From the NCBI RefSeq assembly GCF_027942865.1, contig NC_134514.1:15361965-15425964 (forward strand): a stretch of 64,000 bases of DNA. Direction: 5' to 3'. The position numbers were made by a program, and so were the translations under genes. Shown in pieces: positions 1 to 64,000 of the stretch (positions are counted from its first letter, which is position 1; the number at the start of each line of letters is the position of its first letter). The notes beneath the pieces are model-generated. The model made no database searches. It had not been told where the DNA came from and saw only the letters and a list, made by a program, of their open reading frames with translations. Origin of the DNA: Odontesthes bonariensis (Eukaryota > Chordata > Actinopteri > Atheriniformes > Atherinopsidae).

Positions 1-3000
1 AATAGTTGCATAAATGCATCGAGTGGGTGTAAGTGTGATGCAGGTAGCAGGAGAGTTATTAAGCAAGAAAGGAAAGGTCACACATTACTCATCAATAATG
101 ACTGTAACATACCCTGTAAGGGCTTTAACACATTTGCCACATGATAGCTTAAAATATTCCCTTTTTTTAACACTTTTAACAGTATCTGGATCTCTGACTG
201 GGCTCAGAAGATGGGAAAAAAGAGAATCTAGACACTGACAAGTTGAGACATTTTTATTTTTCTCCATAAAATATTTTACATATATGGACAAAATGCTGTA
301 GAATATAATCACAGTGGTGTACATAAACAATGAAACCATGGTGGATGAAATTTCAAGAACATTCACCAAAATTGCTAAATTCCCAGCCCAGGCCAAAGAA
401 TGTTTGAGTCATCGAGCCAGCTCATCCATGCCATTACTGACAAGGTGAGTGTTTTACAGAACCACTCCTGTGGGAAAAGTTACTCCTCTTTTCAAGATGA
501 GTGGAAAGAAAAATGGACACACATTATATCTTCTGATACACTCTCCATCCTTTCCAAATACCTCTCCTCTTCTCATCAGGATCATGATCACCAAATGGAG
601 AATATTTAGCTCTGGGTTTCTACTGGAACGAATCTCTTGAATGCACGTACAATTTTCTGCATTGTAATTTAGGATCCAACAAGATTTGCTGGCCTATACA
701 CTTCTCACTGTGGGAATCATATATAAACCACAGGCACTGGTCCGATGAGAGAAGTGTTTGCTGCTCCAGAGAAATTGTGGATTGTTTTACTTTTCTTTTC
801 GCTTTAAACTATTGCATAAAACTTTCAAAAGTGCACTGTGTAATAACACCAGTTTAATTGTTTTGTTTTTTATGGTTCCCAAACTGACCAGATTTCAACA
901 ATATCTTTTTTATATGCATCTGGGAACAGGGGAGTTCACCTTTGATGTGCATTGTTGAATTCTCTATCATTTCCTGAGGTTAACAATGCAGCACTGTGAC
1001 CTTCGTCAATCCATTAGCTGAATGTTTGAACAGATACAATTGTAATACGTTATAAAGTCATTGGGGATTGCAGTCTGACTCATCTCTTCCTACTTTAGAC
1101 TTTTGAGCCTTGTAAATTTTGCTGTTTCTGGATGTATGAAGCACACAGATTTGTTACAGTGACAGCAAACTTGGCCAGTATTGACGACACGAAAAAATGG
1201 AGAATCTCATGGGTCTGTATGAGCTCACAGAGCCACATCCTTGACTCTGATGTCTTTCTGGCATAATCTGAGACCTCATGGGATCATTGACTATTGAAGG
1301 TTGATTTCATTTACAGATCCCTCACAGACAGACAATATTTTTAGTTATGAAAATAATAATGAAGAAAGCATGTCAGACTGAATTAACATTATAGGCAGAC
1401 CAAAAGGCAGGATACAACCTGGACTGGTCGATCACAGAGCCAATTGTAGGGAAAAAAATATCACGAGTAGCAATATTACATGGATTAGTTTATCCTTATC
1501 TATTCATGTTGCCTGTTCACTTTGTCTTTTTTGCAAAAAATTTAAAATATTTAAGGAATTCTATTAGGTCATCCAAGATAAACAGCTGCTGAAAATATCA
1601 TTCAAAAATCACCTTCCTGTAAAATAATATAACAATATTTCATCTGCCAGGTAAAAATTTATATTATAATAAATATAAATATTCTTGTAGGAGAGGACTG
1701 AATCCTCTCAGTGGGAAATCCTAAGAGCTTGATTGAGGGTAACTGAAAGTCTTTTCAAGAAAAAGAAGTCCGGTTGCCCTTATTCAGGCTCTTGGGATGA
1801 CAAGAATGACTCAGAATCTACACCGAAATATCTCAGTGGGTAAAGTACCCAAAAGCATTGCCATGCTGGCAAAATCCATAGTAAATCCTTTCATAAACAT
1901 GCTTTCTTCGTGTATTTATCTATAGGACTAATTTATATGGGGACAATGTGCCAATAAAGGTCAACACATGTAACATATGCAAAATATGCAACTTTCACTT
2001 TCTGCATCTGTTTGCTTAATTGAAAAAAGGAGAGCAGAGCAAACAGATATAAGGACAAACAGCCTGGAGTTGTTTTTAATTTCTTTTTGAAGGTTGATAT
2101 TAAAGACAGTGACCAGAGCAGTCAGTCTTGACAGTTGCACTTTGTTTCTGTTTTTATAACGTGTTGCAAATAATTACATAACTTTGGTTATTATAGCCAA
2201 CAATTTATGGTCGTCAAAATTCCATAGATGAGGTTGTATAAACATATTTAGAGATGCTTTTGCAACTAGGGGACAGAAAGCAGTGCTAATCTGGCAGAGC
2301 CAAGCTTCTAAGCAGAGATGACAAGGAAACTGCAACAAGTGCCAAAAAGATGGATCTAAATAGTTCAGTATTCCAAAGTAATTACATCCCTTTGCCAGGG
2401 ACCTTTGACAGATTCAGGAAATGAAACTGACTTATTGGGGTCCCGATGGTTCCAAAGGCAACAAAAGTCTCTGCAGCACCTACTTTGTATGTCAAAAGGC
2501 TGTAATCCCACGAAAAAGCATTGTCTCTCTCATGTTAACAGAGAGAACATGAATACATGCATCTGATGATTTGAAATCACAGTGATTTACTTTAGAAACA
2601 CTGGGGAAAACACACCAAATTAATCAAGCCATGCAACTGTTTACTTCAACATATCTAATAATCATTCATTTTAAGTCAAAGCATTGGGAATACAGATAAT
2701 TTTTTATGGTGTTTTTCTACAGACTGTATTAATAAACTAACACATTCAGAGCTACCGAAACTTTCAATATGACAGTGATAGTGTCAAATAAGAAGAGCAT
2801 GAATTCAGAATGACATTAGAATCAGGTAACGTCATCCAAAAATATTGTCAGTTTACATTTCATCTAAGTCTATATTAGAACTCTGAAATCTGACATAACA
2901 TTTTATGAATTAATTATTTCTTTTTGAGTCAACAAGAATTTATACATGATGCAAATGTACATTTATTAAAAAAATCTACAAAATCTCAGTTTTGCCCCCT

Positions 3001-4329
3001 GGATGGGTGTACGCCTTGTAATGTTTGCAAGTAAGCAAACCCAACAACAGATGTCTTGTTCACCTAATGTACAGCCTGTTTCCTTTTATCACCTCTTTTA
3101 TTTTCAGAACGTCTTCATTTTTACATGGTAATGAAAAGCGCAAGCATTTTTGTCATGGTCTTTTTCAAGCAACTGAAAGCTGTTGTTCATTAATGACATT
3201 CTCTTTCACTAAATCAACTCACACATGTTTTCAGCATGGTGTATGTGCAGTTGAAAGAGAACTGTGATACATTAAGGACTGACTGCAGGACTTTGACATC
3301 CTCTAACAGCTCAAATTGAATGCACTGTATTTACTGGGTCCATTAGAGCTCAAAGGACCATTAGGCTCGGAAATATTGTGAAATATTAAAGAGAGGAGGG
3401 GACATTTTAGTTTACACGGTGCTGAGCCAGCCAGCCCATGTTCTCTGGCACTACACTAGCAATATGCTGTACGTTTATAATGTCTATGGATGTAACTTCT
3501 GAGGTCACTGAGAGTTAAGATGGCTACACATGACTGGAAGTTTTTCAGTGCACAGCAGCGGCCTTTGTGCTTTTGCACATGAATATCCCTCAGCCCTTGC
3601 AAAAAAAAACTGAAAAAAACCTCATAATGTGCACCACTGAGTCTTGTGAAACCAGCCAGATCACAAGCTTTTGACCAATTCTGTCATGTGTACTGTTCTA
3701 TTTCTCAAATACTATGGTACTATCTTTGTCCTCACATCAACTGCTGAGGGGTAACACATACTGTTTGGTACAACATAATCAGGTACAAAAACTGTATGCA
3801 AAGAAAATCTTCATTTTAAAAAAGTAGAAAGTAGTCGTGTGTATCAAATGTTTAAATTGTTTGAATATAGAAATGAATTCGAATTAATAAAACTGCTAAC
3901 TTGCAAATTTGTTTTGTGGCTTTCCCATTGTGAATTTGGTCCAATTCATTCGTGTGAAAGAGTTCTAGAATCTGGAGTGCAGGACTGGCCTTTTAGTGTT
4001 GGGTTGCTTTGGTAACCTGATCACTGCAATCAGAGGGATAAACAAAGCAGTAAACACATGAGTTTACAAGTCATTTAAACGACAGTGTGTATTTCTGGCA
4101 TGCTTACACATACCACAATGAAATCAGACACATTCACATGCACAAACATGCTTGTGCATACGGCACATCAACCACCGGCCTCATAAACAAAGCACAGGCA
4201 TAAACATACAACGACCCTTTTCCCATATCTCCAACAGGGATGGTTGGAGATGGTTTGACAGTCTGATGACACAAAATTATTAAATCGGGGGAGGAGCAAA
4301 AATAAAGTGAAAAAAGATATAAGCTACAC
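1..4329. other. intergenic DNA, no gene recognised
   Basis: AT-rich teleost intergenic sequence. Open frames here are short (the longest about 100 codons, on the minus strand at 85-396), lack recognisable domains and are not joined by convincing splice sites. I see no RNA gene or clear mobile element. Distal regulatory sequence cannot be excluded without conservation data. Confidence 0.6.
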
Positions 4330-4563
4330 TAATTAAAGTTTAAAAGTTTTATTTTTCATTCCCCCTGCAGTAAAAATAACTGGCAAATTGTCATAAACTG
4401 AGTCACAAGTTCCTGGCAGCTCTGAAGCAGGGCTGCATGAAAAAAGACGTAAAGAAAGGAGGGGAAAGAGGAAAGAAATTACTAGGATTCTATTACCTCC
4501 AGTGTGAACACTGTTCACTAACAATGGCAATAAAACGAATTCTGATTCTGATTCTGATTCTGA
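4330..4563 (+). mobile_element. probable LINE 3' end with TTCTGA-repeat tail
   Basis: The segment ends in about five tandem copies of a TTCTGA hexamer (about 4539-4563), directly after an AATAAAAC stretch. A short hexamer array at the 3' end is the usual tail of teleost CR1/L2-type LINEs. The body upstream (about 4330-4538) carries no coding sequence, so this would be a severely 5'-truncated copy. Its left boundary is a guess, and I found no target-site duplication. Confidence 0.4.
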
Positions 4564-7500
4564 TTTAATCGTTGCATTTCCTTATTATGTAATAAATTAG
4601 GAGTTGAACAGTTAAGCTGGAGCTTTATTTGCAACCTGAACATATGTGAGGTGTACACAGATAGACATGAATGGACCGAAGCCACTTCTCACAGATCAAC
4701 ATGTGCATTCTATCAAAAGGTTTCTGTTGCCATTTCTGTTCCATCGTCTATAAACTTCCCCATTTTTTTCAAAGAGCTTGGCTGTCGAGGACATTTGTAA
4801 AAATGTCTCTTTGGGTGACTCATTAGCTCTTGCAAAACAGCAAATGTCTCACAGCGTAACTTATAGTGTGTGTGACAAGTCTCTAGTGATCTATAATTAT
4901 TGTGTTGTGCATTTCAGACATTCCTATAGACATATCAGAAAATGCAGAGTAAAACCAGCCCAGGTCAGAGTTAAAAGGTATAATCATGACCCTCAACAAG
5001 CAAACCAGGTTTCTTATTGAGAGGTCGATGTACACATGTATCATTTAGTCCCTCCAAAAAGGTTTAAATAATTCCTGCTTTAGCAAAGAGACAACTATGC
5101 TTCTTGCTTTCTGCAAAGTTTTACTACATGGTGACTTTATGTGAAAAACAAAATGATGGCAATAATGACTGAATTACTAATGAAGTTACAGTATGGAAGG
5201 AGATTTTGTCAACAGAGCTGACAAGAGCTTGTAAATGTATAATATGTTCATTTGAAGGTGAACAAAAAATGGAAACATGTGTACGCTCTTATCTGGCAGC
5301 AGTGTTACTTCGTGGCACAAACGTTTGTTGACAATGACAAACCGATGACTAACACTCTAAAAACAATAAAAAAACAGCCAACATCAAAATGTTTTCAAAA
5401 AGCCCCCACAAGCTACAAGCCTTCAGTCCCATGAGTGCATTATCAAAAAGCTGACGTAACACAAGACCGGACAGAAAAATGCACAAGCACCACATCTGCA
5501 AAAGATACGAACGGCAGTAACAACTTTTAGCATTATCTTTCAGTCCTTTCTAAACTCACTTCTTACTCATGAGGCAAAATACATCTGGTTGTCTTTTGTC
5601 TTAGTCATGAAACTAACCCTAAAAAAAATTGCAATGGGAAGATCTGAGTGATCTCAGAGCTGCAAAGCAACGATCCATCATAAACTCATTGAGCGGCCCG
5701 CTAAGAATCTCCAGCATTCTGTTGCTATTGCCAAAAACTCTTTTCACTATCACTTTGATTTATGTTTGGTGACACATATGACACAGTCAGTTACATTTTT
5801 GTAAGTCAGCTATGCCAATGCCAAAGAGTTTAAAAGGGTTCTGAAGTCCAGTGTCATTTCTCGTTAAGAGTATAACCAAGTCCATATTTACCTACAGCTG
5901 AGCAGAAATGTCAGCAACACATATCTTCTCCAGCACTGAACCTCACTTAAAGGTCCCTGGCCCACAAATCAAAGGTGCTTAGGGAGGGTGTAAATTCACT
6001 CATAGGCAGATTAGATACATGAGTAATTATTTCTAATTATGTGATTATCTAAAACACACTTGCAGACACACAGGTATGCTTTTATCTAAATGTGAAATAC
6101 TGTAAAGGCACAGAGAGGATACTTTATAAGTTTATTAGTTTATATATAAACACACTCAGGTTTGGTATTCGGTATTGGTTGATAATTGTACTTGAAGTTT
6201 TTATTCACTTTACTCAAATCCTGACTTTTTATTCTAGTTATAACTATTACAAATCAATCAACAAGACTAGAATACTTCAATAAATACACTGATTGCTCCA
6301 GTTAACCCTTTGGCCTGCTTGATGATACTATTTGTGACCTTTACGTTTTTTTGACACTACGGGCATTAAGCTAGGAAACGAATTTCATGCTCAAATTAGT
6401 ACTTTGTAGCAAAATAGTGAGAACTGTATTTGAGAACAGCCAGAAAAAAAGAAAGAAAGAAAGCAGAAAGTATGTAGTAGAAAAATAAGTAAGGCATAAA
6501 ATAGACGCACTCATACAGGAACAAAGTTGTCCACATATGTCAACACACATGACTGTGATTATAGCTTCTGAGGAAATTAATAACAGAGTATTAAGCTCTC
6601 TAACAAAAGGTCAGTGCCCTACAGACCACAGATCAGGAGTTTGTTCCTTCGATTTCCAAATGATCGTCTCATAGGCGGATGAAACTTAGAATCTGTGGCG
6701 CACAAGAAAAAGGAGCTCATTTGATCAAGCACTTGATCAATCATTTCTTTCCAGTCAAAGCTTTTTGATGTCAAATAATAGATAGCTTTCTCTTGGGGTA
6801 TTTCACTTATTGCAGTCAATCTGGAGGGTAACAGCCTTTTTAATTTTATGGCAAATCTTTCATTAAAATCATTAAAACTTGTTACAACAGAACACATCTA
6901 TCATGTCACATTGTCATGATTATCAAGCCATGATCATATTAATGAATGTTGGATGTTCACTGGCAGAAGCAAACGATCATCCTCCATTTGTAAGAAATCA
7001 CTTTCATCTCTTTATCTCCTTCCCAAATAAATCTCAATAAAGTGCATCCACAATGTTATACGATATGTTTGACAGCTCTCAACACCGTGATAGGGCAAGA
7101 TAAAAAAAGCACCTGACATTCTTGACTGAGCCACATACTTTCTTAGCTGCCATGTCATGACTCTAAAAGCCAGAGGTCTCATCAGACTCACAGCAGACAA
7201 CTGTTTACATGTGTGACTAATGTTACACTGGTCAGACGTGTCAAGAGAAAGGGCCTCCTTCACATCAGTACTGTTGAGAATCATGAAACTTGAGTCAGAG
7301 TGTGTGAGAGTGAAATAAAAGAATAAAATTTTAGGGGACTGCTTTAAAGCTCAAAAGAACACAGACGCACACCATGCTACATATACACACAAAAGGACTA
7401 TACTCAATCAAATTCTAAATAGAATAATATACTATACTTGTTTTGTGAAAACATGGCACAGTTGAGACTTATTGTAATCGTTTATAACATCATAAACTAT

Positions 7501-10205
7501 GGGACAATGAGAAAACAGATGACAGCTAATACCATGAGTACAAAATCAGCTCAAGCTGAACAAATGGGCTGAGCAATAACGACTGACAAAGCCACTGCTG
7601 GGCAACTCCTGAAATCACAATCAAATCCAATTCTCATAAAGATCTAAATAAAAATAGCTAGCCTTTCCTTTCCATGCAACAGACAGGAACATGGATTGAT
7701 AGCTTCCAGACCAAGCTGGTCTGGAAAAACAGAAACAAACTGCAACTGCCAAGGTTGACTGCTCTGGTCATTGTCTATTACATCAACCTTCAGAACTAAA
7801 TAAAAAACAACTCCAGGCTATTTTTCCCTTTGTCTGTTTTTTCTTTTTTTCAAATTCTAAATGTGGACTAAGACAACAAAATAGTTGTTGCATCCATTTA
7901 GTCACTCTTTAAGTTACTATGATGCCTAATACTTCTCTATCTACTGTAAACTCTTAAAGAGCCAGTGTCTGTTTGTGTACAGCTCTTATTTGCAAGCCAT
8001 ATATTTTAATATATACATAGAATATTCTGTCATTTGAAACTGAAGATAAACTATGTGCCAGTTGACAGAGATGTAGTGATAAAGAGTTTCTAAAATTGCA
8101 TATGGTTTTGAAATCACAAACGCATACAAATAGCTGTAAATATAGAAAAGAAGTCCATAAACTGTGCTGGATTAAAGAAAAGAAGTTGACATAAGTATAT
8201 AAGTTACTATTTCCCAAAGTGTTCTTTTCCTGTAATTCACCTCCAATAGAAAAGGGACCCCAGTCATAACCAACCAGTGTGAGTAACTGAAGAGAATGCT
8301 GTGTGTCCACAGATTCCTCAGAGCCTACCAGCAAGCTGTGATATTTAACAGCCAACCTGTTCCTCAACACTCCGTGACACTCACATTTAAAGTAGAGAGA
8401 AGGGAGCAACATCATAGCAGAAGCATTTATGCAGCATTTCCTTGAGTCATTTGTATCCAAACACAGGGACCAAGCATTATGCAGAATCAAAATCAATCCA
8501 AAAAAAAGAGAGACTTCTATTTTCCAACAAGAACATTTTAAGTACTCTAGTCTGAAAACTAATACAACTGCCCTTGTAGAGCTCCATCATCTGGAGTGCA
8601 TTAAAGTAAAAATGGAAACAGTTTTGTTGGCCAGAAAATAAATGGACCGTATTCAACTGCGATCAGCAGAATCACAAACAAACAAATCATATTGTTCTGT
8701 CCACGTAGCCTATGCACATGCAAACAGGCACTTATAAAACCTGTTGGAAGCTATGCGTGCCCCATCATCTCTTCCCCTCAGCCCTCTAATCCTCTTATCG
8801 CTGCAAGTTTCCATCTCAAGAGGCTTAACTCCTCAGTTATAATGATGACTTGGATCAAGACATAATTAACTGTACTATGTGTCTGCCTCAAAGAAAAAGT
8901 CTGCTCTGCTAGCAGGTTAAACCCACTTTGACTGGGGTAGGCAATAAATCCTGAATAATTGAATTAGGTTCAGTTTGCATAAGATTAATTGTCAGAGATG
9001 AGAACAGAGCCCCATTAACTCCAGTCAGTGAAGAAGTCAGGGTGTAAATCAAGTGTGCAACTTCCAAGAATACAGATTTAATATTCCTGTATCTCATTTG
9101 AGATAATTACAAGGGTATACAAGACAAACTTCTAGAGTCTAAAGGACAAAAGTGACATATTACAAAGAATATAGCAAAAAGTGAACCAGCTGCTGAATTC
9201 CAAAAACAATCAAAACATAATTTATTAGTAACAGCTTGATCATTTGTTACTCTTTCTGCATAAGTGAGCAATCAATTTAGCTGTTCTTAAGTGTATTGAA
9301 GGTTATCTGCCCAGTATTTTCTTTTTTTGTGTGTCCTCTGTTAATAAGAAAACTTAATTACTCAGTTCCACTGGATTCCTGAAGGTTTACGCTGTGGTCA
9401 TTAACGGGCTTCTCTGCAAATGTGATACCGTTCATGTGCAACGGTTCGTTTATATGAGGGTTTGTGTGTGCATACATGCGTCTCCCGAATAAGTAAATGT
9501 TTGTTTCTTTGTTTGTTTCACTGTGTGGATGTGGTGAAGCAGCAACTTTATGGCAAAAACACACATAAAGTCGGTCTGAGCTGGGTTAACAATAAGTAGT
9601 GTTTACAAAAATGTCGATGGGAACAGTTAAATCAAATCATTTACAAACAGTCAATTTTGAGCCCATTTTATGAGAAAACTTGAAAATTGAAAACATTGTC
9701 TTGCTGATAAGGAAACGCATTTCCGTGATGTGATCAAAGGAAAAAGAAGACACAAAGTAAAAATTCTAATTTAGTGTTTCAAAACATTTTGAAGTAGCAA
9801 AGTAAATATCTCAAAATTTAAAAATACCAAAACAGAAGTTTGAGAAAATGAATCAGATTTTTGAGATTATACCTTTAAAATTTTTTAGTTTGTACCTTAA
9901 AATCATGACTTAGTCCTTAAAATTATGACTCAGTTGATACTTAGTGGTCAAAATGTTATAAATCAGAATTATGGTAAAGAATTATGGCATCTTTTTTCAT
10001 CATCACAGATCAAAAATGGGCTTCAATACACAGATTAATTAAGGACCATTTGATGGTACGGAAATGGGCTGCATGTAAAAAAAACAGGACATTTGGGGAG
10101 TTATTTACAACAATATAACAAAAGACCTTTGAAGTTAGTGTTTCAGATTCACAGTTTTAGCTATAGCTATAACACCAATATATATATATATCAATTTTTT
10201 TTAAT
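4564..10205. other. intergenic DNA, no gene recognised
   Basis: No coding exon could be supported. A minus-strand frame of 180 codons at 7954-8496 has no recognisable domain and a composition expected by chance. One small local repeat at 9895-9934 is listed separately. Confidence 0.6.
9895..9934. repeat. two tandem 20-bp units
   Basis: Two adjacent 20-bp units (9895-9914 and 9915-9934) differ at two positions and share the pattern CCTTAAAATYATGACTYAGT. Similar AT-rich motifs lie just upstream, so this may be the remainder of a decayed minisatellite. Confidence 0.6.
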
Positions 10206-10362
10206 GTTTTTGAATGTCGCCCTGTGATGGACTGGCGGCCTGTCCAGGGTGTACCCCGCCTCTTGCCCAGTGACCGCTGGGATAGGCTCCAGCCCCCCCA
10301 CGACCCGACCCGACGGATTCAGCGAGTATAGAAAATGGATGGATGGATGGTTTTTGAATGTC
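10206..10362 (+). mobile_element. 5'-truncated L2-tail retroposon (LINE/SINE) with perfect TSD
   Basis: The 131-bp body (10219-10349) is the widespread teleost L2-type 3' tail. It holds the CTGTGATGGACTGGCGGCCTG-type and GGGATAGGCTCCAGC segments and ends in a GGAT repeat. The same 13 bases, GTTTTTGAATGTC, occur at 10206-10218 before the body and at 10350-10362 after it, which is a direct target-site duplication. The insertion is on the + strand. It could be the 3' end of an L2 LINE or of a SINE that borrowed the L2 tail, as African cichlid AFC SINEs do. No tRNA-like head is visible. Confidence 0.85.
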
Positions 10363-11767
10363 CAACATTCTATGTGCACAGAGCGGTGGGTGACTGATTT
10401 GCTGTATTTATCAAAAGGAAAAACTGAACATACACAAAACCAGAGGAATCACAAGCCCATTTTATGTCAGTGAAGGAAATAAATAGGTATTTCTATAATC
10501 AGTAACAGATTTGGTCTAACACTATTATGGCTTAGTGGTGCTTTTTATCTGTGTGAACTTTCCAGTAATTTTGGGGTGCTTACAAGCTCCGAGCACTTTT
10601 CATACTTTGTCTAAATTGAATCGTGAACTATTTACTGACAAACAAAATCACAAGCAAAAGGTTGATAAATCACACAGAAATTCTTACTGAATTTGTGATG
10701 CTGATTAAAAACCTATGTACCTCGGAAACTTAAACAAGTACGTCAAAGATTATTGTCTAAGCAGCAATTAATGGTTCTAATTTGTTCCCCAATACTTCAA
10801 GTTAAGGAGTAATTCTGTGTTTGTCTTGGCTTTCAGCTTTCCATCAGATGAGTGGTATTTCACGCAAGCCGCCTCCCTGAGTAGTTCATAGTTGGCGTTG
10901 CTCTGGGATTGCATTACAGCTGAGTGCAGGGGGCGGAGGAGACTAAAGTGTGCTGCAGGCACTCACTCACACAGAAAATACTCTAGCCCCAGATCTGTTC
11001 TTCAGACACTGTGCACTCATCTAAGGGATCAAACTGGAGAACTATTCCAAGTGAATGTGGACTTGAAGCAATTTCATCTGGACTTCTGCATTGCAACATG
11101 TGCAGCAAGCCCATTTTCTGCAGCTGTTTAACGTGTGGTGAGGGAAACTGTACAAAATGCATTTTCTTTCAGGACTTAAGTGTTTTTGCAAAGTTTTGCA
11201 TGGGTATGCAATTTATCTCATTTTCATGTGTTTTGCATGTACTTCTGCATGGTAAATATCTCAGTAAATATCTATATTTTTTATGAGAGTGATGCTGACT
11301 TGAATGCAATGAAGTTAATTTTGTCAAATAAGCTTAAATACATTTCAATTTTTTTTCTTTATAGTTTTTTTTTTTACACACATTAAGATTGTTTCCCCCA
11401 AAGCTTGTGAACAGCTTAATATAAAATGGGAAGCTTTGCTATTCAACCTCACAACATTTTATACAAATAAGGCTAAATCAATGAGTCAATAAGTTTAGAT
11501 GACGAGTGCAGTATTTTAATTTTTCTAAAAAAAAATGTATGTTTAGTCATTTCAAAACCTTTAAAAAGCATAAACTGTCATACTGCAACAATCATCTTTC
11601 TATACTTCTTGTACTTCATGATATATTTGTGTGGTGATGCTTACGACTTTATACATTTTACATGAGACAGTGAATGTCACAGCGTCACATTAGTACTTTC
11701 ACTTTAGTAAAGGATGTGACTACTTTCTCGGGAGAAATGCCTCAACGTGTCCTCCCCCTCTCATCAG
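10363..11767 (+). promoter_or_regulatory. igsf10 upstream region, probable promoter and 5' non-coding exon
   Basis: A pyrimidine tract ending in AG at 11766-11767 looks like a 3' splice site, so the first coding exon probably begins at 11768 and an untranslated exon lies upstream. A GC-box-like GGGGGCGGAG occurs near 10929, followed by sequence without long open frames and a GTGAGG-type donor candidate near 11138. These would fit a promoter and a 5' untranslated exon around 10.93-11.14 kb. That placement is inference; transcript data would be needed. Confidence 0.3.
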
Positions 11768-11833
11768 GTGGGTTTCATTAATGGCTGCGATCAAAGAGTA
11801 GCATCCTGTCCTGAAGCCTCGTCTCCGTGCACG

Positions 11834-14800
11834 ATGAGTGTGTGTGCCTGCAGAGCTTCATACCTGCGGAGGTGGTTGCTGAGCGCACTGTTGATCCTGG
11901 CTGCTGTGCAGCCCTCGAGTGCTGACTGTCCCAATTCATGCGTCTGCCACGTTAGGGCTGAAGTGCACTGCACCTTCAGATACCTGACCGCAATACCTGA
12001 CCACTTCCCACCAGCTGTGGAAAGAATCAACCTCGGGTAAGTGATCCAGCTTTTAGCAGATTGTACAACTGCGTTCTCTGGGGAAGAATAATTATACCAC
12101 ATATTATATTTAAGCCACGGACTATAAGCAGTCAAAACACTAAGATTACAAAGAAACTACTGTTAGCTACTATATTTCTAGAAAGGCAGTTACTGGTAGT
12201 AAAATAAGCATCTGGCTTAGACTTAAATAGATGTTTAGATTGACTGAATAGTGTGACTAAAATGTGCAGCAACTTGCACAATAGCCAACGCTTTCTCGAG
12301 TGAACAGCTATCTAAACAACTAACCGAGACAAAATATTCTTTCCTCCTTTTTTTCTTCTTTTTTTCTTGCTCACACTTACACATAAATACATCCATACCT
12401 ACAGCACACTTGCCACTCAGGTTTGGCTACTGCTAGCAGATGTGGTTCAGTCACCTTATCCACTTGTCTGGTGGTGGTAAAAGATTTTGTTCTATTTTTG
12501 TTTTGTATTAATTGACTCTAAAACCTTGTGTTAGTTTTATTAGTAAAGTAATACACGTCCGCAGTGCTCACCCACAGGTGTTTTCATTTTGTTTTGCCTG
12601 ATTAGACCTCCTTTTAAGATGTCACTGAGCCAGAAAAGAGCATTTTCACAAGAGGCAAGGAACAGACATTATGACTTAGCTTTGGCAGATTTACACAAGT
12701 GTAATGAGCTATTTTAGCTGTATAATAATTCCCTCAAGGAGCGTCAGATCTGAAGACAAGCTATGGCTTCCTTGGGCAAGGATAGCATCACCACTGTTAT
12801 TAGTAACACCTGTGCTTTGTCGGTTGTGACAAGTTGATACATGTCATAAAAAACATGATCGGAAGTTAAAAATAGTTGCCCTGTTCTCTCCTGAAATGAA
12901 TTTGAAGTTGACTTTAGTGTTATTACACCCTCAGGGTTATGTAGTCTTGTACAGTCCTGCCTCATATTGCTTGTTTGAGAGGTAAAACTCAGATTTTTAT
13001 ACAATCAGGCAGTTCAACTTCCGCCTCTAACACAAAATACTGTACTTTTACTGAACAGCTCATATATGTTAAAAGTAAATGGACAGCTATGAAGTGATTT
13101 CATTCATATGATGTTAGAGATACAAAACTGTTGTAGAGTATTAGTGAGAAGGGATTTTGTCACATGTAGAAAACAGATTTCAAAGGGATTTATACTTGAG
13201 TATAAATCTTCTGTCGCTGGGACCAGCAACAAGTCCAAATGTGTCCCTATTAACCCTCGCCTACATTCACCTACAGGGGTGTTTTCACCTATTTTTCTAA
13301 TAAGACCTCTTCTTATTACCATATATATGGTAAGGCTGTAAGAATTACGGTGACGTTATTAATTGACATTATTAATTGTTAACCTTCAAAAATTTCCCAA
13401 CCTTCTGAGCAGAAATATTGAGTACTTCAATACCCTTGTGTGGTGGTTCAGGACCTTTAATGAGATACTTGTTTGCTAACATTTGTATTTCGTAAATCTA
13501 CAAATTCAGTCATACTGATGATCATTAGGACAATTTAATGTCTCTTTTTCATTTCTGTGCTTTCAGGTACAACGGTATAACTGTCTTGAGAGAGAATGAT
13601 CTTTCAAGCCTTGAGAAGTTGGAGCTGTTTATGGTGCACAGCAACACTATACACAGCATTGAAGACAGAGCTTTCCAAGACCTCAAGTCATTACAGGTAA
13701 AGTCATGTGTCAGTCTTTTATGGTCCGATTACAGTACTGGAAAATCAAAAGTATATTGGTGTATGACAAGCCTTCAGAAAATGCATGGTTCAGTTCAGTA
13801 CGAGTGCATGATGACATAGATATCAAGAAAGTGCATCAACTGTATATAAGTAGGTTTTGTGTGCTTCTTATTTACTGTTAATGAGAGATGAGAATTTTTG
13901 ACATTCTTGCAATTTTATTTAGTCTTGATAATGTTCATTTCAGGAACAAGTTGAAAATTTATTTAAGATAATATGATTACTAGGATTAAGTAAACACCTT
14001 TGCTATCAAATGGACTATGGAATGAAACATTCTGTGATCTAAACTTTCTTCTTACTCCACGAAAGCTGCTTCTTCACTTAGAATCACTAATAGACTCCAC
14101 ACCATATGGAGACACCTTTTTTTAAAAATAAAGTACACGTAACAGCATCTGTGCATTTTTTGTTTTATCCATGTTGCCAGCTAACATTCTTCAAAATAAA
14201 ATTATTTTTTGCTTTACATTTGGATTTATATCAGTTCAGAAATCCTAAGACTTATGTAGAACTATGATGTAACTGTAAAGCAATGATAAGCAGCTGAACA
14301 CAATCCAGCACATTTGCATCACAAATCACAGACTTGCAGACTGGAGTTATTTCAGTTCCTCTCAGAGACAGAGTTCCAAGCACCACAAGCTTCAGAAAAA
14401 AACTGTTACCGTAGAGCTTTTTGTTTTCCACTTTTTTTTTTCACTTACTTTTTCTAAACAATGATCTCAAGATTATTGGCACTTTTTCAGACTAGATAAA
14501 CAGTTTGAAGACAATAATTACATTTTTGTGTATTTACATCACAGTCATGAATCATTACTGTTTTAACAAACTTTTCTCTCGCAGGTCCTGAAACTGTCAC
14601 ACAATAAAGTAAAGGAAATCAACAAAGAGACATTCAAAGGCCTGGACAGTCTGCTGAGACTCCACATAGACCACAACCACGTTGAGTTTATCAACCCAGA
14701 GGCTTTCTACGGCCTGACAAACTTGCAACTGGTCAATCTGGAGGGCAACCACCTTCAGCAGCTCCACCCAGACACATTCATCACACTGAGACACAGCCAG

Positions 14801-17800
14801 GTTTTTAAGGTGTCCTCAGTAAGAACCATCCACTTGTCAGACAATTTCCTGACCACTCTGCCTGCAGATATTTTCTCAGGCTGCAGTCAGTTGGAGAATG
14901 TCTTCCTCCATGGTAACCCCTGGATGTGTGATTGCCGTATGGAGTGGTTTTCCGTGTGGGCACAGAGGAACACAGGTGAGCGGTACACCTGCACTTTCTC
15001 TGAATTATTTCGAGAAATGTTAGGATGTAATATGCTTATAAGCGTTAAAAACCTCTCCTCTGTGAACTTTAGAAATCCATTTCTGCTCAGATGTTCAGTG
15101 GTATGTTTTTCTCCTTAAAACTGGTCGAGCATAAAGTGTTACCCCAGGCAAGACAGACATATCCAAGAGAAACATATTAATCTTTGCAGTCAACATTGGA
15201 GTCAGAAATCATAATGTTTCACCACACAGGCTGCAGAAAACTCTAAAGAAACAGGACAACACAAGGCAGTTTTTGATTCATGACTTGGCTATAGCAAAAG
15301 TCAGCTCAAATATTAGAATTTTGTCCAGTGATGATAATCTTTTTTGGTTCACACGTTTTACTATCAAATTTCGATTGAGCTGGCCTATAATGTGGAAACT
15401 GTAAATGTTCTCACTCCTTGCCACCAACTATACACTCTTAACACTTGATAATCATTTCCAGGTGTGCTGAAATGCAAGCGAGACAGGAGTTATCGGGGAG
15501 GCCAGCTGTGTCCTGTTTGTCAAAATCCTGCTTCTTACCACAACAGACCACTAGCCCTGCTCCACAGTGATGCCTTTGCTTGTACTAAACCCTGGATCAA
15601 ACCCCATCTAAAGCAGAAAAACATTAGCTTGGAGGAGGGGGACTTCACTCCAGTTTCCCCCAAGGACTTCATCGCCCCCTTAGGCTCCATACAAATTAAC
15701 CTGGCTGACCAGTTCTACAATGATGCCAGTCTGTCCTGCACTGTTCAGAGGCCCACTGCATTTGAGAACCTGACACAAACCTTAGAGGAGGAGGAAGGAC
15801 ACAATGTTACCGTTCTTACTACCAGCATGATTACATATTTGGTGTGTAACATTGACTATGAACACATCCAACACATGTGGCAAATCCTGGCCACCTACAG
15901 TGACTCTCCTATGAGGCTAGAAAGAGGTTTAATGCTGTCCAGAACACCCGAAATGGTGTACAGATATAGCCAAGTAAAGGAGAAAGGGGAAGAAAATATT
16001 GCAAACATTGTGGCTGAGATTAAAGCCTCTCCTTCATGGTTAATGCAGGGAGAAGTGAGCCTCCAGCTTGACCGTACTACTACCACCTTTTCCACTCTGC
16101 ATATCAAGTACCAGTCTGTGGTGAAACTACGCGTGGAAAGTGCACCATCTAAAAGGGGCCACTATTCCTGGACCATGATTAAGAGAAACAATCAAACCAA
16201 GACTGAGCACACTGTGATCACAGGTGGGGATTCCTGACTTTAATTACTGATAATCTTGCTGATTAGTGATGCGACCTTCAGTAATACTTCAGTATTACAA
16301 TTTACAAATCAGGGAGGATTATAATTCAGAAAGATTAAGAGTGTATTTTGTTTTAGTTTTCAAAAAACATAAATACTCTGATTAATTATTTACTTTTTAA
16401 CATAGGTGGTGTGGCACAGTTGAGCTGTCAAATTCAGGGTGAGCCAAAGCCTCTGATGGAGTGGATTTTACCAGATGGAAGTAAGGTCAGAGCTCCTTAT
16501 TCCAGTGAGGACAGGAGGATCATAATCACTGCTGAAGGGAAGCTAACACTTCGTGGTGCAGATGCCTCTGACACCGGACTCTACTGGTGCATTGCCACAA
16601 ACTACCTGGATGCAGATATCCTCATATTTCGAGTGACAGTGCTTTCTCCTGATGTAGAAGAGGTGGAGGTTAATGGTCTTCAACTTTCAAAGTCACTTGG
16701 TGAAAAGCTGGTATTCGACTGTAGCTCCACAGGGAGTCCTGAGGCTTCAGTTTCCTGGATTCTCCCTGACCACTCAGTACTGGACAACTCTCAAGGGAAC
16801 AGAAACATGTTTGAGAATGGGACACTGCTGATTAAGGGCCTCACAGCAAGGGATCGGGGATTTTATAGGTGTTTGGTTGCTAATCACCTGGGAGTTGACC
16901 TGCTCGTGTCTCAGGTGACACTGAATGAGGAAAGGCTCGAGGCTGAGACAGTCTTGGATAGTGAGGGATCAGGGATGGTGATGGAGGTCAAGGTGGATTC
17001 TACCTTTGCAGAAAGTACAATCAATCCCAATGAAAATCCCTCCTCCAGTCCCGCTGACAGAACTACTCAGGAATTCAGGACTATAACCTCAGATCGACCT
17101 TACCCTAGATCCAGATTTTTGGGCAGAGGAAGTTCAGGGGGTAGACTGGGACAGAGAAGGACAGGGGCAGCTCGGAACAGACACATTTGGAATAGCAGGG
17201 TCTTTGATAAAGCTTCCAGGACAGTTGATCCCGTGAAATTTGCTGAATTTCTGAAAAAAGCCCAGCATGGATCAAGGTTAAAAACTGGCACAGAGAATAA
17301 AACAGAACTAAAACATGAAAACCCCCACAGTCGTTTTTCTAGTGATGATGAAATTGGCTCTGGTGAGGGTCATAATGAAGACCATTCTATTGTAGTCCCG
17401 GGGATAGTAGAACCAACTAAAGAATCAATAACAGCACAGAAAGGTGAGAGTCATATTTTAACAGCAGGGGTGCAGCAAATTGTTGATGCAGAAAACGCAT
17501 ATAGCCATTACATTCAGTCAAGTAAAATGAAAGAAAATAAAAATACACCAACAACAGAGACTTATATGCAATCAGATTCTACACCAGTGAGGTCCATTTT
17601 CACTCACATGCCAATTCCAATTGAGACAACAGAGTTTTATGCTTTGGAAAAAAACAGTAATTCACTCCTGAACATACAGCCAGTCACTCTACAACTTACC
17701 TTGGCAGACACTGAACAAGAAACTCAACTCAAGTTTTCAGGAGAACCACCTGCAGAGACAGAGACATCCACTGGGGCGGTGTTAACTTTTACTACAGACC

Positions 17801-20800
17801 CTAATGTTACTCCAATGAGGGATGGTCCAGGCCCAATGGAACTTATCATCCACACAGACCCTGAAAGCCAGACCACATTCACAGCAATCACCACCACAGA
17901 GCGACAGAAGGACGAGATCACCTTTCACACTACCCAGACAATAAAATCCCCACGCCTGTCTGCGGGATCCACCATCATCTCCCAGCAGAAGATCCATATT
18001 ATCCCACACAATAACAGCAGAGGAAGGGGTGGCAGACGGGTCCTCCATGGTCGTAGGAGGATAATAAAACCCAACAGGATCACTGACATACAGTCCTTCA
18101 TCAATAGGCTTAAACAGCCCTCTATAAGGAAAGATGGAAATACCTCTGTGCCATACCAGATTGAATTGACCTCAGGTAAGACAGCCTGTTGTGATGCCAG
18201 CCATGATTCAGTTTGTGCTGCATGTTCCATGTATGACTGATTTCTCTATCAGTCTATGAATTTTTCTAAGTCTATGCATGTTTTTTTTTCTTTTGTCAGA
18301 TTGTAATTGTGATGAAGACAAGAAGACAGTAAACACTAATGTGCAGCTCATTACACCCACTGCTTCCTCCAATCCCTTTCTAAGTAAAACAGAGAGACCT
18401 GCATCTATACAAAAGACTGCAGCTTCTTCCACAAATCGGCACAGTACTGCAAATGCTCCCTTCAGTCATGCTGAGTCTATAACATCTGCTGATGCTCCTG
18501 AAATTGATCCTACAGATGATCCATTTTTTACCTCAAATAAAGGACTGTCATCCACCACACCCACAACTACAACGGCATCCAAGGTTATTCGTGGAAGAAT
18601 TCCATGGAACAGGCTGTTTGGAGGCAAAGAAAGGGAAAAGATACTGAACAGGTTAAAGAGGCCATCCACCCGAAGAAAAACTTCAACTATAGCTCAGACT
18701 ACAACAGTGACACCAACCACAACCACTGCTGCTATGCCCACCAATAAGCCAATCTCAATTCCTGAATCTGAGACGAGATCCACTCCACCATCTGTACACA
18801 AGCAGCACAAAGAGAGCTTATTCGATGATGACTATGAAGGTGTAGCCTCTGCAGATTTTGAGTTCACAACAATGCGACCAAACTTTCAACATATAATTAC
18901 GACAAGTTTACCACATTACCCCAAGTCTTTTACCACTTCTGAAACACCTGCAGAATTACAGACTCTGCCCTCTCCAGCTACCGTGAATGTACATTCTGTT
19001 GAAAATCCCGATGAAGCATTGTCAGGCTCTGGGAAAATACCTGATAATTTGCTTGTAATCAGACAGAGGCCTGGTGGGACAAGGGGAAGACAGGGGCAAA
19101 GAAGGAGGCCTTTTTGGGGCAGGAGGCCTTTCAGGAAACCTGGAATCACTAAAGTAATTCCTACCACTACAACTGGAGCTTCAACTACAGAGGAAACAAC
19201 TATGGAAACTACAGTGAAAGCCACGACACAATTTCAACAGACTGTTTCCCTTCACAGTTCCTTGCACACACCATCAAGGGCTGTTTCCATTGACCAAACA
19301 TCAGGGAAGACTGACTTATATGACAAATTTGACTGGACATCGAGCAGTTTACTGACCTACACTACCACCAAGACTCCTTTTATTGCTTCAACCACTTATA
19401 ATCCTACCACTTCTTTACTGATACCAGTTACCACAAAACGAACTTACACAACAGCTCAGACCAGAATCCACAGTCACATCAGACCACCAATACAGAGGAA
19501 GAATGAAGACACCGTACGCAGGCCACCAATGAGAAGAATCAGACCCACAGCCCAAAGCAGTAGTGTCAGAGGCAGTGCAGATAAAGGCCTTATCTTTGAC
19601 ACAATGACCATCTTTACAGCTGAGCAAGGACACAACACCCATGATTCATACAACAAGGGAATGCATATCTCTTCTATTTATAATAATGTACCTGACAATA
19701 AAGGTACCACTGCTAGTACTCCTGGATTTGAACTCACTACAAAGACCTTGACAAGTAAGCCAAGTATAGTTGGTGGAAATGCAGCTAGCTTTACTGTTTT
19801 GTCCAACTCAGATGCTTTCTTGCCATGTGAGGCTGTAGGAATCCCACAACCATTTATAACCTGGAAACGCTTCTCCTCAAGCACAGGTACACACACAATT
19901 TAATCAATTGTTAAAAAATCTAAAGTTTCAGAACATTTTCAGGTAAATAGTTAAAATAAATACAATTTTTAAACATGACATATTTGAGATCTGAAAATAC
20001 AATGATTAAAGAGCTTGATTTTATAATTTGGCTATTGTGAAATATGTGAAAAAAAATGTAAAAGATTTTTATTTAGCAAAAGCAGTGCTTATTCAGATTT
20101 TGTAAGTCTTCATGTTGAATGTGTTTTTTTTGCTCTCTCTCTTAGGAAACACAATGACTATTAAGGGAAGGATGGGCAAGTTTGAGGTGTTGAGCAATGG
20201 CACCCTGTCCATCCAGAATGCCAACATAAAGGACCGCGGCCAATATCTTTGTCTTGCTGAGAATGATCATGGAGCAGATAAGCTTCTTGTCACCCTCTCT
20301 GTGGTAGCTTACCCCTCACGTATCCTAGAGCCAAAAATGCGAGATATGAAATTTCATACAGGAAACACAGTGGAGATGAAATGCAAAGCCGAGGGCAGGC
20401 CCATACCAGTGATTTCCTGGATTTTGGCTAACCGGACCCAAGTCAGGGATCAGAACACAGAGAAGGGGAGGGTATCAGTATCTTCTGAAGGGACTCTAAT
20501 AATTGAGCATGTGTCTGTGTATGATAGAGGTTTTTACAAATGTATCGCCAGTAACCCAGCTGGAGCAGATACTGCTACAGTCCGACTACAGGTGGTGGCA
20601 GCTCCACCGGGCATTGTTGAGGAAAAACGTCAGCAGCTAAAAGCGAGCTTGAGCCAAACCTTGTGGCTACCTTGCACAGGCCATGGCACCCCTCATCCAA
20701 ATATTCACTGGGTTCTTCATGATGGATCAGTTGTCAAAGCTAACAGACGTGCCAGTGACCCAAGGATATCAATGTTAGAAAATGGAACGCTTCTCATAAA

Positions 20801-23607
20801 ACATGTGACCTTTACAGATAGTGGAAAATTTGAATGTATTGCTACCAGCTCTACTGGTTCAGAACGAATGGTGGTGACTCTGACAGTAGAGACACAAGAG
20901 TCTGCACCTCAAATAGTAGAGACATCTGAGCCCATAACAGAGTTGTCTTATGGGGATCAGTTGAGTCTAAACTGTTCAGCAACAGGAGATCCTAAGCCAA
21001 GAATCATCTGGAGGCTACCTTCTAAAGCTGTTGTTGATCATTGGCACAGGTGAAAATACTCATCTAAGTGGCATAAATGTACAGAATAACACTAAAACAT
21101 TTACAGAAAACATATCATTCAAAACTAAAGTAAACAATGAAAGCATTTTGGAGAGACAAGTAAATCTTCTCTTAATAATGTAAGGCTGTACTAACCAAAT
21201 GACAACAAGTTAATGATTTTCACTAAAAGTCAGGAATGTGCAACTGTAATCTGAAGAAAAAAAAACACAAATGAACATCTCAATGGATCGTTTTGTCTAC
21301 TAGTGATTAGTATTTTGTTGTCTTTTTCACATCCTGATCTTAGGTTACCTTTATATATCTCATTTTTAGTTTAGTGCATTTGATGTTTTTAGATGTCTTC
21401 ATAAACCACAGAATTCTGGAGTAATGCCACAACAGGGTAATTATTTTTTAGATTGGGATATATATAACATAATTAAATTCAGTCAGATTAGAACTGAAAT
21501 CACATAATTTGAAATGCAGAAAGCCTTTACAATGATATGTGTGTGCATGCTTGTATGTGTGTATCTTCTATGATATGACTCTTGTTTTATGCTGTGTAAT
21601 TTTCCAGGATGGGCAGTCGAATTAAGGTTCTGGATAATGGTACTCTTATCGTTAATACACTGAGTGATAAAGATGCTGGAGACTATATCTGTGTGGCACG
21701 AAGCATGATTGGTGATGATCTTCAGCTCATGAGAGTCAGAGTATCAATGAAGCCTGCCAAAATAGAGCCTAAGCTTTATGGGAAGAAGCAAGTTTCCTAC
21801 GGTAATGACTTGAAAGTTGACTGTAAAGCCTCTGGAGCACCGAAGCCAGAGATCTCCTGGGGTCTACCAGATGGTACAGTGGTCAACAGTGCTTTGCAGT
21901 CTGACGCTAGCCATGGAGGGGGACGAGCAAGACGCTATACTCTCTTTGACAATGGAACGCTTTATCTAAACCAGGTATACCATTGCATCAACTATAAGCT
22001 TGAATAAAACGTACAAAAACAGATTAAAGTTTAACAATAATTTCATGTGTCTTCAGGTTGGAATATCAGAAGAAGGAGACTACACCTGCTATGCTGAAAA
22101 CCAAGTGGGAAAAGATGAAATGCACGTACATATCACTGTGGTATCAGCTCCCCCCAGGATACATCCACCTAGCCAGACCTATGCTAGGGTGAAGCCTGGG
22201 GATAATATTCGCTTTGACTGCGAAGTGTTTGGGGAGCCCAAACCCAAGATCTTGTGGATGCTTCCTACCAATGATGTAATAGCGGCATCAAATGAACGCT
22301 ATTTAATGCATGTCAATGGTTCTCTGGATATTAGGGATGTGAAGCTAGTTGATGCCGGGGAGTATGTTTGTATGGCTCGTAATCCTGGTGGAGAAAACAG
22401 AAAAGTTTATAAACTGGACATAAATGGGAATCCACCAGTGATCAATGGCTACCGACAGAACAGGACTGTAATTAAAGATGTTGCTCCAAAACACTCCAGG
22501 AAACTTGTAGACTGTAATGCGGATGGTGATCCCACTCCAACTATCACATGGATTATGCCTGATAACATATTTCTTCCAGCACCATACTTTGGCAGCAGGA
22601 TTATTGTTCACCACAATGGGACACTAGAGATTCGTAACGTGCGGCCTACCGATACAGCAGAATTCATTTGCTTGGCAAGAAATGATGGGGGTGAAGCAGT
22701 ATTGGTAGTGCAGCTGGAAGTTACCAGCATGCTTCGAAGGCCAATCTTTAAGAACCCTTTCAATGAACGCATAATGTCTGGTATTGGGAAAACAACAGTT
22801 TTGAATTGTTCTGCTAATGGGCACCCAATCCCAGACATGATTTGGATTTTGCCCAATGGAACACAATTTACTGGTGGATCCAGCCATGACTCTCACCACC
22901 AACTAGGCAATGATGGGACCTTAGTAATCTACAACTCTCAGAAAGAAGATTCTGGGAAGTATCGTTGTGGTGCCAAAAATTTTCTGGGTTATATTGAGAA
23001 GGTAATAATTTTGAATATTGGGCAGAAGCCTTACATCCTGACAAGACCCAAGGGCATCATACGCAGCATGTCTGGGGAAGTCCTGTTCCTTCACTGTCTG
23101 TCTGATGGTAGTCCGAGGCCCAAGATCTATTGGACCATTCCTAATGGCCACACTCTTACCCGGCCTCAAGTACTAGGGCGCTACCAACTGCTAGAGAATG
23201 GCACCCTAGTTGTTCAGGATACTACTCTCCACGATCGAGGAAACTACATCTGCAGGGCTCGTAATGATGCTGGGGAGGCAGTGCTCACTGTTCCTGTTAG
23301 TGTCATTTCTTACCCTCCACGGATAACTACAGGGCCCCCTCCCAGTGTAAGGGTAGTATTTGGGACACCTCTCCAGCTGAACTGTGTTGCCTCCGGGATC
23401 CCCAAGCCAGAGATCACCTGGGAGCTTCCTGATCATTCAGTTCTGTCAGCAGCAGAGCAAGGACGGCCTATGGGTAGCGAGCTGCTTCACCCTCATGGTA
23501 CACTTATCATCCAGAGGCCCACAGCATCAGACTCTGGCAGATACGAGTGTCTGGCCAAGAACCACCTCGGTACAGACTCCAAGGTCACATTTGTACGTGT
23601 AATTTGA
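11834..23607 (+). CDS. igsf10: Immunoglobulin superfamily member 10 (LRR + 12 Ig domains)
   Basis: Secreted matrix-type protein; human IGSF10 is linked to early migration of GnRH neurons. Nine coding exons join in frame: 11834-12036, 13567-13696, 14585-14975, 15462-16223, 16406-18175, 18300-19886, 20146-21049, 21608-21974, 22057-23607, giving about 2554 residues (human about 2623). All introns are GT-AG. The start gives a signal peptide (hydrophobic core LLSALLILAA), then a CxxxCxC LRR N-cap, leucine-rich repeats to about residue 220, and an LRR C-cap (NPWMCDC). Twelve C2-type Ig domains follow: two at about residues 498-685, then ten from about 1590 to the end. Between them lies a Thr-rich, basic, low-complexity spacer of about 900 residues. 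I prefer IGSF10 over its paralogue MXRA5 because CTFRYLTAIP, EFINPEAFYGL, LVCNIDY, LPSKAVVD and RRYTLFDNGTLY follow human IGSF10 closely and P2RY12 is the next gene, as in human 3q25. Confidence 0.93.
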
Positions 23608-24600
23608 GAAAGGACAGTATATTCCTATTGTCAATATTAACAGACACTGTTCTGTACCTTGTGTCTATGCTGTCTAGCACATGGATTTGTAAGAACTGAG
23701 GCTTGAGGAACATTATTAACAAGTCACAGATATGGATAAAAAAACTGATCACATGAAGACGTGATTATATACTGATATTTTTTTTAACTGAAAAACACAT
23801 CTGGGGGTTACAAAGTTGTTATTATAACAACTAAATGGCTGGAAATTCATGGGTGGTTCTCAGTTGGGTCAGTTGACATGGAAGCAGAGTGATTGCTCTG
23901 ACCAGACATTGAGTGTAGTATCACTACACTATAGTGTATATATCACTGTAGATACTATTACAGCACATATAGACAGGAAAAAAAAGTTTTAAAAGATAGA
24001 CGGAAAAAAATCAAAGGGTTCCCAAGAGGGTTGTAATTCCCTTTGGACATTTGCCAGGTACTGTTGCTGTCATGGGTTTAGCTTTGTTACTTAAAGGCAA
24101 ATTGAAAAGGCAACAGGCAGAGTATGTTGTAAAATATCTTTCAATGGCAGTTCGTTGAATTTTACTGCTCTATATAAAAAGAAATTAAGCTTGTCTTACA
24201 CTGGAAGCATATCTGCATGGACAGTACCACACTTTCATATCAGATTCAGATTTCTATATTGTAGTTTTTCTATTTTCATGTCAGTTTAAAGCAGACTTCT
24301 TTATGTCGATTGGCAGCGCAATAAAAGTGACACAATGATACATTAATCTATTGTGTTGTATACAAGAATTTATAGTAATGTAATACATGAAGCTAATCTG
24401 TAATAATACAGTACATATATGTATATATACATATGTGTGTGTATTTTTAATATTTACTATTTCAAGGTATTGGTGAAAATATTTAATAAAAAGTAAATAT
24501 TGCTTGTGTCATTAATGTTTATATTGGACTACTATTTCAAAATCACTTAAGTATGAAAAATGATTTACTTGTGGGCTAATAAAATGTTGTAATGAAGGCA
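23608..24600 (+). other. igsf10 3' untranslated region with polyadenylation signals
   Basis: AT-rich sequence after the stop codon. AATAAA hexamers stand at 24320-24325, 24485-24490 and 24578-24583, so the transcript probably ends about 0.7-1.0 kb after the stop. The exact site cannot be read from sequence alone. Confidence 0.5.
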
Positions 24601-27600
24601 ATTATCAGGTTGTACCTCACCTCAGCAGTAAGTTATAGGTCTGGCTGTAGTTGAGATCTTACAGACAGAGTTTTAACTTTCCAGCTGTGAAAATAGTCCA
24701 TCACCCAAACTTTTAGTGTACAGGACCCAAAGGAGAGCTTTTGATTTTTGTTGGTGATTATGTGCTAATTTTACTGCTCTCATATGAATGTATATAAAAA
24801 ATAAAGAAGGGTTAAAGACAGAAGAGGAAAAAAGACTTTTATATCATTTAGAGATGAAAATGTTAGTAACTGATATGGGTTTAAGTTTCTGTTTAAAACC
24901 TTATATATAAAAACGATAGACCTCACGCAAGACAAATTCATGAAACTGAAAAAAAATAATGAGATGGCCCACAATATATTGATTTTTATTCTTTAACCAC
25001 ACTTGATTAGCAACTGTTAAAGAAGAATAAGTTGCAAGCCACTGTATCTCAAGACATGCACTTAATGCTTTAAGAAAAACAACTGGAAGCAATTTCACAG
25101 TAAATTGCACCAGTTGTGGCTAATGATGCACCTTCCTTTGTACAAGACCTCGTAAATTGTGCTGCCTCTTGGCACTTTAAGGAAAACAAGTTTGAAAAGA
25201 GAAAAACTTATTTAGACATAATGTGAAATGGTCTTGTTTGAATCCACGTCAGTGCATGTCATTGAGAGAATCCTGTTTGTATTTGTAAATATTTTTTTTT
25301 TCTTTATGAAGCTGATGGTTGTATCAGAAAATGTTCTCGATTAAAATATATCAGAACAACAGCCTCTCTGGTATTTGAGGATGAAAACCAACTTTAAACA
25401 CAGCCAGTCAACAGGACACAATTAATTTGTTGTGGCTTTCGGTGCCTTACAGCTGCTTTTAAATGGAGACTCAAGAGAGGTCAGTGGTTATTTCTCAAAT
25501 GTGTGTTCCAATAAATCAGTACCTTAGGTCTTAGGAAAAATACATTTTTCCAAAGTTTAGAACCAATCCAGAGCAGTGTGATATGACCCAAGCAAATATG
25601 GGGAGAGAGGGAATTGCCCTCCATAAACTCTGGAATGCAGGCTACTTGCTTCATGATTTGAGAGAAAAGTGCTTTCATATGTGAACTAAGCAATAATCAA
25701 ACACAAATCCAAGTAGTTCAAAAGCACCACATACTCTTTAAATGGCCGTACAAAGTGAAAGAGTTTATCATTCACACCATGTGTCCACTGTGGATGGTGG
25801 AAAGTTTATTTTTTCAGTTCTGGCTTTTGTGATTCATGTTTGGGAAAGGATGGAGTTCACCTTACAATGACTTGGATATTCATGAGGATTATACACATAT
25901 GGTTTTCTAATCTCTTTGCTTTTGGATGTTTGAGGGTGCAGAGTTGCAGAGTAAAAAATATATAATTTAAAATGTAGCCAAATTAAGAAGCTATTGAAAG
26001 AAGCAGCATTTGTTTCTTACTTTACCTTCATCAAGTCAAAATATTTACCTCTAAGCCACTGCTGGTCACAAGCTGCTGAAACGATGTCAGCTTGAAGAAA
26101 TGCACTCCTACTGCCATTAAGCAAGAAGAATAAACCTAATGTGTTTTTTCCTAGATGAGGTAGTTTAAGCCATTGGCCACCTTGAAGATTGCAGAATGAC
26201 AGTTAAGTCGTACATACTGCCATCAGATCATGGACCTTCTTACAATTTATATAGTACAATTTCAGTCTACAACTACCCTGCTTCTATGCTGTAGCGACAT
26301 ACTGTACATCAATAGAGTTCTTTAATCATCAATAGAGACTTTAAACCAATTCTTAGCTAATTTCCCAACAGTCAGCAAGATTGTCCATTAACACAGAAAC
26401 AAATGGGAGATCGTGTCAGTTTAAATGCCACTCCAGCAGTTACCATTCCCTTTAAAAACTCATCTAAAAATATATATGACAAAAAAAATCTATTTGTGGT
26501 GTCATGGCTCGGTGCTAATTCTTCGCCCTTTTCTTCATTTGGGGATCTATGAAAATGCTAAAATGCCTTTCCCATGTTCCCCTCACACAATACAGACAAG
26601 TGAACAGGAGAACAGCGTGCTGGTTGGTTTCACCCTACTCTCCCAGCTATTCCCTTCTTTAAGGACACAACATGTACAGTAGTTTCTTTTTTTTCTCAGG
26701 TTTATCCATATTTTCATATTTGTGGAAGGGTTTTGTTTAGTGACAAATAGATTGTTATCTCCTGGTGACGTATCCCCAATCATGCATTTTCCAAAGCTTA
26801 AGAAAGAGCCCCAATAAGAAGTACAGAAGTTATGCCTTTAGATATGACATTGTGCCTTATTACAGTAGTAACAGAACACAATGACCCAGTTAGAGGGGCT
26901 GGGACACATAAACCATTATTCATTATGTACAAGAGCAAAATTACATGAGACATCAATGATATAAGTTACACATGTGCTTTTTCTGTTTAGACATCTAAAG
27001 ATGTCTGAATTAAACATTTACTTTATGAATGATATGCTGTCTTTCGCACTGAATGTACAGCCTACGGTAATTAATCATGTACCCCCAAATGGCGAATATA
27101 AGACCAGATAGTTAAAGGGCGAGAAAGGGAGCAAGGTAAGAAAAAGGAAAGTTTACAGAGTGGATAAACAAGGGAAACCAGAGTAGACCAAGACATACTT
27201 TTGGTCTGTGGTATAAATTCCATGCTTAAACTAGAATGCTAGCAGCCTGAACATGGAAATGGAGATCTCCGGAGAGGACTGCTTGGAGCTTACCAACAGG
27301 GGTTTCAGATAGTACTTCTCTGTTAGCACAAGAGTCCGTCATTTTTCTTTGAACCCTCAAACTTGGCAACACGTAAAGTCCCCAGTGGAATTAAGTGGAT
27401 CTTTCGCTTCTTTTTTGCTGAAATCAAATGGGTGGGAAATTGTTTTTTCAATGTTAGAACCTGCCTTTCAATCACACTCACTGTCTTGTGAACGCACACA
27501 AACATTTGATCATATGAAAGATTGGCATCTCTGTCAGTAACTGTGATCTCGCTGGAATTTCACACCAGTAGTGTAGAATCCACACCTCCACCTTTCAGCC

Positions 27601-30600
27601 TCAAGTTACATCAATCCATCGTTGCACCTCTCTTCAAGGTCGGATGTGTCAATCTGTGATGGTGGTTCCAGATTTCTTGATCTTTCTGTTCTAACCTCAG
27701 CTAATATTTGATATGTCAGTTGGAGCCAATGAGTATCCATTTATAACAATATATATTATATATTATGTCTTTCAAAAATATCTTTGTAAGTTTGGATAGT
27801 AAGAGAAAATGGGACCCAGGGAGAGGGAATTTCTAATCATAAATCAGTACAATTTTGCCTTAGGTATGCCAGAGTTTTCTGAAAGTAAATATGGCAACCA
27901 TTAACTGCAAAAAGGTCCTATAAATACAGTGAGTGTCAGTCTGACATGGTTTGCAGAATTTATGTGTATCACAGGGAGCAGTATTCACATTTCAACAATT
28001 TTCCTGAGTCACTGCCCTGAGGGCAGTGGAAGTACTTCAGTAAGGGCTTCTCCAATCTAAGTGGGTGCAGATGTGATCTTTGGTCCCCTGAGTATAACAA
28101 GGTGGACTGGAAGCCCACTGCTGTATACCTAACAAGTTTTGCTTCAGTCACACAACCAGAAGTTAAAACATCAAAGTTATTTTACATTATTGAATCCTAA
28201 AGGGCAGAAAACATTTAAATGAGACAGCCTCGCACAGTTAGACTGTATCAACAGAATGGTGTCCCTACTTCACAGCAGAGCTTTATGTTTAAGCATGGAA
28301 GCTTTATCTGTTCCAAAAAAGCTTTGAAGTGGGGTACTGATATTATAGCACCTAAAGAGAACTTTTCGTGATTGTCACCAGACAAAAAGGGAAACGCACA
28401 AGCGAGTAACTTTTTTGATGACCCTGCAGTCATTGCGATACCCTGTGATAATTTCTCAATTTACATACATCTCTATTTCCCCTATTTCACTGATTTTCAC
28501 ATCTTTTATAAGATACACACATATATTTTCTTTTTTTATATATCTAACCTACTTCATTCAAGAATAACAAACTAGCCAAGTTTGCAGACTGTTGTGAAAG
28601 AGAGTCATATGTTGCCAAATTGCATTCCTTTTGTCAGACATGTCTACAGTCAGCATTTCCTTCATGCTTCTGGAAATACAATTTAATTTACCACTCTGCA
28701 GTAAAGCCAGTGGGTAATTTAGATGCAATCTGGAAGAACTGACACACACAGCCGAGGAAACATTGAACACCTATAAATAAAAACAAGACAGCAGCATAAG
28801 TCTTTGCCTTGGACAGCTCTGTAAAATTGCCTCCTCCAGTTGCACATTATCTAACAAAGATTTGATGCACAAGATCGGCGACTGCTCAGATTTCATTGCT
28901 AAGCATCCTCAACTTATCAATATTATTATTACAATTTAAAGATTGTTTATAAGGCAATAGCATGAACTGTGATGGTGTTATCCTGACAGGTAACCATCAG
29001 ATGGCATCAGCAGTCCAGTCATCCAACTCTGTTGTGCAATTCTAAATGGGAGACTGGCAAAGTACACAACAAGGATTTGAATATGAAAATCTTTCAAAAG
29101 AAAAAAAAACTAAGTATCCAAGAAACGCAAACAACAAAACACAAATGGTGTCATTCTGTTGAACATGTATCCAGACAGAGAGGTTTGGTTTTACAATACA
29201 TCATTTAGATCACCTGCTGCGGCTTGTCTGCCTTACATAAATGGTAACCTCAGCACGATGAGATCACGGGAAAAACACACCCGCAGCAGCTCTGAGTTAA
29301 GCAGCTGCTTCTGAAGTCATGTAGACCACTTGGATCATAAAAGTTGCTCTGGACATTCCCTAAAGCACTTTATAGCACTGCTTATCTAGTGTCCAAAGAA
29401 CAAACAAAAACATTTGCAATGATGACTTTATGTCAAATGCCCTGATGAAACACATATGATGCATCTAACTCACCTTTCATTTGCTTCTCTCGAGGCCTTA
29501 AAATATATTCAAGGTTTAAACCTGAGATTCAATCCTGTTTGCACACAATGTGTTCTTGACGTAAATCATTTTTATCCATCATCTTCTGTGTTTATGGCGT
29601 TGACCTTCTTGCACATATTTTCCCCACCACTGGGGTTAATAGCTGAAACTGACACTTTCTGACCTGTCCCTTGGCCTGTCTGCCGCTCACTGTGTGCAAA
29701 CACAAACACTGTGTGCTCTGCTGAGCACACAGAGACGTCCTGTCAAATATGCCTGGTATCCCAGGTTGGCCAGTCTCTCAAAGAGAGCTGTTGTTTACCA
29801 ATTCCCATGCCACAGCACTTTATCCTGCTTTAAGCAGTGGGTCAAAGGGACTGCTAGATAAACATTAACACTATAGATGAGGCTTTAAAATGGCTTGCCA
29901 CCAATGACAGCTGTCAGGAGCAATTAAAAAAAGAACCCCATCTAATTGGGTAATACAAGGGTGTGTAAGGGATGACTATTTAACATGTGGTATATGCGAA
30001 ATACTGCTTGGAATTTAGGTGATGCTGCTGCAGATCTCAATGCTCATTGTGAAGTGATAAATGTCACCACAGTTGAGCTAATACGGATTTCAACTTTCAG
30101 TATCCTCTCGTAAAATGATGATCTTCACAGCTTTTTAATCGATATTCAAGATGTTTCAAACAAATAAAGAAACCAAATGTCTCGTAAAAGGAGACCATGA
30201 GTCAAAAGTCATGCTTAATTTCTTTTTCTTTTTTGTTTTGTTTTGTTTAGTGAAAAATACTTATTCTATTCTATGTTTGTGTGAGAGCATTATTTAGGAA
30301 AGCACAAAAATGAATGATGATTTCACAGGCTTATCGTTTTCTCTAAGAAAATGCCACACTGAGCAAAAGTAAAAGTTGAATAGTTTTACTTGTGACTAAA
30401 AGCAAACAAGCAAATAATGCAGAGAGCAGTTTCAGGCAAAATCCAAAAGCATGACAAGGGAGAAAGAGTAACCAAGGCCTAGACTGAGAATGAAATGGAA
30501 AACTTAGGGACATCATCAATCTACCAGATGTGCACAGAGATGGGACCCATGAACAGACTGTCAGGTGGGAGTTACAACGTTGGAAATAACAACAGAGTTA

Positions 30601-33600
30601 GTGCAAGCACATTGAGAGCTAACCAGTTTGAATCAATGAGTGAATGGAAAAACCCCAGAACCATAAGGTCAAGGCTAGTGTTTGTGGAAATCCAAACATA
30701 TACTGTAGATGGAGATTATACATTTGATTAGTTCAGTTATAAGATAATGGTTTTAGGGTGGCTTTTCATATCTTACAAGACAACAATAAACAGTATCCCC
30801 TTCAGTGGGGTCAATATGTGATGCGGACTGTGTTTAAGTATAACTGTCAACATAGAAATTTAAAAAAAAGTCAATCTGTCAATACAAGAACCTGTGGGAA
30901 ATCTGATATGAAAGTTCGGACCATGTAAAGAGCCCCCTGGTTCGCTGGAGTCTAGTTGACCAAATACATGCAGAAGTGACTTGATCTCGTACTTCATTAA
31001 CTGGGTGTGTTAATCATAGTATTCGTAAGGTTTTGTTAAACCAACACAAAAATTTGTTTTATTTCAGCATCAAGTAAATACACTATCATATTTAGGTAAT
31101 CAAAATACAATGCATAATCCACACATGAAATGCAACACCCATGTAAAAGTGCAACAGTGACATACAGTGATAAGAAAACAAAACAGCTTGCCTCAATAGG
31201 TTCAACATTCAATAATTCTTTGTGCATCGATCATCATCCATTTAGTCTCAAGGTGAACAAAATTCTCAGTATATTGCAAAAAAGATTTGGTTGCCTTTGT
31301 GGAAAGATGAGTTGAGCAAGCCAGGTAGTGTTCTGTGGGTCATTCACTGATGCATCTGCCAGACCTCAGACATGAGTACTGATTTAGCAAGAACCAAATA
31401 AAAGCTAGTTGCTAGGAAAATATTAACGTGAGCAGCACACTGGATCTCAACATGAAATCATTCGCCAGTAGACACTAAAGCCCAGGAGCCAGTTGGACCT
31501 TGTGATGGAGTTGTGTGTGTGCGTCTGTGTCTATTCAAAGCATTTTGATCCAGGCAGCAAACACACCCGTGCTGGACACACGAGGCTCATAAGAAAAGAA
31601 AGAATGTACTTAAGTCAGCCATTACCAATGGAGCACCAGCACAAAGCTCCTGAAGAAATAAAGCTATCAGCTGCAATTGGAAAAGAAAAAAAAAGTTCAG
31701 TTAAGTTTTTATCTCAAACACGTAATGACGCTTTACACACAAACATTGCGTGACAGCAGACGTGGTCATCAATTCCAAAAGCTAGAGGCTCTGTCGCTTG
31801 CAGTATTTTCAGCTACAACAATCTTCCCCTCTATATGAGCAGCTTTGGATTTGTCAGCATGGATAACCATATGGGAGGCAGACTTGCTGGAACCTACAAT
31901 AAGCAGCACACCAGCAGGAGCTAAAGAAACAACGCTGTCAAAGCAAAGTGTGACCTACACATTTCAACTATACGAAGGGAAACAGATTTGAAAGAGTGCC
32001 AGAGGAAATGTATACACATGTTCATGCATACATAAACAGTCGCAAACAAACCACAAGTAAGGGCCACCCGTAATGTTTTTTCGACTTCCGTTTATAACTT
32101 GAGAAGATCCATCCTTATGTGTTTCACCTGTTAGTATCAAGATGATCAGCCACTGACTGCTGGTTAGGGTCACAGATCACAGTTCAGCCTCACCCTGGTC
32201 TTACATCAACCCACCTCCTTAGACAATTGTTACAGCTCTTTTTAGCTTCATGTTTTCCTTCAAACATCAGGGTCTGTACCTGATACTTTCCCCTCAACTT
32301 TCCCCCAACCACATATGGCTCATCTAAATATTGTTTTTGCTCATAGCGGATCGCTGAAGGCAATGCCCCACAGTGAGAAGGTTTTCCTTCATCCACAGTG
32401 TCAAAAAAGTAATTATCTGGAATCTGCTAGCAAAACAGCAGCTGCGCACTACTTGTGGTCTGGTGACTGGCAGAAAGTGAGAGTGGTGACTACAAGATGA
32501 GGTGGGGGGGAGCAGTCCACCAACAGAATGAAAAAGTATGTGTGTGTAGGAGGCTCAGAAGGGCGTAAATGGGAATTCAGTCAAATCTTGTGTTACATGC
32601 TTCCTATATCTTCTTGTCAACTCCGCTCTTCTTGCCTGTCTGGGACGGAGCTGACATGGGTTTTAGTACAACTTTGCATGTGTCTGCAAACTAATCTGCA
32701 ACTGTACAGACACATTTCATTTTCCTATGACTTTGTGAAAATGATTCATGCAAATTTAACACAATACAAATACAAGAGGGTGGATTACAAGTTTACCTTT
32801 TGTTTGGGATTTTCAAGGTAGATTACTAAAGAAAAAGCATGCATGCATTCAGCAGTGATTGATCTTTTGACCAGCGGGTGTCAGAAATGTTTTCTAACAC
32901 TACAAGCTTAACAAGGAATAGAAGTCAGCATTAAACTGAAATATAGCACGAGGAGAATGCATGCTTGATGCACTCCTGATCAGAAGCATGTGTGCAAAGA
33001 TCACAGCTGTAAGAAAACAGGACTGAATGTCAGTGTGGAGGAAATTAGCCTTATACACACACACATACATAGTTTTAATAGAATGAAATTTAGCTTATAT
33101 GTAAAACCACGAGACAGTGAAATGCAAACATTTAGATAAGCTTTAGTTTAGGAACTGAATACTGCTGATGGTGTCAAACTTGTCCCAGACTTAGGAAGTC
33201 ACGGCATTGCCACATGAACTGGTGGCACTAAAGAGAAATGAAGAGCAGAGGTTCATCTGGGTCATGTGATGAGAAGAAGAAGTTGACCACAATTGGAATT
33301 GGTCATCAGTTCTAAATAGATAAATAAACATCTTAAAAACATGCTGAAACCAGCCTCTTGTAACCGGATCAGACTGTTGTGTTCATCTCTTATGAAGTTT
33401 AAATCTTATCACTGCAACAAACAAGTACAACTATCTTAGAATTGTGATGGAAAAGAGCAACTTGATGCACGGTGTAATGATTGGTGTCATTGCTGAGTGG
33501 GCATATTTCTATACATTTATTGTTCCTGCTGCTGGAGTATTGTACTTTGTGATCAAATGGTTCATGTTGCATTTTAACATTTTACCCAACAGTACATTAT

Positions 33601-33669
33601 ATATTTTCTGTGTAGGAAACCATAACCAATACAATACCTTGCTGGCAAGTCTGCCGCCAGTTTATCATT
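24601..33669. other. long intergenic stretch, no gene recognised
   Basis: About 9 kb without a supportable exon on either strand. In human the 3' part of MED12L, reading opposite to IGSF10, would be expected in this position; I found no MED12-like coding segment. A perfect 10-bp-stem hairpin lies at 29709-29732. Otherwise the stretch is AT-rich with only short chance open frames. Confidence 0.55.
29709..29732. repeat. perfect inverted repeat (10-bp stem, 4-nt loop)
   Basis: CTGTGTGCTC at 29709-29718 is followed by the loop TGCT and its exact reverse complement at 29723-29732. The function is unknown. It is too short for a microRNA precursor and may be chance or a small conserved non-coding element. 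Confidence 0.5.
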
Positions 33670-34037
33670 TTAAAGGTGGGGTATGAGATGTTTTCTGGAG
33701 CATTTTTTATCATATTGTCTGAAAACCTCCTCACGACCCCATTGCACCCACTAAAATAAAAAATAATATTTTAGTCCATTGTAGAGGGTGTAGCAAGAGG
33801 AAATGTCTGACCAATAGAAGTAATGATGAGAGTTACTTCTATTGGATTCTGACATGCCAATCAACCGTCAGCCCCCCTCGCCCCTCCCCCCTGCGCGTTC
33901 ACAGACTCGTGACTCGTTCATGTGTTTTGAAGGCGTGGTTTCGAGGGGTGGGCTGAAGGGAGAGGCAAGGTTGTGTATTTTTTTTTAAATATAACTTGCA
34001 GGAACCGTTTTTCCAAGATCTCATACTCCACCTTTAA
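33670..34037. mobile_element. 360-bp MITE flanked by TTAA, possibly piggyBac-type
   Basis: Terminal inverted repeats of about 16 bp (AGGTGGGGTATGAGAT at 33674-33689; its complement with one mismatch at 34018-34033) enclose 360 bp without an open frame. TTAA stands on both sides (33670-33673 and 34034-34037), as expected for a piggyBac-like or other TTAA-targeting element. An internal perfect hairpin with 13-bp arms lies at 33811-33823 and 33833-33845. The superfamily is uncertain because the flanking TTTAAA allows other parses. Confidence 0.75.
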
Positions 34038-35670
34038 ATCTGTAATGAATAGTTTTACAGTGTGTGACAGATTCTATAATGAGATATTTTAGGAGTATTT
34101 ACTCTTTAGGCAATTTGATAATTACTTAAAAAGAATTGTAAATATTTATTCTGATGATTCTCAAGGGAGAGAGTGAGAGATTGAAGGGGGCAAACGTTTA
34201 AATGCAAACATCTGTATTACATCATAGGATGTGGCTTACTGATAACTAGGTCAAGATATTTCATTCAAGATGACCTGGGACAGCACAGGGTGTTGAGCAA
34301 TTTTACATCAGGGAACTTTTTGACAAAAAACGGAATAGAAAATAGGACAGACATGTGTTTCAAAGATGTTTGCTCTAAATGGGACAGCATTGCATAAAGA
34401 AGAAGAGTTGTGCCTTTCTTGGGGGATTATGTGTTCAAGTGACAATTGCTCTACCACTTATTTCTCAAGACTGTGCAGAAGGCTTTAATGTTCACCCAAT
34501 CTGTGTCCTGAAAGGCTGAAGTTCAGTAAGCCCAAAGAGGATGTAACTGGCATGGAAAATAGAATAAAAAAAGAAGTTGTGTGATTCATGATGACTCCTT
34601 TTTCAACTCATTTTTCGCCTTGCATAACCCTGACCGCTGCTCTTTCCTGTTTGTGAATATTTAGACTCATTGATCATGTAGCAGGTTTATATGGTCCAAA
34701 TAATTTACAAAACCCTCAACAAGTGCAGTGAATATAATACAGATATCTAATAGATAGATTGAGTGAGATTGAATAAGTGATTCTTTCAGTGCAGCACATT
34801 TTTCAGGGAACATTAGTATTACTTTATTAGGTACAATGTAAAACAGAAGAAGTGTGATTACACAATAACTGTGACCAGAGTTAGAATAAGTGAAAAAGAG
34901 GAAAGACGTGTTTGTATCACAGAGTTCAAATGAGTAACAAGAATTTCCTGAGCTTGTGATATTTAGTTTTTAAATACTAGTTCAATGGATGCATTCATTT
35001 TATACTTTATGACACTACTGTTGCTGCTGTTTAACTAAGTTTTAGCCTGATGCAAGGAACTGTCTCGTTGGCTGTTAAAATACACAGATACACATTTTCT
35101 TTTATCCTGCAACAGGAAAGAGAAAGGAGAAATGAGAAACTTTCTGTGACAACCCACACACACACCTACTTCTGTTCAAAACACTGAGATGAACTGGAAC
35201 AGACAGCTACCCTGTATCAGACTGAACCAAATGCAGACGAGAGGGAACATTAAATTGCATTGAAACACATCATCCAAGCTATCAGGTCAGTTACAGAACC
35301 TTCAATCATCTTTACTGCAATAAATCGGAGCAGATGTGCAGAGAGTGCCGTGATTGAACAAGTTTTGAAATTTTATTGATACCACAGTTATCTAAGACCT
35401 GTCAAATCTGAATCTTTTAAATGTAATCAAAAAGCTGCCATATTTTCAGCAATGCTGTATTCTTCAGCCTTTTTTGCTATGAAGCATTAAGTTTAAATTG
35501 ATGGGCACAAAATTTGAGTACAGTTTAATTGTATTTAATTAAATTACAATTCTGTTGTTTTTTTATAATTAGCTGGAGGTTTTTTTTTTTTGCTTTGTTT
35601 TGTTTTGTCTGTGTCTTTTTTTGTGTGTCTTTGAGTACAATTTGATCTTGTTTCTTATCTTTTTTACCAG
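34038..35670 (+). promoter_or_regulatory. p2ry12 upstream region
   Basis: No coding exon is seen. A 3' splice site (TTTTTACCAG ending at 35670) immediately precedes the p2ry12 start codon by 8 bases, so a 5' untranslated exon must lie upstream. A candidate ends at about 35285 with the donor-like CAG|GTCAGT. This is inference. Confidence 0.35.
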
Positions 35671-35678
35671 ACACACAA

Positions 35679-37112
35679 ATGGAGCTAAACACAACTTTGC
35701 CCCCGTTCCCCATCGATCACCGTCACGCCAACAGCACTTGCTCCCGTGACAACGCTTTGAAGACGGTGGTTTTCCCTGTTATCTACTCCTGTCTTTTCTT
35801 GGTGGGGACGTTACTCAATGGTGTGGCAGCGTGGGTGTTTCTTCGCATCCCCTCACGGTCTCACTTCATTATTTACCTGAAGAATATTGTTGTTGCAGAT
35901 ATCATCATGACCCTGACGTTTCCTTTTAAGGTTTGCAACACTTCCATAATATGTACCATAAGTTATATGTCAGGTATAGGCAATTTATCAGGATATGATT
36001 TTTCCTAATTCGAATGCTTTTTCTTTAAATTCCATGGAAGTCACTTAAAGGCTATTGAAGTGTTTACAATCTGTTCTCACAAGTTTACTATTTTCTAACA
36101 ATATAGTCAGCATAATATCAGCATGGTGTCTGCTATTAAGTGAGTGATGAACAGCTTTAGTGATAGCCCATCAAGTTGTAGTCCAGGTAGTGAGGTTTTT
36201 TTTTTCAACTCTCTTGCGTTTTAGCGTTTAGTGAGCATTAAACAGCAGAACACAACAAACTGAACATTCTTTTTGCAGGTGTTGTCAGACTCCAATATGG
36301 CATCCACTAACCTACGGACATTTGTATGTCGAGTGTCTTCTGTGCTGTTTTACCTCACCATGTACATCAGCATCCTCTTCTTCGGCCTCATCAGCATCGA
36401 TCGCTGCAGAAAGACCCTAAAGCCTTTTAGGGGGACTAACTCTGCTCGGCTGGCTCGCAGGAAATTCCTTTCAGGAGCCATATGGACCTTTCTGCTGATC
36501 CTCTGTCTGCCCAATGTAATCCTAACATGTAAAACTCCAACTTCTCCATATTTCAAGTGCAGTGACCTGAAGACAGAAGCTGGGCTGTATTGGCATGAGG
36601 TGGTAAATCATGTCTGTCAAGTCATTTTCTGGGGCAACCTGGTGACTGTGGTAGTATGCTACACTCTGATCACCAAAGAGCTGTACAAATCCTACTCCCG
36701 CGCTAAGTCCCACAGCTCTGAAGGGACTATGTCTCAAACACCAAGTGGGGGAACAACTCGAAAGCCCCACCAGGCCAAAAGAAGAATGAATGCAAATGTG
36801 TTCCTGGTTCTAGCTGTGTTCTTTGTGTGCTTTGTGCCATTTCACTTTGCCCGAGTGCCATACACGATGAGCCAGACCCGAGGGGTTCTCTTTGATTGCA
36901 AACTGAAGCTTTTCTTCTTCCAGCTGAAGGAAAGTACACTTTTCCTCTCTTCCCTAAATTCTGTTCTCGATCCGCTCATTTACTTCTTCCTCTGTAAGTC
37001 CTTCAGGACCACTCTGTTCAAGACTCTGCAGCTGCCTCCTGGTACCTGCAGTTGGTTAACAGGGAGAGGATCAGATACAGATACAGTCAGAGACTCATCT
37101 GCCGCAACATAA
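35679..37112 (+). CDS. p2ry12: P2Y purinoceptor 12 (ADP receptor, GPCR)
   Basis: Seven-transmembrane, Gi-coupled ADP receptor; in mammals it acts in platelet activation and is a microglial marker. Two coding exons, 35679-35930 and 36279-37112, join in phase 0 to 361 residues (human 342). The N-terminus carries N-glycosylation sites (NTT, NST). The conserved extracellular disulfide cysteine is C101. TM6 has FHFARVPYT and the next loop and TM7 have LKESTLF, followed by LDPLIYFF. CYTLITKELY in TM5 and the SQTR after TM6 point to P2RY12 rather than P2RY13. The TM3 motif is D125-R126-C127 where most relatives have DRY. The 348-bp intron cuts the reading frame after TM2 (FPFK|VLSD), whereas the human coding sequence is a single exon. 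AATAAA hexamers follow at 37280 and 37570. Confidence 0.92.
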
Positions 37113-38588
37113 AACCACTGGACAGGATCAAGACATTTGTAATGTTGTATCTCAGTTTGAATTATCTGTTGACAAATTGTACGCTAATATTTGATGTCTT
37201 CCTGTCATGAATCAGATCCGATTTCCACTTTGTGACAAGTCTGCTGTGGGTTACATTTACTGTATGTCCTTGAGAAAGAAATAAAAAAGTAATGACAACT
37301 GACAATTTATAAATTTGCTCATCACAAATCTAAAGTGACTTACTGGGAAATTCTTTTTTTGATATAATGACCATAAAGAGCAGTGTTTGGGGCAAGGTTT
37401 TTCTTTCTGTTCCCCATTCAAGTTTATAACATTAAGTTTCTCTTCTACATTGCCTTACAAAGAAATGATAAAAAGAAGAATGTGTTTTTAAGGAAATCTG
37501 AGTAAAACCAAAAACCAGACTGTATGATGAAGCTCACGTGTTATAATTTATCAATATATCTTACATGTAAATAAAGGTGTTTGTGATGGCAAAGACTAGT
37601 GCCTGTATTCAGTATTGCTCTTGTTGAGTTGTGCCACTAAAAGTGAACCTGACCTATATAAACCCATTTATATAAAGTACTAGGTGAAGTGTTTTCATGG
37701 GAAGACCACAGAGTCACTTCTACTTAATAGGGGGTTTCCTGATGTGAGTGCTGCTTTGTTTTACAAACTTAATATGGCAAAACAAATAAGAGCCTTTTTA
37801 TTTAGTTTACTTTCACTATTGACACTGTTATTGGTTTCTGCCTTGTTTTTTGTTGATTTACTTAAGCGATGCCATTGGAGATAATTCTCAAACCAAAGCG
37901 TTAATGTTCACGCAGGATATCATTGATCAGTGGAAACAAATTGTGCTCTTAAAACTAATGACTGAAACGCCTGAAATGCATGAGAATGCAAACCTTAGGA
38001 CAGAATTACCCCACCCAAACCGCTGGTGGATTTGCATCTCTCTTGTTCAAGAGGCTGCCAAGCATTCGAAATCATTGTTTTCAGCAATAAATCTCCCAGG
38101 GTGGATAACACGGAGTCAGGCAGATAACAATTCTCAGCGGTGAGTGGCTTAAAAAGAAGATAGGATTGATAGTTTTTTTATAGCTTTTATAGAATTTGGT
38201 TAAGCAGTTAAACCAACATACTTGATAAAGTGAATATAACATAAAATCATGATGAGACTGAAAATGTACAATAATGTGTCTCAAACAGGAGAGGGATCTT
38301 AGTCTTTCACATAAACTGTGGATGTGATTCTGACTCTATAAAAATCCTGTTTTTGTTATCATCATCATTATTATTTGTGCTGAAATATAGTATCTTCCAC
38401 AGACATATTTCCACTGTAAATAAATTTAAGTTAAACAGGCACTTATTGTGGTCACATTTTTCTTTTTCTTTTTTTTCACAGGTGGGTTATTCCATTCACA
38501 GTCAATAGCTGTCTAAAAGTTTTAAATTTTATTTAACTAATGATGTAAATCCACCTAAAACACAAATAGACAAATAAAGGCACAAACG
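37113..38588. other. p2ry12 3' region and intergenic DNA
   Basis: Polyadenylation hexamers at 37280-37285 and 37570-37575 probably mark the end of p2ry12. The remainder shows no supportable gene. Confidence 0.5.
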
Positions 38589-38956
38589 GTACTGTACACA
38601 TGTTTTAAGCCACCCATCATTTCTTCTACAAAGTCATGAAAATGTTGCTCTTTATTTGGCTGTTTGTTATGTGCCAACGCAAAACTGGTTCATCACTCGA
38701 GTTGGAAGCCTTTATAATCCTTTATAAAAATAATGTATGATTCAATGCTCAGTGTTATGTGGCTTAACAACTACAAATGTTTTCCTCTGAAAATGGTTAG
38801 GTACAAAGGAAGTTAGAGAAAAAACTATTTTAATTTCCCCAAAACTTTGAAAGCCTGGAGAACTATTGTTCAAGACCACTTTAAAAGATTATGAAAAATA
38901 GTCTGACCCCTTATTAGAAGCCAAATGTTGGGTGGCTCAAGACTTTTGCACAGAAC
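38589..38956. mobile_element. decayed short Tc1-like element (deletion derivative)
   Basis: The left end (38589-38621) and the reverse complement of the right end (about 38924-38956) share a degenerate terminal repeat of the form CTGT-CA-A-GT-TT-AGCCACCCA. This resembles the terminal repeat of a common teleost Tc1-like family whose ends read ..AGACTTTTGCACAG... The interior holds a short remnant, about 38860-38895, that reads WRTIVQDHFKRL, similar to the C-terminus of Tc1-like transposases. About 370 bp, far below full length, so internally deleted. Confidence 0.55.
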
Positions 38957-39130
38957 TTTCTGTTAAAAAACTCTGAAATTTTATGTGCAGAAAAGATTCA
39001 AACTCAATACACTGTAATATGTCTCAAATGTTTTCTTGATTCTAGTGATTTTGATGTGTTTGCTTTAAAAAAAAAATGTACATGTAAGGTTTTATTCCAC
39101 TTTTTTCATCGTTGGTAAACCAAAACTAAC

Positions 39131-40076
39131 AAGTGAACACCTGGATGAGAGAGAATTTTCTACAATTAAATGAAGACAAAACTGAGATCATTCTGTTTGG
39201 TAGCAAAGAGAAGAGAGTCAGCGTTGGTAAATATCTTGAGACTCGGGACCTTACAATCACTGACCAAGTTCGTAACTTCGGAGTGTTGATAGACTCAGAT
39301 CTGACTTTCAGCAGCCACATCAAAGCTGTCACCAAGGCAGCTTTTTACCATCTCAGAAACATCAACAGAATTAAAGGTTTCCTCTCCCAAACAGACCAGG
39401 AGAAACTCATCCATGCATTCATCTCCAGTAGACTCGATTACTGTAACGCTCTTTTAACTGGACTTCCCAAAAAGAGCATTAAACATCTGCAGCTCATCCA
39501 GAACGCTGCTGCTAGAGTTTTAACCCGGACTAAGAGATCTGAACACATCACACCAGTTTTAATATCTTTACACTGGCTTCCAGTCAGTTACAGAATAGAT
39601 TTTAAAAGCCTGCTGATGGTTTACAAATCCCAGAACGGTTTAGGCCCAAAATACATCTGTGATATGTTCAGAGAATATAAAGCCAGCAGAGCTCTGAGAT
39701 CCAAAGACTCAGGTCAGATGGTCCAGTCCAGAGTCCAGACTAAACATGGAGAAGCAGCATTTAGCTGTTATGCTGCAAACAAGTGGAACAAACTGCCAGT
39801 GGAGATTAAACTTTCACCAAATGTAGACATTTTTAAATCCAGGTTAAAGGCATTTCTTTTCTCATGTGTCTATGCATGAAATATCTTTTAACTTATCTAG
39901 ACTGTTGCCTATTTTTAAATTCATTTAAATGATTTTATTTGTTTCTCTTTATATTCTTTTATGTAATTTTAATGCTTCTTACACTCCCTGCTGCAATGCT
40001 TTTATTTTATGTAAAGTACTTTGAACTGTTTGTACATGAAATGTGCTATACAAATAAATTTGATTTGATTTGAATT
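39131..40076 (+). mobile_element. 5'-truncated L2/CR1-group LINE with open reverse-transcriptase tail
   Basis: An open frame of 248 codons (39133-39879) encodes the C-terminal part of a non-LTR retrotransposon polymerase. Recognisable segments are NFLQLNEDKTEIILFG, NFGVLIDSDLTF, FISSRLDYCNALL, LQLIQNAAARVL and LHWLPVSYRI. The catalytic fingers and palm are absent because of 5' truncation. The 3' end is a non-coding tail finishing in a TTTGAT repeat near 40050-40076, as L2-type LINEs have. The uninterrupted frame suggests a fairly recent insertion. It cannot move on its own. Confidence 0.88.
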
Positions 40077-40398
40077 ACATTGTGGAGTAGATTGCCGAAT
40101 GCATTCAAATGATCTGGTTGAGGATCTAAAAACAACCATACAGTGGCAACAAATGTTTTCTAAACTAATGACAAATGAAAAGCTGGGCAAGTTTGAAAAA
40201 AAATGCAAAGCAGTATTCATTCACGGTCTCAATAAATTACTAGCTCATTCATGCTAATTTCAAAACCCAGCCTGACTTTGTCCCTTGCTGACAAAACTAA
40301 TGTCAAATGTCTATTTTATCTTAGAATGTTGTCCAAATCAAAATTTCTGTTGCAGCGCACTTGTTCTAATTATATCACATTTGTTGAAACATTGTGGC
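40077..40398. other. short intergenic stretch between two mobile elements
   Basis: About 320 bp of AT-rich sequence between the LINE tail and the target duplication of the next transposon. Nothing recognisable. Confidence 0.5.
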
Positions 40399-40469
40399 CA
40401 GATATACGGAGCCCCTTGAGTCTTAAGGTGAAATATATTGGGGTGTCGAGAAAGCGTGCACCCGTTTTA

Positions 40470-40800
40470 AAAAGCGCGCTCTCATTTAACCAAACCGTGC
40501 TCTCCTTAAAATATAGCAAGCGCACGTTTACCTAAATCGTGCGCTCGAATTACTAATGTCGTGTACTCGCTGTAATACAGTCGTACTCACGTTATATCCC
40601 TCGTGAGCACAATTTACTGAAACGTGTCTTCACTTTGCAAAGTGCGCGCTCATTTAACCAAAACGTGCTCTCGTTGAAATACAACGTGCGCACGTTTACC
40701 TAAATCGTGCGCTCGATTTAGTAGTTTCTTGCTCTCGTTGTAGTAACAAAGTTATATACCTCGTGACCACAATTTACTAAAGCGTGGTCATGATTCACAA
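40470..40800. repeat. subterminal array, left arm, with 160-168 bp tandem duplication
   Basis: Many units of the form CGTGCKCTCG with AT-rich spacers. The block starting near 40483 (CATTTAACC) is repeated from 40651 at an offset of 168 bp; CGCACGTTTACCTAAATCG recurs at the same offset (40521 and 40689). TCGTGASCACAATTTACT recurs at offset 160 (40601 and 40761). So a larger tandem duplication is superimposed on the short-unit array. Confidence 0.85.
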
Positions 40801-40862
40801 AACGTGTTAACGTTATTTAAGAAACGTATAGCCTAATTAAAATTGGCACAAGTAAGCAAAGC

Positions 40863-41105
40863 ATGGCCACGATTCCACACTCTCATAACATCATGAGCCA
40901 AATTTACCAGCAGGATATGATTCTTAACCATTTTGAAATGGACTTAATCAGGGTTTACCATGGGCTAGGTATGGAATACAAGAATATTCTTTCAACCTTG
41001 GCGTCCAGTCATGGCATCATCATGAGCCTAGTTGACTCAAAGTACTTCACACACCCTCACCTGTTCTCAAGGCTGCCTTGTAAGGCGCCCAAGTCAGGGC
41101 TGTAG
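40863..41105 (+). pseudogene. N-terminal fragment of transposon integrase/transposase
   Basis: An 80-codon open frame. Its middle part (about residues 30-55, GLGMEYKNILSTLASSHGI) resembles the N-terminal helix-turn-helix of integrase-like transposases of fish and cnidarian elements, in which a tyrosine-hydrophobic start is followed by an EI..LA..HGI..S core. The expected arginine-rich continuation (SxRTLKR type) is replaced by SLVDSKYF, so the frame has decayed or is shifted. The catalytic domain does not follow. It is part of the deleted element and cannot be an active enzyme. Confidence 0.55.
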
Positions 41106-41157
41106 CCAAATGAAAATCCTAAAATATTTATTTGCATTCGTTAATTTTTTCCCCAGG

Positions 41158-41489
41158 ATGAATTGAACAGCATCCAAGACACATGGAATGCACATCGCAT
41201 CCGTCCGTCCAGAAACCCAGGTGTTCCGGCTGGAATACCGGATATAATGCACCTGGCTCCGCATCTGTGGGGGGCTGAAGATCATCTCTTTTCTCTCGAT
41301 GAAGCCAATCTGACCGTCTGCAAGTGGAAATGCACCTTCCTCAACTCCATACCATGCGACATCGATGTATTTGATTTTTGCACAGGCATAATGCAAGAAC
41401 GAGGGTTACAGTTGACAAACAGTCCAGACCAAGCACTTGAATTATACATTACATTAAGGGACACTGTTCGTCCCATAATACTTGCTTAG
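41158..41489 (+). pseudogene. C-terminal fragment of transposon integrase/transposase
   Basis: About 110 codons, starting after a splice-acceptor-like TTTTTTCCCCAG at 41145-41156. The start reads ELNSIQDTWNAHRIRPSRN and then GVPAGIPDIMHLAP. This is the W-N-x-H-x-I-R-x-S-R ... GxPD signature found at the C-terminal end of the integrase core in related elements. The region between this and the helix-turn-helix fragment is missing, including the D-D-E residues. It supports the reading of an internally deleted, non-autonomous copy. Confidence 0.6.
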
Positions 41490-41599
41490 GCATACATTCG
41501 CCATAGCACAATGCACTTACTGTTCCATTCCAAGCAACTTCCAAATAGATTAAAAAGGTGAGATGCTCACCCTGTAATGGTAACAGATTTCGTGGCCAC

Positions 41600-41870
41600 A
41601 ATTAATACAACGTGCGAACGTTTCAAGCAATTTGGATTTATTGTTGCCATATAGAATGTCGTGGGCACGTCTTACAGATCGTGGGCACACTTTTGTTTAT
41701 TGTGCTCACAAGGTATATAATGTGGGCACGACCGAGGGGCAGTGAGCGCACGGTTTTAGTAAGACGAGCGCACGGTTTATGTATACGCGCGCACGCTTTA
41801 TTTAGACGAGCGCACGATTTAATAAAGCGAGGGCACACTTTGAAAAGTGAGAGAACGCTTTCTTGAAACC
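41600..41870. repeat. subterminal array, right arm
   Basis: A series of GAGCGCACG / GTGGGCACG units spaced about 22-30 bp apart, oriented mostly opposite to the left-arm units. They include near-identical consecutive copies at about 41752-41820. Both strands stay open through the array, producing spurious repetitive reading frames. Such arrays usually serve as transposase binding sites; that role is inferred here. Confidence 0.8.
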
Positions 41871-42071
41871 CCCTGAAAAAGATATTGTTTGATCTCCACC
41901 GGGCTCCGTACAGATATGACTAATGCACATGAACAATAAGTCTGATCCACAGGGCCTGAGGGAACTCAATGATGGCTTTTTTCTTGTTGGTCCCTGCACT
42001 GATTTGGTCAAAAATCAGCTAAAAGCCAGTTACTCATTTAATTTGTGTATGTTTTCTTACAGATCCTGATA

Positions 42072-43058
42072 ATGTACAGCAACACGTCCAACATCTCCAA
42101 TGACTGTGCCCAAACCAGCCTTCTGATCCCAAATGTGGTTGTTGCTTGCCTCTTCTTCTTCATGTTCCCCGCTGCATTACTCTTCAATGGGGCCGCAGTG
42201 TGGGTGTCTAAGCATCTGCGGTCCACCTCAACTTTCATAGCGTATCTAAAAAACCTGGTAGTGGCTAACACCCTCTTGACACTGACACTCCCTGTGATTG
42301 CTGCAAACAAGCTTCCTGGAGCAAAGTTTCAGTTGAAGGTCTTCACCTGCCGTTATGCAGATACCATTTTTAACACCAGTTTGTACACAAGCATCTCCTT
42401 AGTGGGTCTTTTCAGCCTGGACCGCTTCTTCAAAATTGTTAGACCATGTGGAAAGATGTTAGGACAAAATGTGACCTTCAGTATGATAATGTCCTCATTG
42501 GTCTGGGTTGTATCATTTGGCAGATTGGCTATCCCAGCTATCGTTCTAACTGGCCAGACCACTAGTAATGAAACAAAAGAATTCTGTATGTCCCTCAGAG
42601 GTCAAGCTGGCATGGGTCTTCACAAATATGTACAGATATGCTTTTTTGGTTTGTCAGCATACTCATTGTGTTTTTCTACATTTGCATCACCATGAATGTC
42701 CTGCAATCCTTCAGAAACTCGGAGAGCAACGACAGACGAGGAAAAAAGAAGACACAACTACGAGTCTGCTTGATACTTCTTGTATTCTTTGTGTGTTTTG
42801 TGCCTTTGCACTTACTGCGCATTCCTTTCATTCACTATCAAATGATTGACGCTGTTTTATGCCCTGAACAGTGGGTACTGATAGCACACGAATTAGCTGT
42901 CTGGGTGTCTTCCACCAACACCTGCCTGGACCCTTTTCTCTACCTTCACTTGTGCAAAGTAGTACAGAGAAAAATTTGGTAACATGATGAAGGACAGTGG
43001 TCTCTGTGTTAAGTTAATTTGTGGTAATACAGAAAAACTCTCAGGGAAAAAAAAGTAA
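42072..43058 (+). pseudogene. P2Y14-like receptor with two frameshifts (pseudogene or assembly error)
   Basis: A P2Y12-subfamily seven-transmembrane receptor, broken twice. The first frame (42072 to about 42647) covers the N-terminus to TM5. It then shifts in a run of six T (42642-42647) into the frame that holds TM5-TM7 and ends at 42982. After a run of five A (42970-42974) the original frame resumes and gives a C-tail ending at the stop 43056-43058. That tail aligns with the tail of the next gene (MMKDSG... and TEKL against MIENGF... and KEKL). One missing T and one extra A would therefore explain both breaks. A splice acceptor (ends 42062) sits 9 bases before the start, so a 5' untranslated exon exists upstream. 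The TM3 motif is DRF. Closest in the window to the gene at 46213-47453. AATAAA stands at 43359. Whether it is dead or misassembled cannot be told. Confidence 0.8.
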
Positions 43059-43544
43059 GTAATGAATGATTCATTACTTACTGAAGGAAGCATGAGATAA
43101 AACAGATTTATTTAGCTGAAATGCACGCATAGATGACAGAGAATTAGAACCTTACAACCTGGGAGTCACTTGTTGATTTTTAAAATGTTGTGTTGTACTG
43201 CCATCTACTGGCCTAGTGATGGTTTGCATATATTCAGATTAAAGACTCTCCTGAAGACACAAGATGAATAATCCATAAATATAATGGTTTCAGTCACATG
43301 ATTGCAAACACTGAAGTCTCTTATCTCACAGTTGGCTGTGTATTAAAACATGTTCTTAAATAAACAGTCCACTGTATCTTCTGCATTGATCCTATGTTGT
43401 GTTTTTTTTTTATTTCACTTGCATGTGTGCACAGTCTTTTGATTTTCTAGTGTGATCCTGTTGTGTCTTATTTATTTATACTTTACATAAATGATTATGG
43501 TAAAGGGGTTGTATATGGGTATGTAAATATACACATAAAGGTGA
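43059..43544. other. 3' region of the P2Y14-like copy
   Basis: Non-coding, with a polyadenylation hexamer at 43359-43364. Nothing else recognised. Confidence 0.45.
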
Positions 43545-44492
43545 TGGTGAAATGTTTGGATACAGCTTCTCGTGCAGATTTTACTTTTATTCTGATTGTT
43601 TTCTACATCGTGAAAAAATACTAAAGGAATCCAAACTATGAAATAACACGAGTGGCATCATGCGGCACAATTTTCTTTTTTTAAAAGTATGTATATAATT
43701 TTGCTTTATGACAGTTTTGTACATTATTGCAAATCTACCAGCTCTGTGAGGAAATCAGCTGGAATCCTCCGGTTCTCATTGGGTTTTAGAACTTTATCTG
43801 TGTTGTGTTGAGATACTGCTGGTATGCACTGAATAAGTCTGTTCAACGACAAAGCACATCAAAGCTACAGTCCATCTCTACTTTAAGACATGAAGGTCTT
43901 GTAAAGTCAGTTGTAAAAATCACAAACATTTTGAATGTGTATTTAAATGCAGTTTTAAAAACTACCAAATACTATGATTAAAGTGCCAGAATAGGAAGAC
44001 CAGGACTAGTTCACTTGAATTACCAGCCTCAGAAAAGAGTCACTATATCAATTCTTCACAGGGTTCAAGTTACAGTCACAAGTCCATCTCTTTGGAAAGA
44101 GATGGCCTGAAGAGGAGGAGGTGTGGTACTTTGAGAGTGCTTTGTAGATGATACCGTTGGTGATTTATTCAAAATTAAAGGCAAACTTAACCAGCGCTAC
44201 AAAAAGCATTCTGCCACAACCTGCCATCCCACCTGGTTTGAGTTTAGTTGGACTGGCAGAAGGAAGTTGTACTACCTCAGAAGACCTGGCATGAGATGGT
44301 TCAGAGTAAGTCCAGACGGAGAGAAAAGAAACCAACTGGCTCTCAATATGTATGGAAACCACCTCAAGATTGTTGAAAAACGCATTTCAGGAGATTATCT
44401 CAGTTGGGAGAGTTGCAAGAGTGTTTAAAGCTGTCATCAAAGCGAATGTGGCCACTTTGAAGGCTCTAAACATCACACACACACATATAAAA

Positions 44493-44529
<37 letters not shown>

Positions 44530-44640
44530 CTTTCTTGTCACAGTTTGGATGCCCTATGTTCTCTTCTACAATTGAAACGTGAAATCAGTCAGCAATTCAG
44601 GGAGTAAACATGACATCAGCAATGAGTCAGTAAAAATAAA
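43545..44640 (+). mobile_element. decayed Tc1-like DNA transposon
   Basis: The left part (TTTGGATACAGCTTCTCGTGC and onward) and the right part near 44540-44580 resemble the ends of a common teleost Tc1-like family. The interior at about 44290-44465 retains a degraded transposase C-terminus: CCACCTCAAGATTGTTGAAAA, then a frame reading RVFKAVIKANVATLKALN, matching the usual RVCKAVIKAKGG end. No full open frame survives. A TA microsatellite (44494-44526) has expanded inside. The exact ends are uncertain. Confidence 0.6.
44494..44526. repeat. TA dinucleotide microsatellite
   Basis: Uninterrupted TA repeat of about 16 units, preceded by a short CA run at 44473-44484. It lies inside the Tc1-like relic. 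Confidence 0.95.
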
Positions 44641-45818
44641 GTGTATTTAGAGTTTTAAATTATGCAGAAAAAGCTAATGGCTGTTCAGTATCAAGATTTG
44701 GAACATTTGTAATGGTAATAAATCACAGAACAATGATGACAATGGAAAGTACCTGTCTATAATTACTCATACAGTGTCAATGATTATTCGTCCAGGCTCA
44801 GTCTGAAAGGCGAGGCAGAAATAGTGATGTCAGATTTAATGTGTAGGTCACACAAAAACATGGAGGACCCTGAATTCAAAATGTTCCCCCCATCAGATCT
44901 CAGCTCCATTTTCAGGTCAGGCTGCTTTGTTTTTGCTAAAGACCACTGGGTTTTTCCTATTTTTGCATATGACCTGATAAATTACCAGTCTTAACACAGC
45001 TGAAACTTTAATTTGTTTGCTAGGAAAATCAGCAGTGTTTCTTAAGCACCTACAATGTCGGTACATTGTCACACAGACCCATCTCGTTTGAGAAGAGAGA
45101 CTCAAGTCATCAACCGTAAGTTATCATCAGAATTTATCTTTTATTTTTCATAGTTAGTTTAGATAGTCATATTAATCTGACAAATACAGCCTCTCAGGTT
45201 ATCATCGGGTAATCACCATCTCCTTTGAAGAGCTATTTTAGAACACATTATATAACTTATGGCAAAAGAAGAGGGCAGCTTTTTTTACAGTCTTCAATAT
45301 TTGAGCTGAAGTACTGAAGTTTAAATCAGCAAACATTTCTCAATGTTGCAGTCATCCTTTGTTCAAATTGAAACTGCGCTGATCCATAGATGTTTGCATA
45401 ACTGACAGAATAACTTTTATTCTCAGTTAAGGGAACAAACAGTCCTCGAAAGTGGACATTTTCCCATCAGAATAGATGATTCACGTAACAACCAGTATAG
45501 TTTTCAGGTGTTCAATTATTTGAAATACTAACTTCTTCGTTTCCTCTGTTTTGTAAAGTCTGTGTTGCAAAGACTGCTACTTTGCTTACAGGGACACATG
45601 AGTACTGCGTCTATCGAGTTTTTGTCAGTTTTGCACATTTCGTCAGGCTATTTGTCATATAAAGGCATCCATAAATGTCATATATTGAATATGGATGAAT
45701 TATTATTTCTGGTTTTCATAGTGTTTTTTTTTTTTTAAATGTGTATGTGCTTTCATTTTGGAAATATCATTTATTTTATGAAAATGAATTTGAAAAAGGG
45801 TTTAATTTTGGTGCAATC
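44641..45818. other. intergenic DNA, no gene recognised
   Basis: AT-rich sequence upstream of the second P2Y14-like gene. No exon or repeat could be supported. Confidence 0.5.
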
Positions 45819-45972
45819 TGTTGGTTTTCTCAGCTAGGAAATTGTTTTTGAACTGGCTCTGTATGTATGAATTGGACTAATTATGATTACAATGAATTGG
45901 ACTCTAATTGGCTTGAGATGACATTTGTTGTGATTTGGCACCATATAAACAAACTGAATTTAATTGAATTGA
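45819..45972 (+). mobile_element. LINE 3' tail, same family as the copy at 48.3-49.7 kb
   Basis: The sequence CTCAGCTAGGAAATTGTTTTT, the GATTACAATGAATT segment and GAGATGACATTTGTTGT are repeated in the same order at about 49550-49736, the end of the longer LINE. Both finish in a GAATT-type repeat. This is a 5'-truncated copy of only about 150 bp. Confidence 0.85.
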
Positions 45973-46212
45973 CACAGATTGCAGATAGAAAATTACTAAT
46001 TAGCTCATAATCTGAAATTAATTATGAATTAATACTCAAATGCATTAAATTTGTTGACTATTTTGTTATTTAGGGTTAGTTAACTTATTGTCAACATGCT
46101 TAGTACAGTCATTGGAAGATGGAATTCACTGCTTCTCTCTAACAATATAATGAGCGAAACATTACTTTCTATATTTTGCACAGCTTGTAACTTGAACGAA
46201 GATAAGTGGCAA

Positions 46213-47453
46213 ATGATGGATGAACACTTGGATCTCCACTCTCATAGTAACCATCAAAGTGAGTATAGAACACAAATAAGCCACTCCATCAGATGAAAAT
46301 GTAGAAATACTAGATTAATCATGAATTGTTCATATTTTACTGCACACACTCGACAGGACAATTTGTGCCAAGGACAAATGTTGTTCCGTGTATTTATATC
46401 TGTCTTGGAAACAGCCGAAATGTGGGCTCTAATGTGTTTTCCTTTTCCTTAGGTGGAGTGAACACATCACACCCAACATCGCTCAATGATTCAAAGTGTG
46501 ATGTTTTATCTTATAACCCTTATATAATCCCAACTCTCTTCTTTTTTATGTTCCCCGTAGCTTTGTTGCTGAATGTTGTGGCCGCCTGGGTGTCTCTGCA
46601 CCTTAAGTCTACCTCCACTTTTGTGGTCTATCTGAAAAATCTAGTAGCTGCTGACATTATTATGACCCTGATGATTCCAATCAAAGTTGCAGATCATTTG
46701 CCAGGTGCATGGGAGAAATTAGCTATACCTTCATGTCGTTTTTTCTCTGTCTTCTTCTACAACACACAGTACACATGTATCACTCTGTTGGGCTGTATCA
46801 GTCTGGACCGTTTCTTTAAGATCATGATGCCCCGCAGCAGATTTCTTTGTCAGAATTTGACCGTGAGCAGACTGATATCAGCCTCAGTCTGGGTGATTTT
46901 GTTTGTAGGCACAGGTTTACCAAATATGATTTTAACAAACAAATCAGGGGCTAACATTACAGAGGTCACTTGTATGCTCCTGAAAGAACCAGCAGGGATA
47001 GAGTTCCATAAAAAAGCATCACTTTCTCTGAACGTTTTCTTTTGGCTTGTCAGTGTTGTCATTGCGGTTTGCTACATTTGCATTGCGAACAAAGTCATCC
47101 AGTCTTACAGAAACTCTGGCAGCAATAACAGCCAGGGAAAGCAGAAAATCAAGCTACGTATTTTTCTGGTGATCATTGTGTTCTTTGTGTGTTTTGGTCC
47201 ATACCACCTCATCAGGATCCCCTACACTTTTGAACAAGTCAGCTTTTCCTCTAATACAGATTGCTATTATGCACAGATGACGTTTGCCAAGGAACTCAGC
47301 CACTGGCTCTCTACAACAAACATCTGCATGGACCCACTTCTCTATGTGTTCCTGTGTCGAGAGTTCAAAGAGAAACTCATGTCTATGATAGAAAATGGGT
47401 TTGTCTCTTTTAAAGCAGCTACAGGAGGAGACAAAGAAAAACTGCCACACTAA
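46213..47453 (+). CDS. P2Y14-like nucleotide receptor (P2Y12 subfamily GPCR)
   Basis: Intact seven-transmembrane receptor of about 348 residues. My model uses a short first coding exon 46213-46258 (starts MMDEHLDL, ends at a strong GTGAGT donor) joined in phase 1 to 46453-47453, after the acceptor CCTTTTCCTTAG. If the splice is not used, an in-frame ATG at 46326 would start the protein instead, but it lacks the N-glycosylation-rich context. TM3 ends in DRF, TM6 has FFVCFGPYHLIRIPYT, TM7 has AKELSHWL and MDPLLYVFL. The LPNMILTNKS segment and GPYHLIRIPYT resemble P2RY14 (UDP-sugar receptor) most, but orthology to P2RY14 or GPR87 is not settled and ligand residues were not checked. It is a tandem sister of the broken copy at 42.1 kb. 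AATAAA at 48293. Confidence 0.82.
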
Positions 47454-48329
47454 AGATTTTGAAACATCGCTTTAGAAGTAAGATTAATATATGCTTTATA
47501 AGGAATATTGAGTTGTAAGATCTGAGCTCAAATGCACAATCATATGAAAAAGAAAGTACTTCCACTCGTGTGGTCCTTACTAAAACTTTGAATTAGGTAA
47601 ATGCAACCTCAGATACACAACACAATAGACATTACACCATGTCATTATTAACAAAAACTCTGTCAACAAAAACACCCTGACATTGTGTGAACACATTCCT
47701 AAATGCTCCAGAAATGCAACCTGCCAAAATTTCTGCTTTTATAGAGGTGCTAACATTTGCTGATGATCAAGTAATTGAGTACATTTCATTAGCAGTGCCT
47801 CACTGCTACTGCTACCTCCTAATCCCAGTGGAAGGTGTAAAGGTGTTCTCAGATTTTCACGCTGTGGTTCTGCATTGTCTTAGTTATAGTGAAATGAATA
47901 ATGAAAATGTGTAATATGTTATGTCCTGCTGTTTCCCTAAGGTTGTTTAAATTTCTGACAAATACAATCTTACAACTTAAAGGGTACATATGTACATTCT
48001 TTTTAACATATTATAGACTAGATGTCAGACTATCATTTCTTTAAGATACAATATTTTATATCAACCGTATTTACCTTTTTTTGACTTGTTAAAGTGTGGC
48101 TTTGAAAAGTACCCTTGGTAAAAAAAAAGTACAGTGATGAGAAAACAAATGGGCAAGAGCATAAAATGAAGGTATGTTCTCACTGAAGTCACTCAATATG
48201 TATGGTTCCAGTATAAATAGGTCGTATTTTTGATGACGTTCTGCAAATGTGCAGTGTCTCTGTCTGTTTTTGTAATCATTTTGCATCATGCTAATAAAAG
48301 ACGTGCTCAACAAGGCCACATCGGAAACT
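47454..48329 (+). other. 3' region of the P2Y14-like gene
   Basis: Non-coding. The hexamer AATAAA at 48293-48298 would give a 3' untranslated region of about 850 bases, ending just before the LINE insertion. Confidence 0.4.
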
Positions 48330-49736
48330 TGAACATGTTATTGGGATTAGGCTGGTTTAAGTCATATTTATCTGAAATATTTCAGTTTGTTCTTGTAAAT
48401 GAATAATCTTACTCACACACCAGAGTAGGTCATGGAGTTCCTCAGGGTTCTATGCTTGGACCGATTCTTTTCACTTTATACATGCTTCCATTGGGTAACA
48501 TTATTAGACAGAATGGCATAAATTTCCATTGCTATGCTGATGATACTCAGCTGTACTTATATATGAAACCAGATGAAACCAATAGGTTGGTCAGACTACA
48601 AGCATGTCTTGAAGACATAAAGACCTAGATGACTCAGAACTGTCTGCTTCTAAATTCAGACAAAACTGAAGCTGTTATCTTTGGACCTGAGCGCTTCAGG
48701 GAGAAATTGTCTAGCTATATAGTTACTCTAGATGATGGTAATTGGCTTCTTGTACTACAGTGAGGAACCTTGGAGTTATTTTTGACCAGAATTTATCATT
48801 TGACTCACGTATAAAACAGGTTTCTAGGATTGCCTTCTTTCACCTTTGTTATATTGTTCAAATCAGGAACATCCTGTCTCAGACTGATGCAGAAAAACTA
48901 GTCCATGCATTTGTTACTTCAAGATTGGACTGCTGTAATTCTTTATTATTGGGCTGTCCCACATATTCTCTGAAAAGCCTCAAACTGATCCAAAATGCTG
49001 CAGCCAGAGTTCCAGGAGAGATCATATTTCTCCAGTTCTAGCTTCTCTTCATTGGCTCACTGTTAAATTCAGAATAGAATTTAAGATTCTTCTCCTCACA
49101 TATCAAGCTCTTAATGACCGAGCTCCATCATTTCTTAAAGATCTCATTATGAGATATTTTCCTAACAGAGCACTTCACTCCCAAACTGCAGGTTTACTTG
49201 TGGTTCCCAGAGTTTCTAAAAGTGGAATTGGAGGCAGAGCCTTCAGTTATCAGGCTCCTCTCTTGTGGAATAAGCTGCCAGTACATGTCCGGGAAGCAGA
49301 CACCCTTTCCACTTTTAAGACTAGGCTTAAAACTTTCCTTTTTGATAAAGTTTATAGTTAGGGATCGTTCAGGTAATCCTGAAACATCCCATAGTAAAGC
49401 TGCTACAGGCCTAGACAGCTGGGGGGCCTCATCTATCACACATTTCCTCACTTTGCTCTCTTTTTCCCCTGTTTAATTTCTCAAATTATATTATGTACAT
49501 GTGACATTATTGTGGTCATTAACTTGTGTTTCCTTGTTCCAATTGTTGGCTTCCTTAGCTAGGAAATTGTTTTTGAATTGGCTCTATATGAATTAATTGG
49601 ATTATTTTGAAATTAATTATGATTACAATGAATTTAACTCCAATTGGCTAGAATTGGACTGTATTATTTAAGTGCCTTGAGATGACATTTGTTGTAATTT
49701 GGCGTTATATAAATAAAACTGAATTGAATTGAATCA
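48330..49736 (+). mobile_element. decayed L2/CR1-group LINE, reverse-transcriptase half plus 3' tail
   Basis: Starting near WFKSYLSE (about 48352), the sequence continues through a [13 protein letters not shown] motif and the polymerase active site CYADDTQLY (about 48530), to SDKTEAVIFG, TVRNLGVIFDQNLSF, FVTSRLDCCNSLL and LIQNAAARV. A stop at about 48627 and at least two frame changes (near 48740 and 49010) disable it. The 3' tail ends in a GAATT repeat at 49736. It belongs to the same clade as the LINE at 39.1 kb but a different family, since the tail repeat differs. Confidence 0.88.
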
Positions 49737-52700
49737 GTTTAACTGCTTATTGTTCACTGGTCATTCATTATTCTGCTTTGTATTGTATTATTAATCCATA
49801 TTTTAAATAAAATAAAAAAATCTCTTTTGGCCTACACATTTTTAGAAAAATATTAAACACTGTCTACTTCTACTGTGGTGTTTGATGATGTGATCACTCA
49901 AAGTCTGTCTACATCTGGAAAACCACAAACCCCCACATGCCATTTACTGTGAAGCAGATTCTGACTAAACAGTGACGCGCATTTGGGGACATGGTGGTAG
50001 TAAACACTTGCACACCATTTCTCAGCCACTGTCTTCCCATCTGTAATAATTCCCTGTTGAGATCCAAGCAAAATCACACAGGAAGTCATATTGAGATGTT
50101 CTCAGGAAGCACTATTTTTGTGCTTCAAGAAGCACAAAAGGGAATACAACTGGATGAAAACAAAACTGGAACAGATATTCGAGCAAAGGGTTGTGTTCAA
50201 TAACTTGCTTCTTCTGTTCTGGTGTAGCTTGCAAATATAAAGGAAGTAGCACGCTGTACATTTCATTCTTACCCACTAAAACCACACTTGCTTTTTTTCT
50301 TTTTTAGTCATCTGATCAGTGCTGACTGAAAATCAGACAGATAGAGGGGGTATAAATAAGTGGCAGCATAAAGGGAGGTGCAACATTGTGCAGGAGGTCT
50401 GGATCAAGACATGATTCCATGCCTTTGCGTTTGCATATCAACAACCATTGAGTCTGACGCAAGCTAGCGGAGGCAGAGGGACTGGCACGGAGCAGAACAA
50501 GCCTCTCAGCAGACAATTGGAACAGGAAGCAAGGAAGGAAAGGGTCTTTCACCGGGAGGAAGACTGGAAAACCCATTGGGATTGTGACAAGACATCCACA
50601 CAGTAGCTCCAGAGACCACCCATTGTAAGAGCATCAAACACACACACACACACTTAAATGGTGAAAGAGTGTAGGGGGGAAATACTGAGAGACAGAGAGA
50701 CTCAAACGTCAGGTCAGAAACAGTATTTATTTAGTTTGCTTTTAAAAAGTTTTCACCAGGAAGTTCTTATTTTTATCACTACTGTTTTTTCTCTGCTGCT
50801 TTTTTTCTCTTCTTATGGGTAAAAAAAGGAAAAAGGGAATTGAATGTTTCACTTCTTCCTTTTAGTGAAATTCTGTATTTTTTACATTGCGTTCATCATT
50901 CTTCCAATGACTAAGAGAAGGTAAGACAAAATTCCCAGCTCTTTTTACATAAAGTTATCACTTCATACAAGGCACTGAAACAGAATTCTGAAAGAATTTG
51001 ACTAATATTAATATGCAAACTGAAACAGACACACATTTGAAAATATGATATACTTTGGTTGCCATAGCACCTGCTATGGCCTCTGTCTTATTTTGAGCTG
51101 TAAAGTTGTTATTGTTTTCTACATGAGGACCTCAGACATAAGTAGAACACTGAGTGACCAAGTACAACAATTGCATTTTTGATGCCTTGTCAATGTTTGT
51201 GGAAGAAGTGAGGAGGCCCTAGATGCAGACTCTGAAGCAAACAGGAGGCTGAGGAAAAGTAAAATTGACTTTTTTTTTAAAAAACTGTAGTGTTTTACTT
51301 TAAGACTGTGTGTCAAATCTATGTCAAGTCTGTTTTTTTGTGTTTGTAAAATTTTTCGACATTCACTTGTCGATTTAAAGATAGAACAACATCTGAACTT
51401 TTAAGGTTAATTCTAACCACCAGTGAGTCAGATGTTGCAAAACACTCATTGATCAGCTGCAGCCCTTCAAAGATTTTTTCCAAAGATCTAGAAAATTATT
51501 TGAGAAGACAAAATGCCATAAGCTTGCTGTGGAATACATTGACATTGACTTCTGTAGTGAACTGTCACTATAAAGGTAAAACTTAACTGAATTTAATTTC
51601 ATTAATAACATTAGAACCACTTGTTTAATACTATGAAAATCTCTTGGACTGATTAAGATGGACTTTGGTCCTGTGACATGTTTCCATAAAAAAATGTTTC
51701 TATGATTAAAAAGAAAGTTTCCTCACCAGAAAACCTGTGAAAAAAAAATGACATGCCACAATCCAGCCATCCCTGTGAGATAGTGACGGATCCTTAAGCT
51801 GTTGATTTGTGTGGGACAATGTTTCTGTGACATAACAGGTTTTACAAACCATGAGTGAAAAAATGTGTAAGCTCTAACCATATCATTTGAAACATCTAAT
51901 CATGCGAGAGGGAAGTACTGGGAGCGGTATGAAAGTAGAAAAGATATAAAAAAAAAAATAATTAAATTGAAAATAAAAGGTTGAACTGTCAAACTTGTGG
52001 TGTCTTGCATGGAAGAGTTTTTTGGCCAACAGTGTCGACTGTGGAAAGTAGCCGTGATGACATACATAGCGAGACATTTAGCGAGAATGTCACCATGTTG
52101 TATGATGTATGAACTTTAAGGTCAACCTAAGTAAGGAAATGTGCAGGGAAAATGTACAATTCTGAGCCTTTGTTTTGTAACTGCAATATTTTCTGCCCGG
52201 GAGGGACCACTGTAGCTGTGGCAAGTTCTGTTGTGTGTTTGGTTTGGCAGTTTTTTTGCACTTTGCAACGTTTGGATCCCTAAATCCCCCACATACTGCA
52301 AAGACAGTTTCATCTCTTTTTGGGGCATAACCCGAGGATTTTCTGAGGTGTCCTTAAGCACAGAAATCTTGGCATTATTCTTTTGGGTCTTATAGCTTGA
52401 ACAGCAGGGGCCTCCATAGTTTGAGCTTGACCCAGCAGATGGGATGAGAGTTTGAAATCGGGGCCAACATAATAGGCTCCTTGTTTGTTCCTCAGCTGTT
52501 CCTGAGCAGCTTTTATGGCATGGCAGTGTCGCTGGCGGAAGCCATTGCTTTTGTGGAGTGCTGATGCCATGAGAAGATGGCGGTTTTCAAAAGGATTTCG
52601 TACATAACATTGCATTGTAATAAGATGAGCAATGTTATTCACTTGACTTGCAGGTGGTTTAAAATTGTGGCTGACACAGATTCAATCATAAACTGCTTTA

Positions 52701-52763
52701 AAAGTGTCCTCTCTTATTTATAATTTCTTTATAATTTTCTCTCTCTCTCTCATCCAATCAAAG
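49737..52763 (+). promoter_or_regulatory. p2ry13 upstream region
   Basis: No coding exon is supported. A TATA box (50351-50358) and a following exon-like stretch are listed separately. A minus-strand frame at 52310-52642 is discussed as a finding. Confidence 0.4.
50351..50358 (+). promoter_or_regulatory. candidate TATA box for p2ry13
   Basis: TATAAATA on the + strand is followed by about 270 bp without long open frames that end at a donor-like CATT|GTAAGA (near 50626). This fits a promoter and 5' untranslated exon spliced to the p2ry13 start exon at 52.76 kb. It is inference from position and motif only. Confidence 0.3.
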
Positions 52764-52782
52764 GTCAGCTGAAGACCAGAAG

Positions 52783-55625
52783 ATGAACAACACTCTGTCC
52801 AACATCTCTGTTAAGTGTGTCAGGGATACCAGTGTAACATCAGTGGTTTTCCCCTGTCTGTACAGTATCCTTTTCATAGTCGCCCTGATACTGAATTCCC
52901 TGGCCGCATGGATCTTCTTCAACATCTCCAGCACCTCAACATTTGTAGTCTTTCTAAAAAATGTGGTAAGCCAGATTTTGTTGTCATTTCAAAGCAAAGA
53001 AACAACAGCAAAGCAAACTAGTTATCTTTTAACAACAGGTGGTGGCTGACTTGCTGATGACCCTGACCATCCCTCTGAAAGTCTTTAGCGATGCCGGTGT
53101 GGGTTCATGGCATTTACGAGCCTTCTATTGCCGATACTCCGCTGTTCTCTTCTACATCACCATGTACATAAGCATCCTCTTGCTGGGCCTAATCAGCTTG
53201 GACCGTTACCTGAAGATCGTCAGGCCCTTTGGAAAGTGCATCCTCCAGCGGATTCGTGTTGGCCAGGTGCTGAGTGCAATTGTTTGGATGGTAATGTTAT
53301 CTTTGGCGCTACCCAACGTTATTCTCAGCGATCAGCCACCGCGATTCTCTGGAGGAAGACTCAAGTGCTCTTCTATGAAGAGCAAAGCTGGCCTGGTGTG
53401 GCACGAGGGATTTAACTACTTCTGTCAGGTAGCTATAATAATAGTAACCTTTTGACAATTTTGGAAATATGCTTTACTCTGGTGAATAAAAGTATTTTGG
53501 ATTTGTTACGTGAGAAGGCCAAGCCCATACATGCTTTTGTCCATACAGTTTGAAATTAGAACCAGCTGTTTCCAGACTTTATGCTAAGCCAGCAACTGAT
53601 TTTTTTAACTGTAAAAAAAAAACATGTATTGATCCTGTCGTAGCAAGAAGCTGGCTATACTTATTTCACAGAATGGTGAACTCCGATTCCAAAAAAGCTG
53701 GGGTGATGTGCAAAATGTAAAATAAAACTGCAAGTAATGATATCCATATCTCATAAATCAATATTTAATTCACAATAGAACATAGAAAACATGCTTAATG
53801 TTGAAAGGGAGATATTTCAAAATTTTTAAAAACATTTTAGCTCATCTGGAATTTTATGGCAGCGACAACTCACAAAATGTTCAGGGGCAACAAAGGACTG
53901 GAAAAGTAAGTGGTACTGAAAAGTTAAAACTAATGGGGTTAATTGTAAACAGGTCCTTAACATGATATGGCAGAAAAAGAGCACCTCAGTGAGGCACAGT
54001 CTTAGGTGTGCAGATGGAAAGAGGTTTAGTAATCTCCAAATAATGTTCCTCAATGGAAGATTATGCTGACTTTCCATATACAGTAATTAAGATTATCAAA
54101 AGATTCAGCCAATTTGTAGATATTTCTGTCTTTAAGGGACAGAGACATGGCCGAGAATCCCCATTCTTTGTGCCTTAAGGTGGCATTGTATTATATACAG
54201 CATGATTCTGTCATGAAATCATTGCATGAACTCGGTAACACTTCCAGAAATCATTGTCTGTGAACACAGTTCATCATGCTATCCACAAATGTAGGTTAAA
54301 GCTCTTGTGCTGTGAGTGTGCAGTTCAAAAGTTCGCATCTCTGATGGTGTGAGGGGGTGTGCCTATGGAACTGGCAGCCTGCACATCGGGAAGTATTTCT
54401 TATTCATAAGTATATGTGTATACAGGATATACTATATAGGTATATACAGGTTTCAGAGCAACATATGCTCCCATCCAGTCTTTCAGGGAAGGCCTTGCAT
54501 ATTTCATTGAGACAATGCTAAAACGCATACTGCATCTATTACAACAGCATGGCGTCGTTGTAGGAGTCCAGGTGCTGGACTGACCAGCCGGCAATTCAGA
54601 ACTTTTACCAACTGAAAACATTTGGAGCATCATGAAATGCAAATTACAGCAAAGAAGACCCAGGTCTGTTGAATAGCTAGATATCAGATAAGGGTAGTAA
54701 ATCGTTCCTCTCCCAAAGATCCAGCAACTGGTCTCCTCAGTCCCCAGACATTTACAGACTGTTGTTAAAAAGAGATTGGATGTTACACAGTGGTAAACAT
54801 AGCCCTGTCCCAGCTTTTTTGAGATGTGTTGCTGCCATCATATTCAAGGACTAATATTTTCATGACAAATGAAAATGTCTCATTTTCAACAGTTGATATG
54901 TTTTTTAATGGTCGACTGAATAAATGTGTTTATTTACAAGATTTGGAAAAAATAACATTCTACACAGTGCCGTAACTTTTTTGGAATTTGTGTTGTAAGT
55001 CCTAACAGCTCCAGTTACTCTCAACTGACATTTCGATCACTCAACTGCAAAATGAATAGATTGATAAGAAATACATTTCAGAGAAGCTCAGAGAAGTTCC
55101 TGATTTGCTTCATGATTTGTTGATGTTTGCTTTCAGGTTGTTTTTTGGGGCACGCTTGCACTGATGATGGTTTGCTACACATTTATCAGCAAGAAGGTCT
55201 ATGAGTCATACAAACTATCGAAGAGCAGATCGCGGGCCGCCAGTCGCAAAACCAAAGCAAAGGTCTTTGTTGTGGTGGGGGTGTTTTTTATTTGCTTCGC
55301 CCCCTTCCACTTCGCTCGCGTTCCATATACTCTGACCCAAACTCGGAGCACAGCGAGTCATTGCCAGGCTCAAAATGCACTCTACATTGCCAAGGAAACC
55401 ACACTGTGGCTGTCAGCGACGAATGTATGTCTGGACCCGCTTATCTATGTCTTTCTGTGCAAGGTGTTCAGAAAAAGACTTACGGCCACGTTCTGCAAAG
55501 CTACCATAGAATCTCCCACAGCAACATCGACGCAATTGGAGATGTCAAAAATAGACCACAGCACAAGACTGTCATCCAATGGCCTGCCATACACTGGACA
55601 ATGCACAATCAGACAAAATCAATAG
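52783..55625 (+). CDS. p2ry13: P2Y purinoceptor 13 (ADP receptor, GPCR)
   Basis: Gi-coupled ADP receptor. Three coding exons, 52783-52965, 53039-53428 and 55137-55625, all joined in phase 0, encode 353 residues (human 354). Introns interrupt TM2 (LKNV|VVADLL) and the start of TM5 (YFCQ|VVFWG). The N-terminus has NNT and NIS glycosylation sites. TM3 ends in a canonical DRY. TM6 and TM7 carry the family signature: KVFVVVGVFFICFAPFHFAR, then AKETTLWLSATNVCLDPLIY, which match human P2RY13 more closely than P2RY12. The second intron (1.7 kb) contains a DNA transposon that makes up most of its length. The first intron is only 73 bp. AATAAA at 56712. Confidence 0.92.
53678..54995 (+). mobile_element. 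DNA transposon relic in p2ry13 intron 2
   Basis: Degenerate inverted ends: GATTCCAAAAAAGCTGGGG at about 53685-53703 and its counterpart CGTAACTTTTTTGGAATTTG at 54971-54990. These belong to a terminal-repeat type that is very common in teleost genomes. The interior on the + strand holds scraps of a transposase: CCTATGGAACTGGCAGCCTGC and GGGAAGGCCTTGCATATTTC, and then translated pieces ENIWSIMK and QQLVSSVPRHLQTVV with stops between. The pieces suggest a Tc1-like DDE transposase, but I do not assign the superfamily firmly. Confidence 0.75.
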
Positions 55626-58600
55626 CTGTTCAACTTTATGGCAAGATGAGCCTGAAAGATTGCTTATTGTACTTATGACAGTGGTTGTAAAGAAAAATCA
55701 GAAAATTAGCACAAGATATTTGAAGTCAGATGCAAGGACAATACCATATGAACACAGAAAAGGGAACTTGTCCAGCAGTAGTCAGTTTGACTTTCATGTG
55801 CACCATGTCTTCTGTTTCTCTACTGACAAAGCACTTCTGCCCAACGCTTGCTAACTCATCCAACACATTTCCTTAATTCTGCTTGCTGTCATTTCTAACA
55901 TCCTGCTGTCTAATCTTGTTCAAACTGCACTTTCCCTTTGCAAAACTTTGGCTGGAGTGTAAACATCTTGACAGTGCAAAATTCCCACAAAGTACTGTTC
56001 TTGAAACAGGAACTGAAAGATAAGAACTGAGCTAGGAATAACTGCAACTGACGTTTACAGCAAATTGAATACAGTACTAATAATAACAATAATTGGGATT
56101 CAGAAATTAATTTTTTTCATACTATGAATGCTAAGTGGTCATTTTCATTATGAGCATCTTAATATTGCATGAATATTAACATAGTTTTAACTTAGAATAG
56201 TTAGAGAAAGTAGGACATGGGTGTAAAACATGTTGTAAAAAATGTTGTGATGAAGTTTTGTTTTAAATGTAGGCAATGTGATGCACAGTGGCCTATTTAT
56301 GGTGACACACTTCCTGTGAGAGCGCTGGTCTGAGTACATAATTCTTTTATCACGTGTGGTAAAGATGACAGACCACAGCATTTCTTTTAGTGGACTTTTT
56401 ACAGAGATAAAGATAAAGACAAGAATGATTATCCTGTTTTGGGGGAGTCATGTATAATCCATTTTAAAGTTCAGATGTGTGAAACATGCCTTCAGAGGAG
56501 GAAGAAGTATTCACAGCCATTCATTTGACCCCCAATCTGCAGAAGTATTGTGTTGTAAATATCAAAACAAAGTCCTGCATTGAACATATTACTTAAGTAT
56601 CATCACAAAAATGTGTGACGATTATATTGTATGTAATGTAATTAAACTGTTCATTGAGCTAATTTTGACATGATTACTTTTTTCATGTGTTATTCCACTG
56701 ATAATGCTTCAAATAAAACAGAATATTCATTGGTTTGTTCGAAGTCTGAAAACATTTGGAAAAATTATCACACGAGTGCTCTGAATGATTGACAAAAGGA
56801 TCGTTTTTTGTGTAATTTGCAGTAATAATTTTGTCTGTGCCTTAAACTGCCGGGTAGTTTGATTTACATCTATATTTTGTTGTAATTGACATCAAGTTGC
56901 TAATTTTTTGTGTATGGTACATTTGATCTGTAAAGAAACTACATGTTAAAGCTGTCACACAAATGTAGTTAAGTAAAATATAGAATATTTCCAATGAAAA
57001 TTAGTAATAGAAAACAAATAAAAGTACCATGGTTTATACATAAGTATTTGTATAAAAGTTCCCTGATACATGTTTGACCTGCAATTTAAACAAATAAACA
57101 AAAAGATGATAGAAATCAGTTCCAGCTAATACATCAGTAAAGTACAGACAAAGCTAGCAGTGACAATAACATGGTTTTGAATCATTCTTACTGACCTCTG
57201 AACTTCTTTATTTTTCTTCTTTTAATTTTCTTTGCCACGTTTACCACGTTATTAGTGTTCAAACTATGTGTGTTTCGTATTGGTACATTTTAAACCTGTA
57301 CATTCATCTATGTATGACTATGTTTACTTATTTTCCGTTTCACACTGGTGGTGATCACAAATAAAACAACTATAAACTGTTTCTAGAAGATGGATGGACC
57401 CACCCTGAAGTCATTTATTGGTTTATGAACTGCCATTTTGCTACCACCAGTTCAGGCCCGCTAACTACATTTCCGCTTTATATTCAGTGCACTACAGAGT
57501 CATATTGCACTGCAAGAGATTAGATGTTTGATATCAGTGAAGGGAAAACACGTTTAACATCACCCAGCAAGGTAACAAGCATTTCCAAGTACAGGACATC
57601 ATCTCCGAAATTATTGCAGCAGCATCTGATTGAGAAAGAATTGGAATCGGGAATAAATTGACTTTCCCTCACAGCCGCACCCAAAAGACCATTTTCAGGA
57701 CATTCACAAACCCTTTCTGCAGGATTAATGTCACCTCCCAACTTATTTATAATTGAGTCTGCATTTATGTTTGATGAATCTAATAATGAAATATGATCTA
57801 CATGCCGCACCTTGTCGGTTGCGACAGGGGCTGATATTTGGGCAGAAAATTAATGAGCTATAGAACGGTCAGAGCGGTGACTGCAGTTGGAGGATGGAGC
57901 ATTTGTCACCCTCAGATTAAATCTTCTGACAAATTACCCCACAGTATTGAATTATGAGAAATTCTAAACGATATTCATGGAAAATTAAACGCCAAAAATA
58001 GTCCAGCCCAGGCAAAAGCACACACACAAGCTGTGGACAAAAAAATTAGCCAAATACCTAAGACCTAGTCAGAGGTAGGAACTTAATACTTCCCTATAAC
58101 TGGCAGCATGGTGGTACAGCTTGCAGACAAGCCTATCATATCTACATCTACATCAACATTTCAGGTCAGAATGCCCTAGAAAGATGGCTTAGGGCAGCTT
58201 AATGGGGCTTTAGACTTCAGCAGTGAGTCAAAGTAGTCAATCAGACACTGTTGAATAGTTTAAACTTTGATTGAATGACATTAAAGTGAAATAGAACAGG
58301 TTTGCCTCACTCTTGCCTTATTTTTATCCACACAAATACTCAACTTCAGCAGGCACCTGCATATTTGGTGAAGACGTGTGACCACAGTGTGAAAACTAAA
58401 ATATGTAAATGATTAAGCTTTTGATGACCTTAATGGTTTGGAATTACCCCTCTGAATCACATCCCACTATTGACAGCAGAAACACAATCCTGACCAAGGA
58501 CAGAAAGGTGAGAATATGGTAAACATCTATTAGCTGACACAATTTCCTGAGGTCTTAATGAAATATTTGTGACATGCGTTGGTCAGAACAATGAGCCCAG

Positions 58601-60599
58601 TGTCATCAAAAATAATAAAATATGAACATTCTGTCCACTTGTCCATAGCCTGATCAGTTTCACAATTCAGGCTCCAATATTGGCCAGTTGAGTTCAACTG
58701 AAAATGTCCCTTGTTTACCTTAAACAAACCTGGGACTGGGCTCCTTCTAACACTGTCACTGGCACAAGAAAGTGACTTTTTTTGTGTTGTTGTCACAGAG
58801 GATATTCTCACAGTTACTTTTCCCTGCATCACCTCTGTCAGATTGAGTTGCCACAAGCTCACCTGCTAATGTGAGGTCAAGCTTTCTCTGTTTGATGCTC
58901 ATAGTGAAAGAGAACAATGGAAAACAGATCAAAGACTGTCAAATAGACTATTCAAAATAAAGGGGTAAATCATAAACTGTTAAAGTGCAGATATAGGCTA
59001 GATACTGTTAAGTGGCGAGCACTTTTTGGAAGGCACAGCTTCTTAACGCCCGGCCAGCACTTTTCAGTCAACAGGCTCTATGTAGACATGGGCCCTCATG
59101 GTGCTGTAATGATGGTGCACTCAAAGACAAATGGTCAATTAGAAGTCAGATTTCCCTGTAGAGATATGAAACATTAATCAAAGTACAGGTGGAACATTAT
59201 TAGCTCATCTATTTCTTCACGATGAACTACAAAACAAATTATGACATTTGATGTTAGCAGCAAAGCAAAGAGCATGCACAAGAGTTCATCTGAAGCTGAA
59301 GCTAGGCGGAGATGTTAGCCTCTTTCACACATGGATTGCATCTCATCAGCGCAAAAAAAAGAGGACATATTTATAACCCACTGCTGTTCCTCTTCAGAAT
59401 TCATACATGCCGAACAGAGTCGGCTCAGCCCCGCATCGCTGTGTGCTTATACAGATTGAGGTGGCATCACAGATTCAGCGGAGTGATGGTAGCACCATTG
59501 CTCAGAGTGACGAGTTGTGCAACTCCAGTTGGATGTGTATAAGCACAAACGTGGCAGGAACGTTTCCCCTCTGCTACTACCTCCCTGTCAACCCAGAAGC
59601 GCATCAGTGGTGAATCAACTTAAACACCATGTTTGTCACTCTACTCTAACACATGACAAAGGTGCATCAGCCCTGGCTTTAAAAGGTATTATGTCAAGAG
59701 CAATGGTCTAATTTTTTAGTTTTTAACTTTAGCTTAATACTCTCTTTATTTCAGGGTTTGGTTAGTTTAGTTTTCTCTTTTGCTATATGTTTCATGACTC
59801 GTATAAGCAAAAATGCAAGCCTCCGCCTTTAAGCTGCCTGAGAACTCTGTATCTTGGAACATTTGCATCACAGCCTCTGTATGTAGATGTTCCCTTATTG
59901 CAACATTTCAGACAGTATTCCTGAGTATTATTATAAATTCTTATACATTTTCCCAAAAGAAAACATTTAGCATTTTTTTGCTTTTTTCAGCAGTTTCTTG
60001 TTTTAGGGCCAATTCTGATTGAAACATACAGTGGAACCCTGGGAATTTGAAGCTGTCAAACAGTTTAGTGTATCAGCAACTCTTTTCTGTTATTTTTTTT
60101 GGCGGGTTAAAACAGGACATCTCAAGTTGGAAATGTGCTGCAACAATATGACAAAGAAAGAAAACGCACAAAAGCACAGTGTAGATCTATTACAGAATGA
60201 ATTTTAAACTTATAGCCTGATTTGGCATGTTTGGAAGTGTGAAACTGAACACAAAAATAACTCAAATAAAAATAATGACGTTAGGAAAAAAACCAAAAAA
60301 ACATTGCAGACAGCACAAAGTAAATAGAGGTGCTGCAGAATGGTTAATATGTGCTTTAAAAGGCTATGATACAGCAACATCTTCTATCCTTCTTCAAACT
60401 CTAGGCCAGCCTTTAAGTGACAATTTAATTTCATTCTGTACCTTTTCCATAGACTTATAATTGTTATGTGAAAAGAAAAGAAAAAACATTTGCAATTGAG
60501 ACCAAGCACACCACAATCTGGTTGCTTTTATCAGAATTAGTAAATGTCTTTCCTTTCAGATGTGTCCCAGATGCGGTCTGCCATTACTGCGCTGTACTG
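55626..60599. other. p2ry13 3' region and intergenic DNA
   Basis: Polyadenylation hexamer at 56712-56717. In about 5 kb no exon is supported. Near 59445-59550 a weak inverted repeat (GTGCTTATACA and its complement) was noted but not explained. Confidence 0.5.
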
Positions 60600-60763
60600 A
60601 GAGAATACTAGAGGTTACTGTTGCAATGCGCAGTGTGACGTGCCCTCACGTGCCTGAACGCGCTAACGTCATGTCATGATGCCACGTGACCGTAGTTACG
60701 GGGTCATATGATCGAACGGCTACGTTTTGCAGTCTGCCGCTAACTTTCTCCAAACAAGCGAAC
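60600..60763 (+). promoter_or_regulatory. mfsd1 CpG-rich promoter with CLEAR-like E-box
   Basis: Much richer in CG dinucleotides than its surroundings. GCCACGTGAC at 60681-60690 matches the lysosomal CLEAR element (GTCACGTGAC, bound by TFEB/TFE3) at nine of ten bases. A second CACGTG is at 60647-60652 and a CRE-like AACGTCATG at 60665-60673. The start codon lies 74 bases after the CLEAR-like site. Binding is inferred from motif only. Confidence 0.55.
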
Positions 60764-63450
60764 ATGGCGGATTTTGAGGAGCGGCGGAGCTTGTTGGGAG
60801 AGGAGGACGAGGGCTCGCTCACCGACCGGCAGGCTGCCAACGGAGGAGCCGGCAAACCGCTGCCCGCCCTCTGCGACCCCAACCACATAATGCACCGGGT
60901 GGTTGTCCTGGTTTTCATGTGCTTCCTGGGATTTGGTGAGTAGTAAACAGCCCCCTGCCTTGTTATTGCAGAAATGTTGGATTAACTAAAGTTAAATAAA
61001 TCACAAATGGTTTCCGGAAAGCTTGTATTGTGTTGGTCGTGTCTCGTGCAAGCTAACAAGTCGACATAATTGGAGTTTTCGTTTGTAAATATTGGTACTT
61101 TGTTCCAGGAAGCTATTTCTGTTATGACAATCCAGCTTCACTTCAAACTCAAGTCATCCAGGTAACTCTCGCACACCAGGACATTCAAGTAAAAAGGCAC
61201 TTATTCCCATTTAACCTAGAGTGCGACATAAACCCGCATTAGAAGTTGTAGGTTTTTTAGGCGTGTTCTGGAGTTCTGCATTTAGGGACTCATCTATGCA
61301 CAGAATAATCTGTTTAGCAGTCAGACCAGAACAGTCAGTTAACCTCCTGGTAAACACTGCCATTTGAAGACTTCATTCAACACGTGATTTTTTTTTTTTT
61401 TTTTTCTTTCTTCCTGACTGTCCTAGGATCTGAACCTGAACACAGCAAAGTTCATGCAGCTGTATGCCTGGTACTCCTGGCCCAATGTGGTACTCTGCTT
61501 CCTCGGAGGCTTTCTGCTGGACAGGGTCTTCGGCATCAGGTACAAAGATGAATAAGTCAGAGCATTCTTTTTTCAGCATTCTTGGCTTATTATGCATTTT
61601 GACCAAAAATGAAAGTGAAAGAGTTGTGTGGCTATTGTACATGCCATCTCGATCAGTGTCATTTTTCCCTGTCGTCCATGTAGGCTGGGAACCATCATCT
61701 TTTCCCTTTTTGTCTGTGTTGGACAGGTAAGTTTATTCTGGAAAAGTGCATGTGACAATTTTATGGTGATCTGTCTTAATCAGAGTAAATGTATACATGA
61801 ATATCTTCTTTGCAACAGGTAATATTTGCTACTGGAGCTTTGCTGAATCGCTTCTGGCTGATGGAACTTGGACGCTTTGTATTTGGGTAAAAAAAAAATC
61901 AAAGTTTTGTCATCTTGACAAATATACATGAGTCATTCCTTCTGCATTTCAGATGCCCCTTACCAACACGCTGTATGATATATTCAAAGCTCACAGAATT
62001 TATATTTCCGCTCAACAATTTGCAAAACTCAGTTTAGTCTTGTTTTCCTACTTAGCTCATTCTGCCTGCTTTCTTGTCTTGGATAGTATTGGAGGAGAGT
62101 CCTTGGCTGTGGCTCAGAACACATATGCAGTCAACTGGTTCAAAGGCAAGGAGCTCAATCTGGTGTTTGGCCTTCAGCTGAGCATGGCTCGACTGGTATG
62201 GACACTGCCAACAAGAGCGTTTTATTTATACAAAACACTTGCCACTGATGCAGTGACTTTAAGCATCGAGTCCATTCACCCTCCTTTCCTCTCCTGTCCT
62301 CCTCCTCTTGTCTGTAGGGCAGCACAGTGAACATGAACATAATGGGCTGGGTATATGGCAGAGTTGCACTTATCATCGGCAGCACTGGATACACTGCACT
62401 GGGCGCATCACTCATGATAGGTAAGTGTACACTTGTGCTGAAGCTCCTTGCTTCGCTCCAGCAGAACAGACTGTAAACTGAGCTTCTGGTTACATGTGCT
62501 CTGTCTTTGTGCTACACTTGGTTGATCCTTTCTCTGTAAGTCATGATCTCAGATAACACACCCAAAAGAGACAGAGAAGTTGCAAAGAGAACTAAAACTG
62601 ATACTTGCTGCCGCAAATGAATCATAAAGATTAGGAGAAGTGTCGGTTCTTGTATTTTTTTTTTTCCTGTGAGTTTTCAGTTCAGTAAACGTGCTTTAAT
62701 TTATGCAGTTTGTTGTCATTTATGGTCTGTTTCCTCCTGCTACTGTAATGGAACTTTAATCTGACTGTCTCAGATTAATTCATGTGGTAACAGAATCAGT
62801 CTGAGATTGTAAGGCATCTCGTGAGAGTGTCATACTACAACTTAAAAGTTGGAGAACAGTTTTATTTAACACTTTCTCTGCTTTTTTTCTCTCATTAGCT
62901 GGTGTAACATGCCTGTTTTCACTAGTCTGTGCACTGGTGTTGGCATTCCTTGATAAGAGAGCAGAGAAGATCCTACACAAGGAACAAGGGAAAACGGGTA
63001 ATGTACTCTAAGATAATGTTGTCCTTTATGTTTTGTGTTTTTGCTCTTTGACACACACCTAAAAATAACTACGTTAAGGTTTTCCAAACACAATGTGGAG
63101 TGTGGCAGAATATAAGGCCTTGGTTTGGTTCTGACTGTTTGGCCGGACTGTTTATAGACTTTGGATGACTAAGATGACATTTATTTATTTATTTTTCATA
63201 ATGAAACCCACGTAAATTCAGTGTGTTTAATGATTTTTCCATTAATACCTGAATGTGTGCTTTTGAAACTGAAGCCGTTGTTGCTAAAAGCAAATGTTCG
63301 TATTACACCTTCCTGTGTGTTTTGATCCTGTATTTTAGGTGAGGTGATTAAGTTGACTGATGTGAAAGATTTCTCCCTCAGCCTATGGCTCATCTTCATC
63401 ATTTGTGTGGGTTACTACGTCGCCATTTTCCCCTTTATTGGACTGGGGCA
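60764..63450 (+). CDS. mfsd1: MFSD1, lysosomal major facilitator transporter (5' part)
   Basis: Lysosomal membrane transporter of the major facilitator superfamily. Mammalian MFSD1 exports dipeptides and is stabilised by its partner GLMP. Nine in-frame exons: 60764-60935, 61109-61161, 61427-61539, 61684-61726, 61819-61886, 62087-62195, 62318-62420, 62899-62997, 63339-63450. They encode about 290 residues of roughly 465; the rest lies beyond the window. The start MADFEERRSLLGEEDEG contains a dileucine lysosomal sorting signal (E6-R-R-S-L10-L11). Long stretches match human MFSD1: CFLGFGSYFCYDNP, YAWYSWPNVVLCF, GGESLAVAQNTYAV, WFKGKELNLVFGLQLSMAR and HKEQGKTGEVIKLTDVKDFS. The hydrophobic segments are consistent with the first six to seven of 12 membrane helices. 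The cytosolic mid-loop between the two halves falls in exons 8-9. Confidence 0.95.
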
Positions 63451-64000
63451 GTGAGTATTTCATCTGTGCTCTCTTGCACTCAGACACAGTAACACAGTCT
63501 TTCAATGTCTCAGAATCACTTATGGAACACATTGAGAACAAAGTCTCATTAGCAATGCTTTTACATCACATGAAATTTCGGAAGCACATCACCAGACCAT
63601 CCGAATGCATTAGATAGTTGCTATGATAAAATGCAGCCTAGATTTTCATAGATGGTAATGCTACATTTTTCCTGATTTAAAGCAAAAGAAAGGACCATAC
63701 AATATATTAGAGTCATAGAGTCATAAGTATGGAGTCATAAGCCATCTGGTTCTTGCAAAAGACTTAAATCTTTAGAAATTAGCCACTTGTGAAATATGCA
63801 TTTTCATTTTGCAGAAAGTGTAAATACCTTCTCATAACAGCTGGCCACGGCAGTTGATTGCAAGCATTACATAAACGTGAATAATGAATGTTTTTGTCAG
63901 GGACTATTTTAAGCCATAAAGATACTGAAATTGTCCTTGAGAGAGTGCTTCTGTAGGAGAACTCAGTTGATGGGATTGATTCATAATAAATTTATTCTGT
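63451..64000 (+). other. mfsd1 intron, runs off the window
   Basis: Starts with a GTGAGT donor after GGGCA. No further mfsd1 exon is recognisable before the edge. Confidence 0.7.

Follow-up and report, generated by a model that had tools for sequence, protein, structure and literature searches.

The window, the whole stretch of 64,000 nucleotides of Odontesthes bonariensis DNA that was analysed, holds a bounded element of 1,506 bp at 40405-41910, a short distance upstream of a P2Y14-like receptor exon. This locus raises the question of what the element is, how it came to carry a transposase that has lost its middle, and whether it has any bearing on the receptor gene that follows it.

Structure of the element

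The first-pass annotation had described 6-bp CAGATA duplications, terminal inverted repeats, and two separate transposase pieces without the catalytic middle, and all three are present at the positions collected in Table 1. The two CAGATA copies are exact, and the terminal inverted repeat (TACGGAGCCC on the left, GGGCTCCGTA on the right) is perfect over 10 bp. Inside these ends, the two arms are related by imperfect inverted stretches of 187, 107, and 66 bp, which are 71-75% complementary. The catalytic middle is absent between the N-terminal, helix-turn-helix (HTH)-like piece and the piece that carries the motif W-N-x-H-x-I-R-x-S. The second open frame of the element spans 41145-41489 and contains DELNSIQDTWNAHRIRPS. 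The HTH-like piece aligns with that of L031, a relative described below, at 41% over 44 amino acids. When both pieces were searched alone against Pfam, no family was obtained at E up to 1; the label HTH is the one used by the first-pass annotation and is kept here, and HTH-type matches in Pfam occurred only on L031, below the cut-off (Clr5 at 0.043 and HTH_33 at 0.15).

Table 1. Features of the element and of its downstream neighbour (window positions).
Feature	Position	Strand	Evidence or remark
Left target-site duplication CAGATA	40399..40404	.	Exact copy at the other flank
Left terminal inverted repeat TACGGAGCCC	40405..40414	+	Inverted-repeat pairing; end common to L058 and L031
Left subterminal array, ~21-bp CGTGCGC-type units	40455..40840	+	CpG observed/expected 1.80 (measured over 40405-40840)
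Transposase exon 1 remnant, N-terminal, HTH-like, truncated by the deletion	40863..41029	+	Undeleted in L058
Deletion junction, 2-bp AG microhomology	41030..41031	.	781 bp missing versus L058
3' part of the transposase intron, CCCCAG acceptor at its end	41032..41156	+	Comparison with L058
Transposase exon 2 (DELNSIQDTWNAHRIRPS...), C-terminal of the integrase core	41157..41489	+	Reading frame and protein matches
Right subterminal array, inverted, in register with the left	41581..41880	-	71-75% complementary; CpG observed/expected 1.48 (41581-41910)
Right terminal inverted repeat GGGCTCCGTA	41901..41910	-	Inverted-repeat pairing
Right target-site duplication CAGATA	41911..41916	.	Exact copy of the left
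Coding exon of the P2Y14-like receptor, divided between two frames near 42620-42650	42063..42982	+	Neighbour, outside the element

Other frames are found in the surroundings of the element. Upstream of it, at 14567-23604, lie leucine-rich-repeat and immunoglobulin-like frames that we take to resemble IGSF10, and the frames at 39130-39876 and 48939-49358 may, to judge from their motif, resemble the tails of non-LTR reverse transcriptases.

Copies in the genome and evidence of transposition

The genome (945 Mb in 187 contigs) was searched with the DNA of the element, with its last exon, and with its HTH piece, and all the copy counts from these searches are lower bounds. At the DNA level, 142 candidates were obtained, and all 40 copies that were scored are full-length with 99-100% identity. 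When the last exon was searched as protein, with 150 of 202 candidates scored, at least 150 matches were obtained, at least 126 of them at 92% identity or more and at least 24 at 38-64%, one of which comes from L029, a copy of the same family that is interrupted. With the HTH piece (150 of 156 candidates scored), at least 146 matches were obtained. At least 97 of these 146 span the deletion junction, starting no later than residue 6 and ending no earlier than residue 79, while at least five lie in undeleted frames of 323-324 amino acids, one of them with a TAG, and the remaining matches are partial. The internal deletion reported by the first-pass annotation is real; it is not damage to the window copy, however, but the founding trait of an amplified non-autonomous family.

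The ends were matched at 50 loci, which yielded a table of 46 separate places whose two ends are intact: L009 and L012 coincide with L001 and L005, L008 was left out for having the 15-base flanks of L005, and L013 for having one end only. It had been proposed that other copies be examined for the same ends and for duplications of 6 bp, and the ends are indeed common to many copies, with exact 6-bp duplications at 41 of the 46 places, comprising 40 different hexamers, which is more than chance would give. The other five comprise one duplication of 7 bp, one that is mismatched, and three places without any. L021, L039, and L047 have intact ends and no target duplication, possibly as a result of recombination between copies. 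The duplicated hexamers begin with C or G in 32 of 41 cases and end with C or G in 26 of 41, with A/T-rich sequence between; an A stands four bases before the duplication in 24 of 41, and a T stands four bases after it in 19 of 41. The insertion target is loosely palindromic and A/T-centred.

Some of the copies do share their surroundings, as seen for L005 and L008, which lie on one contig with identical flanks, and the places C12:13363353 and C29:6795255 have identical scores in the core search, as would suit a short form spread by segmental duplication, or by assembly repetition of one locus, and not by transposition. This is nonetheless highly improbable, given that the exact duplications are of so many different hexamers and their flanks differ, that the copies are spread over many contigs, and that an empty site is available for one insertion: the copy L028 sits in a repeat, and at L030 and L033 other copies of this repeat continue uninterrupted across the insertion point, where GTCATG occurs once. 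Duplication or assembly repetition is refuted for the vast majority of the 46 places by their differing flanks and duplications. L005 and L008 themselves, both on contig C16 and 5.6 Mb apart, reflect either duplication of the surrounding sequence or two matches to one repeat.

A probable undeleted partner

The first-pass annotation had named, as a check, a full-length relative in which a DDE integrase separates the two pieces and which has 6-bp duplications, and such a relative was found in L058. This element, on the minus strand of contig C25, has 2,275 bp, the same ends as the window element, and CCTATG on both sides, and its flanking parts are 96.8% and 98.8% identical to the short-form consensus. 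Its exon 1 is an open frame of 324 amino acids that comprises the HTH-like part and the integrase core, which matches the Pfam model rva_4 (PF24764, E 6.4e-23) and has its acidic residues in the arrangement D-58-D-40-E. A GT-AG intron of 181 bp lies in phase between exon 1 and DELNSIQDTW. A search of solved structures with the core of L058 gave no meaningful match (best E 0.28). L058 and the window element have in common the ends, the arrays, the exon remnants, and the splice acceptor, and differ in that L058 holds 781 bp, a length obtained by arithmetic on the coordinates of the two forms, with the DDE core. The short form is without this segment, which covers the integrase core, the end of exon 1, and the start of the intron, and an AG is shared at the join.

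Among the 150 of 677 candidates scored in the core search, at least five places have a complete, stop-free core of 243 amino acids, and about five further places have long interrupted or partial cores with 91% identity or more. Short forms that span the junction (at least 97) and core-bearing places (about 10) are thus in a ratio of roughly ten to one. The DNA of four core-bearing places was read, and of these L058 alone looks whole. In L059, the HTH part contains a stop and five of the six duplicated bases agree, L060 has an insert of 1.34 kb (980-2317) after the HTH-like part, and L061 is missing the ordinary ends, being rearranged and joined to another copy in a head-to-head fusion. A wide or interrupted spacing like that of L060 is seen at several other places, and a subfamily may carry the insert. 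Judged from these comparisons, the family was probably active recently, with an undeleted copy that carries a complete-looking transposase gene elsewhere in the genome.

Two longer loci were considered as the autonomous partner and rejected, both being short-form copies with a foreign transposon inside. The insert of L029 (4.2 kb) has CACTGCA ends and a 3-bp CTG repeat at its borders and is presumably EnSpm-like, and that of L037 (2.3 kb) has TAGTGATGC ends with an 8-bp ATCCAAGA repeat and is taken by us to be hAT-like. L030 was also discarded as a partner, as it contains no bounded element and gave just one piece of the last exon, at 60%.

Assignment to a superfamily

According to published descriptions, IS3EU elements have TA..TA ends and duplications that are usually of 6 bp (PMC10045372), the IS3EU families of rust fungi have TAYGG..CCRTA ends and terminal inverted repeats longer than 30 bp (PMC12730594), and IS3EU has previously been reported in teleosts (PMC12763893, PMC4746887). 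The window element has the ends TACGG..CCGTA, and the duplications of its family, at the 41 places mentioned above, are of the length given for IS3EU. A DDE core without an HHCC zinc motif, as expected of an IS3EU transposase, is found in L058, the core being absent from the window copy; a Pfam search with 297 residues of L058 returned PF24764 as the sole match and no zinc-binding N-terminal model. The superfamily name, which the first-pass annotation had put forward, is supported by the ends, the 6-bp duplications, and the DDE integrase of L058. IS481EU is described with TNT..AYA or TGT..ACA ends and duplications of about 4, 15, or 25 bp, and Ginger1 and Ginger2 with duplications of 4 bp and 4-5 bp (PMC10045372). 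On these descriptions, IS481EU is ruled out by both its ends and its duplication length, and Ginger1 and Ginger2 by duplications of 4-5 bp versus the 6 bp observed here.

The call is made from the termini, the duplication length, and the Pfam integrase model, and these do not separate GingerRoot from IS3EU. Membership of the element in a neighbouring group whose integrase is related (GingerRoot or IS481EU), and not in IS3EU proper, is still unlikely, given that the ends and duplication lengths described for IS481EU do not fit and that TAYGG..CCRTA is the end given for rust-fungus IS3EU (PMC12730594). With IS3EU retained as the assignment, the element agrees with the superfamily as described in its TAYGG..CCRTA ends, 6-bp duplications, and DDE integrase-type transposase, and differs in that its perfect terminal inverted repeat of 10 bp is continued by imperfect ~21-bp arrays and in that its core is deleted.

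Relatives and other integrase-bearing loci

The IS3EU-like relative L031 begins with TACGGAGCCCTT and has CGTGCGCACC-type units, with CGTGCGC-type units every 21-22 bp, followed by an HTH-like part, an rva_4 core, an intron, and a last exon. It shares with the window family the end, the ~21-bp units, and this layout, but its core is only 59% identical and its last exon 42%. The right end of L031 was not found. Downstream of its transposase, on the opposite strand (3230-4135 (+)), lies a frame with a HECT domain (PF00632, E 1.4e-5), whose relation to the element is one of downstream position, the right end of the element not having been located. Fungal IS3EU are reported to carry other extra genes (PMC12730594). 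A literature search for IS3EU with HECT found no paper, within the terms and literature searched, and in a broader search on integrase, HECT, and fish, "HECT domain" occurred in none among the matches listed. When the loci of seven relatives (L030-L036) were tested for a bounded IS3EU-like element, only L035 gave one and the six others none; L035 has 6,687 bp, TACGGAAG..CTTCCGTA ends (TACGG..CCGTA), and GCTCTG on both sides.

Integrase cores are also found in clusters. On contig C3 (33.18-35.89 Mb), at least 27 integrase-core rows, 34-35% identical to the core of the family, occur within about 2.7 Mb, with frames of 258-272 amino acids, one of them with a TGA, and one further match lies on C67. 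The similar scores suggest that this cluster is an amplified block and not the product of dispersed transposition. The stretch 689-1465 of L062 is one open frame with HVDGNHK, RTDHRGEN, and NQRIERFN. On contig C19 (3.165-3.365 Mb), there are at least 10 rows of short integrase-core pieces, seven of them with one TGA. Among viral contigs, one stretch matched a pattern, and a relative of the C-terminal piece was encoded in none of them.

Subterminal arrays and CpG content

The 15-base array unit, with up to 3 mismatches allowed, has 13 matches in the window versus 0.54 expected, and every one of them lies within the element; three of the sites match on both strands, which leaves 10 distinct unit places. 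The units are spaced by about 21 bp in both arms and are in register when counted from each end. Autocorrelation at lags 20-22 is higher than in all 500 shuffles for both arms of the window element, for the left arm of L031, and for the right arm of L035, with the boundaries of L031 and L035 picked after inspecting the sequence. The value for the right arm of L035 is marginal (0.437 versus 0.419 for the largest shuffle), and the left arm of L035 has no 21-bp peak. From this arrangement, we infer that these are putative transposase-binding arrays.

The arms are rich in CpG, with observed/expected ratios of 1.80 and 1.48 versus 0.48 in the element middle and 0.33 in the window. Private CpG transitions, counted per site per copy, amount to 0.43% in the arms versus 0.15% at other G/C sites (about 3-fold) and to 0.66% in the middle versus 0.13% (about 5-fold), as expected if the copies are methylated. 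The idea that the CpG of the arms is spared from methylation was dropped, as the private CpG transitions are raised in the arms also.

A more far-reaching reading, which we regard as possible rather than probable, is that IS3EU ends are phased, operator-like arrays of ~21 bp (two helical turns), with the architecture kept while the motif changes between families, that the transposase would assemble as a multi-subunit array on the long CpG-dense arms, and that the family, including the window insertion, is moving and polymorphic today. The ends of bacterial IS3 and IS481 elements are short, unlike these long CpG-dense arms. A literature search that paired IS3EU with subterminal found no paper, within the terms and literature searched.

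Age of the insertion and fate of the coding pieces

Forty-four copies were aligned, ranked by their likeness to the window copy, and their divergence from the consensus (0.13-0.93%) for this reason gives a low estimate for the family as a whole. On average, a copy has 3.0 private substitutions. The window copy and five others have zero, and at each of the eight positions where the window copy departs from the consensus, sister copies do so too. The window insertion is judged from this alignment to be very young, because the window copy is without private mutation among the 44 copies, and it is perhaps polymorphic. Substitutions accumulate in fish at a few per billion sites per year, and at such a rate a copy of 1,506 bp with zero private changes may be anything from essentially new to about half a million years old.

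Both frames are free of stops in most rows among the matches listed, and distinct non-synonymous and synonymous changes stand at 15:9 and 24:14 in the two pieces versus about 3.1:1 expected. Pooled, 39 of 62 distinct changes are non-synonymous, which is slightly below expectation (p 0.026 in a simple binomial test; p 0.15 and 0.09 singly), in a test made on the distinct variants of 44 window-like copies that includes CpG decay and shared variants, which may precede the deletion. The ratio leans against strict neutrality and could suggest that the HTH and C-terminal pieces are retained because they regulate the full-length element, for example by repression. We nonetheless consider this quite unlikely: the HTH-like part is truncated, with a tail that derives from the intron remnant, youth alone accounts for the open frames, and the shared variants and CpG decay enter the variant ratio itself. 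Both pieces are most likely relics.

The neighbouring receptor

The frame downstream of the element has P2Y14 as its best match among solved structures (E 5.3e-31) and is preceded by a splice acceptor AG at 42061-42062, which ends about 146 bp past the element, in agreement with the distance of about 150 bp that had been reported. Compared with a paralogue that reads in one frame (46314-47450), the receptor frame switches after about 42620, and a T homopolymer lies within the stretch where the frame is split. Judging from the reading frames, the receptor copy would be either a pseudogene or the product of an assembly (homopolymer) error. The first-pass annotation had proposed that the arms of the element could influence this gene, and the short distance to the exon and the CpG density of the arms are in line with an insertion that alters the promoter, the splicing, or the CpG methylation of the gene 146 bp downstream. 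This proposal is weakened because the receptor copy reads in two frames, and the acceptor and the 146 bp that precede it lie outside the element, so that an effect of the insertion on the gene appears very unlikely. With regard to the receptor cluster, the insertion is very recent, and genotyping in more individuals is advisable before any effect is claimed.

Proposed origin and comparison with known systems

We are highly confident that the window element is a copy of a young non-autonomous cut-and-paste family of the IS3EU (IS3EU/GingerRoot) group, founded by a 781-bp deletion, most likely mobilised in trans, and with coding pieces that are most likely relics. Comparison with L058 shows that a one-gene element of 2.3 kb lost 781 bp between two AG dinucleotides and gave rise to the short form, the deletion having taken the DDE integrase core while both ends and both subterminal arrays were kept. 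Undeleted copies most likely supply in trans the transposase that moves the short form; this enzyme would bind the ~21-bp arrays and the TACGG ends and excise the element. Insertion at staggered cuts would then produce the 6-bp duplications observed at loosely palindromic, A/T-centred sites, and the two leftover coding pieces would most likely be carried along as relics.

An amplified IS3EU short form and an undeleted partner with an open frame in one vertebrate genome constitute a ready test system in a superfamily that has been little studied, suited to questions on how this superfamily cuts, on the role of the subterminal arrays, and on ongoing movement. The family is new but belongs to a known kind of fish transposon, and is not new in principle. 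Ds of Ac and the internally deleted P elements are likewise deletion derivatives in which both ends are kept and the short non-autonomous form outnumbers the full-length one, although they belong to other superfamilies.
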